From: Actinomycetaceae bacterium
GTDB taxonomy: Bacteria > Actinomycetota > Actinomycetes > Actinomycetales > Actinomycetaceae
Assembly: GCA_028724905.1 (NCBI GenBank)
Contig: JAQYTG010000005.1
Span: 1-64,000 of the forward strand
Direction of reading: 5' to 3'
Length of the DNA: 64,000 nt
Shown here: positions 1 to 64,000 of the stretch, piece by piece
Numbering within the stretch: the stretch's first letter is position 1
Layout: every line of letters starts with the position of its first letter
Position numbers and translations under genes: made by a program
The notes under the pieces: model-generated
Database searches by the model: none
Seen by the model: the letters and a program-made list of their open reading frames with translations, nothing else
What the model was told of the DNA's origin: nothing

Positions 1-1140
1 TATCGGCCTGACGGTCGTTTTTATCCGTACGTTTGGAAGGTTAGACCGCTATGACTATTGTTGCTCATGTTTATTCTTATGTCGTGGGTGTTGATACCCA
101 TGCTCGGCATCACGTGTACTCAATCGTTCAGGCAACGACGGGTGAACTGCTTGGATCACGGACGTTCCCAGCAACCGAGGCAGGAATTAATCGTGCCATG
201 ACATGGGTGGTGAAACGGACAGACTCTCAGATGCAGACATTGTGGGTTATCGAGGGAACCGCCTCATATGGTGCCATCCTAACCGGCAAGGTCTTGGCCG
301 ACGGTTTTGAGGTTACACAGGCACCTCGTGTGGATTCTCAGCACCGGTACGGTTCTGGAAAGACTGATGATAAGGATTCTTTCCAGATGGCTCGAACAAC
401 TATGGGTTTACCGGTTGATAAGCTACGTAAACCGCGTCAGGGAAGCGGCGTTCGCCAAGCCGTCAAAATACTGGTAGCTTCCCGAGAATTCATGGCACGT
501 GAACGCACAAGCTATATCAATGCACTCACCGCGTTGGTGCGAAGTAATCCCCTTGGGATAGACGCACGCCACGCGTTATCAAGAATACAGATTGAGCAGA
601 TTTCAGCGTGGCGCCAGCGCGAGGAGAGTGTCGAGCTTCGAATTGCGCGGATCGAAGCCAAACGACTTGCCTGTCACGTTTGACGGCTCGATGAACAGTT
701 ACGTTCTAATGAAACAGAGCTCGTCAGTCTTGTCACGATCAGTGAAGCAGCCCCGTTGTTACAGGAGAAGGGCTTCGGCGCTGTCAGTGCCGCGAAGTGT
801 CTGGTGGTCTGGTCTCACTACGGTAGGGTGCGTACTGAAGCTGAGTTTGCTTCACTAGCCGGAGTCAGTCCGATCCCGGCCTCGTCAGGAAATATGATCA
901 GATACCGGCTCAACCGTGGAGGAGACCGGAAACTCAATAGCGCGATACACATGGTTGCCATTGTGAAGATGACCCACGACGAAGAAACAAAAGCATACGT
1001 CACGAGAAGACGAAAAGAGGGAAAAACTGACCGTGAAATCCGGCGCTGCATCAAACGCTATATCGCTCGCCACGTCTACCGCACCCTCAACGCTCAACAC
1101 ACGAACTACACAACCCCTTGACAAATATAGAAGAATCCTG
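1..1140 (+). mobile_element. IS110-family insertion sequence, left end outside window
   Basis: The element carries the broken IS110 transposase at 51-1121. The sequence just after it (about 1118-1140, CCCCTTGACAAATATAGAAG) looks like the right end of an IS110-type element. Only 50 bases lie upstream of the transposase, so the left end is not visible. IS110 elements lack long inverted repeats, so the right boundary is approximate. It adjoins an IS3 remnant, which suggests a nested insertion hot spot. Confidence 0.6.
51..1121 (+). pseudogene. IS110-family transposase, broken by an in-frame stop
   Basis: IS110 recombinases excise and insert their element using an N-terminal DEDD RuvC-like domain and a C-terminal transposase_20 domain. 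The N-terminal half has the first Asp in GVDTHARHH, the Glu in VIEGTASYG and the paired Asp in GKTDDKDSFQMAR. A TGA at 681-683 interrupts it. The same frame then continues without another stop from RLDEQLRSNETEL through the C-terminal domain (LASLAGVSPIPASSG, RYRLNRGGDRKLN) to 1121. About 356 codons in total match a full-length family member, so one point mutation (for example CGA to TGA) seems to be the only lesion. Read-through is possible but there is no sign of programmed recoding. Confidence 0.85.
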
Positions 1141-1189
1141 GGTTTTGTTCTGCTTCTTATACGGGGGAGGGTCAGTTCACTGGTCTGGT

Positions 1190-1388
1190 GTTTATTATAG
1201 CTGGTGATGATCTCTTCTGGGGTGGTGTAGCCGAGAGCTTCATGGAGACGGGTATTGTTCCACCAATAGACCCAGTTCAGTGTGGCCCATTTAACCTCCG
1301 TGCATGAACGCCAGGTCCGGGAGCAGATCAACTCAGTCTTGTACAGGCCGCCCGCGGTTTCTGCTAGAGCACTATCGTAGGAAGAAGA
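1190..1388 (-). pseudogene. IS3-family transposase OrfB, C-terminal fragment
   Basis: The minus strand encodes SYDSALAETAGGLYKTEL, then WATLNWVYWWNNTRLHEALGYTTPEE. This is the C-terminal end of the integrase-type (DDE) OrfB of IS3 elements, containing the last catalytic Glu region. No start codon or N-terminal catalytic Asp residues are present, and the frame runs on into IS110 sequence instead of stopping. It is therefore a remnant of about 66 codons. The product is not expected to be functional. Confidence 0.8.
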
Positions 1389-1403
1389 AATCGAGAACAT
1401 ATA

Positions 1404-1670
1404 TTGGCAGCCACACACGAAGTCAGCAACAATAAGAAACAGGGTAAACGCCTAGGAAGAAAACCCAGGGTATTTCACTCGAAAACCGAACACCCCACCA
1501 ACCCAGCAAGCCTGATCAAACCAGAACACTACACACCAAATACCATCAAACCAGACCCACCCCAAAAACCCGACAACCCACCCGAATACGACAATGCCGT
1601 CAACCCACACTATCCATGGGAAGACGGCATCCGGATCAGAAAAGGCTGGGCCGGACGATGCAAACCCTAA
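1404..1670 (+). pseudogene. Possible transposase C-terminal remnant
   Basis: An 88-codon frame whose coding strand is strongly A/C-rich (many CCA, AAC and CAC codons). It ends in HYPWEDGIRIRKGWAGRCKP. The RKGWAGR tail resembles the end of some actinobacterial IS1249-like transposases as I remember them, but this is recall and not a search result. The location in insertion-sequence debris supports a remnant. It could equally be non-coding. Confidence 0.25.
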
Positions 1671-1809
1671 AACAAGGCACGACACGCCGAATAAAGACAC
1701 ACTTTTTGCTACTTATCCCACTTTATTTAGACAGATCCGAAGGGGCATCAGACTGTCTAGCTGGGGTGTACCCAACTTGGACAGCGAATAGACACCCCAG
1801 ACACGAAGA

Positions 1810-1837
1810 AAGGCACCGCCCTCATAGACGGTGCCTT
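1810..1837 (-). terminator. Terminator after tmRNA (bidirectional)
   Basis: A 9-bp perfect stem (AAGGCACCG at 1810-1818 with CGGTGCCTT at 1829-1837) and a 10-nt loop. It is flanked by T-rich sequence on both sides, so it can serve either strand. It lies about 78 nt beyond the 3' end of the minus-strand tmRNA, its likely client. Confidence 0.7.
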
Positions 1838-1914
1838 CTTTCTGGCCTACGCCAGCAATACGTCAAGCACGAAATGTCTCCGCGTGAAGCGGAGTTCGAG
1901 CCTGCGTACTCGAG

Positions 1915-2289
1915 TGGAGCTGGGGAGAATTGAACTCCCGTCCGATAGTGCAAAACCCAAGCCTTCTCCGAGTGCAGTTTGCTCAGCGTTGTTTTTGGCT
2001 CGGACGCTCACGCAAACAAGTCGCCCACAAACCTAGCTGGCTAGATGTCGCGCGCAGGGCACCAGCACTCCTGCGAACCAGTGGCTTATAAAAACGACGC
2101 TACGAGTCCAGCGCATAAGCATCGCTGGCGTAACGGACTTCCTTAATGCGCTCGCGCAATCAGGCAGCGAGGGCGAAGTCAGACTTTGCCTTGTTGGCAG
2201 TTATGTTTTGCATCGAGGTTTAAGAGATCACCATGCGTTCTCTACTCGCTTCTCTTGTGCAGTCACTACCGTCGAAACCGATCAGCCCC
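1915..2289 (-). ncRNA. ssrA: tmRNA (transfer-messenger RNA)
   Basis: tmRNA rescues stalled ribosomes by acting first as an alanyl-tRNA and then as a short mRNA. The 5' end GGGGCTGATCGGTTTCGAC and the 3' end with GGGAGTTCAATTCTCCC (T-arm) then CAGCTCC form the tRNA-like acceptor stem (GGGGCTG paired with CAGCTCC, one G-U). The discriminator A is at 1915 and CCA is not encoded. The tag frame reads ANKAKSDFALAA from GCC at 2198 to the TGA at 2160-2162, ending in the usual ALAA degron recognised by ClpXP. The length of about 375 nt is normal. smpB is not adjacent in this window. Confidence 0.95.
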
Positions 2290-2949
2290 ATATTTAGTTG
2301 TCATCCAACACAGCTACGCAACCCGCCCGCTGTTCGGCGTCACCATTGCTGCCAGTGCAACCACCGTAGCGTTATGCTTGACGGCAACGGGTCGCTCAGC
2401 AACAGAACATAGATCTACTTCAGTTTGCAGCCTAGCCCATGTACTGTAGCACATTCCAATTCAGTTGGGAAGAGCGGGGTCTATTTCGGAGTGCAACGTC
2501 TTTTACGATTGTGGGTGTCGATAGTGCATCGAAAAGAAGGTTGCCCTCCTATGGGTATAAGTTATCGTCATGTGACGCTTGAAGATCCGCGGGTTCTAGT
2601 TCGAAGCGCTCTGGGTGGGCTGCTAGTTACTGGGTAAGCTGCTGGTTACGTGAGAACTCGATTCCAATTCGCGGCAATCGTGTTTGGGTAGGTTCACCTT
2701 TAGTCGCCCTATTTTCTGCGTTTTGCTTTCTTAGATAGCTCTCTGGTTCTTTTGTCTGTACGTTTCTCTTCGATATGTATCCCTTCTAGAAATTAAGAGT
2801 TCTGTAAATGTTTCAACCCTAGCCCTCGCGCCCGTGACCATTGGATAGCTCATGGCCATGAGATATGCGGCTTAGGTTGATTAAGGCGGCAGGCTAGTGG
2901 GGTAAGTTTTAGGAGTGACGTCAATGGTGAGATGGAAGGCAGATAATAA
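2290..2949. other. Intergenic region upstream of ssrA, no gene seen
   Basis: About 660 bases lie between the tmRNA 5' end and the next plausible gene. Short open frames occur on both strands, but none has a ribosome binding site, a recognisable product or gene-like composition. The ssrA promoter must lie in the first part, on the minus strand. I could not identify a convincing -35/-10 pair. Confidence 0.5.
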
Positions 2950-3354
2950 GTGAATAGCATGGATCAGACTCAGGTTTCGGGATTGTCGAAAGTATTCGAG
3001 GATCGCATGGAAACGCTTATAGATGCAGAGTCTTGGTATGTGTTGGATTTCATTCCTTTTCAGCCGCAAGGTGCTGATTTCTTAGAGTATGAGCGGTTCT
3101 TAGAAACAGGTGACTACATTGAGGATTTTGCTAAGCGGATTTGTTTTATCGCATTGACGCTGGTGGCTGAGTATGAGGCAGAGGTGATATGCCTGACCGA
3201 AAGCGAAGCATTTTTCGACATACATCCAGAGTTGAAACCTGGTGAGAATCTTCGCCAGCTATCCTATGAGCGGCTCTGGGCAATTATCTATGACGTGATC
3301 GTGAATGAGCTTTCCTCCGTGCATATCTTTTTCGCTAAAAAGATATGCTGGTGA
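2950..3354 (+). CDS. Hypothetical acidic protein, 134 aa
   Basis: Not recognised. The protein is acidic and rich in Glu, Phe and Tyr, with no signal peptide and no clear membrane helix. A GGAAGG at 2933-2938 sits 11 nt before the GTG at 2950; an ATG at 2959 is the alternative start. The last dozen codons are formed by a perfect hairpin (3321-3348), so the natural C-terminus may be disturbed or the gene may simply end in its own terminator-like structure. No neighbour suggests a role. Confidence 0.55.
   Translation: MNSMDQTQVSGLSKVFEDRMETLIDAESWYVLDFIPFQPQGADFLEYERFLETGDYIEDFAKRICFIALTLVAEYEAEVICLTESEAFFDIHPELKPGENLRQLSYERLWAIIYDVIVNELSSVHIFFAKKICW
3321..3348. repeat. Perfect 12-bp inverted repeat at a gene end
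   Basis: GCATATCTTTTT, then a 4-nt loop CGCT, then AAAAAGATATGC. It ends three bases before the stop codon of the gene at 2950-3354. It could act as a transcription terminator embedded in the coding end, although no T-run follows the stem on the plus strand. Confidence 0.7.
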
Positions 3355-3404
3355 GCATTGATGGTGCACTGCGAGTCACGCTCTACAATGCTAGCGGAGA
3401 GTTC

Positions 3405-3587
3405 CTACGCATAGTGGATCTCCTCGCGCAGCGTAATGGTCTCTTCGTCAAACATCATGGCAGCGATGGACGCGTCACGTCGCTTTGAACGTCGAGTAGG
3501 ATCACGCATCAACTGCGAGATGCTGGCACGGTTCGGAGCTATAGGACGATAGTTATTGGTGGTTTTGTGTTCGACTATCAGCGTCAC
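3405..3587 (-). CDS. Possible short hypothetical protein or gene fragment
   Basis: A 60-codon minus-strand frame starting at GTG. The segment PNRASISQLMRDPTRRSKRRDASIAAMMFDEETITLREE looks like a real soluble protein and not random frame content. There is no clear ribosome binding site and no recognisable family. It may be the 3' remnant of a longer gene. The rest of the 3355-3752 stretch holds nothing I can support. Confidence 0.3.
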   Translation of the reverse strand: MTLIVEHKTTNNYRPIAPNRASISQLMRDPTRRSKRRDASIAAMMFDEETITLREEIHYA

Positions 3588-3752
3588 AAGTTAGCTGACC
3601 GATGGCGCCTTGCCAAGCTGTCGCCGTCACCGCCACACAGATGCACCTTGCCAAGATGTCTAGTCTCACCACTGCACTTCGCCGCCACGCCGCTGCCACC
3701 ACACTGCTGCAACTCACCGAGTTGGCTGGCCGATTCCGTCATTCACCTTGGA

Positions 3753-4439
3753 TCAGCCTGCCGGATGGGCGCGTTCGTTTGTTATCAGCGTGCGCAGGAG
3801 TGCTGGGCGGTGAGTTTCGTCGTCACTAAATCCGCCGACGTGCTCCACGGCCCACGAGTAGAAGTCGTTTGCACCGCTGAGTAGCCCTAAGACGAAACCG
3901 CGTGGGGATACAGTGTAGCTGGCATCTGCTAACTCGAAGACTGCGCTGTCTCCAGCTTTCCGTAGTGCTAGCGAATATGGTTGATCTTCTAAAAGCGTGT
4001 GACCGCTGCCGGTGTGTGCATAATCCGTGATGACGTCCATCATGCAGCGCCAAAATCCTCCCACTTCGCCCCAGAAGTCCACAGGCATGAGTTCGATACC
4101 GCCAGAACGGAGGGAGACAAATCCGTCTGCCATGTGCCGTAAGTACCATGACTGAGAATGCCAGACGTGGCTAGCCTCGTGAGGGGCAGCTGAGAGTGAG
4201 ATCAAATAATCGCCGTGGTGGCGCGCATACTCGCTTGATATCACCGGCTGTCGTAAAACGAACGTCTCGCATACGACGTCACGGTAGGGAGCCCAGGCCA
4301 CATCTTTCAACATGAGTACCTCCGGTGGGGATTCGGCTGCTCGGCTCTGCGCAATGCGACCAGCGTGCCTGAGAGTATGACGGCAGGGGAATGCATCAAA
4401 GTATAACGTTTTTGACAGTTGTAGAGCATCACTTCCCAC
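3753..4439 (-). CDS. Hypothetical protein, about 228 aa
   Basis: Not recognised. The long minus-strand frame has coherent protein-like composition (Trp-, Tyr- and His-rich soluble sequence such as HHGDYLISLSAAPHEASHVWHSQSWY). There is no signal peptide or membrane segment. The GTG start at 4439 has no good ribosome binding site; an internal Met near residue 43 (MLKDVAW) is an alternative. It is divergent from ftsK with about 265 bases between them. Confidence 0.55.
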   Translation of the reverse strand: MGSDALQLSKTLYFDAFPCRHTLRHAGRIAQSRAAESPPEVLMLKDVAWAPYRDVVCETFVLRQPVISSEYARHHGDYLISLSAAPHEASHVWHSQSWYLRHMADGFVSLRSGGIELMPVDFWGEVGGFWRCMMDVITDYAHTGSGHTLLEDQPYSLALRKAGDSAVFELADASYTVSPRGFVLGLLSGANDFYSWAVEHVGGFSDDETHRPALLRTLITNERAHPAG

Positions 4440-4485
4440 ACTCGTAAGAATGCTGCACTCAGCGTGTTGTCCGCAGCTGCGGCTT

Positions 4486-4590
4486 GTGGTGGCGAGCTAA
4501 AGCTCTCCTGCGGTATCTATAAAGCTCGTCTGTGGCGGTGAGCTAAAGCCTGCCTGTGCTACTTATCAAAGCTCTTGAAGCTCGCTTGCA
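4486..4590. repeat. Degenerate direct repeat upstream of ftsK
   Basis: Roughly 50-base imperfect copies sharing GTGGCGAGCTAAAGC / GTGGCGGTGAGCTAAAGC and TATCTATAAAGCTCG / TACTTATCAAAGCTC. It lies between the divergent gene at 3753-4439 and ftsK. No function is evident. Confidence 0.45.
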
Positions 4591-4704
4591 CCACCTATCG
4601 AGCCTTGCGCTGCACTAGCCGTACAATAGCAGTCGTAGAATAAGCGGTAGATATCGGCTAGAGCGCGGATATCTCGTAGGTAGCTTGTGGTAAGGAGATT
4701 CGTA

Positions 4705-7700
4705 GTGGCTCGCAAACCTGCTCGGCGTACACAGAAGATGACGTCTACTTCCTCGGCGTCAAAATCGCTGAGTACGAGCGGAGGCATTCGCAGCTCACAA
4801 GGTCAGGATGCTGGCCAGGGCACAGGTGCTGGCTCTGCTGGGGGCGACGTTCGTGCGGCCAATGAAGCTGGCGGTCAAGGACGTTCTTCTCGTGACGGCG
4901 TAGCCATCGTGCTGATAGCGTTGGCCATTCTCGTAGCTCTCACGGAGTGGTTTGCGCTGCCAGGGATTTTGCTCCAGTTGCTTCATCATCTGGTGGCAGG
5001 GCTGCTAGGGGTGGTTGCTTACGCTCTGCCAGTGGTGCTGGTAGCCATTGCCGTCACGCTTTTTCGCCGTGCCACTTTACACACCCATGCGCGTCTCTAT
5101 CTTGCACTGGTGCTGATCGCGGTCGCAGTGGTTGGGATTGTGCATATCGCTTGTGGTGGGCCAGATCCCACGGGGGACTTTGCACAGGTGGAAGCTGCCG
5201 GAGGCCTCATCGGCTGGATCGTCGGCGGGGCGCTCAGCGCGCTAGTCTCCGTGTGGGGGGCGGTGCCGCTACTAATCTTGCTGATCCTTTACGCCATATT
5301 GCAAGCTGCCCAGATGTCTGTGCGTGACGCCGTAGCCTGGGTAGGCAGCAAACGCGCGGAACATTCTCAACGCCGAGCTGATAAAACTCAGTTGAGCCGC
5401 AAGAGCGAGACGGCAGCAGATGATACTCGTACTTCTCAGGGGTCACTGGCTGATTTCTTTGGCACGGAAAGCCAAGCGGATACTGATCGTACTAGTGTCT
5501 GTGAGGGCGGGCAGGCAGAGGATCCATCAGCGTCACCCGCTGCTGAGCACTCTGGAGCTGCAGACTCTCACGGTGCACCACATGACGGTGCCGAGAGTGC
5601 GCCAACAGTAGTGACGAAAGCCGCCGGTAAACTTGCGGGCACAGCTGCTCAAGAGGCTGGGCAAGGAGTGGCTCACGGTTCCACAGCTGCGGTTTCGGCT
5701 CACGATGGAGAGGTCAAAGCTGGGCGTGCTGGAGCTAGCTCACTCGCTGCTGCAGCCGGAAGAAAGTTGCTCAAACCTCCTGTTCCCGTGCCCTCGCCAC
5801 AGCGGGTTGAACAGATGGAGCTCTCATCGAATATCACCTACACGCTCCCGAGCTACGATATGCTCAAAGCTGGTCCACCACACAAAGAGCGCTCGCAGGT
5901 GAATGAAGACGTCGTAGAGGCGCTCACTCGGGTCTTCGCAGAGTTCAAAGTAGATGCACAGGTGGTGGGTTTTCAACGTGGGCCTACCGTCACGCAGTAT
6001 GAAGTTGAGCTTGGTCCAGGCGTGAAAGTAGATCGGGTCACTCAGCTTTCTAAAGACATTGCTTATGCTGTGGCTAGTGCGGATGTGCGTATTATTTCCC
6101 CGATTCCTGGAAAGAGTGCAATCGGTATCGAGATCCCAAACAAAGATCGGGAGATCGTCTATATCGGTGATGTTTTGCGTTCACAGGTGGCGTTGAAAAA
6201 TTCACATCCGTTGGCCGTTGGTGTGGGCAAAAACGTAGAGGGCAAATACGAAATTGCCAACCTAGCCAAGATGCCGCACCTGCTGGTGGCTGGTGCTACC
6301 GGCGCGGGAAAATCCAGCTTTATCAATTCGATGATCGTCTCGATCCTTATGCGGGCTACACCCGATCAGGTGCGGATGATTCTGGTGGATCCTAAGCGCG
6401 TTGAACTCACGATTTACGCCGGTATTCCGCATCTGATTACCCCCATTATCACCAATCCCAAGAAAGCTGCAGAAGCTCTCGAATGGGTGGTGAAAGAGAT
6501 GGATCAACGTTATGACGATCTGGCTACCTATCATTACAAACACATCGACGATCTAAATAAGGCGATTCGGGAAGGAACTGTACGTCCGATTGATGGTTCG
6601 CATCGGGAGCTCAAGCCTTATCCGTATCTGGTGGTGGTCGTGGACGAGTTGGCCGACATGATGATGGTTGCTCCAAGGGACGTCGAGGCGTCTATTCAGC
6701 GCATCACACAGCTGGCGCGTGCCGCGGGGATTCATCTGGTGCTGGCCACTCAGCGCCCCTCTGTGGATGTGGTGACTGGTCTCATCAAGGCGAACATTCC
6801 CTCGCGGCTGGCTTTTATGACCTCTTCGCTCACGGATTCGCGGGTGATTCTCGATCAGCCTGGGGCAGAGAAGTTGATTGGTATGGGTGATGCCCTCTTC
6901 TTGCCTTCGGGAGCCTCGAAACCTCGGCGTTTGCAGGGGGCGTGGGTAGATGAAGAAGAGATCGCCGGCGTCGTCAAACACGTGAAAGCCCAGATGCAGC
7001 CGATCTACAGAGACGACGTGATTCCGAAAGAGGAACAGAAGCGGATCGACGAGGAGATTGGGGATGATCTGGATACGCTGCTGCAAGCTGCTGAGCTGGT
7101 GGTGAGCACCGAATATGCGGCTACGTCGATGTTGCAACGTAAGCTGCGTATTGGTTTTGCGAAAGCTGGCCGCATGATGGATCTGCTCGAATCGCGCGGA
7201 ATTGTGGGGCCGGCACAGGGATCTAAGGCGCGAGATGTATTAGTGACGCCAGAGCAACTGCCAGACGTATTGGCGCTGATCCGTGGGGAAAATGTGGATC
7301 TGAGTTCGCCATCTTCGGCTGATACTAGCTATGGGGACGATATTGATCGTTACTTGGACGTAGAAGAGTTGGGTGACGTCACGGAAGCTCGAGAAGCGAG
7401 CGCCGACGTGCAGCCTTTTGCCCATCAACGTGCTGTAGTGCAGACGGAGGGGGAGTCGAGCGCGCTGGAGGCTGGTGACGTCACCGAGGATGGCGGCGAA
7501 GATAGTGATGATGAGGGTGCTATGGCGGGCGTGAGGAACGCGGTCGGTACTGTGGATGCGGCTGGCGTGGTTAGTTCGGCTGGCGTGACTGGCGCGGTTA
7601 GTGGGGCTGGCGCGGCGGGCTACTCCCATGATGGGCGTACAGTGGTGGTGCAGATGGATTCGCGCTACGCCAAGGATCCACTGGCTGATCAGACGCCGGA

Positions 7701-7782
7701 GGATGACGGATACATCTACGATATTGACGATCCAAACGCGCCCGACAGTGAAGATGCCTGGCAGCTCACGGGAAGGGACTAA
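4705..7782 (+). CDS. ftsK: DNA translocase FtsK/SpoIIIE
   Basis: A membrane-anchored hexameric ATPase that pumps chromosomal DNA through the closing septum. The N-terminus carries about four hydrophobic helices (residues ~60-205). A long Ala/Gly/Gln-rich linker follows (~225-365), then the alpha/beta motor with Walker [10 protein letters not shown] near residue 530, the DPKRVEL motif and Walker [12 protein letters not shown]. The DNA-reading gamma winged helix ([20 protein letters not shown]...GSKARDVLV) comes next, followed by an extra ~170-residue acidic and Ala/Gly-rich tail. The GTG at 4705 is chosen because AAGGAG ends 7 nt upstream; a GTG at 4687 overlaps that site. pgsA follows after 7 bases. 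Confidence 0.97.
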
Positions 7783-7789
7783 ATCAATC

Positions 7790-8425
7790 ATGGCATTGAC
7801 AACGAAAAATGACGCCGGCGACGACGTCCCGCTGCTCAACCTGCCCAATGTGCTGACGATTATTCGACTGGTGCTGGTGCCGGCGTTTGTGGTGCTCTAT
7901 TGGGTGGATACCCCTGAACGGCGATGGTGGGCACTGGCCGTGTTTGTGCTGGCAGCGCTCACGGATAAGCTCGATGGATATTTTGCCCGATCGCGTTCAC
8001 TGATCACGGATTTCGGCAAGCTAGCTGATTCGATAGCAGATAAAGCGCTGATTATCGCGGCGCTGGTGCTTCTGAGTTGGCACGGTCTGCTGTGGTGGTG
8101 GGTCACGGCTCTCTTCATTGTGCGAGAGCTGGGGATTACCTGGCTCAAGATGGCGTTGAAGAATCGCAAGGTGATTGCAGCGGGCTGGCAGGGCAAGGTC
8201 AAGATGGTCTTTCAAAGCGTGGGCATCGCCTTGGTGCTGGTGCCGTGGGAGACGATTTTTGTCAATACTCAGGGGCGTGCGCACGGCGCGTGGAGTGACG
8301 TCAGCTTCGTCTGTTACACGGTGGGATGGTCGTGTATTGCGCTCGCCTTAGTGTTTGCGTTCACCTCGGCGTGGGGCTACATCCACGAGGGCGTGCGGCT
8401 TGTGCGTGAGCGCCCTGAGCGATAG
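7790..8425 (+). CDS. pgsA: CDP-diacylglycerol--glycerol-3-phosphate phosphatidyltransferase
   Basis: Integral membrane enzyme making phosphatidylglycerol phosphate. The CDP-alcohol phosphotransferase signature is complete: D-x2-DG-x2-AR-x8-G-x3-D-x3-D within residues ~59-83 (LDGYFAR then GKLADSIAD). Several hydrophobic helices surround it and the 211-aa length is normal. The ATG at 7790 starts MALTTKNDAG, 7 bases after the ftsK stop, implying one operon. Longer upstream frames overlap ftsK and are not used. cardiolipin/PgsA placement beside ftsK and cinA is the usual actinobacterial order. Confidence 0.95.
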   Translation: MALTTKNDAGDDVPLLNLPNVLTIIRLVLVPAFVVLYWVDTPERRWWALAVFVLAALTDKLDGYFARSRSLITDFGKLADSIADKALIIAALVLLSWHGLLWWWVTALFIVRELGITWLKMALKNRKVIAAGWQGKVKMVFQSVGIALVLVPWETIFVNTQGRAHGAWSDVSFVCYTVGWSCIALALVFAFTSAWGYIHEGVRLVRERPER

Positions 8426-8596
8426 GCTGCGTGACGGTGATCAGACCTAGGAGACTATATAAGTGCGGCTTTGACGTGAGAGACTCGCACCGTAGGCACA
8501 TACGGCTTGCCGCTCGCACGATAGCCAAATATGGCTTGCTGATCATGCAACAGGCAAACCCAATGTGGCTGGCGAAACGCGGGAGCTGATGATGTG

Positions 8597-8630
8597 CGTG
8601 AAAGCGTGAGTTTCGTGAAAGCGTGAGTTT
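8597..8630. repeat. Perfect 17-bp tandem duplication
   Basis: CGTGAAAGCGTGAGTTT occurs twice head-to-tail (8597-8613 and 8614-8630), in the 429-base gap between pgsA and cinA. The rest of that gap holds further short imperfect repeats (GGCTTAGCTTA-like at 8740-8780) and no gene. Confidence 0.85.
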
Positions 8631-8854
8631 ATAGGAGCCGAGCTGACGAAGTACTGATCGCATTGAGAGGATGGACGTATGAGGTGCCGATCTTATGACG
8701 CTTAGGTGATGCCTAAATCATCGGGCTCCTGGCTTAAATCAGGGGCTTAACTTAGCTTAGTCGAGGCTTAGCTTACGAGGCGCTGAGTTTATCGAATGCT
8801 GAGCTCATCAGGCGCGAATTGGTAACTATAAGGGCACGGAGTGGAGGATCGGCC

Positions 8855-9352
8855 ATGATCGGAGCATCGAAGAGGGCGGTGCATCTGGCGCAGAGGGTGC
8901 TCGATGCCGCAGTGGAGCACCGGGTGCATATTGCGGTAGCGGAGTCGCTTACGGGAGGGGCGCTCGCTGCCACTCTTGTGAGCGTGCCAGGAGCTTCTGA
9001 GGTGTTTCGGGGCGGTGCCGTCACGTATGCAACCGATACGAAAGCGAGTGTTCTGCGTGTAGATGCTGCGCATCTGGCTCGCACGGGGCCGGTAGATCCG
9101 ATAGTAGCTCAGCAGATGGCGCGTGGCGTGGCGCAGTTGTTTGGGGCAGATTATGCACTCGCAACCACCGGCGTGGCTGGCCCTGGCTCTGCAGACGGGC
9201 ACGATGCAGGCACAGTGTTTATTGGCGTCGTGACGCCGAACGGGAGCGCAGCTACGGAATGCCATTTTGCGGGAGATCGTGACGCCGTGCGGGCGCAGAC
9301 GGTGGAGCGGGCGCTGGAAATCCTGCTTGCGGCTCTGGAGGAAATGCAGTAA
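8855..9352 (+). CDS. cinA: CinA C-terminal family protein (NMN deamidase type)
   Basis: Single-domain CinA_C protein, the family that hydrolyses nicotinamide mononucleotide to nicotinate mononucleotide in pyridine nucleotide salvage (PncC). Family motifs are AESLTGGALAATLVSVPGAS (residues ~29-48), YATDTKASVL and the TTGVAGPG loop near residue 105. The 165-aa length fits the stand-alone form without the N-terminal MoeA-like domain. The ATG at 8855 follows GGAGGATC; the frame is open further upstream without better starts. Placement before clgR and recA is the common actinobacterial arrangement. Confidence 0.92.
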   Translation: MIGASKRAVHLAQRVLDAAVEHRVHIAVAESLTGGALAATLVSVPGASEVFRGGAVTYATDTKASVLRVDAAHLARTGPVDPIVAQQMARGVAQLFGADYALATTGVAGPGSADGHDAGTVFIGVVTPNGSAATECHFAGDRDAVRAQTVERALEILLAALEEMQ

Positions 9353-9391
9353 CGGGAGGAAATGTAATAACGCGCTATTTGGAGCTGCTGC

Positions 9392-9562
9392 TCACGATTG
9401 GTGCTGCTCACGATCACTCACCATAATTTTCCAGGCTGCCGCGAGCGCTATGCCTAAGCATACAAAAGCGGCCAATAGCTGCAGTATGTTAGTGTCACTT
9501 ATGTGGGTGGGACTGGAGAAAAAAGATATCTCGTTCATGCGCATCCTGCCATCGCTACTCAT
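9392..9562 (-). CDS. Small membrane protein, second part of a broken or coupled pair
   Basis: 56 codons from the ATG at 9562, which overlaps the TGA of the upstream frame (ATGA). The product has one hydrophobic helix, NILQLLAAFVCLGIALAAAW. It may be the C-terminal half of one four-helix membrane protein split by a frameshift at 9559-9562, since the third helix of the upstream frame is cut short there. A translationally coupled second gene is the alternative. Confidence 0.4.
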   Translation of the reverse strand: MSSDGRMRMNEISFFSSPTHISDTNILQLLAAFVCLGIALAAAWKIMVSDREQHQS

Positions 9563-9822
9563 GCGAGTAGAGCGAGAGCACCCAGTATGATCATGTGTCG
9601 TTTGATGATCGTACATACAACGCTCAGCAAGGCGATACCTATGATGGTCAGTGATGCCAGTGGATGACGATTGAAAATGCTCCCCACGGAAATAATTTTC
9701 ACTCCTGGGTACTCGAGTTGTAAGCAGTAGAGGAGTGCCCCGCAGGTACTGCTCGCTAGAGCGAAAATTAATAGCAAGGAAGCTCGGTGATAAAGCGCTT
9801 TTCTATTATCAGATACTGGCAT
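9559..9822 (-). CDS. Small membrane protein, function unknown
   Basis: 87 codons: a short cytoplasmic start (MPVSDNRKALYHR), helix 1 ASLLLIFALASSTCGALLY, a polar loop, helix 2 LASLTIIGIALLSVVCTII, KRH, then a truncated hydrophobic stretch MIILGALALLA before the stop. No family recognised. It is divergent from clgR and overlaps the next frame by the ATGA at 9559-9562. It may be a frameshifted gene. Confidence 0.5.
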   Translation of the reverse strand: MPVSDNRKALYHRASLLLIFALASSTCGALLYCLQLEYPGVKIISVGSIFNRHPLASLTIIGIALLSVVCTIIKRHMIILGALALLA

Positions 9823-9832
9823 ATCGGCTCAT

Positions 9833-9859
9833 AAACTTGAGTGATAGTGACTCAAGTTT
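9833..9859. promoter_or_regulatory. 9-bp inverted repeat upstream of clgR
   Basis: AAACTTGAG at 9833-9841 and CTCAAGTTT at 9851-9859, separated by 9 nt, in the divergent region between the small membrane protein gene and clgR. It could be an operator or an RNA hairpin. I do not recognise it as a known ClgR site. Confidence 0.5.
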
Positions 9860-9993
9860 TATGATAGTTTTAGTTAGCAATTAGGTAGCTCTCAGTATAC
9901 TCTGGGAAGATATTCGCAGTGCCTTGCGTTGAGAGCATAGGTGCCTAAATGGCGGGCGAGAGATCGTCGGAACGATAGATAGGATGTTCAACG

Positions 9994-10416
9994 ATGCAGA
10001 CCGAGATGAATGTTCGTTCTGAGAATGTTTTACTGCGCGAAGAGATGGGTGATGTGCTGCGTGAATATCGCCAGCGGCAAGGGCGTACGCTGCGCGAAGT
10101 CTCTTCCAGCGCGCGGGTTTCTCTCGGCTACCTCTCTGAGGTAGAGCGCGGGCAAAAAGAGGCTTCTTCAGAATTGCTGGAATCCATTGCTAAGGCTCTC
10201 AATGTGCCGCTTAGCCATGTGCTGCGGCTGGTGGCAGACCGCATGGATATTGCTCAAGGACGGCCGACGCCTGCCATGCGCCGCGCTGCTGCACACGCTG
10301 CCCATGTACGTGAGGATGCGATGCGGGAGAGCCTGATAGGTGCGCCATTGGTAGAGATTCCAGATTCGATTCCTGATGCCGTCATCGAACGTGAGCTCAT
10401 GGGTGTGCGCCGCTAG
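9994..10416 (+). CDS. clgR: XRE-family regulator, ClgR-like
   Basis: A helix-turn-helix transcription factor of the ClgR type, which activates clp protease and other proteostasis genes in actinobacteria. The Cro/C1 HTH covers residues ~20-75 ([48 protein letters not shown]). The tail is short and charged. No C-terminal ALAA-type degron is visible. The position between cinA and DUF3046-recA is the standard clgR position. The target genes are not in this window. ClgR is often degraded by ClpP and the tmRNA tag here is also a Clp substrate, so both feed the same protease. Confidence 0.88.
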
Positions 10417-10576
10417 TGCAGCGCTGCCAGCAAACCAGTACACCAGCGTAGTAGTGCAATGGCGAGCAACTAGGCTTGTCGCTATATAACGTGTTGCATA
10501 GTGAAAGTCTGCTAGAGCGCGGCTGGGTTTACTGGCTTAGTCGTCGTGCCCCGCGAGCCAGGTGGACAGTATTTTT

Positions 10577-10610
10577 GGTTGATTCCATACCCGCCACTAT
10601 GGAATCAACC
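10577..10610. repeat. Perfect 13-bp palindrome with 8-nt loop
   Basis: GGTTGATTCCATA and TATGGAATCAACC flank the loop CCCGCCAC. It lies 160 bases after clgR. A T-run precedes rather than follows it, so it is not a canonical terminator on the plus strand. Confidence 0.85.
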
Positions 10611-10618
10611 TTCGCTAC

Positions 10619-10650
10619 AGGTTTTTCCCTGTGGTCACAGCTAAAAACCT
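10619..10650. repeat. Second, nested palindrome
   Basis: AGGTTTTT and AAAAACCT enclose an inner dyad CTGTGgtCACAG, so most of the 32 bases are self-complementary. It starts 9 bases after the first palindrome. The sequence from here to the IS256 end (10907) is distinctly AT-rich and contains no supportable gene. Confidence 0.7.
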
Positions 10651-10907
10651 CGATCGCATCAATCGTTATCCTCAGCCAAAAGTTCGAGTTAAAACGACTT
10701 TCCGCTGACTTCCTTTATATATCAATAAAACTCCTTAATTAATCAATAGCTATTATCCGCTATTTCCAGTTTTATCAATGGTTTTATCCCGAAGTTTGTA
10801 AAAGCGCCAGAACGTAAATATCAAGATAGTTACAAAATTTACCCACAAAACGCCATATTGAGGATTTTACTTTGATAAAATTTAGCGCTTGTATATCTAG
10901 CAATGAT

Positions 10908-12339
10908 GGACTATCTCATTAAGTGTGTAAGTGGCGGTTTTCATTTCTAGTATTCCTTCGCGTCTGGCATGCGGTCGGCGAAGGTGATGGAGAACACGTT
11001 TAGGGCGTGTTTCCATTTCATGGTCCATTTTACTTGCCCGCGACCGGTGGGGTCGAGGGAACGTACCGTCAGGTACAGGCATTTCAATGCGGCCTGTTCT
11101 GTCGGGAAATGCCCTCGGGCTCTTACAGACCTGCGGAAACGCGCGTTCAGGGACTCGATTGCGTTGGTAGAGCTGATGACTCTGCGGATTTCCGCGTCAT
11201 AGTCCAGGAACGGCACAAATTCTTCCCACGCGTTTTCCCACAAGGTTTGAATGGCGGGATATTTTTGTCCCCATTTCTCAAACAACGCGTCCCTTGCTTG
11301 TTCGGCTGCTTCCACGGTCGGGGCGGTGTATATGGGTTTCACGTCACGTTTGAGTTCGTCCCAGTTCTGGCGCGAAGCGTAACGGAACGTGTTGCGGATA
11401 AGGTGGAGGATGCAGGTTTGCACGACTGCTTTAGGCCATACGGCTTCCACGACTTCGGGCAGTCCTTTCAGACCATCGCACACCAGAAAGAACGTGTCTT
11501 GGATGCCACGGTTCTTCAAATCCATCAGCACGCTTAGCCAGTATTTCGACCCTTCCGAGCCCGGGGAGCCCCAAATACCTAAAACGTCACGATTACCGGA
11601 CAAATCCACGCCTATAGCTGCGTAAAAGGCCCGATTCGCTACCTGCCCATCACGGACTTTCACCACAATGGCATCAATGAACACGGCCGCATACACACGG
11701 TCTAACGGGCGTGTGGACCAGGCCGTCATTTCTTCCATGACTTTGTCCGTGATTCTTGAAATGGTTTCCTTGGAAACCTCAGCACCGTAAATATCTTTGA
11801 CATGCGCCGAGATCTCACCAGTAGTCAAACCCTTCGCGTACAGCGACAAAACGCCAGCGTCCACGTCCGTGAGTCGACGCTGGCGTTTCTTCACAATCAC
11901 TGGCTCGAATGTACCGTTACGATCCCGAGGAACCTCTATATCCACCTTGCCGACCGTGTCAGTAAGCACGGTCTTAGAAATCGTCCCGTTGCGGGCGTTA
12001 TCCGATTTCCCATCCGTGGCTTTCGCGTGTTTTTCCCGCCCCAGATGCTCGGTCATTTCCTCGTTCAACGCGGTCTCGAGTACAGTCTTCGTGAACTCTT
12101 TCAAAAGCCCACCAGGGCCGGTCAGCTCCAGGCCTGCGTCTTTAGCCATGCGCACCATTTGTGCAGCCAACTCGGACTGGGTTTTCCGCCCGTCCGTATC
12201 CAGGGAATCCGACTTACACGGTTTCCTGTCCTGTTTACGTGCCATAGGCACCAGTGTTCCAACACTCATCTTCATAACCAACTATCCCCGCCGAAACCGA
12301 CGGACTCAAAAGCCAGTTACACACTTTTCAGGACAGTCC
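10908..12339 (-). mobile_element. IS256-family insertion sequence, complete
   Basis: The ends are imperfect inverted repeats of about 28 bp. The left end reads GGACTATCTCATTAAGTGTG and the right end (reverse complement) reads GGACTGTCCTGAAAAGTGTG, both continuing TAAnTGGC. They enclose one full-length mutator-type transposase. The 8-9 bases outside each end (left TAGCAATGAT, right CTTATCGGG) do not match, so no target-site duplication is seen. This suggests a deletion or rearrangement after insertion. Confidence 0.9.
10947..12281 (-). CDS. IS256-family (mutator-type) transposase
   Basis: A DDE transposase catalysing copy-out/paste-in transposition of the surrounding element. At 444 aa it is full length for the family. 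The sequence shows the N-terminal region ALNEEMTEHLGREKHAK, the first catalytic Asp in VYAAVFIDAIVVKVRDG, the second in FFLVCDGLKGLPEVVEAVWP, the CILHLIRNTFRYA helix and the C-terminal Glu region ISSTNAIESLNARFRRSVRARGHFPTE. No frameshift or stop is present, so the element could be active. The exact start is uncertain (MVMKMS at 12281 or MARKQD further in). A long frame on the opposite strand is an antisense shadow. Confidence 0.95.
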   Translation of the reverse strand: MVMKMSVGTLVPMARKQDRKPCKSDSLDTDGRKTQSELAAQMVRMAKDAGLELTGPGGLLKEFTKTVLETALNEEMTEHLGREKHAKATDGKSDNARNGTISKTVLTDTVGKVDIEVPRDRNGTFEPVIVKKRQRRLTDVDAGVLSLYAKGLTTGEISAHVKDIYGAEVSKETISRITDKVMEEMTAWSTRPLDRVYAAVFIDAIVVKVRDGQVANRAFYAAIGVDLSGNRDVLGIWGSPGSEGSKYWLSVLMDLKNRGIQDTFFLVCDGLKGLPEVVEAVWPKAVVQTCILHLIRNTFRYASRQNWDELKRDVKPIYTAPTVEAAEQARDALFEKWGQKYPAIQTLWENAWEEFVPFLDYDAEIRRVISSTNAIESLNARFRRSVRARGHFPTEQAALKCLYLTVRSLDPTGRGQVKWTMKWKHALNVFSITFADRMPDAKEY

Positions 12340-12932
12340 CTTATCGGGCAATTCAAGCGCGACAAAGACTACACGTATAACCAATTCATGGAAAATGCTC
12401 CCTGTGTGAACGGAGTTATGTACACCCTGGCAGAGAAAACACCGGTTTTGGAGCAGGAAGATGGACAGCTCGTCTTGCGCGCATGGAACATCCACTCCAA
12501 TTCCTATCGAGATATCCCCCTCATCACCGAAGACGGAGCTCAACCACAGATCGGGCTTGATCACATTACATCCAGTGAGGGAAGTGTGAGCCGTGATGGT
12601 TCACACTATCGCTGGGTAGCGTGGGAAGATGGAAAGGTTCGTTCCGTAAACCTTACATCGGGCGTCGTACGGGAACTATTCACACTAGATCTGTCCCACT
12701 ATAACAGCGGGGAATCGAAATTCTTTTTCACAGATACATCCGTTTTCGTGCTTGACGTCAATGCCAAGCGTGATGAGCTAAAGTTCTCGCACTATATAGC
12801 ATCACTGACGGCAAGAAAACAGACTACTTCACTATTAAAGGCCTCCCCAATGTGGATTGGCTACGAATGCCACGCAATTTCATCCGAGACCTCGCCATTA
12901 ACCCCACATGGCTCGCGGTGCACGACGGCTGA
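12340..12932 (+). pseudogene. 5'-truncated, frameshifted gene next to IS256 (repeat-blade-like protein)
   Basis: An open frame emerges directly from the IS256 right end with no start codon (LIGQFKRDKDYTYNQFMENAPCV...). It contains repeated blade-like segments (DGQLVLRAWNIHSNSYRDIP, DGKVRSVNLTSGVVRELF) suggesting a beta-propeller or extracellular sensor domain. At about 12800, in CACTATATAGC, the coding sense moves to another frame. That frame reads SITDGKKTDYFTIKGLP and NVDWLRMPRNFIRDLAINP, ending at TGA 12930-12932. The gene has therefore lost its 5' end to the insertion and also carries a frameshift. No family was firmly recognised. Confidence 0.65.
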
Positions 12933-13187
12933 GGGCATTTTTGGAACTTTAGCCTTATCTCCAGTGTCCGCCCCCCCTATTTCCAGTGTCCGCTCTTTAT
13001 CCTGTCAATGGTCAAGGCTGCGCCGGTGGTTACACCTGCGGGAGGTGCCGTCGCGGCGGTCAGTGCGTGCAGTGACCGTTCGTTCCTGGCGTCAATGTCG
13101 TCAGCTTCAGCTAATGCCGTCCGGCTCTACCCAATGTCACCAGCTCTTTGAGTGTGCAGCAGCTGGAGAAGAGTTATCGTAGGGGTT

Positions 13188-13421
13188 ATGAAACACAGTG
13201 AATTTTGGGATGTGATGGAGCGCGTTTTCCCTCAGGGGCGTGCTCGTTCTGTGGCTCAGGATCTCGCATTGCCGCAGCTGGGTTCCCTCACTCCCAATGA
13301 AGCGCTGGAGCAGGGGATTGCTCCGCAGACGGTGTGGAACAGCATCGTGGCGGTGGAGGGGCTGCCGCAGCAGTATGAATACCTGCACAGAGTGAATCCC
13401 AAAGATGCCAACAGTATGTGA
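13188..13421 (+). CDS. DUF3046 family protein
   Basis: A small protein of 77 aa starting MKHSEFWDVMERVFPQGRARSVAQDLALPQLGS and containing the family block LTPNEALEQGIAPQTVWNSIVAVEGLP. DUF3046 proteins are actinobacterial, of unknown function and almost always immediately upstream of recA. The ATG at 13188 fits the family start; the frame is open further upstream without homologous sequence. The upstream 12933-13187 stretch holds no supported gene, only two CCAGTGTCCGC repeats that look like an old insertion-sequence end. Confidence 0.85.
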   Translation: MKHSEFWDVMERVFPQGRARSVAQDLALPQLGSLTPNEALEQGIAPQTVWNSIVAVEGLPQQYEYLHRVNPKDANSM

Positions 13422-13570
13422 AACAGCACATAAATAATGATGCGGCTGTAGCTCGCGGTAAGAAGTGCGGCTGGCAGCGTAAAAGTGTAGTGGTCTGCGG
13501 CGTAAGGCAGTGATATGGATAGTGACGTTAGTGGTGTAGACCACCTGGCCGTTCGGCGTGGCGCAAAATT

Positions 13571-13586
13571 TCGAACGGATGTTCGG
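13571..13586 (+). promoter_or_regulatory. LexA-binding SOS box upstream of recA
   Basis: TCGAACggatGTTCGG, one mismatch from the actinobacterial SOS box TCGAAC-N4-GTTCGA. It is about 175 bases before the recA start, in a 340-base gap that otherwise holds only the recA promoter region. It implies damage-inducible recA under the LexA encoded at 29309-30385. Confidence 0.85.
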
Positions 13587-13761
13587 ATAGAATTGTGCAC
13601 GCACAGCGGAGGTGACGACGTTATCCACCGATAATTTTTTCGTCATTTTTTGCCCTAGGCGGAGCTTAACGTTGTGTATGGATAGTCGCTCGGAGAGGGC
13701 GAGCTCCACGGACGCCTGTTCTGTTCACCGGCTTCGGCCACGATTACGATGAGGAAGTGCT

Positions 13762-14874
13762 ATGGCAGTAGCGAAAAAGTCCACGGTTATATCGGTTGTA
13801 CCTGCCGCAGATAAGGCAAAAGCATTGGATACAGCGCTGAGCCAGATTGATCGTCAGTTCGGCAAAGGCTCAGCTATGCGGCTGGGGGATAAGCCGCCAC
13901 AGCACGTCAAAGTCATTCCTACGGGATCACTGGCGCTCGACGTTGCCCTCGGTGTAGGGGGTTTGCCGCGCGGGCGCGTCATAGAGGTCTATGGCCCAGA
14001 ATCCTCAGGTAAAACCACTGTGGCTCTGCACGTAGTGGCCAATGCTCAAGCTGCTGGAGGAATTGCTGCGTTTATTGACGCCGAGCACGCCCTCGATCCT
14101 GAGTATGCCAAGAAACTCGGCGTCAATATCGACGATCTGATCGTTTCTCAGCCCGACACTGGAGAGCAGGCTCTGGAAATTGCCGATATGCTGATTCGCT
14201 CGGGAGCCCTCGACATTATCGTGATCGACTCTGTGGCGGCGCTGGTGCCAAAAGCTGAAATAGAGGGTGATATGGGCGACTCTCATGTGGGTTTGCAGGC
14301 ACGTCTGATGAGCCAGGCGCTGCGCAAGATCACGGGTGCGCTCTCAGCTTCTGGAACGACGGCAATTTTCATCAATCAGCTCCGCGATAAAATTGGTGTG
14401 ATGTATGGCAGCCCAGAGACGACGACGGGTGGCAAAGCCCTAAAGTTCTATGCTTCTGTGCGCCTAGATGTGCGCCGCGCAGAGACGATCAAAGACGGCG
14501 CCCAACCGATAGGTAACCGCACCCGCGTCAAAGTGGTGAAAAATAAAATGGCTCCACCGTTTAAGCAAGCAGAGTTCGACATCCTCTATGGTGAGGGGAT
14601 CTCCCGCGAGAGTGGAATCATTGACATGGCAGTAGAGACGGACGTCGTCACGAAATCTGGTTCGTGGTACACCTACGAGGGGGATCAGCTTGGGCAGGGT
14701 AAAGAGAAAGCTCGCCAGTTCTTAAAAGATAATCCTGAGATTTGCGCTGAAATTGAGCATAAAGTGCGGGCTCGTTTGGGAGTGGGAGAAGATGTCACTG
14801 CGGATATTGCCGGAGCGGAGAATTTTTCGTCTGCTGACGCTCGGCCAGCAGACGCGGCGAGCAGCGCGGACTGA
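13762..14874 (+). CDS. recA: Recombinase RecA
   Basis: RecA forms filaments on single-stranded DNA, drives strand exchange and stimulates LexA self-cleavage. Walker A is GPESSGKT (residues 78-85), Walker B is [13 protein letters not shown], and the L2 region is [22 protein letters not shown]. The 370-aa length is normal and no intein is present. The C-terminal tail is acidic then Ala/Asp-rich. The start has GAGGAAGTGCT upstream. recX follows after 291 bases containing direct repeats. Confidence 0.98.
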
Positions 14875-14935
14875 TCGGTGAGGCAGGTCAGTGGTGTAGT
14901 TTGGTGAGGTGGTTCATTGAATCGTTAGCCGCCTA

Positions 14936-15148
14936 GCAGACGTGGATGGTCGCGTGCTCTGATCGTGATCGAATAGTTCGGCAGTGTAATTCGGCGGGGT
15001 GGGTCAGGGGATGATCCATCGGACTGCTTGCTACCTTGGCAGACGTAGATAGTCGCGTGCTCTGATCGTGCTTTGATCGTGATCAAATACTTTGGCGCGG
15101 CGGTTGGCCACCTAATAGAAGCCACCTAGTATTGGCCACCTAATAGAA
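14936..15148. repeat. Direct repeats between recA and recX
   Basis: Two families are present. GCAGACGTGGATGGTCGCGT (from 14936) recurs as GCAGACGTAGATAGTCGCGT (from 15039), both continuing GCTCTGATCGTG. The 17-mer TTGGCCACCTAATAGAA occurs at 15104-15120 and again at 15132-15148. They look like local duplications. Any recX promoter would have to lie among them. Confidence 0.8.
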
Positions 15149-15165
15149 TATGAGACGAGCTAGTC

Positions 15166-15765
15166 ATGGTTGATTATGCGGAGGAAGCGGATTTCGTTGG
15201 GCGTAAGAAACCGCGCAGATACGTGAGTTTTGAACAGGCGCAACGCAGGCGAGAAGCCCGCAATGCGGCGCGCACTGAGGAGGACTGGCAGCGCTACGCG
15301 CGCGAGACGGTCTATCGCTTGCTTGGCGTGCGTGATCGTTCTGTGGGGGAACTGCGCTCGGCGTTAAAAAAACGTGATGTGCCAGAAGCGATAGCAGAGC
15401 AGGTGATTGCTGCCTTTGTGGATTCCGGTCTAGTAGACGATGCCAAGTTTGCACAGTCGTTCGTGCGTGCCCGCTTCAGTGGGAAAACAATATCTCGCCG
15501 ATCTTTGGCCGCAGAGCTGAGAAAGCGTGGTATTAGCAGCGACGATATTGATGCCGCGCTAGAGCAGATTGACTCCGACGATGAAGAAGAAGCAGCTACG
15601 GCTTTTGCGCTGCGAAAAGTTTCTTCGATGCAAGCTCTTCCCATCCAGGTGGCACATCGGCGCCTGTATGGTGCGCTGGCGCGGCGAGGATTTTCCACTG
15701 CGACGATTGTGCGTGCGTGTGAGCGAGCCCTCGAAGAATTGAGCGGGCACTCGGAGAGTGATTAG
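15166..15765 (+). CDS. recX: Regulatory protein RecX
   Basis: RecX inhibits RecA filament growth. At 199 aa it has the usual three-helix repeats ([49 protein letters not shown] and [21 protein letters not shown]). The ATG at 15166 gives [10 protein letters not shown]. The gene ends 10 bases before the preferred miaB start. Its place directly after recA is the rule in actinobacteria. Confidence 0.94.
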
Positions 15766-15775
15766 ACTGACGGCG

Positions 15776-17329
15776 ATGAAAGAAACACGTGATTCCTCTC
15801 CGAGAACTTACGCGGTACGCACGCTCGGCTGCCAGATGAATGTGCACGATTCGCAGCGGCTTGCCGGCTTGCTCGACAGTGCGGGCTACGTCCCCGTGGA
15901 ACTCGTGCCGCACAAAGCTGCTCGTGCCACTGAAGCTGGCGATCAAGGGGCAGACGTACTGGTGATCAACACCTGCTCAGTGCGTGAAAATGCCGCTACG
16001 AAGCTCTTCGGGAATCTCGGACAGCTCGCTGCGGTGAAACGGCAGCGGCCCGATATGCAGATCGCCGTAGCTGGCTGTTTAGCCCAGCAACTGCGTGGCG
16101 GAATCGTTGAAAAAGCACCGTGGGTGGATGCCGTGCTAGGTACTCATAATCTCGACGTCTTGCCAGCTCTGTTGGAGCGTGCGCGGCACAACCACGAAGC
16201 TGCTGTGGAGATCGAAGAATCGCTGAAAGTGTTTCCCTCCACGCTCCCTAGCCACCGCGAATCGGCATACGCGGCATGGGTGAGCATCTCGGTGGGGTGC
16301 AATAACACCTGCACCTACTGCATCGTTCCGCATCTGCGCGGCAAAGAGCACGACCGTCGCCCAGGCGATATTCTGCGTGAAGTGGAGGCAGTGGTAGCAC
16401 AAGGGGCTATTGACGTCACGCTCTTAGGGCAAAACGTGAATTCTTACGGCGTGAGTTTCGCAGATCGCGGAGCCTTCGCTAAGCTACTGCGAGCTGCGGG
16501 TAAGATCGAGGGATTGGAGCGGCTGCGTTTTACCTCTCCGCATCCAGCGATGTTTACAGACGACGTGATTGATGCGATGGCTCAAACTCCGGCCGTGATG
16601 CCGTCTTTGCATATGCCGCTGCAGTCGGGTTCCGATCGCATCCTCAAAGCGATGCGGCGCTCCTATCGTTCGGAAAAGTTCTTGGGCATTCTTGATCGGG
16701 TGCGCGAGCGGATTCCCGATGCGGCGATCACCACCGATATTATTGTTGGATTTCCGGGCGAGACGGAAGAAGATTTTCAGGCTACTCTCGATGTGGTGAC
16801 GGCAGCGCGCTTTAGCTCCGCTTTTACCTTTCTCTATTCTCCTCGCCCGGGGACGCCAGCGGCAGATATGGATCATCAGGTGCCCGAAGATGTGGCGAAC
16901 GAGCGTTTCCAACGGTTGCTGGAGCTGCAGCAGCGCATCTCCACGGAGGAAAATCAGAAACTGGAAGGTTCTGTGGTGGAGGTGCTGATTGCGCAAGGCG
17001 AGGGGCGTAAAGATGCGCAGACTGAGCGGCTCTCTGGCCGCGCCGCGGATAATCGACTCGTGCACGTAGCGCTGCCGCCGGATCTGGAGCAGCGTCCACG
17101 TCCAGGGGATATGGTGCGAGCGCAGGTCACTCACGGGGCTCCACATCACCTGGTGGCAGATTCAGCGCTCACGGGTGGCCTGTTTGAGGTACGGCGTACA
17201 CGTGCTGGAGATATCTGGGAAGAGTCCGAGCAGCGTCGGCGGCAACTACAGGCTGAAGCTGACGGGGAAGCGCCGGTGTCTTTGGGTATGCCAACGATTC
17301 GGGTACATGGAAGTGGTGGGCATGACTAG
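15776..17329 (+). CDS. miaB: tRNA-2-methylthio-N6-dimethylallyladenosine synthase
   Basis: A radical-SAM methylthiotransferase modifying A37 of tRNAs that read UNN codons, acting on the product of MiaA. UPF0004-domain cysteines are C19 (TLGCQMN), C67 (INTCSVRE) and C101 (VAGCLAQ). The radical SAM cluster is C175-x3-C179-x2-C182 in [15 protein letters not shown] domain follows (~residues 395-465). 517 aa from the ATG at 15776; a GTG at 15758 overlapping recX is possible. It overlaps miaA by 8 bases. Confidence 0.96.
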
Positions 17330-18590
17330 CCCCCTCTGCGGCTGTGAGTGTGCCAGCCAAGATGGTGGGCTGGCTGATGCCCAGGTTGGTAGGTGGGCAA
17401 CTGAGCAAGTTGCCGGCCAGAATACCGAGCAGACCGCCGGCCAGGTGGATGGAGCCGTCGCTCGGAGCGCTGTCCAGAATGCCCCCCAGGGCGCTGCTCG
17501 CGCTCCAGATTCTGCCGCTCAGGTGCAACATCCAACCGGTGCATGGAGCCCTCTGACCACGGCTATGCCAGTGGTCGCGATAGTAGGCCCCACCGCGAGC
17601 GGGAAAACGGCTCTGTCTCTCGATCTTGCCGATGAGTTGGGAGGGCCAGAACGGGTAGAGATCATCTCTGCTGACGCAATGCAGCTCTATCGTGGAATGG
17701 ATATCGGCACGGCAAAAGCGACTTTAGCTGAGCGGCGAGGGATCGTCCACCACCAGATCGACGTGCTTGACGTGACGCAGGAAGCCTCAGTAGCTATCTA
17801 TCAGAGGAAAGCGCGAGCTGATATAGAGCGGATATCTGCCAGCGGAAAAATTCCGTTGCTTGTGGGAGGATCGGGGCTGTATGTCTCAGCAGTGCTCGAC
17901 GAGCTTAATTTTCCAGGTACAGATGCTGCTGTGCGTGCTGAACTAGAAGACATAGCTGCTCGCTTTGGCTTCGCTCCGCTAATTGCCGAGCTGAGGGAGA
18001 AAGATCCCGTGACGGCAGCCACTATTGATCTGGCGAATCCTCGGCGCGTCATTCGTGCGCTGGAGGTTGTGCGCATCACGGGCGGTTCATACACTCCGGT
18101 TTTTCCTCGGCATACGAGCCATTATCGCAACGTGGTGGAGCTGGGAGTGAGATCTTCTCGGGAATTTCTCAATCCACGCATTGAGGCTCGCGCCCGAGCA
18201 ATGTTTGAGGGTGGGCTGATTGAGGAGACGCAAGCTCTTCTCGATCAGGGGCTACGCACCGGCGTCACGGCACGGAAAGCTACTGGATATACGCAGGCGA
18301 TACAGCTGATTGACGGCGAGATAAGCCTTGAGGAAGCTATCTCTAGTACGGTCTACGCTACGAAACGACTAGCTAAGAAACAGCGCACATGGTTTAGAGC
18401 GGATCAACGGATTGTTTGGTTGAAACCGCACGAGCGCAGTGCACACGTGGCTGCCCAGATGGTGCGTGCGGCGCAAAACGAGGCTGCGTGGCCGGTGGCA
18501 CACCAGCTGTCGGTAGCGTACAAAGAGGCTCAAGAAAATGACGCTCAGAAACACGGGGCTCAGGAAAACTTTCACGAGGAAGAGAAGTGA
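17322..18590 (+). CDS. miaA: tRNA dimethylallyltransferase
   Basis: Transfers a dimethylallyl group to A37 of tRNA, the step before MiaB. The conserved part starts with [20 protein letters not shown] (P-loop), followed by [54 protein letters not shown] and the C-terminal [14 protein letters not shown] and [17 protein letters not shown]. The ATG at 17322 overlaps the miaB stop and would add an 81-residue Ala/Gln/Gly-rich leader. The ATG at 17565 (MPVVAIVG) gives a standard-length enzyme, and I cannot decide between them. dapF, often next in actinobacteria, is absent here. Confidence 0.94.
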
Positions 18591-20466
18591 TAGGGCAGTG
18601 AGCGGTAGGGAATCATCAGGGCGCAGAGTTGGCTCGCGCTCACGAGGGCGGGCTCCGCTCAATGCTGCTCTTTCACATACCAGTGCGAACTCAGCTGCAA
18701 CGCAGGCTGCTCAGCGTGCCACGCGAGCTACTTCGCCGTCGCAAAGCGCGAGTGAGGTTATCGGTCAGGCCGATTCTGGCAATGAGGATTCGCAGGCTGT
18801 GGCACAGGATCAGGGAATATCAGCGGAGCGCTCGCGCGTCACGCAGAGCCTTTCAGCTGAACAAAACCTATCAGCGGGGCACAACGCCTCAACAAGGTAT
18901 AACCTCTCAACAGGGCGTAACGCCTTAACGGAGTGTAACGCCTCAGTGGAAAGTAACGCCTCAACAGGGAGCAGAAATTCGGCTCGGCAACCTGTTCCAA
19001 CTGAGCATAAACAATCAACTGACCAGGGCATCCTCGCGGGGCAGGCTCTCGCTCTGCAGGCAGATCCCGATTACGACGGCTCATGGGCGGGCAGCGATTT
19101 CGAGCGGGAAGTGCGTTCCTCGCTGCGGCGTGTGGGTGATCTTTCCAGTGGATCACACGAAGAAGATGCCGACGTCGAATACCGTCAGCTTCGCCTAGAG
19201 AAAGTGGTGCTGGTAGGTGTGTGGAGCCAGGGGAGTATGACGCAGGTGGAAGATTCTCTGCGCGAACTTGCAGCTCTGGCTCAAACGGCGGGGGCACAGG
19301 TGCTCGATGGGGTATTGCAGCATCGCCCTATGCCAGATCCAGCCACCTATCTCGGATCAGGCAAAGCGCGTGAACTGGCAGATATTGTGCGCTCACTCGG
19401 AGCAGACACAGTGATCACAGATTCGGAGCTTGCTCCCTCACAGCGGCGTGCGTTGGAAGACATCGTGGGCGTCAAGGTGATTGATCGGACGGCATTGATC
19501 CTCGATATTTTTGCGCAGCACGCAAAATCTCGCGAAGGCAAGGCTCAAGTGGAGCTCGCCCAGCTCAGCTATCTTCTGCCGCGTTTGCGTGGCTGGGGTG
19601 AATCTATGAGCCGCCAGGCTGGTGGTCGCGTGGCTGGCGGTGCGGGAATCGGCTCGCGCGGCCCAGGGGAGACGAAAATCGAGCTAGATCGGCGCAGAAT
19701 CCGCACTCGGATGGCTAAGCTCCGCCGCGATCTAGCCACGATGAAATCCGGCAGAGCCACGCGCCGGCTCAATCGTGCTCGGCATCGGATTCCCTCCGTC
19801 GTAGTGATTGGATACACGAATGCGGGCAAATCTTCGCTGATGAACGTGATGACCGACGCGGGCGTGCTGGTGGAAAATGCGCTTTTTGCCACGCTCGATC
19901 CAACGGTACGCAAAGCCCGCACCAGCGATGGGCGATTTTTTACTATCACCGACACGGTTGGTTTTGTGCGTTCGCTGCCGACACAGCTCGTTGAGGCTTT
20001 CCGCTCTACGCTCGAAGAGGTTTCGAGCGCAGATTTGATTGTGCACGTGGTGGATGCCTCGCACGCCGATCCGGTGGGGCAAGTGCAGGCCGTGCATGAG
20101 GTGCTGCGCGACATAGATCACGCTTTAGATATTCCTGAACTTATTGTGCTGTCGAAAGCCGATCTGGCCAGCCCTGTGAGCCTTGCAAGTTTGCGCAGCC
20201 GCTTCGACAATTCGGTGACGGTGAGCGCCCTAACGGGCTTGGGGATCTCGGAGTTACGTGCAGCAATTGAGAGGCTCTTGCCGCGTCCAAGCCAGGAGAT
20301 TGTGGCGATGATTCCCTATGATCGCGGGGAATTAGTGGCACGGGCGCACGCTGAGGGAGACGTGCTGAGCGAGGAATTTACGGCGGAGGGTACGCGGCTT
20401 CATGCCCGCGTGCTGCCGGATCTTTTCCACGAGCTCAGCCGTTACGCTCGTGGGGAAAGTGCATGA
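18538..20466 (+). CDS. hflX: GTPase HflX
   Basis: A ribosome-binding GTPase that splits stalled or stressed 70S ribosomes. The HflX N-domain (residues ~220-390) includes QHRPMPDPATYLGSGKARELADI and GGRVAGGAGIGSRGPGETKIELDRRRI. The G domain has G1 GYTNAGKSS near residue 425, TLDPTVRKARTSDGRFFTITDTVGFVRSLPTQLVEAF and LSKAD. An unusual ~200-residue leader contains an 18-bp tandem repeat (18865-18972). The start is uncertain: ATG 18538 inside miaA, or GTG 18598. The ATGA at its end couples it to the helicase gene. Confidence 0.95.
   Translation: MTLRNTGLRKTFTRKRSDRAVSGRESSGRRVGSRSRGRAPLNAALSHTSANSAATQAAQRATRATSPSQSASEVIGQADSGNEDSQAVAQDQGISAERSRVTQSLSAEQNLSAGHNASTRYNLSTGRNALTECNASVESNASTGSRNSARQPVPTEHKQSTDQGILAGQALALQADPDYDGSWAGSDFEREVRSSLRRVGDLSSGSHEEDADVEYRQLRLEKVVLVGVWSQGSMTQVEDSLRELAALAQTAGAQVLDGVLQHRPMPDPATYLGSGKARELADIVRSLGADTVITDSELAPSQRRALEDIVGVKVIDRTALILDIFAQHAKSREGKAQVELAQLSYLLPRLRGWGESMSRQAGGRVAGGAGIGSRGPGETKIELDRRRIRTRMAKLRRDLATMKSGRATRRLNRARHRIPSVVVIGYTNAGKSSLMNVMTDAGVLVENALFATLDPTVRKARTSDGRFFTITDTVGFVRSLPTQLVEAFRSTLEEVSSADLIVHVVDASHADPVGQVQAVHEVLRDIDHALDIPELIVLSKADLASPVSLASLRSRFDNSVTVSALTGLGISELRAAIERLLPRPSQEIVAMIPYDRGELVARAHAEGDVLSEEFTAEGTRLHARVLPDLFHELSRYARGESA
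18865..18972 (+). repeat. 18-bp tandem repeat inside hflX, six copies
   Basis: Six imperfect 18-base units begin at 18865, 18883, 18901, 18919, 18937 and 18955, with consensus AACGCCTCAACAGGGNNT. The reading frame is kept, giving hexapeptides such as NASTRY, NLSTGR, NALTEC, NASVES and NASTGS. It lies in the non-conserved N-terminal extension of HflX. Confidence 0.88.
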
Positions 20467-22553
20467 GCGACGGTCAAGGCAGGGGACACGCGGAGATTGA
20501 GTGTGCTGACGACGAGCATAGGCGTGACGACAGCGCCGGCGGTGTCGAGGTGGCAGCTAGTGTGGAGGAGGGCGCAGAAACTGCCAGCATTCCTGAAGTA
20601 GCTGATATAGCTCAGATGTCGCTAGATGTACTGCGGAGCTTAGTGGCAGATTTCGGCGGGCAGAGCCGGCCAGGGCAAGAGCAGATGGTGCAAGCGGTAG
20701 CTCATGCGTTGGAAAACTCCGAGCACCTATTGGTGCAAGCGGGCACCGGCACGGGAAAATCCCTCGCCTATCTTGTGCCCACGCTGCTCTGGTGTGCCAG
20801 GGAGCAGCGCCGTGCGATCATCTCCACGGCCACGCTCGCTTTGCAGCGCCAGATTATTGAACACGATGCTCCACTGGTGGCAGCAGCAGTGGGAAAAATC
20901 GTTGGCCGCACCCCGAAAGTGGCGCTGCTCAAGGGCTGGAACAACTATGCGTGCCTGCGTAAAGTAGCGGGAGGATATCCCGAAGATGGCGCACTCATCT
21001 CTCGTATTGAAGCTGAGTATGGCGATGTAGAAGGTACGAGCACCGGCAAAGAGGTGGCGCGTGCCCGTGAGTGGGCATTGGAATCGGCGAGTGGAGATCG
21101 AGATGAGCTGGTGCCTGGCGTCAGCGATAGAGCGTGGGCACAAGTGTCGCTGCCGAAACGTGAATGTATCGGGGAAAGTTGCCCGCTGAGCGCCTCGTGC
21201 TTTCCCACTCTCGCTCGTTTTGCTGCGGAAGAAGCGGATGTCGTCGTCACGAATCATTCCCTGATCGGTGTGCAGAGCTCTGGGACGGCAGTGCTTCCGC
21301 CTACTGATGCGTATGTGATTGATGAGGCTCACGTACTGGTAGAGCGGGTGACGGGGCAGCTCACGGCATCGTTGAGTCACTTTGATGTGGGTGGTGTGGC
21401 GCGTCTGTTGCGCCGTGCGGGGCTTGACGACCTGATGCTTGATGCCAGTGCAGAGGAAATCGAGGCAGTGCTCAAAGATCTGCCGCCTGAACGCTTGAGA
21501 GCTATGCCGGATGATCTTGCCGATGCGCTCGTCCGTCTGCTGGGGAGAGTGCAGGAGGGGCTGGAGAATGTGGATGCCATGAAAGTGCATGGCGAAGAGC
21601 AGGTGACGCTGCGCCAGATTTTACGTACTCGTCTGGCAGATATTGCGCAGATCGTGGAGCGGGTGATGGCGGAGCCGCTAGCTGGCGGTGATCTGGTGGC
21701 TTGGCACAGTCTCTACGGCGAGACGGATTATCTCAATGCTGCTCCACTCGACGTTTCTCGGGCGATTGCGCATCACATTTTTGCTGATACTCCGGCAGTG
21801 CTCACCTCTGCCACGCTGAAAATCGGGGGTTCGTTCGAGCCGATTGCTACTCGCGTGGGTTTTGATGGTCCAGATCAAGGCTCGTGGGAGGGGCTGGATG
21901 TGGGGACGCCGTTTGCCCACGATAAGCAGGGAATCTTGTATGTGGCAGCGCATCTGCCCGAGCCGAATAGAGATGGCTATGGGAGCGAGCAGCTGCAGGA
22001 AATCCTGGAGTTGGTAGAGGCCAGCCAGGGCGGGGCTCTCGGGCTGTTTACGTCGCGCGCAGGAGCTGAGCGAGCCACGGAGTTTATGCGTGAGCATTCG
22101 CGGCTGCCAGTGCTGTGCCAAGGAGATGATCAGCTCCCCACCTTAATCCGTGAATTTGCTGCGCATGACGGCACGAGTCTCTTCGGCACGATGGCTCTCT
22201 GGCAAGGCGTAGACGTGCCTGGGCGCACGCTGCGCTTGGTGGTGATTGATCGAATCCCGTTTCCCAGGCCCAATGAACCGCTGACGCAGGCGCGCTCTGA
22301 AGCTGTGCAGGCTCGGCGTGGCAATGCGTTCATGGAGGTCTCTGCCACGCAGGCCGCTTTGCTACTCGCCCAGGGGGCAGGGAGGTTGTTGCGCAGCGTG
22401 AATGATCGCGGCGTCGTGGCAGTGCTCGACCCGCGTTTGCGCACGAAGCGCTACGCGAGCTATTTACTTACCACGATGCCGAATATGTGGCGAACCACGG
22501 ATGCACGCCTCGTCCGTGAAGCGTTGGCACGCTTGGCCGCGGACGGGGAGTGA
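20463..22553 (+). CDS. ATP-dependent DNA helicase, DinG/YoaA family
   Basis: A superfamily 2 helicase of the iron-sulfur XPD/DinG group, acting in DNA repair or replication-conflict resolution. Q-motif region SRPGQEQMVQAVAHAL; Walker A AGTGTGKSLAYL near residue 92; four-cysteine FeS region including CIGESCPLSASCF from residue ~235; DEAH at 287-290; motif VI GAGRLLRSVNDRGVVAVLDPRL. 696 aa, ATG overlapping the hflX stop. No exonuclease domain is fused. Exact orthology to DinG or YoaA is not decidable here. Confidence 0.93.
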   Translation: MSDGQGRGHAEIECADDEHRRDDSAGGVEVAASVEEGAETASIPEVADIAQMSLDVLRSLVADFGGQSRPGQEQMVQAVAHALENSEHLLVQAGTGTGKSLAYLVPTLLWCAREQRRAIISTATLALQRQIIEHDAPLVAAAVGKIVGRTPKVALLKGWNNYACLRKVAGGYPEDGALISRIEAEYGDVEGTSTGKEVARAREWALESASGDRDELVPGVSDRAWAQVSLPKRECIGESCPLSASCFPTLARFAAEEADVVVTNHSLIGVQSSGTAVLPPTDAYVIDEAHVLVERVTGQLTASLSHFDVGGVARLLRRAGLDDLMLDASAEEIEAVLKDLPPERLRAMPDDLADALVRLLGRVQEGLENVDAMKVHGEEQVTLRQILRTRLADIAQIVERVMAEPLAGGDLVAWHSLYGETDYLNAAPLDVSRAIAHHIFADTPAVLTSATLKIGGSFEPIATRVGFDGPDQGSWEGLDVGTPFAHDKQGILYVAAHLPEPNRDGYGSEQLQEILELVEASQGGALGLFTSRAGAERATEFMREHSRLPVLCQGDDQLPTLIREFAAHDGTSLFGTMALWQGVDVPGRTLRLVVIDRIPFPRPNEPLTQARSEAVQARRGNAFMEVSATQAALLLAQGAGRLLRSVNDRGVVAVLDPRLRTKRYASYLLTTMPNMWRTTDARLVREALARLAADGE

Positions 22554-22759
22554 ATCCTGCCAGTCGGGTTGCAGCTGCGTGGCTCGGCCTCGCGCAAGCC
22601 TCGGCGTCAGTGAGTTCACGCAAACAATCGGCGTCAGTCGCCTTACGCAAAGAAGCCTTACGCAAAGAATTGGCATCGGCTGCCGTCACCCAAACGCAAA
22701 ACGATCCATCGCATACCAACGATTCATTATGCGCAAACGACATCCGCAAGTGTTTGCGT
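22554..22759. other. Intergenic segment with repeated CGCAAA motifs
   Basis: CCTTACGCAAAGAA occurs twice in tandem (about 22641-22668). Related TACGCAAA, CACGCAAAC and GCGCAAACG copies occur along 22615-22740, with TTTGCGT copies just beyond, inside the 3' end of the next minus-strand gene. No credible gene lies here. Confidence 0.5.
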
Positions 22760-23242
22760 TTATGCTCGGTTCGCGCCGTTTTTTCGTTCTTCTCGCATTT
22801 GGTTTGCGTAGAACGCGAGCGAGGGTAGATAGACGACGTTGAATGGGAAGATGCTTCTTTCTGAGATATCGGCTTCCCACGTCTGCTTCTGGCCGTCCAC
22901 GTCCCAGCTAATGAGTGCGGTGCGGGATTTTTCTTTGACTTTAAAATCGCTCATGCTATCCCAGGGGTGAAGCTGAAGACGAGCTGTATCTGTGGGGGAG
23001 ATGGATGCTAGTTCGGTGACGCCGTCAGGGTTGATAACGTAGAGTCCGCTGTTGTTGGCCAGCAGTATTCGGATGCTGGCAGCGTCGCTTGCTGTTTCTT
23101 GGGTAGATGCTAGAAAGTGGCTTATTTTTCCCAGTAGCGTGCGGTGTTCTCGGGCGACGACGAAGTTTGATGCCGTCACGATGTCGTGACTCTTAGTGAA
23201 AGAGGCAATTTCTTCTTCGGAAATTTTTCGGATGATTCCCAT
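22760..23242 (-). CDS. Hypothetical protein, PH-like domain possible
   Basis: A 160-aa soluble protein (MGIIRKISEEEIASFTKSHDIVTASNFVVAREHRTLLGK...) with alternating strand-like segments such as SIRILLANNSGLYVINPDGVTELASISPTDTARLQLHPWD and RTALISWDVDGQKQTWEADIS. This resembles small bacterial PH-like domains that carry a LLxT-type strand pattern, but the match is by feel. The ATG at 23242 has AGGAA upstream. Its promoter region faces palindrome A (23312-23357), which lies 70-115 bases upstream of its start, so it might share the control of the peptide-kinase operon. Confidence 0.65.
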   Translation of the reverse strand: MGIIRKISEEEIASFTKSHDIVTASNFVVAREHRTLLGKISHFLASTQETASDAASIRILLANNSGLYVINPDGVTELASISPTDTARLQLHPWDSMSDFKVKEKSRTALISWDVDGQKQTWEADISERSIFPFNVVYLPSLAFYANQMREERKNGANRA

Positions 23243-23311
23243 AGCCGTTCCTGTTGATTGGTGTCGGTTGCATTCTGACGTATCGACGTTACCAAGAGCG
23301 GAGGGGCAATT

Positions 23312-23357
23312 GATACCGTCATGTGTCGGTATAAATTGACCGACACATGACGGTATC
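23312..23357. promoter_or_regulatory. Palindrome A: 19-8-19 inverted repeat, putative operator
   Basis: The left arm is GATACCGTCATGTGTCGGT, the loop is ATAAATTG and the right arm is the exact reverse complement. The 44-base core recurs unchanged at 25696-25739. Each arm is itself an imperfect dyad (ACCGnCAnnTGnCGGT within ACCGTCATGTGTCGGT), so two protein dimers could bind with centres 24 bp apart. It lies in a divergent intergenic region, where no transcript ends, so it cannot be a terminator of a preceding gene. A -10-like TATTCT (23378-23383) begins 20 nt after it and no good -35 is present. This suits activation from this site. The regulator is probably the response regulator at 24974. 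Confidence 0.8.
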
Positions 23358-23555
23358 GTGCGTGCTAGATTTTGCTCTATTCTGGCTTCATCGCGTGGAA
23401 ATAGGCGATTTTCGCTAGCGATATGGAGCCGCTGAAGCAGCGGGTACAGACGCAGACGTCTACTGTAGCGTTCGCATCACACTCAGCGGAGCCAATGAAT
23501 GGTAACTACGCTGAGCACTGTGCGGTGCTCGGTGTGGAGGAAAAGAGGGGGAATC

Positions 23556-23816
23556 ATGTATCGGGTATTCGTGCTGGTAACGGCGGTCTGTAGTGTGTTG
23601 ACTTGTGGTGTGCTGAAGCCGAGCTTTGCCGTGCCTGCTGAGGTGCAGAGGGCTGTGCGAGATTCGGTGCCTTATGCTGCTCGTGCGCTGCCTACCAGTG
23701 GTGTTGATGGTGGCAGTGTCAGTGAGTGGACACATGGGTCGATAAAGCTTGATGTGTCGTTAAGATGCCTTTTGACACCTCAAGATCCTGATTGTATTAA
23801 ACATCGTAAAGGCTAA
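23556..23816 (+). CDS. Small secreted peptide precursor, candidate signal peptide of the bacteriocin locus
   Basis: 86 aa from an ATG preceded by AGAGGGGG. The first 25 residues form a Sec signal (RVFVLVTAVCSVLTCGVLKPSFA), with a likely cut after SFA. The mature part is about 61 residues with two cysteines, in RCLLTPQDPDC, spaced to form a small loop. It does not match a family I know. It starts the unit that continues 7 bases later with the histidine kinase and response regulator, so it could be the ligand sensed by the kinase, a co-bacteriocin or an immunity factor. Function is inference only. Confidence 0.7.
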   Translation: MYRVFVLVTAVCSVLTCGVLKPSFAVPAEVQRAVRDSVPYAARALPTSGVDGGSVSEWTHGSIKLDVSLRCLLTPQDPDCIKHRKG

Positions 23817-23823
23817 TATGTAG

Positions 23824-24981
23824 ATGGGTATGTACCGTGCGCACGCAAAAATTTTCCCTATAGCGTCAACGACAGGTAAAAAGACGAGTGCTATGCATAA
23901 AGTAGTGTTTTGTGCTAGTGCCGTCTTGATTGTACTTGTGGAACTTCTAGATGATGTAGACCGAAGTTTTGCGCTATCAGCTCCGGAAAGCCTGGCGTTG
24001 TGCTTACTTGGAGTGTTGCTGGCGGCCGGTGCATTTTTTCCCGTTGCCTCGGGGCTGCTGTACATTGCGTTGCTGGTGTGGACTTCTGTTTTTGGTGATA
24101 TCTTTGCTTTTCCCATTTTAGGGTTGTATTTGATCGTGGGCGCGTGGATTCTCAGTTCTCGCACCATACTTGCCATCATCGTGCTAGCGCTGACGGAAAC
24201 AATCTGGATCGTGCTATCGCCGGTGCACGTGTCGCAGGCAGTTAGCGCTCTGGTGGGCAGCGGTATTACGCTCGCTGTGAGTTTTATGCTGCGACTGTGG
24301 AAAATGAAAAACGCTCAAGCAGCTTCTGAAGCTCAGCAGGCTCGAGAGCAAGCTGCGCAGGCCAGTATGACGGTGCGCAGGCAGCTCGCTCAAGAGCTTC
24401 ACGATACGATTGCCAAAGATCTGGCTCGCATAGCCCTCATGGCTCAGGAATTCAAGGCGGCGGGGAGTGTGAGCGCCGATGAGCTGGGTGCGCTGGCTGA
24501 TATGGCTGCAGCTGCCTCGCGCCGCATTCGTCCCACGATTATGGATTTGGATAGGGCGAGCTACAGGGAGAGTGCGTCGCAGACGATCTCGTTGGTGGTC
24601 AAAATGCTCTCCACTCGTGCTATTGAGTTGGATGTGTCTGCGGCTGCTGATATGGATGAACTGTTTGAACGTGAGCAGATCTTGGTACTAACGACTGTCA
24701 TTCGAGAGGGAGCGACGAACATTTTGAAGTATGCTCCAGCTGGTTCCCAGGCGAGTCTTACGTGCGGCATTGATGAGAAAGGATCGGCTATTACTGTGAG
24801 TATGGGCAACGATATTGCCGATGAAATCAATACAGACGTGACTGGAGGGTTTGGGCTGGCCAACTTAGAGCAGCAGGTAGCCAGTGTGGGTGGAGAGCTC
24901 TCTTACGGGAGCTTTGAGAAACGCTGGATTTTGTATGCCACTATCCCGTTGAGCGAAAAAGAGGGAGCGGAAAATGAGTGA
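23824..24981 (+). CDS. Sensor histidine kinase, NarL/LuxR-partner type (HisKA_3)
   Basis: A membrane-bound kinase of 385 aa. The N-terminal half has about five or six hydrophobic helices (~residues 25-157) and no large extracellular domain, as in peptide-sensing or bacteriocin-linked kinases. Dimerisation/phospho-acceptor helix RRQLAQELHDTIAKDLARIAL (His in ELHD, ~residue 197). Catalytic domain has REGATNILKYA (N box) and GGFGLANLEQQV (G box). ATG at 23824 or 23830. It overlaps the response regulator by 8 bases, so the two are translated together. It probably senses the peptide encoded just upstream. Confidence 0.92.
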   Translation: MGMYRAHAKIFPIASTTGKKTSAMHKVVFCASAVLIVLVELLDDVDRSFALSAPESLALCLLGVLLAAGAFFPVASGLLYIALLVWTSVFGDIFAFPILGLYLIVGAWILSSRTILAIIVLALTETIWIVLSPVHVSQAVSALVGSGITLAVSFMLRLWKMKNAQAASEAQQAREQAAQASMTVRRQLAQELHDTIAKDLARIALMAQEFKAAGSVSADELGALADMAAAASRRIRPTIMDLDRASYRESASQTISLVVKMLSTRAIELDVSAAADMDELFEREQILVLTTVIREGATNILKYAPAGSQASLTCGIDEKGSAITVSMGNDIADEINTDVTGGFGLANLEQQVASVGGELSYGSFEKRWILYATIPLSEKEGAENE

Positions 24982-25639
24982 AGAAATTCGGATACTTATC
25001 GCCGATGATGACGAGATAATCCGAGATGCTCTGTCTAATCTTCTGAATTGTGAAGAAGGAATGAAGGTAGTAACGGCAGTAGCTGATGGAGTGCAGGCTC
25101 TTAAAGAAATGAGGGAGCATATCATAGATGTGGCACTCATTGATGTGGATATGCCGGTGTTAGATGGAATCAAGACGGCGAGCATCATAAGGCAGACGTA
25201 TCCAGATGTGACGGTGGTGATGCTCACCGCTTTTGAGCAGGAGGGGTCTTTTGAACAAGCTGTTGCCCAAGGGGTGCACGGTTTTCTCACCAAAGACATT
25301 CCAGCTCCGCAGCTTGCTGAGCTTATTAGGCAAGCTCACTCTGGGCGGGTAGTTATGGGGCCGCGTCCTATGGAAATTCTTACTCAGGCCTACGCGGCAA
25401 CGGCGTACAACAAAGTTCGCTACGCTACGTTCGTCGCTGACGTAGAGGCTTTGCCGACTCATCTGAGGTCTACTTTTGATCTTCTTTTGGAAGCGCGCAC
25501 AAACAAGGAAATTGCTGAAATTTTACACATGAGCCCGAAGACGATTCGCTCCTACGTTTCAGATATCCTCACCCGCACGGGTTTTTCTAGCAGGGGAGAG
25601 CTCGCTATTGCGGCTGTGAGAGCAGGCCTTGATCGGTAG
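24974..25639 (+). CDS. Response regulator, REC plus LuxR-type HTH (NarL/FixJ family)
   Basis: 221 aa. The receiver domain has the acidic pair in LIADDDE, phospho-acceptor D57 in ALIDVDMP, switch Thr in VVMLTAF and Lys in FLTKDIP. The C-terminal LuxR helix-turn-helix (LLLEARTNKEIAEILHMSPKTIRSYVSDILTRTGFSSRGELAIAAV) reads DNA. It is the cognate partner of the overlapping kinase. The only duplicated, promoter-linked palindromes nearby are A and B, upstream of its own operon and of the bacteriocin operon, so I infer that it binds both and drives a feed-forward loop. Confidence 0.94.
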   Translation: MSEEIRILIADDDEIIRDALSNLLNCEEGMKVVTAVADGVQALKEMREHIIDVALIDVDMPVLDGIKTASIIRQTYPDVTVVMLTAFEQEGSFEQAVAQGVHGFLTKDIPAPQLAELIRQAHSGRVVMGPRPMEILTQAYAATAYNKVRYATFVADVEALPTHLRSTFDLLLEARTNKEIAEILHMSPKTIRSYVSDILTRTGFSSRGELAIAAVRAGLDR

Positions 25640-25694
25640 CACAGATGCTGATAGTGGGGAGACTCAGCCATCACCGCAACGTAGTAGAGCCAGA

Positions 25695-25740
25695 TATACC
25701 GTCATGTGTCGGTATAAATTGACCGACACATGACGGTATA
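25695..25740. promoter_or_regulatory. Palindrome B: 19-8-19 inverted repeat, putative operator of the bacteriocin operon
   Basis: The arm is TATACCGTCATGTGTCGGT, the loop is ATAAATTG and the second arm is the exact reverse complement. It is identical to palindrome A over 44 bases. It begins 55 bases after the response regulator stop and ends 128 bases before the bacteriocin start. A -10-like TCTAAT (25761-25766) begins 20 nt after the palindrome, the same spacing as at palindrome A. Confidence 0.82.
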
Positions 25741-25770
25741 CAGGAGAGCATTTCGTCGTATCTAATAGTT

Positions 25771-25799
25771 GTAGGCACCGTTTCGGGGGCGGTGCCTAC
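25771..25799 (+). promoter_or_regulatory. GC-rich hairpin at the predicted 5' end of the bacteriocin mRNA
   Basis: A 10-bp perfect stem GTAGGCACCG / CGGTGCCTAC (25771-25780 with 25790-25799) and a 9-nt loop, with no T-run after it. If transcription starts about 7 nt after the TCTAAT hexamer, this stem sits at the very 5' end of the transcript, where it would protect the message. Alternatively it is a weak terminator for the response regulator message. It shares the GGCACCG/CGGTGCC core with the ssrA terminator. Confidence 0.6.
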
Positions 25800-25824
25800 G
25801 CAGATAAAATGCGTCCAATGGATA

Positions 25825-25850
25825 TTGGTCAATGGTTCGCAATTGACCAA
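25825..25850 (+). promoter_or_regulatory. 9-8-9 dyad just before the bacteriocin ribosome binding site
   Basis: TTGGTCAAT, loop GGTTCGCA, ATTGACCAA. It ends 6 bases before the AAGGAG that serves the bacteriocin gene. AATTGACCAACCAATG resembles AATTGACCGACACATG in palindromes A and B. It could be a second operator or a leader stem affecting translation. Confidence 0.55.
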
Positions 25851-25868
25851 CCAATGAAGGAGAATACT

Positions 25869-26165
25869 ATGAAAAATGGTATAAAGAAAATCCTGGCAGC
25901 TGGCTGTGTATGTGCTTCGTTGCTCGGAGTAGGAGCCGGTGCTGCCTATGCAGATACTGTCTATTACAAAGGTAGCGCAGTTGCCTGGGATCACGGTCGC
26001 TGGGCTGGCCTCTGGAGTTTTTCGGACGTCCAGTCCACCGTCTATGAACATTCAGCCACCGCTAATACGACCTCTTCTGGATGGCAACAGCCTGGTGTGA
26101 AGGCCAGCGCTAAACAGTTTGTTGGCCCAGGTAAAGCCACGGCCTACTGGAATTGTCGCGGATAG
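25869..26165 (+). CDS. Lactococcin 972-family bacteriocin precursor
   Basis: 98 aa. A Sec signal (MKNGIKKILAAGCVCASLL...GAAYA) is cut before DTVYY, leaving a mature protein of 70 residues. The mature part shows the lactococcin 972 pattern: Trp/Gly-rich start (VAWDHGRWAGLWSFSD), the VYEHSATA block, SGW...GVKASAKQF, then GPGKATAYWNC at the C-terminus. Family members are unmodified secreted proteins; lactococcin 972 itself blocks septum formation through lipid II. Strong AAGGAG before the ATG at 25869. It is first in a three-gene operon with its membrane protein and ABC ATPase. Confidence 0.92.
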   Translation: MKNGIKKILAAGCVCASLLGVGAGAAYADTVYYKGSAVAWDHGRWAGLWSFSDVQSTVYEHSATANTTSSGWQQPGVKASAKQFVGPGKATAYWNCRG

Positions 26166-26213
26166 TCCTAGAAGTAGGAGATAAAGAAGAGTGCGTCGTC
26201 ATGGTGGTGTGAT

Positions 26214-28409
26214 ATGTCAAAAGTAATACGTGTACTGGTGTTGATTATGTTTGCACTGATATCTGTGACATCAGGTGTACAGGGGTTATCCGTGATAGGC
26301 GATCGCTATACAGATGCTGTGCAATCATATCCGACGACAGGCTCGCAGTTCTTTCTGGGCGATGTCTCGGACGATATGAGCGCCGAGGTGCAGGCAACTC
26401 TCGTTAAGTATACGGATCGCTACGGTGCCGTTATCTTCCGTCGTGACGACATTCTCTCCCAAGCTGACGGCTCCGTGGAAGGAGCTCGCTTTGGTGTATA
26501 TGGCGATGTCAAGAAGCAGGCAGACAGCTTGGAGCTGTCTTTTGTAGGTATTCGGCTGCTAGATAGCGATAAACTCTCGCTGCTCCTATCATCAGATCCG
26601 AAGAGTACCCTCGGCCTTGATATGAACAGCGCGGATATGATAGCAGATGTCCCAAGCGTCCGATTTTTTTCTCGACTGACCGTCATGCAGCTACAGCGGC
26701 TGATAGACGATTCTGGTACGGTGAATGGTGCATACACCGTTGTGGGTCTTTCTCCCGATCAATTTCAGGAGCTACTAGCTCAGCTCAGTGAACAAACGGG
26801 CATCAGCACGGAGAGATTATTGCATCCACTGGGCGGGGTATTCAGTTATGACTTCTATGTCGCTCACTACGCTACAGTTTTTGGGCTAGGAGCCGTCGTC
26901 TTCACGGCACTGATCGTCTTTCTGGCCGCCTTTTTAGGCGTGAATCGGTATGGAATCTATCTGCTTCTTGGATGGTCGAAGTGGGCCTATATCGCCAAGC
27001 TCAATCTTCCCTTCGTGCTAGGCGCCCTGGCAATATCGCTGATTCCTGCAGGAATAATAATCGGGGGTATTTCTGGAGCTGGGCTTACTATGCAGCTTGC
27101 TGGCGTAGTCGCAGTCCAGATGCTCAAATTCCTCTTTCTCGCCTTCCTCACTTTAGTGCCTGGCGCTCTAGCGTTGGCTCTTATCAAGCCGGTTGCGGCC
27201 ATTCGCAATCAAGTTTCTCGAAAAGCGTTGCTTGCCCTGATGCTGATTCTTTTCACGGGCTCGTCCGTCGGGGCGGTTGGAGCTTTCTATTCGGTGGATG
27301 GGCCGTTGCAAGAAATGCGGGAAATGCAGGAAATCCACAATCAGTGGGCTAAATATGGTGATTATGAAATCCTTTATAGAGAATATGTGGGCGATGATTC
27401 CAACAGCTTCACAGGGCAGAGCAGCGAGCATATCGCTGATGTGTATGCGTGGTATGCCTCGATTGAGGATAAACCTGGTGTGAATCTTGCTCATACGGTG
27501 TTTTATAGCGGTGATGTTTTGCAAAAGTGGCAGGGTGCCTTTTCTGCCGTGCCCTCCAAACCTTTTTGGTATATGGCAGCATCTGCTTCGTATCTGCGCA
27601 GTATTAACTTTGCCCTGCCTGAGCGCGATGCCCAGCTGGCACAAGAGGGGGTGCGTATCTATTATGTGCCTGATACTCTGAGCGGCCATGACCGCGAGTC
27701 TCTCGAAGCCTGGCTGCGCGAAGATGCGCTAAAAGATCGAGGCGATTCCATCGTGACGGCCTTTATGAAAAATCCTAGGATTGAGTTTCGCTCGTACACG
27801 CCCTCAGATCAGATATTTATGTGGAATGCCGATCTTTCCTACGATTTCCAAGTGTCAGATCCGGTGATTTATCTAGCAGCGGCTGCCAATATGACGCCTT
27901 TTGAATCGGAAAGCTTGAATGCAGTCGGATTGCAGGCGAACTATATTAAGCTCTCGGCCAGTGCGGCAGATCGCTATGTCAGTCCCAGCTATTTAGCTAC
28001 GTACCACCTCGATGATAACTCGCCGGAATTTCGCTCAGTGGGTGACTTCATCGCTGGGCTGCGTAAAAGCATCATGGAGTTTATCGTACTCTTTGGGGTA
28101 GTAGGCGTTTTCATCGTCGCACTAGAGCTCGCCTTACTGATGGTCATCGTCTCGCTCTATGCAAAAGTCTATGCTCAACAAGTGGCCATCAAACGGCTAC
28201 TGGGATATCCGCTGTACTCGATTTTCGCGCTTCCATGTGCGTTTGTGGCCGTGGTGAGCGTGGGGAGCTTCCTACTTGCCTTGATCCTAGGATCGAACAG
28301 CGCCATCCTCGTCTCCGGCGTCTTGATACTCGTTCAGCTGCTCCTCTTAGCCTGGCAGTCCAGGCGTTTAGCCACGAAACAAGTAGCCATTACCGTGAAA
28401 GAACAATAG
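26214..28409 (+). CDS. Bacteriocin-associated integral membrane protein (DUF1430 type)
   Basis: 731 aa. An N-terminal membrane anchor (VIRVLVLIMFALISVTSGVQG), a large extracytoplasmic domain, a central bundle of helices (~residues 218-360), a second extracytoplasmic domain and a C-terminal helix bundle (~620-715). This is the layout of the large membrane protein that accompanies lactococcin 972-type precursors, with FtsX-like topology. It forms an ABC complex with the ATPase encoded 15 bases downstream, for export or self-immunity. The family name is assigned by size, topology and context. Confidence 0.88.
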   Translation: MSKVIRVLVLIMFALISVTSGVQGLSVIGDRYTDAVQSYPTTGSQFFLGDVSDDMSAEVQATLVKYTDRYGAVIFRRDDILSQADGSVEGARFGVYGDVKKQADSLELSFVGIRLLDSDKLSLLLSSDPKSTLGLDMNSADMIADVPSVRFFSRLTVMQLQRLIDDSGTVNGAYTVVGLSPDQFQELLAQLSEQTGISTERLLHPLGGVFSYDFYVAHYATVFGLGAVVFTALIVFLAAFLGVNRYGIYLLLGWSKWAYIAKLNLPFVLGALAISLIPAGIIIGGISGAGLTMQLAGVVAVQMLKFLFLAFLTLVPGALALALIKPVAAIRNQVSRKALLALMLILFTGSSVGAVGAFYSVDGPLQEMREMQEIHNQWAKYGDYEILYREYVGDDSNSFTGQSSEHIADVYAWYASIEDKPGVNLAHTVFYSGDVLQKWQGAFSAVPSKPFWYMAASASYLRSINFALPERDAQLAQEGVRIYYVPDTLSGHDRESLEAWLREDALKDRGDSIVTAFMKNPRIEFRSYTPSDQIFMWNADLSYDFQVSDPVIYLAAAANMTPFESESLNAVGLQANYIKLSASAADRYVSPSYLATYHLDDNSPEFRSVGDFIAGLRKSIMEFIVLFGVVGVFIVALELALLMVIVSLYAKVYAQQVAIKRLLGYPLYSIFALPCAFVAVVSVGSFLLALILGSNSAILVSGVLILVQLLLLAWQSRRLATKQVAITVKEQ

Positions 28410-28424
28410 AAGAAAAGAGCTAGT

Positions 28425-29093
28425 ATGTCTACCATTCTTTCCATCGCAAACGTTAGCAAAGTCTATGGCAGTCGCACGATCCTTGCAGGGATTAATTTTT
28501 CGCTAGCGCAGCGGGAGAGCCTTGCTATCACTGGCCCCTCGGGGTGTGGAAAAAGCACGCTGCTCAACATCATTGGCTTGCTAGAGAGCCCCACCAGTGG
28601 AGAGCTGTCTATTGGTGGAATCTCCTATCCTGCCATCAATTCTGGCAAAGCAGCGCTCATTCGGCGCACGATGATTTCGTATCTGTTTCAGTCGTATGCA
28701 CTCATTCAATCCCAGACGGCTATCGACAACGTGCTGCTAGGGATGAAATACGCTGAGGGGAATCGGAGAGAGAAAACTCGACGCGCGGAACAGTTGCTAG
28801 CGCGCCTTGGGCTGGCGCACGTAATGCGCGATCAGGTTTTCACGCTCTCTGGTGGAGAGCAGCAGCGGGTGGCGCTGGCTCGGTGTATTTTGAAGCCAGG
28901 TCAGCTGATTCTGGCTGATGAACCTACTGGTGCTCTCGATCCGCAGCTAGCCAACAGCGTGCTGCATGAGATACTCCAACTTCAGCACGAGTATGGTAAA
29001 TCGCTGATCGTCGTCACCCACGATCGCCACGTGGCTCAGGCTTGCGATTATCAATTACAGCTCCCAGATCGCCGTCACAAACAAGATGATTAA
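28425..29093 (+). CDS. ABC transporter ATP-binding protein of the bacteriocin system
   Basis: 222 aa, MacB/LolD-like. Walker A GPSGCGKSTLL, Q-loop SYLFQSYAL, signature LSGGEQQRVALARC, Walker B LILADEPTGALD, switch His in VTHDRHVAQAC. It couples ATP hydrolysis to the membrane protein encoded just upstream. Lactococcin 972-group loci nearly always end with such an ATPase. The gene is convergent with lexA; the 215 bases between hold no gene and no clear terminator. Confidence 0.94.
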   Translation: MSTILSIANVSKVYGSRTILAGINFSLAQRESLAITGPSGCGKSTLLNIIGLLESPTSGELSIGGISYPAINSGKAALIRRTMISYLFQSYALIQSQTAIDNVLLGMKYAEGNRREKTRRAEQLLARLGLAHVMRDQVFTLSGGEQQRVALARCILKPGQLILADEPTGALDPQLANSVLHEILQLQHEYGKSLIVVTHDRHVAQACDYQLQLPDRRHKQDD

Positions 29094-29308
29094 TAGGTAG
29101 ATGGCAGCAACGTGCTGTAGGCCGTAGGTGTGGTTGTGGCTGTAGCATAAGTCTGCTGCGCAAGCCTGCCCTGTGAGGTATTTTCGTCAGTGAAAGGCGG
29201 TTGCAGCGTCAAGTGACACAGATCCACAGTGCTAAGCCTGCTCATGCGGGAGTGTTTGCGTGAGGGGGGCGTTGGTGTGAGAGCGCGTGCGTGAAAGGGG
29301 TGTGGCAC

Positions 29309-30385
29309 TCATAGGGAGCGCAGTACGCACACCACACGCCCGAGAATCTGTGCGTCATCTGCCGGAATGGGATCGTAGGCTTCGTTTCTGGGCAAAAGCC
29401 ACACGTGGCCATCCTTTCTCTTGAGTACCTTGACGGTGGCTTCCCCCTCAATCATGGCTGCTACGATTTCTCCCTGTTCGGCCACGGGCTGCTGACGAAC
29501 GACCACGTAATCGCCATCGCAGATGGCGGCGTCGATCATAGATTCTCCTTGCACTCGTAGCACGAAGAGTTCACCAGATCCCGTGAGCTGGCGGGGGAGT
29601 GGAAACTGTTCTTCTATATGCTGCTCAGCTAAGATCGGAGCTCCGGCGGCTATGGTGCCAACGAGTGGGGCAAAAACTGTATCGTATGAGGTGTTCTCAT
29701 CGCCGTAGCTGCCGCTGTAGGCGCTATCAGCGTAGCTGGCAATTTCCTCACGGTAGGTAGCTTGATTGCGAGAAAAGCCCTCCATATTGTAGGAGCCGTC
29801 AGTGTGGTTATAAGTTCCGCTCGCGTCGGCATCAGCGTTATCTGTATTGACGCCGACGCCATTTACATTGATGCCGTTGCCGTTCGCAGATAGGCGAGCC
29901 CACTCCTCATCGAGATCGGTCGCACTGAGGTTAGCTGCACTGAGGTTGGCCGCGCTAAGATCGACTGAGTGGTTGCTATCTGTGATGCTGACGTTCGTCA
30001 TAGTGGGGCCCACTATAGCTGTCTTTGTGACAGCTGCCTTTGCTATAGTAGCTGTTTTCGCTATGTCGGAGCCCAGATTTTTGCTTGATCTAGCTACTGC
30101 GGTGGGTGTGGCATCTGGGTCTAACCTGCCCGTTTCCAGATTGAGCTGGTTGCCTCTCTCGGTGACTTCGATGGTACGGGAACGGTGTGAATCGCGTTGA
30201 ATAAGTCCGGCTTTTTCAAGTAACCCCAGTTGGTATTGCACGGATGAGGGGGAAGATAGTCCAACGATGGCGGCAATCTCGCGCACAGTAGGGGGAAATC
30301 CGCGTTCACTAATACCCTCGCGAATCGTGCCGAGAATGCGAAGCTGGCGGTCTGTGAGATTCAGAGAGAGTGCTCGCTGCGCCAT
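29309..30385 (-). CDS. lexA: SOS repressor LexA with expanded linker
   Basis: The repressor of the DNA-damage response; RecA filaments trigger its self-cleavage. N-terminal winged helix ([50 protein letters not shown], ~8-65). C-terminal S24 peptidase has the cleavage site A247-G248 (TIAAGAP), Ser282 (GESM) and Lys319 (TVKVLKR), spaced exactly as in classical LexA. At 358 aa it is more than 100 residues longer than usual. The excess is a linker (~75-238) with repeats ([16 protein letters not shown]) and an Asn/Asp/Ser/Tyr-rich stretch. Start ATG with GAGAAAGG upstream. Three SOS boxes lie upstream. Confidence 0.96.
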
Positions 30386-30611
30386 CGTAGATGCCTTTCT
30401 CGCCGAGGCTACGCATGGTATGCGTGCTGTGCGTATCTATGCTTGTGTGAGATATGCGGTTTTGCGTGAGACGTGTGGTCTACGCGAGATGTACGCCACA
30501 TATGCAGTTCGGATGCAGCCTCCGGTGCAGTGCCAGAAAAATTTTCTGAAAATTTCCGGTACCCACCTGATTCACTGTTATTAGTAGCTTAGCAAGCATG
30601 AGTAGGGATGT

Positions 30612-30627
30612 TCAAACATCTGTTCGG
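30612..30627. promoter_or_regulatory. SOS box 1 (lexA-proximal)
   Basis: TCAAACatctGTTCGG, two mismatches from TCGAAC-N4-GTTCGA. It is the first of three LexA sites in the 551-base divergent region between lexA and the gene at 30937. Its centre is 21 bp from box 2, two helical turns, which suits cooperative binding. Confidence 0.7.
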
Positions 30628-30632
30628 CGTTT

Positions 30633-30648
30633 TCGAACAGATGTTCTA
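30633..30648. promoter_or_regulatory. SOS box 2
   Basis: TCGAACagatGTTCTA, one mismatch from the actinobacterial LexA consensus. It neighbours box 1 with 5 bases between them. Confidence 0.85.
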
Positions 30649-30689
30649 GACATTGCTTGTGTGCTTGAGTATAGTTACTTCTAGATTTC

Positions 30690-30705
30690 CCGAACAGATG
30701 TTCGA
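30690..30705. promoter_or_regulatory. SOS box 3 (proximal to the divergent gene)
   Basis: CCGAACagatGTTCGA, one mismatch from consensus. It is 57 bp centre-to-centre from box 2 and the nearest LexA site to the gene starting at 30937, so that gene is expected to be SOS-induced. Confidence 0.85.
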
Positions 30706-30936
30706 ATGTGTGCGAATGTGGATACGGGTGCGGACACAGCATTCGTGACAGGCGAGGCAGATGTCGAGGAATATACATAAAGGAATATAAAAAAGACAAG
30801 ACGAAGCAAGGCAGGAACGCATACATCAATCTCTTGCATACCTCGTGCGTGCGTAAAGCTCCGTGTGAGGTGTGAAGGAGGAGGTGTGAGGGCGTTGAAG
30901 TGGAAGCTGAAGCGAAGCTGAAAAGGTGGAGATAAT

Positions 30937-31689
30937 ATGAGCGCATACGCAGTGGTTCAATCGCAGACTGTTCGCAAACAGCGGCTACTGAGTGCCGTAC
31001 CTGATCGCGGAGCCCTAACTGATTCGGTGCCACTAACGTCGGTGCGGAACAAGCAACATATAAAAACGCGGCAACGGGTGCGTCCAGATCATCCGCGCAC
31101 CTACGGGGAACGTCACCTGAGTGTAGTTCCAGAGGGTATGTATGTGTTGCGTGGCAGCACTTCGCGGGATATGCCTGTGTATGCTGTGAACGACGATAAG
31201 AGTGCTCTGAGGCGGCGGAAGCCTTTTCACGGGTATATGGATCCAGTATCCCGCGCTAAGGCGGGTCTAACGCTCCACAAAGAGACGACTTCAGCGTCTC
31301 GCGGAAAGATGGGCTCAATGTCTCGCGGAGAGATGAGTTTAGCATCCCGTGGAGAGCTGGGCTCGCTATCTTACGCAAAGACAGCTAGGAGCAGTGGGCA
31401 AGCACGTAATCTGGACCGGCAGCTCAAAGGAGATCGGGCAAATCTAGCGAGCTATGTGGCAAATCGTATGGGTGGGAAAAATGCGAGCACTCAAAAGGGG
31501 ATTGCTAGGCCTGCATCGGCAGCTGTGTCTACTACTCAACCAATGTTCACAGCTTCGATGCTGGCTACTCAACCAATACTCACGGCTCCGATGCGGGTGG
31601 TACTTGGAGCGGGTCTCGTTATCGGAGTATTGAGTAGCGTCTTCGCTCTGGGTCTCTATGTCTCTCTGGGTATGGGGATTGTTGGCTAA
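30937..31689 (+). CDS. SOS-controlled membrane protein divergent from lexA, putative division inhibitor
   Basis: 250 aa. The N-terminal two thirds are basic and disordered-looking with SRGEM/SRGKMGS-type repeats (~115-145). One transmembrane helix lies near the C-terminus (VVLGAGLVIGVLSSVFALGLYVSLGMG, ~220-246). No LysM domain is visible. The gene divergent from lexA in other actinobacteria is an SOS-induced division suppressor (Rv2719c/ChiZ in mycobacteria, DivS in corynebacteria). Position and SOS boxes suggest the same job here, but the sequence does not prove it. GGTGGAG precedes the ATG. nrdR follows. Confidence 0.75.
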   Translation: MSAYAVVQSQTVRKQRLLSAVPDRGALTDSVPLTSVRNKQHIKTRQRVRPDHPRTYGERHLSVVPEGMYVLRGSTSRDMPVYAVNDDKSALRRRKPFHGYMDPVSRAKAGLTLHKETTSASRGKMGSMSRGEMSLASRGELGSLSYAKTARSSGQARNLDRQLKGDRANLASYVANRMGGKNASTQKGIARPASAAVSTTQPMFTASMLATQPILTAPMRVVLGAGLVIGVLSSVFALGLYVSLGMGIVG

Positions 31690-31690
31690 T

Positions 31691-31719
31691 TTGTGGCAGC
31701 CAGATATTCGCGCTATTTT
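31691..31719 (+). promoter_or_regulatory. Promoter of nrdR, probably leaderless
   Basis: TTGTGG (31691-31696), 17-bp spacer, TATTTT (31714-31719), then 6 bases to the ATG of nrdR at 31726. This spacing would start transcription at the A of the start codon. No ribosome binding site precedes the ATG. Leaderless messages are common in actinobacteria. Confidence 0.55.
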
Positions 31720-31725
31720 AACGGT

Positions 31726-32244
31726 ATGCATTGTCCTTTCTGCCGCTATTCAGATTCTCGTGTGGTTGATACTCGCACGAGCGACGATGGTTCCGTTGTG
31801 CGTCGCCGGAGAGAATGCCCGAACTGTAAGCGTCGGTTTACCACTTTGGAAACTGCGGCGTTGGTGGTGGTGAAACGTTCTGGTGCAATGGAGCCGTTCA
31901 ATCGTGAGAAAATCATCGACGGTGTGCGCAAAGCCTCGTCTGGGCGTCCCATCACGCCTGATCAACTTGCATTGCTAGCTCAGCAAGTTGAAGAATCCAT
32001 TCGGGGCGGTGGCGGCTCGGTGATCACCACAGATGAAGTAGGCAAGGCAATCCTTGAGCCATTGCGTCAGCTCGATGAGGTGGCGTACTTGCGTTTTGCT
32101 TCAGTTTATTCAAACTTTGATTCGCTCGATGACTTTGCTCAGCTCATCTCCCAGCTGAAAACTGAAAAATGCGAGCATGATTCACGCGATCGCTCTACTC
32201 AAGGCTGTGCCGAGTGTGAAGCCAATCGTGCCGCCGCAGCATAA
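31726..32244 (+). CDS. nrdR: Transcriptional repressor NrdR
   Basis: A zinc-ribbon and ATP-cone repressor of ribonucleotide reductase genes, sensing dATP/ATP. MHCPFC at the start gives zinc ligands C3 and C6, with C31 and C34 in [12 protein letters not shown]. The ATP-cone follows ([29 protein letters not shown]...). 172 aa; a Cys/Glu-rich tail beyond the usual ~150 residues. The ATG at 31726 matches the universal family start. The neighbour lexA is the normal actinobacterial arrangement. No ribonucleotide reductase gene is in the window. Confidence 0.96.
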
Positions 32245-32721
32245 ACATAGGGATAGGCAAACATAGAGCGGGCAAACGGCAGATCGGCGTAGGCGCAGAC
32301 ACGCCACATATAGAAACGCCTACCTCAGCATTCCCTGACGTCACAGAGGGGAAACTTCTGTGAGAAGCCTCTACCGCAGCATAAGCGTGGGCCGCTACCG
32401 CAGTATAAGCGTGGGCCGCAGCCATATCAGATGTCGAAACGCTCACCTCGGCACTGCCTGTCGGTCAGCACTCTTAGCTGACGAGGCGCTGTCTGATTCA
32501 ACGCTATTCAGCTCAGCGTTATGTGACTTGACGCTATCGGATTCAGCATTATGTGATCAGCATTATGTGATTCAGTGCAGACTGTTCAGTGTTATTCGGC
32601 TCGGTCACCCAGTGTTATTCGGCTTGGCCACCATTATTTAGTGAGTATATCTGCGCCTACTTACTCAGCACTGTCTGTGCCGGTGGCATCGGCTAAACCG
32701 CTGCCACCGGTCGGAGTAGCG
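32245..32721. other. Repeat-bearing intergenic region between convergent nrdR and fadD-like gene
   Basis: The 24-base unit TACCGCAGCATAAGCGTGGG plus CCGC occurs twice in tandem (32372-32395 and 32396-32419, one mismatch). Further on, CAGCATTATGTGAT-like and CAGTGTTATTCGGCT-like copies repeat along 32510-32630. No gene is supported. The region lies between convergent genes, so it must hold both terminators, which I could not pin down. Confidence 0.7.
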
Positions 32722-34788
32722 TCACCGGTCGGCCAAGTTGTCGCTGCCATCGGCCAGCTCGGCGTCAGCGGTGCTATCTGCTGCACTATCGGCACTATCT
32801 GCGCTGCTGGCGCTGCCTTTGCGATTCAAGAACTTCTCTTGGAGATCGCGGTGCTGGGCAACGATCTTTTCTTTTGCTCCGTCAGCGATATCGCGTAAAT
32901 TCTCTGCCCGTTCTTTCAGCGTCTCATTGATGGTGTCTGCCTTATCTCGCAATACTTCCGTGCGCTCTTTGATCTGCTCATTGAGGGCATCCGCTTTATC
33001 TTTGATCGTCTCGTTGAGCGAGTCTGCGCGTTCGGCTGCTGCCGCCGTCACGGCTGAGATCTTCTCTTTCCACACGCCCGATTTGAGTTCCCACGTGCGT
33101 AGCTGATCGCGCACGTTTTTGCGTAGTGTCTTTCCTAGCTGTGAACGTGGCAGATCTTCAAAAATTGCAATTGATTTTGGCAGTGCATAGCGTTGGATTT
33201 TGTTTTCGGCCCACGCGCGCACGCTGGCGAGATCCACGCTGGCTCCTGGCTCCAACACGAGTGCTGCCACGACTGCCTCGCCGATTGAGCCAGTGGGCAT
33301 TCCTACAACGGCCACATCTCTCACCCCAGGCATATCCCGCAGAACAGCTTCCACCTGTGAGGGGTAAATGTTGAATCCTCCGTTAATAATCAGCTCTTTG
33401 CGTCGATCTGCCATCACGAGAAAGCCGTTGTCCCACTTCCCCAGATCGCCAGTGCGCAAGAAGCCATCGGCAGTGAGAGTCTGAGCATTCTCTTCGTCGT
33501 TGTGAAAATATCCGTGGAACACTTGCGGGCCGCGCACCAAAATCTCGCCCACATCGCCCTCGCCGTACTCCTCGTCTATGTTGTCTGGATTCACTACCTT
33601 GATCTCGGTAGCGGGAAGCGGCAATCCTAGCGTTGAGGGGCGTCGATCTGCAGAGAGTGGCGATCCGGAAATCACCGGAGAGGCTTCCGTCATACCGTAG
33701 CCCTCAATAAGGTATCCTCCCGTTGCTTTTTCCCAGCGTGCCGCGAGATCTGGATTGAGAGCCATTGCCCCCGAGATGCCGAATCGAATGGTGCTCATGT
33801 CAATCTGTTCCACCGGAGCTTTGGCGTCCACCGCATTCAAAATCCGCTCGAACATTGGTGGCACGCCGCTAAAAATAGTAATGGGATGACGCTGGTGTGC
33901 GGCGAGTAACATATCGACGTCGAAAGAGGGCAGCATCACCTGCGTGGCTCCGATAGCTACGCATATCGACAGTGAGAGTTGCAACCCGAAAGCATGGAAA
34001 AACGGCAAGACGGCCGCCAACGTTTCAGCTCCAGGCTCCACCACGGGCACCCAGGCCAATATCTGGGCGGTGTTTGCGAGGATATTCTCATGCGTAAGAG
34101 CGACGGCCTTAGGGGTGCCCGTGGTGCCGCCAGTCTGAATCAGCACTGCAATATCCCCAACGGCCGGCGCGCTGATGGATGCCAGATTCATCGGTTTGGC
34201 GTGAGTTACTTGGTTGTCCCACGAGTGGACGCCAAGTGGTACTTTGCCGCGGAGCTGAGCGCGCTGAACCTTTGCCGCTTTCACGGGGAGCTTGAGCAGA
34301 AACTGCGAGCGTTTGGGCAGGGCGCGGGTGAGATCCACTGCGAGGAACGTGTAGCCGTGGAGACTCTCCTGAGCAATAGTCTCAATAGTCTTTTCCCACG
34401 CGATCACTACCCGTGCCCCCACAGTCTTCAGCTGCGCGAGAAGCTGTTCGCGCGGAGCCAGGGGATTGTGCTCTGAAGCAATAGCCCCGAGAGCTTGAAT
34501 GGCATAGAAACACGCATAATGTTGAGGGCAGTTGGGCAAAATAATCGAAACCACGTCTCCTTTGCGCACTCCACACATTGTCAAAACGGTGACGGCGCGT
34601 TGCACATCGCGCATTAGCTGGGCATACGTGGTTTCCCTGCCGAGAAAATCAATGGCTACGCGGTCCGGATACGCGCGTACCGAAGCAGTGAGGGTGTCCA
34701 ACATCGTTGTGTCAATAGGATCAATCGACGTGGGAATCCCCTCAGGGTAAAAATCTTGGGCTTTCGCGGTCATAGATTGTGAGCTCAT
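32722..34788 (-). CDS. Long-chain fatty-acid--CoA ligase with amphipathic C-terminal tail
   Basis: An AMP-forming acyl-CoA synthetase (FadD-like) activating fatty acids for lipid metabolism. ATP/AMP motif LIQTGGTTGTPKAVALTHENI near residue 220; YGMTEASPV near 373; FLRTGDLGKWDNGFLVMADRRKELIINGGFNIYPSQVE; catalytic-Lys region RSQLGKTLRKNVR. After the normal C-terminus (~residue 590) comes an extra ~100 residues with repeats DKADALNEQIKERTEVLRDK and TINETLKERAENLRDIADG. These form a long amphipathic helix or coiled coil, then a Ser/Ala/Asp tail. It lies 79 bases after serA on the same strand. Substrate length is inferred. Confidence 0.93.
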   Translation of the reverse strand: MSSQSMTAKAQDFYPEGIPTSIDPIDTTMLDTLTASVRAYPDRVAIDFLGRETTYAQLMRDVQRAVTVLTMCGVRKGDVVSIILPNCPQHYACFYAIQALGAIASEHNPLAPREQLLAQLKTVGARVVIAWEKTIETIAQESLHGYTFLAVDLTRALPKRSQFLLKLPVKAAKVQRAQLRGKVPLGVHSWDNQVTHAKPMNLASISAPAVGDIAVLIQTGGTTGTPKAVALTHENILANTAQILAWVPVVEPGAETLAAVLPFFHAFGLQLSLSICVAIGATQVMLPSFDVDMLLAAHQRHPITIFSGVPPMFERILNAVDAKAPVEQIDMSTIRFGISGAMALNPDLAARWEKATGGYLIEGYGMTEASPVISGSPLSADRRPSTLGLPLPATEIKVVNPDNIDEEYGEGDVGEILVRGPQVFHGYFHNDEENAQTLTADGFLRTGDLGKWDNGFLVMADRRKELIINGGFNIYPSQVEAVLRDMPGVRDVAVVGMPTGSIGEAVVAALVLEPGASVDLASVRAWAENKIQRYALPKSIAIFEDLPRSQLGKTLRKNVRDQLRTWELKSGVWKEKISAVTAAAAERADSLNETIKDKADALNEQIKERTEVLRDKADTINETLKERAENLRDIADGAKEKIVAQHRDLQEKFLNRKGSASSADSADSAADSTADAELADGSDNLADR

Positions 34789-34867
34789 ATAGTTCTCGGT
34801 TTTCCTTTTGCCTATCGTATGTACTGATTCGTATGCGCCGTATGTGCTGTACGTATCGGACTGTCGT

Positions 34868-36067
34868 TTATCGAACTATGCGTGCACGAATATGGGCGGA
34901 AGATTTCTCCAGATCAGCCAGAGCCTCGGGGGTGATAGGCGACGAGGTGTCAATAATCATATAGCCGAGTTCGCCCTCGGTGGCCAAGCTCTGATACGTC
35001 ACATTGATTCCCTCGTCGCTGAAGAGCCCGTTCACTTTCGTCAAAGCTCCAGGGGTATTGTGGTGAATCCAGGCCAGTCGATGTGCTGACTGTTCTCCTG
35101 GTACGGTGACGTTCGGGATATTGACGCTCATTTCGGTAGAGCCGGTGACGACGTAGCGCATAAGTTTGTCGGACACGTAGCGTCCGATATCTTCCTGTGC
35201 CTCAAGTGTGGAGCCGCCAATGTGTGGAGTGAGGATCGTATTAGGAATGCCAAGTAGTGGAGAATCAAATGGCTCCTGGTTGTTGCGTGGCTCTTCAGGA
35301 TAGACGTCCACACCGGCGCCGGTCAGGGAGCCATCTAACAGCTTCTCACGTAGGGCATTGACGTCATACACCAGACCGCGAGCGAGGTTAATGAAGATAG
35401 CGCCCTTTTTCATCTTGTCGAACATTTCGCGGGAGAAGAAGCCGTCGTTGCTGGGGCGGCCATCAATGTGGAGCGTGACGACGTCAGAAACGGCGAGCAG
35501 TTCATCGAGATTCTTGGCGCGACGAGCGTTGCCGATGGCGAGCCGTTCAGCAATGTCGTAGAAGATCACGTTCATGCCCATAGCTTCAGCCACAACCGAC
35601 AGCTGGGTGCCGATGGAGTGATAGCCGATGATTCCCATCGTCTTGCCGCGTAATTCGTGCGAATCATTCGCCGTTTTATTCCACTTGTGTAGCTGCAAAT
35701 TTTTATCGTGTTCAGGCACGTGGCGGGTGAGCATGACGGCTTCGGCGATCACGAGTTCCACTACTGAACGGGTGTTGGAATAGGGGGCGTTGAAGACGGC
35801 AATGCCGCGCTCGGCGGCGGCGGGGAGGTCAATCTGGTTCGTGCCAATGGAGAACGTGCCCACAGCTGTGAGATGCTGTGCTGCTTCTAGAACTTTCTCC
35901 GTCACCTGCGTCTTTGAGCGAATGCCAAGGATGTCCACATCTGCTAGCGCCTTGATGAGGTCGTCTTCGTCGAGAGAGCCAGATATGCGCTGCACTTCAT
36001 AGCCATAGTGGTGGAATGTTTCGTCAGCTATGGTGTGCGGATTCTCCAGCAACAAGATCTTCGGCAT
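34868..36067 (-). CDS. serA: D-3-phosphoglycerate dehydrogenase
   Basis: The first enzyme of serine biosynthesis. 399 aa with the 2-hydroxyacid dehydrogenase fold: NAPYSNTRSVVELVIAEAV, Rossmann motif region GKTMGIIGYHSIGTQLSVVAEAMG, INLARGLVYD (catalytic Arg) and PHIGGSTLEAQEDIG (catalytic His). A C-terminal ACT domain follows (~325-399, HRLAWIHHNTPGALTKVNGLF), the E. coli-like short form. In the dinucleotide motif GxGxxG (G148-G153) position 150 is His instead of Gly. Start ATG after GAAGAGGTAGCC. fadD-like gene follows on the same strand. Confidence 0.96.
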   Translation of the reverse strand: MPKILLLENPHTIADETFHHYGYEVQRISGSLDEDDLIKALADVDILGIRSKTQVTEKVLEAAQHLTAVGTFSIGTNQIDLPAAAERGIAVFNAPYSNTRSVVELVIAEAVMLTRHVPEHDKNLQLHKWNKTANDSHELRGKTMGIIGYHSIGTQLSVVAEAMGMNVIFYDIAERLAIGNARRAKNLDELLAVSDVVTLHIDGRPSNDGFFSREMFDKMKKGAIFINLARGLVYDVNALREKLLDGSLTGAGVDVYPEEPRNNQEPFDSPLLGIPNTILTPHIGGSTLEAQEDIGRYVSDKLMRYVVTGSTEMSVNIPNVTVPGEQSAHRLAWIHHNTPGALTKVNGLFSDEGINVTYQSLATEGELGYMIIDTSSPITPEALADLEKSSAHIRARIVR

Positions 36068-36538
36068 GGCTACCTCTTCTTTGCACTCGTGATGTTTTAC
36101 TCAATGCCGTTTCCGCGCTCGCCATTGAACGCAGGAACGGGATAGCCACCAGTGCGCTAGCACGGGTATGCCAGGCGCTGCTCGCTATCGTCTCTATCGT
36201 ACGGGATTTGCTCGGAAGCGAATAGAGCGTCCGAGTTGTGGCAAGTTTGTAATGCAAGTCACATATAATGTAACTGACAAAATCTGCTCAGAATATATAG
36301 TGCGGGATATGGCTCTATAGCGCGGGCATGGATGAGTGCAGACGCAGGTAGCTCCGGTGGAGCGGATAAGGCGGTGACGCCGATACCCAAGATAACGCGG
36401 TGACGCCGATAGTCCGCATGGTGCGGATTCTCCGGCAACGCTGGTGAGCTGCGAGTATGCGCACGTGAGCACGAATGCCGAGTGTGCACAGGTGAGCACG
36501 AATGCTTGGAGATCTTGCCCGACGAGACTGCTGACGGT
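36068..36538. other. Intergenic region with short direct repeats, no gene
   Basis: GCGGTGACGCCGATA occurs twice (about 36371-36412) and GTGAGCACGAATGC twice (36466-36505). The serA promoter should lie near 36070-36250 on the minus strand. Open frames here are short, overlap one another and have no ribosome binding sites. Confidence 0.5.
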
Positions 36539-38992
36539 TTACAGGTACTGTGGCAGTTCCTCAGAGGAGAGTACGCTCAGGTGTTTCGTGGCGCGGGTGA
36601 GCGCCACATAAAGATTGCCAAGGCTCTCGTGAGCTATCTTTTTCGGCTCCAGAACGATCACCGAATCAAACTCCAACCCTTTCACCATGACGGCGCTTGC
36701 CACTGTAATTCTGTTGACCGTGCCGTTACGGCTCATAGCATCGCTGTTTGCGATATCGCCATTTATCCCGTCGCGGCTTGCCGCGCCACGGTTTGTGGCG
36801 GCGCCATTCGCCCTGTTGTGGCTCGCGGTGTCGAGGTGGCCGTGCGCGTGAGTGCAAGCATTCACACGAGCCGCAACGGATTCGAGCTCGCTCTGCGGCG
36901 CGATCACCGCCAGGGATCCCAGCCCCTCGCCGTATTCACGATCCAGAAAATCCCATTGAGCGCTGATGGCTCGCTCCAAGGCGGCGTCGAAATCTTCGGC
37001 TTTCACCTGTTCGCTGGCGTAGCTATCGGGAAGATCGCGGGCGGCGTGCACTGGCCGCACCTCCAGCCCTAAAGCCTTCATGGCGCGGGCTGATCGCTCC
37101 AAAATGCTCGCTGGAGTGCGGTAAGAAATGGTCAGTTCCGCTACTCGTGCAAAGTGGCCGAGGCTTCCCAAGACTTCTTCCCATGAGGTTCCCGTGTCCA
37201 GCGAGGAATTCGGCGTCAAAGAGACTCGCTGATCGAGATCTCCCACAATGGTCATCGAGCGAGCCGGATTACGGCGCGCCACCATTGCCCACTGCATAGG
37301 GGTGAGTTCTTGTGCTTCGTCCACGACCACATGACCGTACGTCCAGGAGCGATCCGCGGCTGCCTGCTCAGCCAAAGTGGCGTGCGGGGCATCCGCTGCA
37401 AGGCGCGCCACCATCGTCGCAGAATTCACGATGCCGCCGCCCAATCCCATAGCAGTCATCGTTTCAGCCATATAGTTGGAGAGCTGATCGCCGTCGTGGC
37501 TTTGCGATGCCTCCTCGCGCCGCTGAGCATCGGTAGACAACGAGCCGAGATGTTCGGCGAACTCATCGAGAAGTGGGATGTCGGCCAGAGAGAATCCGCT
37601 TCCGCGATCCCTGCGTAGCGCTGCTCGCTGCGCAGCAGTGAGCTCTGGAGCCACCTCGGCGAGTAGCTGTGGCCACTTGAATATATGCTCCAATAGCCAC
37701 TGCGGCGATGCTGGCAACCAATGCCTGTTGATTTCTCGGGTGACGTCGAGATCTCCGGCCACGTCGGCTACGAGCCAACTCGCGTCGGCCATTGAGGTGT
37801 TGAGCGCTGCCGCTAAGCGTTCGGATAGTAGCTGTACTAAGAACTTTGCATAGGTAGTGCGCGCCTGATTGTGGGGTTTGCCAGTGCGCCGCGCTCTGTG
37901 CTGTGCCTGCTCCACGTCGGCCGGAGTGAGCGTGATCTTCTTTCCTGAAAGGGTGAACGTCACAGCGCGGCGCAGTGGGCGCTCCAGGATTGTCTTCACG
38001 GCGCGTTTGGCGATGCTGCGCCACACGAGATTGGCCTTAATCTCGGCAGCCTCTGGGGAGTCTTGTGCGCTGGGCGTCACTCCAGGGAAGAGTTCTCCAA
38101 TCGTGGTGGCTACTACGTTGGATTCGCCTAAAGAGGGAAGCACCTGATCTATATACTGCAAAAAACGCATCGAGGGGCCGATGAGTAGCACTCCTGATGT
38201 GGCCAGCCGCTCGCGTTCTGCGTAGAGAAGATAGGCTGCGCGGTGCAGCGCCACGGCAGTTTTGCCGGTGCCAGGCCCGCCTTGCACCACGAGTATGCCT
38301 TTTCCGCTAGCGCGAATCACGCTGTCTTGCTCGGCCTGAATAGTGGCGACGATATCGCCCATTTTTCCGTCTCGCGCAGCGCTCATAGCGGCGATCAATG
38401 CCCCCTCGCCGGTGAGGTTGAGATCGGAGCGTGAGGCCTGCTCGGTGGATAGCAGTTCATCTTCTACTGAGGTGACGGTGCGCAGCCGCGTCTGGATGTG
38501 ACGGCGGCGTGAGATGTTGCCTGGATGTGCGGCAGTAGCCTGATAAAACGGTTGAGACTGGGGGGCGCGCCAATCGGTGAGCAAGATCGTGTGCTCGGTA
38601 TCGCGCAGCGTAATCCGCCCAATATGAATCGGTGGGTGGTCGGTGAAATCGAGGCGTCCCAGTACCAGCCGGTTTTCCACATTGCGCAGCCGCAACAGGT
38701 TGTTCTCGTAGTGAGTGGCAAACGAATCGCGCTCAGATCGGGCCGCCGGAGTTCCCTGAGCTCCCTGTGCACGCACCTGGGTGAGCTGGGTGGTGTAGTA
38801 ATCGTGCTCGGCGTCAAGCGCTCCGTATGCTTGATCGACGAAAGCCTGCTCTTCTTCCATCGCGCGTTGTGCAGCTGGTCGATCAACCTTGCCAGAGCCA
38901 TGAGCAGAATCGGAGCCGTGAGCGGAATCGGAGCCAAGGGGGGAACCAGAGCCGTAGGGAGAAGAGGAACGTGGCAGTTCGTGAGAATTCAT
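36539..38992 (-). CDS. HelD-type RNA polymerase-recycling helicase
   Basis: A superfamily 1 helicase-like ATPase that removes stalled RNA polymerase from DNA. 817 aa. An N-terminal coiled coil EEEQAFVDQAYGALDAEHDYYTTQLTQV precedes the split motor: Walker A VVQGGPGTGKTAVALHRAAYLLY, Walker B YGHVVVDEAQELTPMQWAM, SMTIVGDLDQRVSL, and the C-terminal KGLEFDSVIVLEP and NLYVALTRATKHLSVLSS. Low-complexity inserts are GSDSAHGSDSAHGSG at the N-terminus and an Asn/Ala/Arg repeat (HNRANGAATNRGAASRDGI) inside the second RecA-like domain. The ATG at 38992 is preferred over TTG 39001. PcrA/UvrD is less likely given the coiled coil. Confidence 0.85.
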   Translation of the reverse strand: MNSHELPRSSSPYGSGSPLGSDSAHGSDSAHGSGKVDRPAAQRAMEEEQAFVDQAYGALDAEHDYYTTQLTQVRAQGAQGTPAARSERDSFATHYENNLLRLRNVENRLVLGRLDFTDHPPIHIGRITLRDTEHTILLTDWRAPQSQPFYQATAAHPGNISRRRHIQTRLRTVTSVEDELLSTEQASRSDLNLTGEGALIAAMSAARDGKMGDIVATIQAEQDSVIRASGKGILVVQGGPGTGKTAVALHRAAYLLYAERERLATSGVLLIGPSMRFLQYIDQVLPSLGESNVVATTIGELFPGVTPSAQDSPEAAEIKANLVWRSIAKRAVKTILERPLRRAVTFTLSGKKITLTPADVEQAQHRARRTGKPHNQARTTYAKFLVQLLSERLAAALNTSMADASWLVADVAGDLDVTREINRHWLPASPQWLLEHIFKWPQLLAEVAPELTAAQRAALRRDRGSGFSLADIPLLDEFAEHLGSLSTDAQRREEASQSHDGDQLSNYMAETMTAMGLGGGIVNSATMVARLAADAPHATLAEQAAADRSWTYGHVVVDEAQELTPMQWAMVARRNPARSMTIVGDLDQRVSLTPNSSLDTGTSWEEVLGSLGHFARVAELTISYRTPASILERSARAMKALGLEVRPVHAARDLPDSYASEQVKAEDFDAALERAISAQWDFLDREYGEGLGSLAVIAPQSELESVAARVNACTHAHGHLDTASHNRANGAATNRGAASRDGINGDIANSDAMSRNGTVNRITVASAVMVKGLEFDSVIVLEPKKIAHESLGNLYVALTRATKHLSVLSSEELPQYL

Positions 38993-39255
38993 AGCTCTCA
39001 ATTATTCTCTCTCTGGCACGTTCTTGCCACTGCAGCGCAGGCAATCCGTCGCAGCTGCGGGCAGGCAAAACACAGTACGGCACATTCTTGCCACTGCAGC
39101 GCAGGAAATCCGTCGGCTGATCATGCTGGCCATACCGGCGTCATCAATCTGGCGTGAGGAATCTGACGCCTAGAAGTGAGCACATCTGGGAGAAATATGG
39201 CAGTGTGGGATTAGTGCAGATACTTACACAGCGAGGCGGGCGAAAGGGGAGCGCG

Positions 39256-40299
39256 ATGGCGAGCCTGATTCACTATGCGAACGACACTCACGATCTCACT
39301 GTGCCGAGGATGCTGATGAACCTTGTCGACCCGTTGGTGGATGCTGGTGACGTCGCTCAGGCTGTGGCCGCTTCCGTTGATTCGCTCGAATCTGTGGGGA
39401 TCGCTTCGTTTGACGCAGATGTGGTCTACGATTTTCGGGCGCAGCGCCCCATTGTGTCGTATCAAGACGGCAAACTCGTCGATTTAGCCCAGCCGCACAT
39501 GAATCTTGATTTAGTCACCGATATGCATGGTGAAAACTTCCTCTATCTCTCGGGGCAAGAGCCAGATTTCCGCTGGAATACGCTCACGCAGGATCTGCTC
39601 TCAGTAGTCAAGCGCTTCGGTGTGCGAGAAGTGTTTTCGTTTGCGGGTATGCCTGCTGGAGTGCCGCATACGCGGCCTGCCGATATGCTCATTCGCACCA
39701 CGACGCGCACGGATGTGCAATTCGTGCCAGGAAGCGCCGATCATTTCTCGCAGCTGCAAGATTTCTTCGAGTTTCATGCTGGTCGCAGCGGAGTCTCCGT
39801 CACGAATATCCGCGTGCGGGTGCCGTTCTATATGGCAAAAGGACCGCACCCATTCATCTCGGGGGCGCTCGCCGTCATCAAAATGACGGCGAACCTCGGC
39901 GGCCCTACGCTGCCACTGGGAGATCTGGAGCAGCTGGAAGACGAGCAGCTAAGCGGACTCAACCAGATGGTGGAAGAGGGCTCAGATTTCGCGCAACTTT
40001 TGTCTCGGCTCGAAGAGGAATACGACAAGCTGCCCTCCAATGCGGGCGTCACCCGTCCGGCAGATATACTGCCCCCGATGCCGACATCGGAGGAGATCGC
40101 GCAAGCTGCCGAACAGTTTTTGGCTTCGCTAGCTAAAGACCCGCTGCGCCAGGCCAAGGACGAGGGTGAGCGCCACGGAGCGCCGGAGCCTGAGAAACGC
40201 AAAGATGGCGGGCAGGGCGATTTTGAGGCCGAACAACACGCGGGTTTGCGGGCGGCAATGACGGGGCGTCTGCGGCGCGGAAAACACCACAAAGACTAA
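39256..40299 (+). CDS. PAC2 family protein
   Basis: 347 aa of the actinobacterial PAC2 (proteasome assembly chaperone-like) family, function unproven. Typical segments: MLMNLVDPLVDAGDVAQAVAASVDSL, FDADVVYDFRAQRPIVSYQDGK, FLYLSGQEPDFRW, FSFAGMPAGVPHTRP, VPFYMAKGPHPFISGALAVIKMTANLGGP. The C-terminus is charged and disordered (about 50 residues). The ATG at 39256 has GGGGAG 7 nt upstream; the frame extends upstream without homology. It is divergent from helD and followed after 37 bases by dinB. Confidence 0.9.
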   Translation: MASLIHYANDTHDLTVPRMLMNLVDPLVDAGDVAQAVAASVDSLESVGIASFDADVVYDFRAQRPIVSYQDGKLVDLAQPHMNLDLVTDMHGENFLYLSGQEPDFRWNTLTQDLLSVVKRFGVREVFSFAGMPAGVPHTRPADMLIRTTTRTDVQFVPGSADHFSQLQDFFEFHAGRSGVSVTNIRVRVPFYMAKGPHPFISGALAVIKMTANLGGPTLPLGDLEQLEDEQLSGLNQMVEEGSDFAQLLSRLEEEYDKLPSNAGVTRPADILPPMPTSEEIAQAAEQFLASLAKDPLRQAKDEGERHGAPEPEKRKDGGQGDFEAEQHAGLRAAMTGRLRRGKHHKD

Positions 40300-40336
40300 G
40301 AGACGCTAGACCGGCGAACGGTTTGCGGAAAGTGAG

Positions 40337-41560
40337 GTGAGGCCGGTGTCTCGTGCTCCTCGTTCGCAGGCAGCCAAGCGTGATTGGGGCAGCGACGATT
40401 CAGCTACTCCAATTCTGCACGTCGATATGGATGCGTTTTTCGTGTCGGTAGAGTTGCTGCGTAGGCCGCATCTGCGTGGTATTCCGCTGGCTGTGGGTGG
40501 CCAAGAGCGCGGGGTGATCTCGGCCGCTTCCTATGAGGCGCGCGCGTTCGGCGTCAATTCCGCCATGCCAGTGGCGCAGGCGAAGCGGCTGTGTCCGCAA
40601 CTGGTGATCTTGCCGGTAGATGGTCAGCGCTACCATGACGTCTCGCTCAGAATCATGAATTTTCTGCGCTCCATCACGCCGCTCGTGGAGCAGCTTTCGG
40701 TAGACGAAGCCTTTCTCGACGTTTCGGGGGTACGCAAACTCTTTGGCTCTCCGATAGTCATCGGGCAGATGATTCGCCGCGAGATTCGCGCGCGCGAAGG
40801 GGTGCCAGCATCCGTGGGAATAGCCAGCACGAAGCATCTGGCTAAAATCGCCTCCACGCAGGCTAAACCCGATGGCCTGCTGCTGGTGCCCGAATCGGCG
40901 TCACTCGCATTTTTGCATTCTCTGCCCATCGGAGCTTTGTGGGGAGTGGGAGAGAAAACCCGCGCGATCCTAGAGCGCAGGGGAGCTAGCACCGTGGGGG
41001 ATATCGCCGCCTTGGGGGAGAAAACGCTCATTCGTATGTTGGGCGCCGCAGCGGGCTCGCGGCTTTTCGCTCTATGTATGAATCGGGATGAGCGCGTGGT
41101 GGTGCCTCAGCGGGAGGAAAAATCCATGTCGAAAGAGCGTACTTTTTTCGATCCGCTGCTTGATCGCTCCAGTGTGGAAGCGGTGATTCTGGAGCAAGCG
41201 CACGATCTTGGGCAGCGGCTGCGTGCACATGGTATGCGCGCTGCAAACGTTTCGCTAAAAATCCGTTCTGTTGGGTTTGCTACGATATCTCGTTCGGCGA
41301 CGCTTTCTGTGGCCACAGATCGCAATGCTGATATTTTCTCCGCAGCTCAACGGCTTTTTGCTGCCGCTCCTTTTCCTGATGGCGGTGTTCGTCTGGTGGG
41401 CGTGCGGGTGGCTGCTTTGGTCCCTCACGAGGCTGGTGTGCAGTTATCTTTTGGTGACGACGGCAGGCGTGAGGTCATGGATCACACTCTTGACGCCGTG
41501 CGCGAACGCTTCGGGCGCTCGGCGCTGGTGGCGGGTCGGCTGCTCAAGCCTCAGGGCTGA
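40337..41560 (+). CDS. dinB: DNA polymerase IV (Y family)
   Basis: An error-prone translesion polymerase. HVDMDAFFVSVELLRRPHLRG carries the first catalytic Asp, SVDEAFLDVSG carries the Asp-Glu pair, and ASVGIASTKHLAKIASTQAKPDG is the family block. The little-finger domain follows (MSKERTFFDP...). About 407 aa. The start is GTG at 40337 or GTG at 40346; GGTGAGG precedes the latter. No SOS box is seen upstream. DUF3040 and mraZ follow, as in many actinobacteria. No beta-clamp motif was assigned. Confidence 0.95.
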   Translation: MRPVSRAPRSQAAKRDWGSDDSATPILHVDMDAFFVSVELLRRPHLRGIPLAVGGQERGVISAASYEARAFGVNSAMPVAQAKRLCPQLVILPVDGQRYHDVSLRIMNFLRSITPLVEQLSVDEAFLDVSGVRKLFGSPIVIGQMIRREIRAREGVPASVGIASTKHLAKIASTQAKPDGLLLVPESASLAFLHSLPIGALWGVGEKTRAILERRGASTVGDIAALGEKTLIRMLGAAAGSRLFALCMNRDERVVVPQREEKSMSKERTFFDPLLDRSSVEAVILEQAHDLGQRLRAHGMRAANVSLKIRSVGFATISRSATLSVATDRNADIFSAAQRLFAAAPFPDGGVRLVGVRVAALVPHEAGVQLSFGDDGRREVMDHTLDAVRERFGRSALVAGRLLKPQG

Positions 41561-41822
41561 TAGTGGACGATGTATTTCTGGCGCTGGTACCCTGAGCCGT
41601 CAATAGTGGAATGTGAGAGTCGCTAGTGGAATGTGAGAATTGGCTAAGCAGCCGTATCAACCCGATGCCATAGCCTAAACCCCATTGTCGAGGCTATTCA
41701 TCTCGTGCATTATCGTCATCGGGCGCAATCGGATATCCTAGGAGAAGTAGCTGAGCGGCTATGGTAGACATATATAGCACAATATATGCACGGTGTAGAT
41801 CTCAAAGTTTCAAGGAGCTTAT

Positions 41823-42218
41823 ATGGCGCTGACGGATGAAGAACGCGAGATGCTCGCACAGCTTGAGGCGCAGCTTGCCAACGAGGATCCCGCTTTTGTG
41901 AAAGCCCTTGCGCATGAGGAAGAAGACGATGTGCCGGTTGGCGGTTTTTCGATTTCTCCAAAACATTTAGTGCTTGGGCTCATTATGGCCGTTGTTGGGC
42001 TTATCGTGGTACTCCTGGGAGTGGTCGTTGAGGTGGTGCCGCTTGGCATTCTCGGGGCAGTAGTGGTGTTTGGCGGTTTTTGGTATCTCGTCTCCGGTCC
42101 GCGTGCTGCCCGCCAGGATGCGAAAGTGCGTTCGCGTAAGCCGCGCCCCAACAAAACGGGCTACATGGAACGCCAGGCGCAGGCATGGGAACGTCGACGT
42201 GAAGAACGTGGGATGTGA
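41823..42218 (+). CDS. DUF3040 membrane protein
   Basis: 131 aa: an acidic helical start MALTDEEREMLAQLEAQLANEDPAF, typical of DUF3040, then two hydrophobic helices (LVLGLIMAVVGLIVVLLGVVV, ~48-68; LGILGAVVVFGGFWYLV, ~74-90) and a basic tail. Function unknown; the family regularly lies between dinB and mraZ in actinobacteria. Ribosome site AAGGAGC before the ATG at 41823. The 262-base gap before it holds no gene. Confidence 0.9.
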   Translation: MALTDEEREMLAQLEAQLANEDPAFVKALAHEEEDDVPVGGFSISPKHLVLGLIMAVVGLIVVLLGVVVEVVPLGILGAVVVFGGFWYLVSGPRAARQDAKVRSRKPRPNKTGYMERQAQAWERRREERGM

Positions 42219-42353
42219 CTCTTCCTCGCATTCTTTTTCCTCTTTCCCCCTTTTCCGTCCCTCTCTTCATTTTCCACGTACCCTTTCACTTCCTCCACTT
42301 CCGCCCCTCCCTCCATCCTCTCCACTTTCCACCTTCCCCTCCACTTTCCTCCA
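42219..42353. repeat. Polypyrimidine tract upstream of mraZ
   Basis: About 135 bases almost purely C/T on the plus strand. Its complement contains several AAGTGGAGG-type copies (for example CCACTTTCC at 42313 and again about 20 bases later). These resemble the MraZ-box unit AAAGTGG seen at 42694, but in the opposite orientation. Such tracts can form triplex DNA. Confidence 0.6.
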
Positions 42354-42356
42354 CGT

Positions 42357-42380
42357 GGGCGCGCTAGCGCCCGCTTTTTT
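42357..42380 (+). terminator. Rho-independent terminator after DUF3040 gene
   Basis: GGGCGC, loop GCTA, GCGCCC, then GC and six T. This is a textbook stem and T-run, separating the dinB/DUF3040 side from the dcw cluster. Confidence 0.9.
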
Positions 42381-42693
42381 GTTGTCGTCAAGCATGAGTG
42401 ACGCCACCATCTATCCGCGTTGCTGCGCCGGTTTGCGGAAAGTGTCGGCTCGTCGTCACGCCGAATAATAGCCTCCCATGCCCTGTGCTCTACGTGGAAC
42501 GCATTGAAAAATCGCGCATGAAAACACTTGTGTGCTCAACGCTTGCGCACTGAAAACACCTGAACTACGTGTGGTTGTCTCTGTCTGTGCTCTAGTACGC
42601 CTGAAATATCCTAAAAATCCCTCCACCAGATTTTGCCTTAGAAAATAGCGAAAAAATAAAAGAAACTTGCTCAAAATGTTTTACTAGAGGTGG

Positions 42694-42720
42694 AAAGTGG
42701 AGTAAAGTGGAGCCAAGTGA
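42694..42720 (+). promoter_or_regulatory. MraZ box upstream of mraZ
   Basis: AAAGTGG at 42694-42700 and 42704-42710 and CAAGTGA at 42714-42720, exactly 10 bp apart. MraZ proteins are known to bind AAAGTG-type direct repeats with 3-nt spacers upstream of their own dcw operon. The site ends 20 bases before the mraZ ATG, so autoregulation is likely. Confidence 0.75.
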
Positions 42721-42740
42721 AAGAGAGCGGGGTGAGATGA

Positions 42741-43172
42741 ATGTTCTTAGGCACGTACGAGCCGTTGCTCGACGCCAAAGGGCGTTTGATCTTGCCAGCG
42801 AAATATCGCGATCAGCTCTCCGGTGGTCTCGTGATCACAAAAGGCCAAGAGCACTGCTTGTACGTCTTTCCTATGAATGCGTTCGAGGGGATCTTGGAGC
42901 GGCTGCAGCAGGCGCCGATCACGGTGAAAGAAGCGCGCAGCTACACTCGTGTGTTTCTCTCAGGGGCCACCGATCAGATTCCAGATAAGCAGGGACGGAT
43001 CACCATTCCGGTGAATCTGCGCCAGTACGCAGGGCTTACGCGCGATCTGAGCGTGATCGGCTCTGGGGATCATGCAGAAATCTGGGATCGCACGGCGTGG
43101 GAGCAGTATTTGCAGGGCAATGAGGAGAGCTTCGCACAGCGCGAAGAAGAGCTCATCCCTGGAGTGTTGTGA
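42741..43172 (+). CDS. mraZ: Transcriptional regulator MraZ
   Basis: A dcw-cluster regulator of the AbrB superfamily forming octameric rings. Two SpoVT-AbrB domains carry the signature DAKGRLILPAKYR (residues ~11-23) and DKQGRITIPVNLR (~82-94). 143 aa, normal. The ATG at 42741 begins MFLGTYEP, the family start, after GGGGTGAG. It is the first gene of the division cluster; the RNA motif before rsmH follows in the 137-base gap. Confidence 0.97.
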   Translation: MFLGTYEPLLDAKGRLILPAKYRDQLSGGLVITKGQEHCLYVFPMNAFEGILERLQQAPITVKEARSYTRVFLSGATDQIPDKQGRITIPVNLRQYAGLTRDLSVIGSGDHAEIWDRTAWEQYLQGNEESFAQREEELIPGVL

Positions 43173-43228
43173 CGGCGGTGCGGGTGCGTCATGGCGCAGA
43201 CGCTGTGACGGCGGCGCGAGGGCTGCAA

Positions 43229-43279
43229 CCCTTCACCGATGTCCAGAGGTGATTCCCCGACTTCTGGGCTCGGTGAGGG
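43229..43279 (+). ncRNA. mraW-type RNA motif candidate in the rsmH leader
   Basis: An extended hairpin between mraZ and rsmH. The outer stem is CCCTTCACCGA (43229-43239) with TCGGTGAGGG (43270-43279) and the inner stem CCAGA (43243-43247) with TCTGG (43263-43267). A structured element in this position, the mraW motif, is known in actinobacteria. Identity is judged by position and fold only; its function is not established. Confidence 0.6.
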
Positions 43280-43309
43280 ATTGGAGTTTTCGCACTGCCG
43301 GAGTGGTAT

Positions 43310-44515
43310 ATGAGCGAGGCATATGAAAGAGGCGAAACGATGGCGGGATCTGAGCTGGCTAGTGATGCAAGAAACTTGCATCAGCCGGTGATGCTTGCGC
43401 AGTGTCTCGATATGCTCGCTCCGGCTATCGCCGAGCCAGGAGCCGTGCTGATTGACTGCACCCTTGGCATGGGTGGGCACAGTGAGGGTGCATTAGAGCG
43501 TTTCAACGAACTCACCGTGATTGGTATTGATCGTGACGCCGATGCAATCGCCCTCGCTTGTGAACGCCTGAGCCGCTTCGGCTCGCGGTTTCAGGCGGTG
43601 CACACCACGTATGACGCCGTAGCTGATGTGGCTCGCGCATACGGCCACCACGGCACAGTCGATGGCATTGTGATGGATCTGGGGGCGTCATCCTATCAGC
43701 TGGATGTGCGTGAGCGCGGTTTCTCGTATGCCCACGATGCTCCTTTAGATATGCGCATGGATGAGGATAGCTCACGCACAGCTGCAGATATTGTGCGTGA
43801 GGCTAGTCAGAGCGAACTTGCCACGCTGCTGCGACTCTATGGAGAAGAGCGTTTCGCTGCTCGGATCGCTTCTCGCATCGTGCAGCGGCGAGCACAGAGC
43901 GCCATTACGACCACGGGTGAACTCGCGGATTTGGTGCGCGCCGCTATCCCCGCTGCCGCTCGGCGCACAGGTGGACATCCCGCTAAGCGCACGTTCCAGG
44001 CGCTGCGGATCGCCGTCAATGATGAGCTGACTATTCTGGAACGTACGCTTCCTCGGGCGATTGCCAGTCTGCGTGTGGGTGGTCACATCGTGGTGGAGGC
44101 CTATCACTCGCTGGAAGATCGTCTCGTCAAAGAAGCATTTGCTGCCGGCCTGCAGTCCAGCACTCCGGCAGGGCTGCCGGTGGAACTCGCTGGCCATGAG
44201 CCGTATTTGCAGGCTCTCACCAAAGGGGCATTGAAAGCCACGCCCCAAGAGATCGAGAGCAATCCGCGCTCTGCGTCAGTGCGGATTCGGGCCGTGCGCA
44301 AGATTCGATCTACTGATCCTGCCGAATCTACGAAGCCGCATCAGCCATACCTCGCGCACGCTGGGGAGTCAGCTTATGCGCCGTCGCTCGCGCCGTCAGT
44401 CGCACATTCAACTGCGCCGTCAGGTGCGCGTTCCGCTGCGGCGTCACCCGCGTATTCAGCTAGTACCAGCAACCATCTAGACGATTCAGACCGATACGAA
44501 GGAGAGCAGGCATGA
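43310..44515 (+). CDS. rsmH: 16S rRNA (cytosine1402-N4)-methyltransferase
   Basis: RsmH/MraW methylates C1402 in the ribosomal P site. Sequence blocks: HQPVMLAQCLDML, IDCTLGMGGHSEG (SAM binding), VIGIDRDADAI, DGIVMDLGASSYQLD, GFSYAHDAPLDMRMD, RTGGHPAKRTFQALRIAVNDEL, VEAYHSLEDRLVK. The enzyme ends near residue 330; about 65 further residues are Ala/Pro/Ser repeats (APSVAHSTAPSGARSAAA). ATG 43310 or ATG 43340 (MAGSEL, with AGAGG upstream) are possible starts. Overlaps the ftsL-like gene (ATGA). Confidence 0.96.
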   Translation: MSEAYERGETMAGSELASDARNLHQPVMLAQCLDMLAPAIAEPGAVLIDCTLGMGGHSEGALERFNELTVIGIDRDADAIALACERLSRFGSRFQAVHTTYDAVADVARAYGHHGTVDGIVMDLGASSYQLDVRERGFSYAHDAPLDMRMDEDSSRTAADIVREASQSELATLLRLYGEERFAARIASRIVQRRAQSAITTTGELADLVRAAIPAAARRTGGHPAKRTFQALRIAVNDELTILERTLPRAIASLRVGGHIVVEAYHSLEDRLVKEAFAAGLQSSTPAGLPVELAGHEPYLQALTKGALKATPQEIESNPRSASVRIRAVRKIRSTDPAESTKPHQPYLAHAGESAYAPSLAPSVAHSTAPSGARSAAASPAYSASTSNHLDDSDRYEGEQA

Positions 44516-44907
44516 GTGTAGCACTTGCCGGAGCAAAGAGCAGGCCTTGGGGGCAGCCGTCCTCACGTCCTGTGATCGCCACCCCTAGTCTCTCGGTTGT
44601 ACCCGCTCCTGCCCCGCGGCGTGGGTTTGCGCTCTGTGTGGCCACGTGTGTGCTGCTGTTCGTGGGTGCGCTCTTGCTCTCTTTTTACCTCAACACGCGC
44701 ATGGTGCAAGGCGCCTATGAAATGGAGGCGATTAAAGTAGAGATCAGTGCCGTGCAAATCGAAGAAGAGACGCTTGCGGCTAGTGCTGCTGAGGCGACTA
44801 GTACGCAGGGGCTACGCTCTGAGGCGGCGGCGCTGGGGATGGTTCCAGCTACGAGCTTGCGGCATATTGATCTCGATGCTGGCACCGTCTCGAAAGCAAC
44901 GAATTAG
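44512..44907 (+). CDS. FtsL-like cell division protein
   Basis: 131 aa bitopic membrane protein: a Pro-rich cytoplasmic start, one transmembrane helix (GFALCVATCVLLFVGALLLSFYL, ~38-60) and a periplasmic-side coiled-coil segment (YEMEAIKVEISAVQIEEETL...). FtsL is poorly conserved, but this size, topology and the position between rsmH and ftsI identify it. It would form the FtsQ-FtsL-FtsB divisome subcomplex. The ATG overlaps the rsmH stop; ftsI follows after 15 bases. Confidence 0.85.
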   Translation: MSVALAGAKSRPWGQPSSRPVIATPSLSVVPAPAPRRGFALCVATCVLLFVGALLLSFYLNTRMVQGAYEMEAIKVEISAVQIEEETLAASAAEATSTQGLRSEAAALGMVPATSLRHIDLDAGTVSKATN

Positions 44908-44922
44908 CACGAAGGATCTGTC

Positions 44923-46821
44923 ATGGCACACAACTCATCCGCTGTGGGTGATGCTGCTCGGCCAGACGTACCTCAGCCGTGGTGGCAGCGCGCACAAGGA
45001 CGCGGACAAGGCCCAGATCGTGCGGCGCGAATGGCCACCAATCGGCGGTTGCGTTTCACTGTGATCATCGTGCTCGTGGTGGCGCTGATCTTGGGAGGGC
45101 GCCTGCTGTATCTGCAAGTGATTCGAGCTCCGGCGCTGGCCGACGTCGCTCAACAATTTCGTACGGCATCGTACACGCAGCAGGCTCTCCGTGGAGATAT
45201 TGTAGACACCCAGGGCACAGTGCTCGCTACATCGGTACCACGCTACAACGTGCGCGCCGATCATGTGGCTCTTCAAGATTATGTGAGCTATGTCAGTGAC
45301 GGCAAGGAAAAAAAGATCGTGGGAGTTGGACCTGCCGCTGCTGCAAAAAAGCTAGCGCCGGTACTCGGCGTGGACGAAGCCAGACTGGGAGGGATGCTGC
45401 TTGGGCCGAGTGGGAACAACACGAACCAGTGGGCGTTGATCGCCAGCGGACTCTCAAGCGATCAGTGGCAGAAAATAAAAGATCTCGGTATTCATGGGAT
45501 CTATCCTGAGCGCTATATGGATCGGGTCTATCCCAATGGAAATACGGCTGGCAACGTGCTGGGATACGTAGGGCAGAGTGCCGAGGATCCGGTAGTGCGT
45601 GGGCGAGCTGGTATCGAATCCACAATGGATAGCACGTTAGCTGGCCAAGATGGCTCTATTTCAGTGGAAGTAGGCCCTTACGGCACCACGTTCCCTGACT
45701 CTGAACGGGTGATCAAGAAAGCCGTTGATGGGCGAGAGGTGCAGCTCACGCTAGATGCTGATATTCAGCGAGCTGCGCAAGACGTCATCGACGCGCAGGT
45801 CAGTAAGACTCGCGCTGTTTGGGGCAGTGCCGTGGTGCTGGAAATTGGCACCGGTGCGGTGCTCGCCTTAGCTGATAGCGCATCTCCTGATCCCTCGCAG
45901 CTCAATAAGACGTCGGCGTCAAACTGGGGGATACGTTCGGTTGCTTCCGCTGTGGAGCCTGGCTCGGTGGGGAAGCTGATGACTCTCTCAGCGGCTATCG
46001 ACCAGAAGAAAGTCAATCCGCTCACCCCAGTGAATGTGGCGAGCAGTATGACCATGCCAAACGGCGAAGAGATTTCTGACGCCGACTACCACGAAGCCGA
46101 GACGATGACGGTGGCTGGAGGGCTGGCGAAATCTTACAACACGGCAATGGTACAGATCGGTGATACGATCAGCGATCAGGTGCGCTATTCGTACCTGCAA
46201 AAATTTGGCTTGGGCACACCTACGGGGATCGAACTGCCTGCTGAAAGTTCAGGGATGCTGCGCCCCTATAACGAGTGGGGAGCACGCGATCACTACACCA
46301 CGATGATTGGCCAGGCGCTCTCCATGAGTACCTTGCAGCTGGCGCAGATGGTGGCGGTATTTGGTCAGGAAGGGATGCTCATCCCCCCGCACATCATCCA
46401 AGGGTATGAAGACGCGAGCGGTATCTACACTCCCACCGTCGTGGGAACGGCACAACGTGTGGTATCCAAAGAGACCGCGCAGACGATGTTGCAGGTGATG
46501 CAAGGAGTCACACGCGATGGGGGCACGGCAGGAGAAGGTGGCCGGATCGCAGGATACAATGTTGCAGGGAAAACTGGCACCGGTGAAAACGCAGATTCTA
46601 CAGGGGCGCTCAACAATACCGTGACATCATTTGTGGGGATTGTGCCCGCAGATAAACCGCGAGTGGCGATCGCAGTAGCGCTCTATTTTCAAGGCTCGTA
46701 TATCCCTGGAGCTGGCGTGCCCGTCTTTCAGAAAATAGGCGAGTATGCGATGAGAGATTTGAAGGTTCCGCCTTCAACTCAGCCTCTCTTCGAGTATCCG
46801 TGGTATCCGACTGGAAACTAG
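44923..46821 (+). CDS. ftsI: Septal peptidoglycan transpeptidase FtsI (PBP3)
   Basis: A class B penicillin-binding protein cross-linking septal peptidoglycan, the partner of FtsW. One N-terminal transmembrane helix (FTVIIVLVVALILGGRLLYLQV), PBP dimer domain (RGDIVDTQGTVLATSVPRYNV), transpeptidase with S348-V-G-K (active-site Ser), S404-Y-N and K550-T-G-T. 632 aa, normal. No PASTA domains. murE, which usually follows, is missing; murF begins 11 bases after the stop. Confidence 0.96.
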   Translation: MAHNSSAVGDAARPDVPQPWWQRAQGRGQGPDRAARMATNRRLRFTVIIVLVVALILGGRLLYLQVIRAPALADVAQQFRTASYTQQALRGDIVDTQGTVLATSVPRYNVRADHVALQDYVSYVSDGKEKKIVGVGPAAAAKKLAPVLGVDEARLGGMLLGPSGNNTNQWALIASGLSSDQWQKIKDLGIHGIYPERYMDRVYPNGNTAGNVLGYVGQSAEDPVVRGRAGIESTMDSTLAGQDGSISVEVGPYGTTFPDSERVIKKAVDGREVQLTLDADIQRAAQDVIDAQVSKTRAVWGSAVVLEIGTGAVLALADSASPDPSQLNKTSASNWGIRSVASAVEPGSVGKLMTLSAAIDQKKVNPLTPVNVASSMTMPNGEEISDADYHEAETMTVAGGLAKSYNTAMVQIGDTISDQVRYSYLQKFGLGTPTGIELPAESSGMLRPYNEWGARDHYTTMIGQALSMSTLQLAQMVAVFGQEGMLIPPHIIQGYEDASGIYTPTVVGTAQRVVSKETAQTMLQVMQGVTRDGGTAGEGGRIAGYNVAGKTGTGENADSTGALNNTVTSFVGIVPADKPRVAIAVALYFQGSYIPGAGVPVFQKIGEYAMRDLKVPPSTQPLFEYPWYPTGN

Positions 46822-46832
46822 AAGGAGTGATC

Positions 46833-48335
46833 GTGATTCCTACATCCCTGAGCACGGTGGCCGATCAATGCGCAGGCATGCTTGTAGCTGCTCCGCCGAA
46901 TCTGGAAGCTGTACCCGTGGTGAGTTCCGTCGTCACCGACAATCGTCAGGTGAGCCGCGGGAGCCTCTTTGTGGCGATTAAAGGGGAGCGCGTCGATGGC
47001 AATTCGTATGCTGGCGCGGCTCTCAAAGCAGGTGCGGCGGGCATTCTTACCGACAATCCACAGCTTGCCCTCAATTCTGGAGCTGCTGCTGAGCGAGTGA
47101 TTGCAGTGCGCGACTCTGTGAAGGCGATGGGGAAGCTCGCCCGTGAGCATATTGAGCTGCTGCGTTCTCAGGGACGCTCGGATTTTACGATCGTGGCCGT
47201 CACTGGTTCGGTGGGAAAAACGACGACGAAAGATCTCCTCGCAGCTTTACTCGCTGAACGCGGCCCAATCGTGGCTCCACCGAATTCTTTTAACAACCCT
47301 ATCGGAATGCCAGTGACGGCTCTGCGCGCAGATGAGCACACGGCCACATTGGTCTTGGAGATGGGGGCGGATCATATCGGGGATATTGAGCAGCTCACGG
47401 CTATTGCGCCGCCCGATGTTGCGATTGTGCTGGGTGTGGGGCGGGCACATCTGGGCGAATTTGGAGGCATTGAGAATGTAGCGAAAGCTAAGTCTGAGCT
47501 GGTGCTCGGGGCGTGCTCCGGTGCGCCGGTGATTTTGAACGCTGACGACAAGCGGGTAGCGGCGATGAATACGCTCGCCCACGGGCCAGTGCTGTTTTTC
47601 TCGACGCACGGCCGCATCTCACAAGTGGGGATGGAAGCAGCTATCTACGCTAGCGATATTCGCGTCGATGAGCTCGATCATGCAGAATTTACGCTGCACA
47701 CTCCTGCGGGGCAGGCGCCGGTGCGGCTGGCGCTTGTGGGAGAGCATCATGTGGCAAACGCTCTGGCCGCTGCAAGCGCAGCGCACGTCTTGGGGATATC
47801 CCTCGACCATATTGCGCAGGTGCTGTCTACTGTAGGTCCAGCCAGCGCCCACCGCATGGCAGTGCTCAATGTGGCAGGAGCCACGGTGATTGACGATTCA
47901 TACAACGCCAACCCCGATTCGATGCGTGCCGGTATTCGGGCGCTGACTCGCTTAGGCCAAGGGCGGCGCACAGTGGCGGTGCTGGGCAAGATGAATGAGC
48001 TAGGGGAGCAGAGCCTGGATGAACACCGCTCACTGGGCGGTAGCGTCGCTGACGCTGGCGTGAATGTGTTGGTGAGCATCGGAGATGATGCCGATATGCG
48101 TGCTCTGCGTGAGGGGGCACAGCAGCGGGCAGCAGTTGATGGCCGCGAGATACAGACGCTGATGATCGCTGATGTGCATCAGGCGATCAGCGAAGTTCCC
48201 ACGCTTATCGCCTCTGGTGACGTAGCCTTATTAAAAGGATCCAATGGTTCGCTAGTGTGGAAAATTGCCGACGAGCTCATGCAGCTGGCGCAGCGCGAAG
48301 AAACTGGAGTGACGACCGCGGTGGAAGGAGAGTAG
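46833..48335 (+). CDS. murF: UDP-MurNAc-tripeptide--D-Ala-D-Ala ligase
   Basis: Adds D-Ala-D-Ala to the UDP-MurNAc-tripeptide. Mur ligase N-domain (VTDNRQVSRGSLFVAIKGERVDG), P-loop VAVTGSVGKTTTKDLLAALL, NSFNNPIGMP, ELGTNHxGDI-equivalent LEMGADHIGDIEQLTAIAPPDVAIVLGVGRAHLGEFG, DDSYNANPDSMRAGI. The GTG at 46833 has AAGGAG upstream; it gives 500 aa. I excluded murE because DNPNPA-type diamino-acid specificity motifs are absent and the DDSYNANP motif is MurF-specific. mraY starts immediately after its stop. Confidence 0.95.
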   Translation: MIPTSLSTVADQCAGMLVAAPPNLEAVPVVSSVVTDNRQVSRGSLFVAIKGERVDGNSYAGAALKAGAAGILTDNPQLALNSGAAAERVIAVRDSVKAMGKLAREHIELLRSQGRSDFTIVAVTGSVGKTTTKDLLAALLAERGPIVAPPNSFNNPIGMPVTALRADEHTATLVLEMGADHIGDIEQLTAIAPPDVAIVLGVGRAHLGEFGGIENVAKAKSELVLGACSGAPVILNADDKRVAAMNTLAHGPVLFFSTHGRISQVGMEAAIYASDIRVDELDHAEFTLHTPAGQAPVRLALVGEHHVANALAAASAAHVLGISLDHIAQVLSTVGPASAHRMAVLNVAGATVIDDSYNANPDSMRAGIRALTRLGQGRRTVAVLGKMNELGEQSLDEHRSLGGSVADAGVNVLVSIGDDADMRALREGAQQRAAVDGREIQTLMIADVHQAISEVPTLIASGDVALLKGSNGSLVWKIADELMQLAQREETGVTTAVEGE

Positions 48336-49424
48336 ATGCTATCAATTATTGTGGCGTCGAGCGTCTCGCTCTTAATTGCGCTTTTTGGTACGCCGTTGCT
48401 GATCCGTTTCTTACAAGCTAAATCGTATGGCCAATTCATCCGCGAGGACGGCCCGACCTCACACTATACAAAACGCGGCACCCCGACGATGGGTGGCGTG
48501 GTGATTGTGCTGGCCACGGTGCTGGGCTACACTGCCTCGAATATAGCCGTTGGCCGTCAGCCAGGAGCCTCGGGCATACTGCTGATGGGTTTGATGGTAG
48601 GGCTTGCTTTTATTGGTTTTCTCGACGATTTCACCAAAGTTCGCCAAGAGCGCTCGCTTGGTCTCACCCCTACGGCCAAGATGATCGGGCAGGGCGCCGT
48701 CGGAATAGCGTTCTCGCTGCTCGCTTTGCAATTTAAGGACTCTTTCAACCGTACGCCGGCTACTTTACGAATTTCCTTTGTGCGTGATTCAGGTATCAAT
48801 TTGGCGTTCGCTGGGGTGGCGATAGGGGTGGTGCTCTTCATCATCTGGGCGAATTTTTTGGTGACGGCATGGTCGAACGCCGTGAATATCACCGACGGCC
48901 TAGATGGCTTGGCGGCAGGTGCGAGCGCAATCGCTTTTAGCGCTTACACCGTGGTGTCGCTATGGCATTCATACCAGTCGTGTGCGTCGGCAGTGGTGGT
49001 GAATGCCGGTTGCTACGATGTGCGAGATCCGCGCGATATAGCGATTATCTGTGCCGCTATTGTGGGGGCGTGCCTAGGATTTCTGTGGCACAACACCTCT
49101 CCGGCCAAGATCTTTATGGGAGATACCGGTTCACTCGCCCTTGGTGGGGCTTTCGCTGGAGTCTCAATTCTCACTCAGACGGAGATTCTCGCGGTGTTCA
49201 TCGGCGGCCTCTTCGTGATGGAAGTGGGCTCAGACGTGATTCAGATTGGGTATTTCAAACTGACGCACGGTCGCCGAGTGTTTCGGATGGCTCCCATCCA
49301 CCACCATTTCGAGCTGAAAGGCTGGAAAGAAGTCACAGTCGTCGTGCGCTTTTGGCTGATTGAAATTTTGCTCGCAGCGGCGGGCATCGGTTTGTTTTAC
49401 GGAGAGTGGTTGGCACAGCAATGA
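48336..49424 (+). CDS. mraY: Phospho-N-acetylmuramoyl-pentapeptide transferase
   Basis: Makes lipid I by moving phospho-MurNAc-pentapeptide onto undecaprenyl phosphate. 362 aa polytopic membrane protein with the signatures HYTKRGTPTMGGVVIVLA, IGFLDDFTKVRQERSLGL (Asp-Asp), NAVNITDGLDGLAAG, FMGDTGSLALGG and RMAPIHHHFELKGWKE. The ATG directly follows the murF stop, and the end overlaps the murD ATG. Confidence 0.97.
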   Translation: MLSIIVASSVSLLIALFGTPLLIRFLQAKSYGQFIREDGPTSHYTKRGTPTMGGVVIVLATVLGYTASNIAVGRQPGASGILLMGLMVGLAFIGFLDDFTKVRQERSLGLTPTAKMIGQGAVGIAFSLLALQFKDSFNRTPATLRISFVRDSGINLAFAGVAIGVVLFIIWANFLVTAWSNAVNITDGLDGLAAGASAIAFSAYTVVSLWHSYQSCASAVVVNAGCYDVRDPRDIAIICAAIVGACLGFLWHNTSPAKIFMGDTGSLALGGAFAGVSILTQTEILAVFIGGLFVMEVGSDVIQIGYFKLTHGRRVFRMAPIHHHFELKGWKEVTVVVRFWLIEILLAAAGIGLFYGEWLAQQ

Positions 49425-50929
49425 GTGGAACAATTCCAGGGGCAGCCCAGTTTGACGGCCAGAGGGTAGCCGTTTTTGGCCTTGGCATCTCAGGGCGAGC
49501 AGCTATCGCGGCGCTGCTAGAACACACGCACACCACCGTGAGCGCATGGGATGCCCGCTCTGAAGCGGTCGCCCCTTATCAGAAAGACGCCAGGATTGAG
49601 CGAGCATATTCGCACCCTGAAGCCGCTATGCTCGTCGATCACCTGCTCGCCTGGAATCCAGATCTGGTGGTTATCACTCCGGCGCTCAGAGAACGTGGCA
49701 CCGAGTGGGCGGCGTTGCGAGCAGCTGGTGTACCGGTGTGGTCGGAAATTGAACTAGCGTGGCACTTGCGGGCTGCCCGAGCTGATGGGAGTTTTGCTCC
49801 GTGGCTTGCCGTCACCGGCACGAACGGAAAAACCACGACTACCTCCATGCTCGCTGCCATGCTGCGCCAGGCCGGTTTAGGTAAAGAAGCTCTGGGCAAT
49901 ATCGGCAAAGCTGTGGTGAGCGCTGTGAGTGATACCAGCGAGAGTGCCCCCAAAGCCTTTGCGCTAGAGCTTTCTTCGTTCCAGCTCTTCGCCACATATT
50001 CGATGCAGCCGCTGGCGGCGGTGTGTCTGAACTTAGCACCAGATCACCTGGAATGGCATGAATCTTTTGAATCATATCGGAGCGCCAAAGCGCATATCTA
50101 CCACGGGGTGCAAGCCGCGTGTGTCTATCCGGTGGGAGATACCGCCGTGCAAGCGATGGTAGATGAAGCAGACGTGTGCGAGGGGGTTCGGGCTATCGGC
50201 GTCACGCTCGGCATCCCGCAGGTGGGGCAGATCGGAATTGTCGATGGCAGCGTGGTGGATCGTGCCTTTCACCCGCGCCGCCAAAGCGAAGCCTATGAGC
50301 TCTATCCGCTGAGTGTGCTAGCGCATCTCGCTCCAGATGGGGCACAGTTGCCAGTGCACATCGTGCAAGATGCCCTTGCCGCTACGGCTCTGGCGCGTGC
50401 GGCCGGAATCAGCGGTGACGACATACGCCAGGCTTTGCAAAATTTCGCTCCTGGGCACCATCGCATTGAGTATGTGCGCACGCTAGCTGGGGTGACTTAT
50501 GTGGATGATTCGAAAGCTACCAACCCCCATGCGGCGCAAGCGTCGGTGATGGCCAACCCTGATCAATCGGTGGTGTGGATTGCTGGTGGTCAGCCGAAAG
50601 GAGTGGACTTCACACAGCTGGTAGAGACTATATCCCCGAAGCTACGGGCGGTGGTGGTAATCGGCGTCGATCAAGAACCGCTACGCCGAGCGCTTGCAGA
50701 TATCGCCGCTCCGGTCGTTTATATCAGTGCTGAATCCGAGCAGCCGATGCGAGAAGCAGTGCTGAAGGCTCGTGCCTTTGCTCATGCGGGGGATACCGTT
50801 TTGCTTGCCCCGGCATCCGCATCTATGGATCAGTTCACCTCATACGCTCATCGTGGGGAGGTCTTTGCAGCTGAGGTTCAAGCCTTGGCGGACAAGAAAC
50901 CAGAAAGCCGCGGCAATGAGAGACAATGA
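49421..50929 (+). CDS. murD: UDP-MurNAc-L-Ala--D-Glu ligase
   Basis: Adds D-glutamate to UDP-MurNAc-L-Ala in the cytoplasm. N-domain Rossmann start VAVFGLGISGRAAIAALLEH, P-loop LAVTGTNGKTTTTSMLAAML, NIGKAV, LELSSFQL, NLAPDHLEWH, HRIEYV...VTYVDDSKATNPHAA, WIAGGQPKGVDF, and the Ser/Ala-rich end LLAPASASMDQF. The ATG at 49421 overlaps the mraY stop (ATGA). 502 aa. Its end overlaps the ftsW start by 14 bases. Confidence 0.96.
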   Translation: MSGTIPGAAQFDGQRVAVFGLGISGRAAIAALLEHTHTTVSAWDARSEAVAPYQKDARIERAYSHPEAAMLVDHLLAWNPDLVVITPALRERGTEWAALRAAGVPVWSEIELAWHLRAARADGSFAPWLAVTGTNGKTTTTSMLAAMLRQAGLGKEALGNIGKAVVSAVSDTSESAPKAFALELSSFQLFATYSMQPLAAVCLNLAPDHLEWHESFESYRSAKAHIYHGVQAACVYPVGDTAVQAMVDEADVCEGVRAIGVTLGIPQVGQIGIVDGSVVDRAFHPRRQSEAYELYPLSVLAHLAPDGAQLPVHIVQDALAATALARAAGISGDDIRQALQNFAPGHHRIEYVRTLAGVTYVDDSKATNPHAAQASVMANPDQSVVWIAGGQPKGVDFTQLVETISPKLRAVVVIGVDQEPLRRALADIAAPVVYISAESEQPMREAVLKARAFAHAGDTVLLAPASASMDQFTSYAHRGEVFAAEVQALADKKPESRGNERQ

Positions 50930-52511
50930 GCACTCGCCGCGGTTGCGCTCTGCCCACTCACAAGCGCGTGGATTCAAGGTTCCGCATTCTTCTGATTCGC
51001 GGCGGAGAGTGAGCGCAGCGGCGCAGCGCCCAACGCGAGGGGAGAAAGCGGCGCAGCCCTCACGTCGAAAGCGCTCTCGTCTCTTATTGGCTGATCCGGC
51101 GGATGCTCCAAGGCTGGACGCTGTGGCAGCTGAGCGCACAGAGAATAGGGCGGGAGCTGGGGCAACGCCCGACGCGCGCATGGTTGGCGAGCGAACAGCT
51201 GGTCTGCGCACCTCTGACGCACGGACTTCTGGCGTGCGCACGGCGAGCGCAACAGGTGATGTGACGGCAGCTGGCTCGATCACGGCAGCGAGGGGCGCAA
51301 CAGCCGAGCTCACTGACGTGCAAAAGCAGCGTCGTGACGCCGTTATTCGGGGAGTCATTGCCGTCGTATCTGCCACTGCAGTGCTGATCGTGCTCGGTAT
51401 CATCATGGTCTTTTCTGCCACCTCAGCCAGATCTATCGGGACGTTTGCCATCGAAGGCGGCAGCGGCTTGGTCTTCTCTGTCGCTCTTCGGCAGATGCTC
51501 TGGGTAGCCATCAGCATAGGCGTTGCGCTCATCTTGTCGTTCTTGCCGTATTACTGGGTGGAGCGGTGTAGCTATTGGCTATTGGGACTAGGCCTAGTTC
51601 TTCAGCTAGCGGTGCTGCTTTTCGGCATCACATCTAACGGCAACACCAACTGGCTGGGCATCGGGCCGGTGCAAGTACAGCCCTCAGAATTCCTCAAGGC
51701 TGCGATGGTAGTCTGGCTGGCGCACGTATTGGCCAGATTGCAACTCGATGAAGTGCATTCTCCCATCACGCTGCTGATACCAGCTCTCGGGTTTGGCTTG
51801 GCTACGTTGGTGGTGTTGCTTGGCTGGGACATGGGCACAGCCTTGATCTATGTACTCATCGGCGGCGGTATGGTGTGGCTGGCAGGGATGCGTGGGCGCT
51901 ATCTGGTGGCCGTGGGTGCTTTTGGGGCTTTTGGTGCTGCGCTCCTCGTGGCGGCTCAGCCCTATCGCTTGCGCCGCGTGGAAGATTTTTTTGCCAACTT
52001 TTTTGCTATGCCGGATATTGTGGAGCCAACTCAGGTGGAGTTTGCCCAGTTTGCTTTTGGTTCCGGCGGAGTAGCCGGCGTGGGGCTGGGAGCTGGCAAA
52101 GAGAAGTGGGGCGATCTGGCTGAGGCGCACACAGATTTCATTTTCGCCGTGATCGGAGAAGAATTAGGGCTGTTCGGCACGCTCACGGTGGTGGCGCTAT
52201 TTTTGCTGCTGGGGTGGGGCTTCGTGCAGTTGGCGCAGAATATGAACACCCGCTATGGGCAGCTAGTGACTGTGGGTGCGGGACTGTGGATCTGCGGCCA
52301 GGCAATCCTTAATATGTGCGTGGTGACGGGAGTTTTGCCGGTCTTCGGGGTGCCGCTGCCGTTCCTCTCTCAGGGAGGATCGTCTATGCTAGGGGTGCTC
52401 ATCATTGAGGGAGTAGTGATATCGTGTGCGCGCAGCGTTCCTGGGGTGCGCGAGGCGTTGTCGATAAAATCTAAGTTTGTGCGTAAAGCTCGGGCTGTGG
52501 TGAGGAGTTAG
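50916..52511 (+). CDS. ftsW: Septal peptidoglycan glycosyltransferase FtsW (SEDS)
   Basis: Polymerises lipid II at the septum with FtsI. The membrane core (residues ~145-515) shows the SEDS pattern: ITSNGNTNWLGIGPVQVQPSEFLKAAMVVWLAHVL, LLGWDMGTALIYVLIGGGMVW, HTDFIFAVIGEELGLFGTL, GVLPVFGVPLPFLSQGGSSM. About 140 N-terminal residues are basic and low-complexity with repeats (RTAGLRTSDARTSGVRTAS). The ATG at 50916 is the first in-frame start near the murD end; no ribosome site is evident, so translation is probably coupled. murG follows after one base. Confidence 0.95.
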   Translation: MRDNEHSPRLRSAHSQARGFKVPHSSDSRRRVSAAAQRPTRGEKAAQPSRRKRSRLLLADPADAPRLDAVAAERTENRAGAGATPDARMVGERTAGLRTSDARTSGVRTASATGDVTAAGSITAARGATAELTDVQKQRRDAVIRGVIAVVSATAVLIVLGIIMVFSATSARSIGTFAIEGGSGLVFSVALRQMLWVAISIGVALILSFLPYYWVERCSYWLLGLGLVLQLAVLLFGITSNGNTNWLGIGPVQVQPSEFLKAAMVVWLAHVLARLQLDEVHSPITLLIPALGFGLATLVVLLGWDMGTALIYVLIGGGMVWLAGMRGRYLVAVGAFGAFGAALLVAAQPYRLRRVEDFFANFFAMPDIVEPTQVEFAQFAFGSGGVAGVGLGAGKEKWGDLAEAHTDFIFAVIGEELGLFGTLTVVALFLLLGWGFVQLAQNMNTRYGQLVTVGAGLWICGQAILNMCVVTGVLPVFGVPLPFLSQGGSSMLGVLIIEGVVISCARSVPGVREALSIKSKFVRKARAVVRS

Positions 52512-52512
52512 T

Positions 52513-53640
52513 GTGAGAACGAATGTGGTACTCGCTGCTGGAGGGACGGCAGGGCACGTCAATCCGATGTTGGCCACTGCCCGTGCTCTGCAAGAGCTCG
52601 ATCCTGATATTGCGGTGACGGCAGTAGGTACCGAAAGCGGGTTAGAGGCTCGTCTGGTGCCGCAGGCAGGAGTGGAATTAGCCTTTATCGAACGGGTTCC
52701 TATGCCGCGGGCACTCAATCGCTCAGCTCTGGCATTTCCCCGTAACTTTCGCATGGCTGTGGCGCAGGCAGGGCAGATCTTAGATCGGACGCACGCGCAG
52801 GTCGTGATTGGCTTTGGGGGATACGTCTCCACACCGGTGTATTTAGCTGCTCGCCGTCGCCATCTTCCGGTGGTTGTGCACGAGGGCAACGCTCGTCCAG
52901 GGCTAGCGAATAAACTCGCCGCCCGCTTTGCGGCCGCAGTGGCGCTCACCTTTTCCAATACTCGTCTCGCCGCTCGGCGGGGACGTACTGAGACAATCGG
53001 TTTGCCGATGCGTGAAGCTATTGTGAAACTCGCACAAGCTGACGGCGGACGCCGATCGCTCGCCGCGCAGGCAGGTAAACAGCTGGGTATTGCCCCTGAG
53101 AAGCCAGTGCTCGTCGTCACCGGCGGATCACAAGGGGCGCAACACATCAACGAGGTGGTGAGCCGCTGTGCCCAGCAGCTGTGCGACGCAGGGATTCAGG
53201 TGTTGCACCTCACGGGAGTAGGCAAAGATGAGCCCGTGCGAGCAGCTGTCGAAAGCGCGGGCGGCACATACGTGGTGCTCGATTATCTGGAACAGATTGA
53301 ACTGGCTTACGCGCTGGCCGATATGGTGATTACGCGCGCCGGAGCTGGGATGGTAGCAGAAGTTTCAGCGCTCGGGATTCCGGCAGTGTTTGTGCCTTTC
53401 CCCATTGGCAACGGAGAGCAGGCACTCAACGCGCACGACGTCGTAGCCGCCGGCGGGGCGTTGCTGGTGAAGAATGAAAACTTCACCGAAAGTTGGATCA
53501 CCGATCAAGTGTTGCCGCTCTTTGAGCAAGGAAAACTGGAGCAGATGGCTGGTGCGGCGCAGAGCGTCTCAGCTATGGATGCGGCGCAGCGGCTGGCGCA
53601 GATCGCGCTGGAGGTAGCCAGAGAAGAGGTGGCGCGATGA
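52513..53640 (+). CDS. murG: UDP-GlcNAc:lipid I GlcNAc transferase
   Basis: Converts lipid I to lipid II on the inner membrane face. 375 aa GT-B fold: GGTAGHVNPMLATARAL at the N-terminus, HEGNARPGLANKLAA, VVTGGSQGAQHINEVV, and the donor site VLDYLEQIELAYALADMVITRAGAGMVAEVSALGIPAVFVPFPIGNGEQALNA. GTG start one base after the ftsW stop; the end overlaps the murC ATG (ATGA). Confidence 0.97.
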   Translation: MRTNVVLAAGGTAGHVNPMLATARALQELDPDIAVTAVGTESGLEARLVPQAGVELAFIERVPMPRALNRSALAFPRNFRMAVAQAGQILDRTHAQVVIGFGGYVSTPVYLAARRRHLPVVVHEGNARPGLANKLAARFAAAVALTFSNTRLAARRGRTETIGLPMREAIVKLAQADGGRRSLAAQAGKQLGIAPEKPVLVVTGGSQGAQHINEVVSRCAQQLCDAGIQVLHLTGVGKDEPVRAAVESAGGTYVVLDYLEQIELAYALADMVITRAGAGMVAEVSALGIPAVFVPFPIGNGEQALNAHDVVAAGGALLVKNENFTESWITDQVLPLFEQGKLEQMAGAAQSVSAMDAAQRLAQIALEVAREEVAR

Positions 53641-55397
53641 AATTTCATCTGATCGGGATTGGCGGATCGGGGATGTCTGTAGTAGCGGAACTGCTGCTGG
53701 GGGAGGGGCACGTCGTTACCGGCTCAGACCAGGAGGCCACCACTACCACGCAAGAGTTAGCGCGGGCAGGGGCAGACGTTTTTCTCGGGCACAGCGCCGA
53801 AAACGTGCCCGCAGACGCCGTGGTAGTGGTGAGCTCGGCCATCAAGGAAACCAATCCAGAACTCGCCATCGCTCGCAGCCGTGGGCAGCAGATCATCCAC
53901 CGTTCGCAGGCCTTGGCGCTAGCAGCGGGGGATCGTACGTTCGTAGCTGTGGCTGGCACTCACGGGAAAACCACTACATCGGCGATGATTGCGTTGGCGC
54001 TCGAAGAGCTGGGGCGCAGCCCATCACGCGCTATCGGTGGTTCGCTCGTAGGAGGATTACCTGGCGGAAAAGTGGGCACCGGTGACGTCTTCGTGGCCGA
54101 AGCAGATGAATCTGATGCGTCGTTTTTGAACTACTCTCCGCAGGTGGCCGTCGTCACGAATGTGGAAGCTGACCATCTCGATCACTATGGTACAGAGGAA
54201 AATCTGCAGCAGGCTTTCGTCGATTTTACACAGCGGATTAAGCCAGAAGGTCTGTTGGTGGCGTGTGCAGACGATCCAGGGGCTTTGGCCTTGGCGAAGC
54301 AGGCCGCGGCAAACGGTATTCGGGTGTGTACGTATGGGCGCGGCTCCGATCCGGAGTTGGGGTATCGTTCTAGAACGGCTGGTAGCGGCAGGGTGACGGC
54401 GCTGGCTACTGGCAGAACGGATAGGGCTCCCAGGCACGTCACTGTACGCGACGTACTTCCGTGCAGCCCCGATGCCTTGGCTGGAATGGAAGTGAGCACA
54501 GTGGGAGAGCCAGAGGCTGTGCAGATTGACTTAATGATCCCTGGAGAGCACATGGTGCTCAACGCCGCGGCGGCTTGGACTGTGGGGCGAGAACTTGGCG
54601 AAAGCGGAGCCGATATGGCGCTGGCGCTGAGTAAATTCCGAGGGGCACAGCGGCGTTTTGAAGTGCTTGGATCGGCGGCAGGAGTGCGCGTCGTAGACGA
54701 TTATGGGCATCACCCCACGGAGGTGGCTGCCACGATTGCCACTGCGCGTGCCGTGACGCAAGGAGCTGTGCACGTGCTTTTTCAGCCGCTCACGTATGCG
54801 CGCACGAAAATTTTTGCCGCTGATTTTGCGCGGGAGCTCTCTAGAGCCGATTCGGTTGTCGTCACGCAGGTATATTCCAACCGCGATACTCTCGCGGATG
54901 GAGCGCAGGGCACGGCGATCACGGATTTGATGGCATATACGCCGTTTGTGGCTGACGTCCGAGAGGCCGCGCAGCTGCTGCTCAAGGATGTGCACGCTGG
55001 CGACATCGTGATCACGTTGGGGCCAAAGGTTCGCTCGCTGGGGTATTTTATGCTCGATATGCTGCGCGAGCGAGAGGGGCATCCACGTGGCCAAAATGGG
55101 CAAGATGGGTACGACGAACCCGACGGGCAGCAAGACGAGCCGGACGGAGAAAATTGTCTGGATGGACAAAACAGGCTGGATGGACAGCCTCACGATAGCC
55201 GCCAGTGCAATGATGGCGGTCAGCTCCACGATAGTCGCCAGTGCAATGATGACCAGGCACGGGCGCAGCGTGGGCACCAGTGCAAGCCGGATGCGCCATT
55301 ATCCAGCGAGAATGTCGGCGAGAATGATCTGTTGCGTACAGGAAACGAGCAGGCGCACGAGGTGAACGAAGCTCTGCACCAGGGAGACCAGCAGTGA
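53637..55397 (+). CDS. murC: UDP-MurNAc--L-alanine ligase with repeat tail
   Basis: Adds the first amino acid, L-Ala, to UDP-MurNAc. FHLIGIGGSGMSVVAELLL start, P-loop VAVAGTHGKTTTSAMIALAL, VAEADESDASFLNYSP, NVEADHLDHYGT, RRFEVLG and VVDDYGHHPTEVAATI. The enzyme ends near residue 478 (LGYFMLDMLRERE). About 108 extra hydrophilic residues follow, rich in Gly, Asp, Gln and Asn, with a 12-residue duplication (HDSRQCND). ftsQ overlaps its end (GTGA). Confidence 0.96.
   Translation: MKFHLIGIGGSGMSVVAELLLGEGHVVTGSDQEATTTTQELARAGADVFLGHSAENVPADAVVVVSSAIKETNPELAIARSRGQQIIHRSQALALAAGDRTFVAVAGTHGKTTTSAMIALALEELGRSPSRAIGGSLVGGLPGGKVGTGDVFVAEADESDASFLNYSPQVAVVTNVEADHLDHYGTEENLQQAFVDFTQRIKPEGLLVACADDPGALALAKQAAANGIRVCTYGRGSDPELGYRSRTAGSGRVTALATGRTDRAPRHVTVRDVLPCSPDALAGMEVSTVGEPEAVQIDLMIPGEHMVLNAAAAWTVGRELGESGADMALALSKFRGAQRRFEVLGSAAGVRVVDDYGHHPTEVAATIATARAVTQGAVHVLFQPLTYARTKIFAADFARELSRADSVVVTQVYSNRDTLADGAQGTAITDLMAYTPFVADVREAAQLLLKDVHAGDIVITLGPKVRSLGYFMLDMLREREGHPRGQNGQDGYDEPDGQQDEPDGENCLDGQNRLDGQPHDSRQCNDGGQLHDSRQCNDDQARAQRGHQCKPDAPLSSENVGENDLLRTGNEQAHEVNEALHQGDQQ
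55191..55251 (+). repeat. 36-bp period duplication in the murC tail
   Basis: CACGATAGCCGCCAGTGCAA followed by TGATG at 55191-55215 recurs at 55227-55251 with one mismatch. Just upstream, CTGGATGGACA is repeated at an 18-base spacing (about 55158 and 55176). All are multiples of three, so the frame is kept. Confidence 0.85.
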
Positions 55398-56545
55398 GGG
55401 CGCCGCGAGCTCCGCGCTCTAACCGGCCTAGCTCATCGAAGCAGCGGGGATCCTCCGATAGATCTGGGTACGAGTCTGCCAGAGGTACCGGCGGCGCTAG
55501 GTCTGCCGGTGCTGCGGGTACCGCCAGGGGTGCTAACGCTGCTAGAGCGGGATCGTCTGGCAGGTCTGGCCGCGGAATTGCTAAGTCAGGTGAGCCGGCC
55601 GCAGCAGGGCATCATGCCGCAAACATCGCTAGTGCGGCCAATAATGCTAGCGCCGCTGATGCCGCTAGGGCAGATCGCACAGACCGTACAGACGCTGGCA
55701 TAGGCGCTCGCTCGGATGGCCGCTCTGATGGCCGCCGCCGTGAGCTTCACGCTGATTTCTTCCCAGATACGAGCGGCGCAAAAGTGATCTCGATGCGCGA
55801 GCGCCGCGCTGAGAAGATGCGGATGAACCGACTCCGCTGGCGCTATCGCCTCGCTGTAGTGGCGGGGCTGGTGGTCGCATTAGGAGCCTTGGTGTGGTTG
55901 CTGTTTTTTTCGCCGCTGTTGGTGTTTTCTGCCGACCGTGTGCAGATACAGGGAGCTGGAAATTCCGGCAATTCCAGTAACTCTAGCATTGTGTCAGTGG
56001 GTGATATTCAACGCGCACTGGCTACTCACAACGGCGAACGTCTGGTGCTCATGCGCCCGTCAGTAGTGGCATCAGATATAGAAAAAATTCCAGAAGTGGC
56101 TCAAGCTCAGGTGCATTTTGGCTTTCCGGCATCTGTGCGCGTCGATGTCGTTCCTGAAGTGCCGATAGCTTGTGTCGCAGATGACGCAGAGCAGGGATCG
56201 GACTGCGTGGCGATTGCGGGCAGTGGGGTGCAACTGCGCGTGGGCAGCGATGCTGTGAAAACCTTGCCAAAGCTCACATTAGAGACTGCCGATCTGAAGC
56301 TGCAGAACGTGGCGCCGCGCCTAGAGAGCATCTTGCACAGCGTATCGCCAGATATTCGTAAACGTATCACGGCAATTTCGGTGGGAGCGGGTAGTCAATT
56401 CTCGTTCACTCTCGATGAGCAGGCCACTGTGCGCTGGGGGACGGCTTCCCAGAATGAGCAAAAGAACACCATACTTTCGGTGCTCGTGAAAGAAGATCAT
56501 AAGTTCTACGACGTCTCTGTGCCCACCTTGCCCACCACGGAGTGA
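55394..56545 (+). CDS. ftsQ: Cell division protein FtsQ
   Basis: A bitopic divisome protein linking FtsI/FtsW to FtsL-type partners. An Ala/Gly/Arg/Ser-rich cytoplasmic leader (~145 residues) precedes one transmembrane helix (LAVVAGLVVALGALVWLLFF, ~152-172). A POTRA domain (VFSADRVQIQGAG...SVGDIQRALATHNGERLVLMRPSVVASDIEKIPEVAQAQVHFGFPASVRVDVVPEVPIA) and FtsQ beta domain follow. 383 aa. GTG start overlaps the murC stop. The leader is longer than usual and low in complexity. Confidence 0.93.
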   Translation: MRAPRAPRSNRPSSSKQRGSSDRSGYESARGTGGARSAGAAGTARGANAARAGSSGRSGRGIAKSGEPAAAGHHAANIASAANNASAADAARADRTDRTDAGIGARSDGRSDGRRRELHADFFPDTSGAKVISMRERRAEKMRMNRLRWRYRLAVVAGLVVALGALVWLLFFSPLLVFSADRVQIQGAGNSGNSSNSSIVSVGDIQRALATHNGERLVLMRPSVVASDIEKIPEVAQAQVHFGFPASVRVDVVPEVPIACVADDAEQGSDCVAIAGSGVQLRVGSDAVKTLPKLTLETADLKLQNVAPRLESILHSVSPDIRKRITAISVGAGSQFSFTLDEQATVRWGTASQNEQKNTILSVLVKEDHKFYDVSVPTLPTTE

Positions 56546-57008
56546 AGAACACCAGGGGAAGCGCTACCCAGACTCGGCGCGACGTCTCCCAGACTCAACA
56601 CGATGTCTCTGTGCCCACCTTGCCTAGCAGAATAAGCCACACACGAAGCGACGCTGGAAGAAGTAGTTGGCGAGGTCTCGACAGCCGCACCGGCGAGTGA
56701 GAACTAGCCGACAGCAACTGGTTGCCATCATTTTTCGATCAAACAGGTCTGATAGCTGTTATGAGCGTTGTGGGTAGAAGCTATCAACGCTATGAGGTTT
56801 ACCTGAAGAAAAATGTGCAACACACCCACGCGGCGCGCGGAGCATTGAATTCCTCTGGGAGTTTAGCTAAGGGAAAATGTGCAACACACCCACGCGGTGA
56901 TTGCATTTATGCGCCGAGCTTTCTACCTTTTGTGCGGGAAAAGTAACGAAAAACTTCAAGCTCTACTTGAGCTTTCGGAGAGCACGAGTTTTCGGAAGGA
57001 TAGAGACG
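56546..57008. other. ftsQ-ftsZ intergenic region with direct repeats
   Basis: A 24-base sequence (AAAATGTGCAACACACCCAC then GCGG) occurs at 56810-56833 and 56874-56897. The 20-mer GTCTCTGTGCCCACCTTGCC at the ftsQ end (56513-56532) is copied at 56605-56624. The ftsZ promoters must lie here. The repeated 24-mers, 64 bases apart, are candidate binding sites for a division regulator or remnants of duplication. No gene is seen. Confidence 0.7.
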
Positions 57009-58214
57009 ATGGATTCACTCAACAATGCGGCCAATATCAAGGTGGTCGGCGTCGGCGGCGGCGGCGTGAACGCAATTGACCGTATGATTCAGGATGGCCT
57101 TGCCGGAGTGGATTTTATCGCTGTCAATACCGATGCTCAGAGTCTGGCTAAATCTGAGGCGGAGACCAAAATCGACATCGGTCGCAACGTCAGTGAGGGT
57201 CTGGGTGCAGGGGCCGATCCCAGTGTGGGCAAACGCGCCGCAGAAGAGAACATTGATCTCGTGCGCGAGATGTTGCAGGGCTCGGATATGGTGTTTGTGA
57301 CGGCAGGCGAAGGGGGCGGCACCGGCACCGGAGCAGCTCCAGTGGTCGCTCAAGTAGCCCGCGATTTGGGAGCGCTCACGGTAGGCGTCGTCACGCGGCC
57401 ATTCGGATTTGAGGGCTTGCAGCGTACCCGAAATGCCAACAGTGGCATTTCGGAATTGCGTGACGCCGTGGATACGCTGATCGTGATTCCTAATGATCGC
57501 CTTTTGGAACTCACCGAGAGTGATATCGGGATTATTGAGGCGTTCCGGCTGGCTGACCAGGTGCTGCAAAGTGGCGTAAAAGGTATTTCGGATCTGATCA
57601 CGAAGCCTGGGCATATCAACCTGGACTTCGCTGACGTCAAGACCATTATGAAAGACGCTGGCACTGCCCTCATGGGGCTGGGATCCGCTACTGGGGCCGA
57701 TCGCTCTTTGCGCGCCACTGAAAATGCGATCTCTTCTCCGCTCCTCGAAGCCCGTATCGACGGTGCTCACGGGGTGTTGTTGGCTTTCACGGCTTCCACA
57801 GATCTTGGCCTCAAGGAATATGCAGAGGCCTCACAGTTGGTGAAAGAGCAGGTAGACCCGAATGCCAACATCATTATCGGTATTACGCTCGACGAGTCTT
57901 TGGGCGACGAAGTGCGCGTGACGGTGATTGCTGCCGGTTTCGATGAGAGCGATGACTACCTGATACAGTCTGTTGCTCCGGCGCAGTCCAAACCGGCAGA
58001 GTCGGCAGTCGCTGCTTCCGTGCCGGAAGAATTACCGGCACATTTAGATGAGCCAGCGCCACCTCGCAGTGAGGCTGCTGGCCCGCGGATCGTACCAGAA
58101 TCTCCCGCCCCAGCGCCGGCTGCTCCAATACAGAAAGCTCCCGCTGGTTTAGACAAGACCGATCACAAACGGCCAGATCTGGATATCCCGCCGTTCCTTT
58201 TCGGCGAAGAGTGA
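57009..58214 (+). CDS. ftsZ: Cell division GTPase FtsZ
   Basis: Tubulin homologue forming the Z ring. IKVVGVGGGGVNAIDRM at the N-terminus, tubulin signature GGGTGTGAAPV (~residues 102-112), T7 loop NLDFADVKTIM. The C-terminal linker is Ala/Pro-rich and ends in the conserved tail peptide RPDLDIPPFLFGEE, which contacts SepF. 401 aa from the ATG at 57009 with GGAAGGA upstream; longer frames to 56901 lack homology. yggS, usually between ftsZ and sepF, is not present in the 223-base gap that follows. Confidence 0.98.
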   Translation: MDSLNNAANIKVVGVGGGGVNAIDRMIQDGLAGVDFIAVNTDAQSLAKSEAETKIDIGRNVSEGLGAGADPSVGKRAAEENIDLVREMLQGSDMVFVTAGEGGGTGTGAAPVVAQVARDLGALTVGVVTRPFGFEGLQRTRNANSGISELRDAVDTLIVIPNDRLLELTESDIGIIEAFRLADQVLQSGVKGISDLITKPGHINLDFADVKTIMKDAGTALMGLGSATGADRSLRATENAISSPLLEARIDGAHGVLLAFTASTDLGLKEYAEASQLVKEQVDPNANIIIGITLDESLGDEVRVTVIAAGFDESDDYLIQSVAPAQSKPAESAVAASVPEELPAHLDEPAPPRSEAAGPRIVPESPAPAPAAPIQKAPAGLDKTDHKRPDLDIPPFLFGEE

Positions 58215-58437
58215 GGAGCCGTGGCCGCGGGTGCGCTAGCTCCTCTTCCACTAGCTCCGTTTCTGTTAGCTCTGCTAGTGTGCCCACGGCTAAGTAGACC
58301 TTCCAGTATCCATAGGGGTAGGCGGCACCCGTGAGGATTCATGTAGTGGCATTTGTTGGCAACACGCCGCCGAATATCACCCGCCGAGTGCGGCGGCTTG
58401 CATAGTGTGAGAGAAGCACGAAGAAGGGAGCGCAGGC

Positions 58438-58857
58438 ATGGGATTTTTAGATCGTCTCAGCGGACGTGTGGCATACGATCCAGTCGATGATGAAGATTTC
58501 GAGGCTCAGGACGGCGTCTACGACGACTATTATGAGGACGACGATGACGCTTCGAGTGTGTCGCCGATTCACTCTGTGGATCGTGGAGAAGTGGCTCGCA
58601 TCGTGACGGTGTGGGTGGCCTCCTACAAAGAAATCCGTGATTTTGCAGTGGAATTTCGCAATGGGCTGCCGGTGATTCTCAATCTTTCACAGGCGCCAGA
58701 TAATGAGCGTGCCCGCATCGTCGATTTTGCTCTCGGTTTGTCTTTCGGGCTTGATGGGCTATTTTCCGATATTTCGGAAGATGTCTTCCTGCTCACTCCA
58801 CACGCCGTGAAGCTCGACTCTCGCGGTTCAGACGCGAATCACGATTTTGTCCGTTGA
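58438..58857 (+). CDS. sepF: Cell division protein SepF
   Basis: The membrane tether of FtsZ in actinobacteria. Amphipathic N-terminal membrane-binding helix (MGFLDRLSGRVAYDP), acidic linker (DDEDFEAQDGVYDDYYEDDDD), then the dimeric core (EVARIVTVWVASYKEIRDFAVEFRNGLPVILNLSQAPDNERARIVDFALGLSFGLDG...VFLLTP). 139 aa. GAAGGGAG upstream of the ATG. yggT follows after 26 bases. Confidence 0.96.
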   Translation: MGFLDRLSGRVAYDPVDDEDFEAQDGVYDDYYEDDDDASSVSPIHSVDRGEVARIVTVWVASYKEIRDFAVEFRNGLPVILNLSQAPDNERARIVDFALGLSFGLDGLFSDISEDVFLLTPHAVKLDSRGSDANHDFVR

Positions 58858-58883
58858 TCCCCACTGAGTTGAGGTAGCTGCCC

Positions 58884-59189
58884 TTGTATCTATTAGGCTT
58901 GGCGGTATATTGGCTGTGCCGTATCTATATTTTTGTGCTGTTGGCGCGGGTGGTATTTGATTTGATTCAGATCTTTAAGCCTACGTGGCGCCCCCAGGGA
59001 ATTGTGCTGATCATCGGTTCGTGGGTGTATCGGCTCACGGATCCGCCACTGCGGTTTCTGGCTCGCTTTATTCCGCCGCTACGCTTGGGTACTGTTGCCT
59101 TCGACGTGGGGTTTGTGGTGCTGTACTTCGCCGTCAAAGTCTTGCAATTTCTAGTGTATATGCTGATGGTTAATTCGCGGATGTGGTGA
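58884..59189 (+). CDS. YggT family membrane protein
   Basis: 101 aa with two hydrophobic regions (LLGLAVYWLCRIYIFVLLARVVFDLI and GTVAFDVGFVVLYFAVKVLQFLVYMLMV) separated by the family block DPPLRFLARFIPPLRLG. YggT proteins sit between sepF and divIVA in actinobacteria and are linked to envelope or division processes. TTG start at 58884 with GAGGTAG upstream. Confidence 0.9.
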   Translation: MYLLGLAVYWLCRIYIFVLLARVVFDLIQIFKPTWRPQGIVLIIGSWVYRLTDPPLRFLARFIPPLRLGTVAFDVGFVVLYFAVKVLQFLVYMLMVNSRMW

Positions 59190-59455
59190 CGCCAAACCGT
59201 TAGGTTGCGTGGTTGATAAATTGATCCGGCCAATTTTATTGCGTTCTTGTGAACGTTGTGAACGAAAGTTAGTGGTGTGAATCGTGGCAGTTTTTAGCCA
59301 CTGATGCGATAAATGTGGTAAAAATGTTGCTGTACATAGTGCGTCATATCGGCTTTCCGCGCGAGCCAGCTGGTTTGCTCTGAGTGCTGCATGGGGGCAC
59401 ACTGAAAAGCGCACAGATTCCTGTGTGCTGGGAAATTGAAAAACGAGGTACAACT

Positions 59456-60049
59456 ATGGCTATGCTGACGGAACATGACGTCGTCAACATGCGCTTCAAG
59501 GAACCGCTGCGCGTTGAGGATGGATACGATCAAGACGAGGTGGACGATTTCCTCGATCTCGTAGCTGAGACGATCGCCCAATTGACCAAGGACAAAGCCG
59601 ATCTTGAAGCGCAGCTACAGACAGCACAGACTCGTGCCAAAGAACTGGAGAATGCCGCCGCACAGGCTCCTGTGCCCGCGCAGCCGCAGCAAGAAGCCGC
59701 CGCTGATGTCAATACTGAAGCAGCTAACGCCACGAGTATGTTGGCGCTGGCGCAGAAGCTCCACGATGAGTACGTCAGCAATGGTAAGGCCGAATCTGAG
59801 CGGATGATCTCCGAAGCTGAATCTGAGCGCACTCGGATCGTGAATGAGACCAACGCTGAGCGTGATCGGATTTTGAAAGAGACTGAGGACAACAAGAATG
59901 CGGTGCTCACCAAACTCGATGAAGACCGCACCGTCTTGGAGCGTAAGATCTCTGAACTGCGCGACTTTGAACGCGATTATCGTGGCCGCCTGAAGAGCTA
60001 CCTCGAATCGCTGCTCCAAAACGTGAACAACTCTGACGCTCAAGCGTGA
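59456..60049 (+). CDS. divIVA: DivIVA/Wag31 polar growth protein
   Basis: A coiled-coil protein that binds curved membrane at poles and septa and organises wall synthesis. Membrane-targeting head MLTEHDVVNMRFKEPLRVEDGYDQDEVDDFLDLVAETI, coiled coil (QLTKDKADLEAQLQTAQTRAKELE), variable Ala/Pro linker, second coiled coil (SEAESERTRIVNETNAERDRILKE...) and conserved end DFERDYRGRLKSYLESLLQ. 197 aa; ATG at 59456 with CGAGGTAC upstream. A terminator follows. Confidence 0.96.
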   Translation: MAMLTEHDVVNMRFKEPLRVEDGYDQDEVDDFLDLVAETIAQLTKDKADLEAQLQTAQTRAKELENAAAQAPVPAQPQQEAAADVNTEAANATSMLALAQKLHDEYVSNGKAESERMISEAESERTRIVNETNAERDRILKETEDNKNAVLTKLDEDRTVLERKISELRDFERDYRGRLKSYLESLLQNVNNSDAQA

Positions 60050-60090
60050 GAGAGTTCTCGGCATGAGCCGATAATCATCGGTGACGCTCG

Positions 60091-60125
60091 ACCCCACTGC
60101 CGTCCCTCCTGGTAGTGGGGTTGTT
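60091..60125 (+). terminator. Terminator after divIVA
   Basis: ACCCCACT (60091-60098) pairs with AGTGGGGT (60114-60121), followed by TGTTT. It closes the dcw/divIVA transcription unit. Confidence 0.8.
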
Positions 60126-60259
60126 TGCGCACTGTGATTGCCTGCCGTCAGCTCATAGCAGTGCCATACTCGCCGGCGGAAATGATCGGACACCAAGCAG
60201 ACTTGCTTTTTGCAGATGCACTTATTTCTCCGTCGCAGGGCTTGCGATTGTGAATTTGC

Positions 60260-60265
60260 TATTCT
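60260..60265 (+). promoter_or_regulatory. -10 element of a probably leaderless lspA message
   Basis: TATTCT is followed by 6 bases and the lspA GTG at 60272. No ribosome binding site precedes the GTG. No convincing -35 is seen at the right distance, so this is tentative. Confidence 0.4.
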
Positions 60266-60271
60266 AAAGCA

Positions 60272-60916
60272 GTGAAGAAAAAGACAACTCGGGTAGCGGC
60301 GCTGCTGCTGGTAGCGGTAGTGGCAGTGGTGATTGATCAGCTGAGCAAAATGTGGGCGGTGAATGCGCTGACGCAGCCGCGTCCGCTCATAGGGGATGTC
60401 ATCTCTTTGCAGCTCATCCACAACTCGGGGGCTGCTTTCTCTCTCGGAGCTGGCCAAACCTGGATTTTCACGCTGATTGCTCTGGTGGCCTGCGTGCTCA
60501 TTCCGGTTTTCTTGTTCAAGGCAGAGCGCTGGGGTGTGCAAGTGGCTATCGCTATGATCTGGGCGGGGGCAGCAGGGAATCTCATTGATCGGCTTTTTCG
60601 TGAGCCAGGATTTGGCGTAGGGCACGTTGTGGATTTCATCAACTATGCAGGGCTCTTTATCGGGAATGTAGCGGATATTGAGCTTTTTTTCGGGGTGATC
60701 GCGCTCGTCCTCATCGAAGTCGCCACTACCTCCGGCGCAGTGCCTGCCGATACTACATCTGCCGTTGATATGCCGGCCAAAGTTCCTGCCGATGTTGCTA
60801 CGATGCTCGATGCCGATGGTGAACGGCGAGTTGAAGCTGCTGGCGGAGCCCCTGCTGATGTTCCTACTGATGAGCTGTACACGGAGGCAATAAACGTCGA
60901 GGATGGCGCGCGATGA
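60272..60916 (+). CDS. lspA: Lipoprotein signal peptidase (signal peptidase II)
   Basis: An aspartic membrane protease that removes prolipoprotein signal peptides. Four hydrophobic helices within residues ~1-155. Catalytic aspartates lie in AAGNLIDRLF and IGNVADIELFFG; the motif block is LIHNSGAAFSLGAGQTWIF. 214 aa, about 50 longer than usual because of an Ala/Asp/Val-rich cytoplasmic tail. Start GTG at 60272. It overlaps rluD (ATGA), a common pair. Confidence 0.95.
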   Translation: MKKKTTRVAALLLVAVVAVVIDQLSKMWAVNALTQPRPLIGDVISLQLIHNSGAAFSLGAGQTWIFTLIALVACVLIPVFLFKAERWGVQVAIAMIWAGAAGNLIDRLFREPGFGVGHVVDFINYAGLFIGNVADIELFFGVIALVLIEVATTSGAVPADTTSAVDMPAKVPADVATMLDADGERRVEAAGGAPADVPTDELYTEAINVEDGAR

Positions 60917-61845
60917 GACGACACATCTATGGCGTGCCGCCAGAATTCGTGGGAGAGCGCCTCGATGTGGTGCTCTCTAAAGTGACGGGAATATCACGCT
61001 CGGGAGCACAGGCTCTCATCGAGGCTGGAAATGTGTGGATTGACGGCGTTAGTGCCGTCAAAGCGTCTCGTAAACTCGCTAGCGGGGAAATCGTGGAGGC
61101 GCAGCTGGAGCGCGCCGAGACTGCTCTTACCCCACAGCCGACACCAGTACCTGGTATGGATGTGATCTATGAAGATCACGATCTCATCGTGATCAACAAA
61201 CCTGCTGGGGTGGCTGCTCATCCGTCGCTCAATTTTAACGGCCCCGACGTGTTGGGGGCACTGATGGCCGCCAATAGGCGAATTAGTGAGTATGGGCCAC
61301 CCGAGCGCAAAGGAATTGTGCACCGACTGGATGTGGGAACTAGTGGCTGCATGGTGGTGGCGAAATCAGAGCTTGCCTATACCGGCCTCAAGCAGGCCTT
61401 TCGGGATCGAACGGTGAAGAAAATTTACCATGCCCTCGTGCAAGGGCACCCCGATCCGCTCAGCGGCACCATCGAGGCGCCGATTGTGCGCGATCACCGC
61501 AAGCAGTGGAAAATGGCTGTGGGAGAGGGCGGAAAATATGCCCTCACTCACTACGACACCCTTGAAGCCATGCCAGGGGCTACGCTGCTCACAATACATC
61601 TGGAGACCGGACGTACGCATCAGATTAGAGTGCACATGGCGGCTATTCACCACCCGTGCGTGGGGGACGATATGTATGGAGCAGACGCTGCCTTGAGTGC
61701 GCGGCTAGGCTTAGAGCGGCAGTGGCTGCACGCCGTCACGCTGGGATTTGAGCACCCTCGCAGCGGGGAGTATCTCGAATTTCACTCAAGCTATCCCCAG
61801 GATTTATCTCAGGCATTAGATGCCTTGCGCGCGGGAGTGCTTTAG
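60913..61845 (+). CDS. rluD: 23S rRNA pseudouridine synthase, RluA/RluD family
   Basis: Makes pseudouridine in large-subunit rRNA. N-terminal S4 RNA-binding domain (ERLDVVLSKVTGISRSGAQALIEAGNVWIDG), then the catalytic domain with HRLDVGTSGCMVVAK (catalytic Asp), VKKIYHALVQG, LLTIHLETGRTHQIRVHMA and HPRSGEYLEF. 310 aa, normal. Assigned to the RluD group by the S4 domain; exact target uridines are not known from sequence. Confidence 0.94.
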   Translation: MRRHIYGVPPEFVGERLDVVLSKVTGISRSGAQALIEAGNVWIDGVSAVKASRKLASGEIVEAQLERAETALTPQPTPVPGMDVIYEDHDLIVINKPAGVAAHPSLNFNGPDVLGALMAANRRISEYGPPERKGIVHRLDVGTSGCMVVAKSELAYTGLKQAFRDRTVKKIYHALVQGHPDPLSGTIEAPIVRDHRKQWKMAVGEGGKYALTHYDTLEAMPGATLLTIHLETGRTHQIRVHMAAIHHPCVGDDMYGADAALSARLGLERQWLHAVTLGFEHPRSGEYLEFHSSYPQDLSQALDALRAGVL

Positions 61846-61880
61846 CGTCCAAACTCCTCAGGTGGCACAAGCTGCTCCAG

Positions 61881-61998
61881 CGGTTTGAGCAGTTTTGAAT
61901 AGCTCTAATAGTTGGAACGGCTTTAATAGCTTTAATAGCTTGAGTGGCTTGAATGGTTGGAACGGCTTTAATAGCTTGACGGGCGTGAGCGGCTTGAG
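61881..61998. repeat. 9-bp minisatellite between rluD and dnaE
   Basis: A run of 9-base units such as CGGCTTTAA, TAGCTTTAA, TAGCTTGAG, TGGCTTGAA and TGGTTGGAA. The 22-base segment starting GTTGGAACGGCTTTAATAGC occurs at 61911-61932 and 61956-61977, 45 bases (five units) apart. The array fills much of the 287-base gap; a minus-strand open frame across it is a by-product. Confidence 0.85.
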
Positions 61999-62132
61999 CA
62001 CCCAAGTTCCGGCTTTGTGGCTGCTCAAGCTCCCAATTCTAGAGCCGCGCTCGCAGCGCTGATTGTGGCCATTTCGCCGTGCGGGAATTTTTGATCGAGA
62101 ATTTTACCAAGGCGCTTATTAGACTGGTGGGT

Positions 62133-64000
62133 ATGGTTCTCAGCAACGATTTTGCACACTTGCACGTGCACACCGACTATTCTCTGCTCGATGGGGCGGC
62201 GAAAATCAAAAAGCTCGTGAAAGAGGTAGCTGCCCAAGGGCAGAGCGCGGTAGCCATCACGGATCATGGCTATCTGTTTGGCGCCTATGAATTTTGGAAA
62301 GCTGCTCGCGATGCCGGTGTGAAACCGATTGTGGGACTGGAGGCGTATATGACGCCAGGCACGTCCCGCTTTGATCGCACCCGCGTGCAGTGGGGGAGGC
62401 CGGATCAGAAGAGTGACGACGTATCGGCTGCAGGTGCCTATACACACATGACGTTGTTGAGTGAAAACAATATCGGAATGCACAATCTTTTCCGTATGGG
62501 GTCGCTGGCGTCACTCGACGGGCAGTTCGGCAAGTGGCCGCGTATGGATCGGGATTTGCTGGAGAGCTATCACGATGGCCTGATCGGCACCGCGGGTTGC
62601 CCCTCGGGAGAGATTCAGACGCGGCTACGTCTGGGGCAAAAAGACGAGGCTCTGCGGGCAGCGGGAGAGCTCCAAGATATCTTCGGCAAAGAGAATTTTT
62701 TCGTCGAGCTCATGGATCATGGAATTGACATTGAGCGACGGGTACAAAAAGAGCTCATCGAGTTGGCGCGTAAGATTGGGGCGCCAATCATTGCCACCAA
62801 CGATTCGCACTACGTGAAGCAGTCTGACGATCACGTGCAAGATGCTATGCTCTGTATCAACTCCGGCTCCACACTCACCGATCCGACTCGCTTTAAGTTT
62901 GACGGGTCGGGGTATTATCTGCGCTCCACGCAGGAGATGCACCAGCTTTTTGCTGAACTTCCTGAAGCGTGCGAGAACACTCTAGCTGTGGCTCAGCGCT
63001 GCAATGTCTCTTTCCGCACTACTGGCGATGGGGCAAACTATATGCCTAGTTTCCCTGTGCCGGAGGGAGAGGACGAGACGTCGTGGTTTATTCGGGAAGT
63101 GGAACGTGGGCTGCACCATCGTTTTGGCGATACGATCCCTGACGATGTGCGTGAACGTGCCAATTATGAGGTGGGCGTGATCGTGCAGATGGGCTTCCCT
63201 GGCTACTTCCTGGTGGTGGCAGATTATATTGATTGGGCGCGCAAAAATGGCATTCGAGTGGGGCCAGGGCGTGGCTCTGGGGCTGGCTCAATGGTGGCCT
63301 ACTGCTTGGGTATTACCCAGCTGGATCCGATCAAGCACGGATTGCTCTTTGAACGCTTCTTAAACCCTGAGCGCGTGAGTATGCCGGATATCGACGTAGA
63401 TTTCGACGATCGCCGCCGACCAGAAGTCATTCACTATGTGGAAGAAAAATACGGCAAGGATAAAGTCTCACAGGTTGTCACCTTTGGCACGATCAAAGCC
63501 AAACAGGCGCTCAAAGATTCTGCTCGCGTGCTTGGCTATCCCTTTGAAATGGGGGATCGGCTCACGAAAGCTATGCCGCCATCCGTGATGGGCAAAGATA
63601 TCCCCGTCAATGAGATTTTCAATAAAGACAACGAGCGCTATGCGGAGGCTGGCGAATTTCGTTCAGTGATTGAGAGTGACGGCGATGCCAAACGAGTATT
63701 CGACCTCGCCACAGGGTTAGAGGGGCTAGTGCGCCAGACAGGGGTGCACGCGTGTGCCGTCATTATGAGTAGTGCTCCGCTCACTGACGTCATCCCCGTG
63801 ATGCGCAATGCGAAAGACAATATCGTCCTCACCCAGTTTGAATACCCGCAATGCGAGGAATTGGGTCTGATTAAAATGGACTTCCTCGGGCTGTCGAACC
63901 TCACCACGATCAATGATGCGATTGCGAATATCGCTGCGAACGGTAAAGAGGCGCCAGATATTGATGCGATTGAGCTTGACGACAAAGCCACATTCGAGTT
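62133..64000 (+). CDS. dnaE: DNA polymerase III alpha subunit, 5' part
   Basis: The main replicative polymerase (DnaE1). The gene runs off the window; about 622 codons are visible without a stop. PHP domain at the start (FAHLHVHTDYSLLDGAAKI, ITDHGYLFGAYEFWKAA), and catalytic domain with GPGRGSGAGSMVAYCLGIT and MPDIDVDFDDRRRPEVIHYVEEKYG (catalytic aspartates near residue 420). The ATG at 62133 gives MVLSNDFAHLHVH, the typical start. Not DnaE2, judging by the intact PHP domain start and the neighbours lspA-rluD. Confidence 0.96.
   Translation, partial: MVLSNDFAHLHVHTDYSLLDGAAKIKKLVKEVAAQGQSAVAITDHGYLFGAYEFWKAARDAGVKPIVGLEAYMTPGTSRFDRTRVQWGRPDQKSDDVSAAGAYTHMTLLSENNIGMHNLFRMGSLASLDGQFGKWPRMDRDLLESYHDGLIGTAGCPSGEIQTRLRLGQKDEALRAAGELQDIFGKENFFVELMDHGIDIERRVQKELIELARKIGAPIIATNDSHYVKQSDDHVQDAMLCINSGSTLTDPTRFKFDGSGYYLRSTQEMHQLFAELPEACENTLAVAQRCNVSFRTTGDGANYMPSFPVPEGEDETSWFIREVERGLHHRFGDTIPDDVRERANYEVGVIVQMGFPGYFLVVADYIDWARKNGIRVGPGRGSGAGSMVAYCLGITQLDPIKHGLLFERFLNPERVSMPDIDVDFDDRRRPEVIHYVEEKYGKDKVSQVVTFGTIKAKQALKDSARVLGYPFEMGDRLTKAMPPSVMGKDIPVNEIFNKDNERYAEAGEFRSVIESDGDAKRVFDLATGLEGLVRQTGVHACAVIMSSAPLTDVIPVMRNAKDNIVLTQFEYPQCEELGLIKMDFLGLSNLTTINDAIANIAANGKEAPDIDAIELDDKATFE

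Follow-up and report, generated by a model that had tools for sequence, protein, structure and literature searches.

The locus described here raises the question of how a member of the Actinomycetaceae decides when to make a lactococcin-972-like bacteriocin. The window (the whole stretch of DNA analysed, 64 000 nt) holds a peptide–kinase–regulator unit followed by a bacteriocin cassette, with the same palindrome before both. Judged from sequence, cells would likely switch the bacteriocin on via a peptide signal whose family is unnamed in the protein libraries searched.

Organization of the locus

The first unit encodes a secreted-type peptide precursor of 86 residues (23556–23816, + strand), a predicted pheromone ending in CLLTPQDPDCIKHRKG with a C-x8-C loop; a membrane histidine kinase (23824–24981, +), the likely peptide receptor, with a HisKA_3 score of 23.1 bits against a cut-off of 24 and transmembrane segments assigned by hydropathy scan only; and a response regulator (24974–25639, +) comprising a receiver and a LuxR-type (GerE) helix–turn–helix domain (PF00196, 31.9 bits) with the recognition helix MSPKTIRSYV. 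The second unit consists of a lactococcin-972-like precursor of 98 residues with a Sec-like leader (25869–26165, +), a bacteriocin-associated integral membrane protein (26214–28409, +) and an ABC ATPase (28425–29093, +), which is the gene order of the lactococcin 972 operon. All genes that the first-pass annotation had assigned to the two units are present. The precursor start at 25869, behind AAGGAG, is more likely than that at 25809. The plasmid collection gave no match at megablast level and a plasmid-borne locus was rejected.

Family scores for the cassette lie below the cut-offs. The precursor reaches 13.8 bits (E 0.054) against TIGR01653, for which the curated score is 32.1; on an 18-member precursor alignment this model matches 17 of the 18 at E up to 1, the window's included (best 7.5e-5), and PF09683 matches four, the window's not among them. 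The membrane protein is TIGR01654-like (best match, 55.9 bits; cut-off 189.35) with a sub-cut-off DUF1430-like end, and the best NCBIfam match of the ATPase is TIGR03608 of the lactococcin 972 group (221 bits; cut-off 254.85). The predicted model of the precursor (pLDDT 87.4) has mature Lcn972 (2LGN) as its top PDB match (probability 0.99, TM 0.67 by target, 26% identity), which suggests that the precursor has the β-sandwich fold of that protein, with the E value of the match at 0.2; a PDB search with the precursor profile gave no match.

A loop peptide beside related kinases

The kinase is a member of a family common in Actinomycetaceae. Forty loci of this family were compared, drawn from 29 of 30 first-search loci, the second peptide–kinase module carried by the window's own genome, two cassette-linked loci and seven of the 21 best named loci, with the Mobiluncus mulieris locus swapped for its longer copy; the 14 named loci left out were 13 duplicates (same regulator sequence or same contig) and L074, which began at an edge. 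A short secreted-type ORF ending in exact C-x8-C lies just upstream of the kinase in 23 of the 40, so that the pairing of kinase and regulator with a peptide gene of their own is conserved across loci, compared with 0/40 in antisense and 33 of 1600 shuffles (2%). Many of the loci are related and the counts are therefore not independent; after clustering at 60% identity the ORF is found in 17 of 28 clusters. It is missing from 17 of the 40 loci, and relaxing the cysteine spacing to 5–12 adds only four, which argues that a spacing of eight is the rule. None of 56 more distant kinases (the 58 remaining loci without L095 and L124, which begin near an edge) has such an ORF upstream, a count that may be lowered by composition, as these kinases stem from other, often more GC-rich genomes.

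In the 20 of the 23 loop peptides that were aligned, where the cysteine pair is the selection rule itself, one proline is nearly invariant. Identity of the relatives' peptides to the window's is 11–26%, with the loop spacing kept; strong divergence around one loop spacing is the pattern expected of private signals. The N-termini resemble Sec signal peptides by eye; some, the window's included, contain GG, and the family search found no peptidase-bearing exporter among the seven locus genes. Neither Pfam nor NCBIfam offered a convincing model for the window peptide, and on this basis the loop-peptide family looks new. The modules adjoin unrelated outputs in other loci, and many loci in which no lactococcin-972-like cassette turned up still keep the peptide gene next to the kinase.

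The 200 family genomes contain eight lactococcin-972-like places, three of which, the window's included, have a module within about 5 kb. In the two further genomes the peptide–kinase–regulator module adjoins a full cassette; in both cases the peptide is of the C-x10-C type and the dyad differs. No module was seen in the stretches inspected around the other five places; one such stretch stops at the edge of its contig. A survey of 394 genomes of the class for the precursor returned the window's own only and is uninformative because no more than 12 candidates were scored per genome.

Palindromes, promoters and the regulator helix

As the first-pass annotation had noted, an identical 44-nt palindrome precedes each unit. 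Palindrome 1 (23313–23356) and palindrome 2 (25696–25739), neither assigned to a strand, are exact copies, and the 44-mer occurred in none of 100 shuffles. Of its positions, 38/44 are self-complementary, and each copy contains two ACCG-N8-CGGT dyads in tandem (ACCGTCATGTGTCGGT and ACCGACACATGACGGT). No T-run follows the palindrome and a terminator was rejected; both copies are likely operators, the second that of the bacteriocin cassette. The predicted −10 hexamers, TATTCT for the peptide–kinase–regulator unit (23378–23383, +) and TCTAAT for the cassette (25761–25766, +), both begin at +23 past the proximal dyad; the equal spacing reported earlier stands, with 21 intervening nucleotides rather than 20. 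Palindrome 1 also lies 70 nt upstream of a divergent gene of 160 residues (22760–23242, −; no family above cut-off), with TAACGT at +23 past the dyad on the minus strand, and this gene is for these reasons possibly co-regulated with the two units.

Similar geometry recurs elsewhere. Among 25 promoters, hand-chosen from the operators found after the spacing had already been noticed in several and including one locus (L147) whose dyads were chosen by eye, TAnnnT lies 22–23 nt past the dyad in ten, compared with a mean of 0.9 and a maximum of 5 in 2000 single-base shuffles; the TCTAAT of the bacteriocin promoter is not of this form. Such spacing would put the dyad centre near −42. ACCG-N8-CGGT dyads occur upstream in 13 of the 40 kinase loci, five of these with two dyads, and strict dyads are missing from 27. 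In 22 non-dyad loci scanned for a shared operator as 16-mers with perfect 6+6 arms, ten had one somewhere and only L146 combined it with TAnnnT at +22; the scan is strict and misses the window's own dyads too.

Dyads scoring at least 11/12 are confined to the two palindromes within the window, and in 30 loci (535 561 bases, partly overlapping) they fall nearly all at modules or secreted-protein genes. In the 2.06-Mb draft genome of the host the core occurs three times exactly and once in degenerate form. The third perfect copy is flanked by genes for DsrE and an aldehyde dehydrogenase, and TAnnnT at +22/+23 is absent there in both directions; the palindrome is hence not scattered through the genome, a possibility raised at the outset, but the regulon is not self-contained, as had been proposed. 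What survives of that proposal is that modules with their own peptide, kinase and regulator recur, some with the same dyads and promoter geometry, and that two more lie beside cassettes. A genome-wide repeat element was rejected because of the three exact copies and because half-sites with up to three mismatches (eight forward, six reverse) do not exceed the reversed-pattern control (ten and ten); loose operator patterns at three mismatches give chance-level matches.

Palindrome copies in relatives, which the same annotation had suggested seeking at lactococcin-972-type genes, are few: among 200 family genomes the 40-nt core is present in two, that of the window and that of M. mulieris, where it precedes a related peptide–kinase pair. 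A looser tandem pattern is found in nine of the 200 (two for the reversed control), three of the nine apparently by chance in GC-rich DNA. In the same-genus genome G130 the operator stands before a secreted-protein gene, and ACCGAC-N4-GTCGGT relatives occur elsewhere. The helix MSP[K/A]T is shared by the regulators of the window and of M. curtisii, both loci having CGTC-type dyads; dyad type agrees with the helix at 2/2 CGTC-type and 10/10 CGAC-type loci with a readable regulator, several of them close relatives.

Probable control of the bacteriocin by a peptide signal

We regard it as probable that the loop-peptide module, with its dedicated signal, kinase and LuxR-type regulator, activates both units, the bacteriocin included. 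The peptide would be exported by Sec and its loop closed by a disulfide; as the likely signal, it would bind the membrane kinase, the likely sensor. The regulator, once phosphorylated, would bind the two palindromes, each at about −42, and thereby activate the bacteriocin unit as well as its own, the latter by positive feedback; the divergent gene may follow.

Lia/Vra systems also pair a LuxR-type regulator with a HisKA_3 kinase, and the kinase could instead sense wall damage or the bacteriocin, with the small secreted protein as an accessory or modulator. Lipid II is bound by Lcn972 according to the portion of PMC9964109 available to us, which would make a wall-stress cue plausible, and the loci lacking an exact C-x8-C ORF fit it as well. 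Envelope-stress control is nonetheless rather unlikely in our judgement, given peptides that diverge around one loop spacing as private signals would, modules that adjoin unrelated outputs and no LiaF-like match among the seven genes examined. That the palindrome belongs to a regulator encoded elsewhere, the kinase–regulator pair having other targets, would account for the DsrE/aldehyde dehydrogenase copy and for G130, whose three closest regulators are without the MSP helix; the dyads found immediately before the module in several genera and the agreement of dyad type with helix make this improbable. The secreted-type peptide, sharing an operator with the bacteriocin unit, might itself act as an antimicrobial or in immunity, being produced together with the lactococcin-972-like protein, something else being the signal, but its persistence beside kinases where no cassette was found and its absence from the 56 more distant kinases leave very little room for this.

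The loop-peptide module resembles the three-component regulation of class II bacteriocins, in which peptide, kinase and regulator form one operon and a shared operator precedes the bacteriocin operon. Those systems have a double-glycine leader, a LytTR output domain and direct-repeat operators, whereas here the leader looks Sec-like by eye, with a GG in some of the peptides, the output domain is GerE/LuxR (the family search listed no LytTR match for the regulator) and the operators are tandem inverted dyads. Agr-type autoinducing peptides are likewise small ring-shaped signals read by a membrane kinase, as proposed here; their ring is a thiolactone and the AgrB protease is encoded beside AgrD, whereas here two conserved cysteines would form a disulfide loop and no AgrB-like family was matched among the seven genes.

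The first-pass annotation considered a dedicated peptide with two-component control not to be a described standard for the lactococcin 972 family. For peptide control as such, the available part of PMC11796350 provides a precedent in pneumococcal streptococcin B (scbABC), which has a lactococcin-972-like precursor, predicted immunity/transporter genes, a peptide quorum-sensing circuit and a regulator site in the promoter. The route there is through ComE and ComR/XIP, the site being that of the competence regulon (ComE) or of a regulator of the ComR type that has a peptide of its own; the present locus differs in carrying a predicted extracellular loop peptide, kinase and LuxR-type regulator itself. 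PloS/PloR of Trueperella pyogenes, of the same bacterial family, also comprises a kinase and a LuxR-type regulator, a likeness by description, and the portion of PMC6600626 seen mentions no loop peptide.

More broadly, we give an even chance to a wider proposal, in which the Actinomycetaceae signal with disulfide-loop pheromones (C-x3-P-x4-C) that are exported by Sec and form a hitherto undescribed family, copies of which also occur in one Canibacter genome and one Cutibacterium MAG. Each pheromone would have a kinase and a LuxR-type regulator to itself, paralogous channels of one genome would be insulated by paired changes in loop, regulator helix and operator dyad, and lactococcin-972-like and other secreted effectors would have been captured repeatedly as outputs. 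A 2016 review, in the part available, lists quorum-sensing reports for 25 of 342 actinobacterial genera, experiments being available for nine, and the words Mobiluncus and Arcanobacterium are absent from its main text (PMC4748050). If the proposal is true, signal, receptor and in part operator would be predictable in Mobiluncus, Arcanobacterium, Actinotignum and relatives, and cell–cell signalling of these mucosal bacteria could be tested directly with short synthetic peptides. It would further indicate the timing of production for at least some lactococcin-972-like bacteriocins.

Organization of the locus and its promoters

The window genome, a 2.06 Mb draft in 23 contigs, carries seven genes between a helicase gene, which we take to be of the DinG type, and lexA. 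One of them (22760–23242; 160 residues) is divergent and has no relative in the fetched loci by tblastn. The others lie on the + strand and encode a secreted-type peptide of 86 residues, a histidine kinase (HisKA_3, 23.1 bits, just below the Pfam cut-off of 24), a receiver-LuxR response regulator, a lactococcin-972-like precursor (25869–26165), a membrane protein and an ATPase. Identical 44 nt palindromes precede the peptide unit (palindrome 1; 23313–23356) and the bacteriocin unit (25696–25739), each consisting of two tandem ACCG-N8-CGGT dyads 24 bp apart. The first-pass annotation had placed a −10-like hexamer 20 nt after both palindromes; the spacing is indeed equal, with 21 intervening nucleotides. 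Because a −10-like TAACGT lies at +23 from palindrome 1 on the strand of the divergent gene, this palindrome may fire in both directions.

A TAnnnT hexamer starts 22 or 23 nt past the proximal dyad in ten of 25 promoters (shuffle control: mean 0.9, maximum 5 in 2000), and at any other offset pair it never occurs more than twice. With this spacing the dyad would be centred near −42, where class II activators usually bind. The window bacteriocin promoter has TCTAAT at +23 (five of six positions of TATAAT), not TAnnnT.

A database search with the precursor, cut at E 0.01, returned 45 proteins, including the window's own; two of the 45 are annotated at source as lactococcin 972 family. The window precursor scores 13.8 bits against TIGR01653, under the curated cut-off of 32.1; 17 of 18 aligned members, the window's included, have E values of 1 or lower against this model, the lowest being 7.5e-5. 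Its predicted structure is a beta-sandwich (pLDDT 87.4) with lactococcin 972 (2LGN) as the top PDB match (probability 0.99, target TM 0.67, Foldseek E 0.2). Profile comparison gave 37% identity over 46 columns at a probability of only 17, and no PDB entry was matched in a sequence-profile search. Given the sub-cut-off TIGR01653 score, the Foldseek E value, the low profile probability and the empty PDB profile search, we describe the precursor as lactococcin-972-like and do not assign it to the family. The predicted mature bacteriocin contains a single cysteine (tail WNCRG), which is unusual in a secreted protein; this cysteine is kept in 12 of the 14 sequences read, with a second one in two of these.

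Loop peptides and their kinases

Kinase matches (E up to 1e-3) were found in 138 of 200 Actinomycetaceae genomes, the window's included, and many are distant. Many of the closest kinases are directly preceded by a short gene whose product starts with a hydrophobic stretch and carries a loop at its C-terminal end: CLLTPQDPDC in the window peptide, CNFFPNLPGC in a second module of the window genome, CFFIPSSPDC in Mobiluncus mulieris, and CKLFPNLRGC and CRVFPNLPIC among further examples elsewhere. An ORF ending in exact C-x8-C is present in 23 of 40 kinase loci and absent in 17, compared with 0/40 on the antisense strand and 33/1600 in shuffles. Permitting spacings of 5 to 12 added only four loci (two with C-x10-C, one with C-x8-C followed by a further, third cysteine, and one apparently spurious). 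The 40 loci form 28 clusters at 60% identity, and the peptide is present in 17. Neither peptides nor dyads accompany 56 more distant kinases, a control weakened by their often more GC-rich genomes.

Twenty of the 23 peptides, picked by their cysteine pair, were aligned; at least 90% have a proline four residues past the first cysteine, although proline was not a selection criterion. Against NCBIfam and Pfam the loop peptides gave single weak matches only, the best to a Cys-rich leader peptide model (E 0.0082), and a profile search of a large protein database returned 13 entries, one being the window's own and none having a named function. In M. curtisii the peptide gene is seemingly decayed, with the loop end still encoded. 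The window kinase has several hydrophobic segments within residues 21–158. In the 2.4 Mb M. mulieris genome the kinase has ten matches at E up to 1e-3 and the regulator 15 at E up to 1e-15, which would suggest many parallel channels; a seemingly broken duplicate module lies close to the intact one.

Candidate operator copies and regulator recognition helices

The exact 40 nt core of the palindrome occurs in two of the 200 genomes, with three copies in the window genome and one in M. mulieris. The latter lies directly between a peptide–kinase pair and the gene for a secreted C39-like protein (21.8 bits, under the cut-off of 24). The M. curtisii kinase is preceded by ATCGTCAGGTGTCGGT/ACCGACACCTGACGAT, and ACCGAC-N4-GTCGGT is found in other genera, partly in tandem at 23 bp. 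Strict dyads occur in 13 of the 40 kinase loci, five of which have two. A looser tandem pattern was matched in nine of the 200 genomes (reversed control, two), six being AT-rich and module-type and three chance-like in GC-rich DNA. Across the 535,561 bases of 30 longer loci, some of which overlap, dyads matching at 11 or more of the 12 positions lie ahead of modules, after a regulator in Actinotignum, before a secreted-protein gene of G130 (a genome of the same genus as the window's), at an unlinked third site and, in one case, 1.5 kb ahead of a kinase in M. mulieris.

The first-pass annotation regarded the regulon as self-contained. Against this view stands the third perfect core in the window genome (locus L009:7096–7135, contig C16), which has a DsrE-family gene on one side and an aldehyde dehydrogenase gene on the other. 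No TAnnnT is present at +22/+23 from this copy in either direction. The C16 copy may point to a regulon that extends beyond the bacteriocin, it may be silent, or the site may have some other function. A degenerate copy (L010:3380–3424/L134:7380–7424, contig C19) precedes a short signal-peptide-like gene, which ends early and is apparently a decayed output.

In the window regulator the recognition helix is MSPKT and in that of M. curtisii it is MSPAT; these are the two loci that combine CGTC-type dyads with a regulator that could be read (the M. mulieris regulator was left out, its stretch being masked). SP is found in none of ten regulators with CGAC-type dyads. Regulator and operator thus appear to change together in this small sample. 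G130 has a CGTC-type site before the gene for a 215-residue secreted protein, and its three closest regulators lack SP, which argues against a simple helix–dyad code unless the G130 regulator is missing from the draft.

Module outputs and proposed mechanism

The lactococcin-972-like precursor was found in seven of the 200 genomes, at eight places, and the seven places other than the window's were fetched. In G078 and G128, which belong to one genus, a complete cassette has a kinase and regulator of the window kinase family beside it. The upstream peptide there has the related form C-x10-C, and both peptide and precursor are preceded by a variant dyad, ACCTACAAATGTAGGT, or by what looks to the eye like a diverged version of it. 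In the fetched stretches of the other five places no module was seen; one of these stretches stops at a contig edge directly before the precursor. The link between module and lactococcin-972-like cassettes recurs. Beside the G128 cassette lies a transposase-like gene (L147:12350–13765), its type assigned by eye, and after it comes a second copy of the regulator's end (176 nt, 95% identical).

Outside cassette loci, the outputs are different. In the window genome, the second module (L046:7568–10864, contig C2; genes for a loop peptide, a kinase and a regulator; dyad ACCGACATTCGTCGGT) faces genes for a 228-residue secreted protein and a small membrane protein, the former related by tblastn to the protein behind the G130 operator. 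This secreted family of about 215–230 residues (L047:2070–2717, L046:7920–8606 and L072:5344–6754, related by tblastn) has no Pfam match in the two members scanned. Two members lie behind or opposite operators, and these proteins could be bacteriocins.

The genes, repeats, geometry and recurrence can be read directly from the sequence. In the mechanism we propose, the loop peptide would leave the cell through Sec, form a disulfide, perhaps undergo trimming, and then be sensed by the kinase; the phosphorylated regulator would bind the tandem dyads near −42 and raise the module and the bacteriocin together, with killing as the putative outcome.

A literature search limited to titles and abstract beginnings of the top results, with few subscription journals, returned no description of such a module in Actinomycetaceae. 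The nearest precedent comes from pneumococci, whose lactococcin-972-like bacteriocin streptococcin B has a ComE site and can also be controlled through ComR/XIP (PMC11796350). Acyl-homoserine lactones are reported as inhibitors of PloS/PloR of Trueperella pyogenes, a LuxR-type system from the same bacterial family (PMC6600626). The window locus is, on sequence grounds, a real and coherent regulatory unit. Its general kind, peptide, kinase, regulator and bacteriocin, is already known; what sets it apart is the predicted loop-peptide family, the LuxR-type output and the candidate tandem-dyad operator with its repeated pairing with lactococcin-972-like cassettes.
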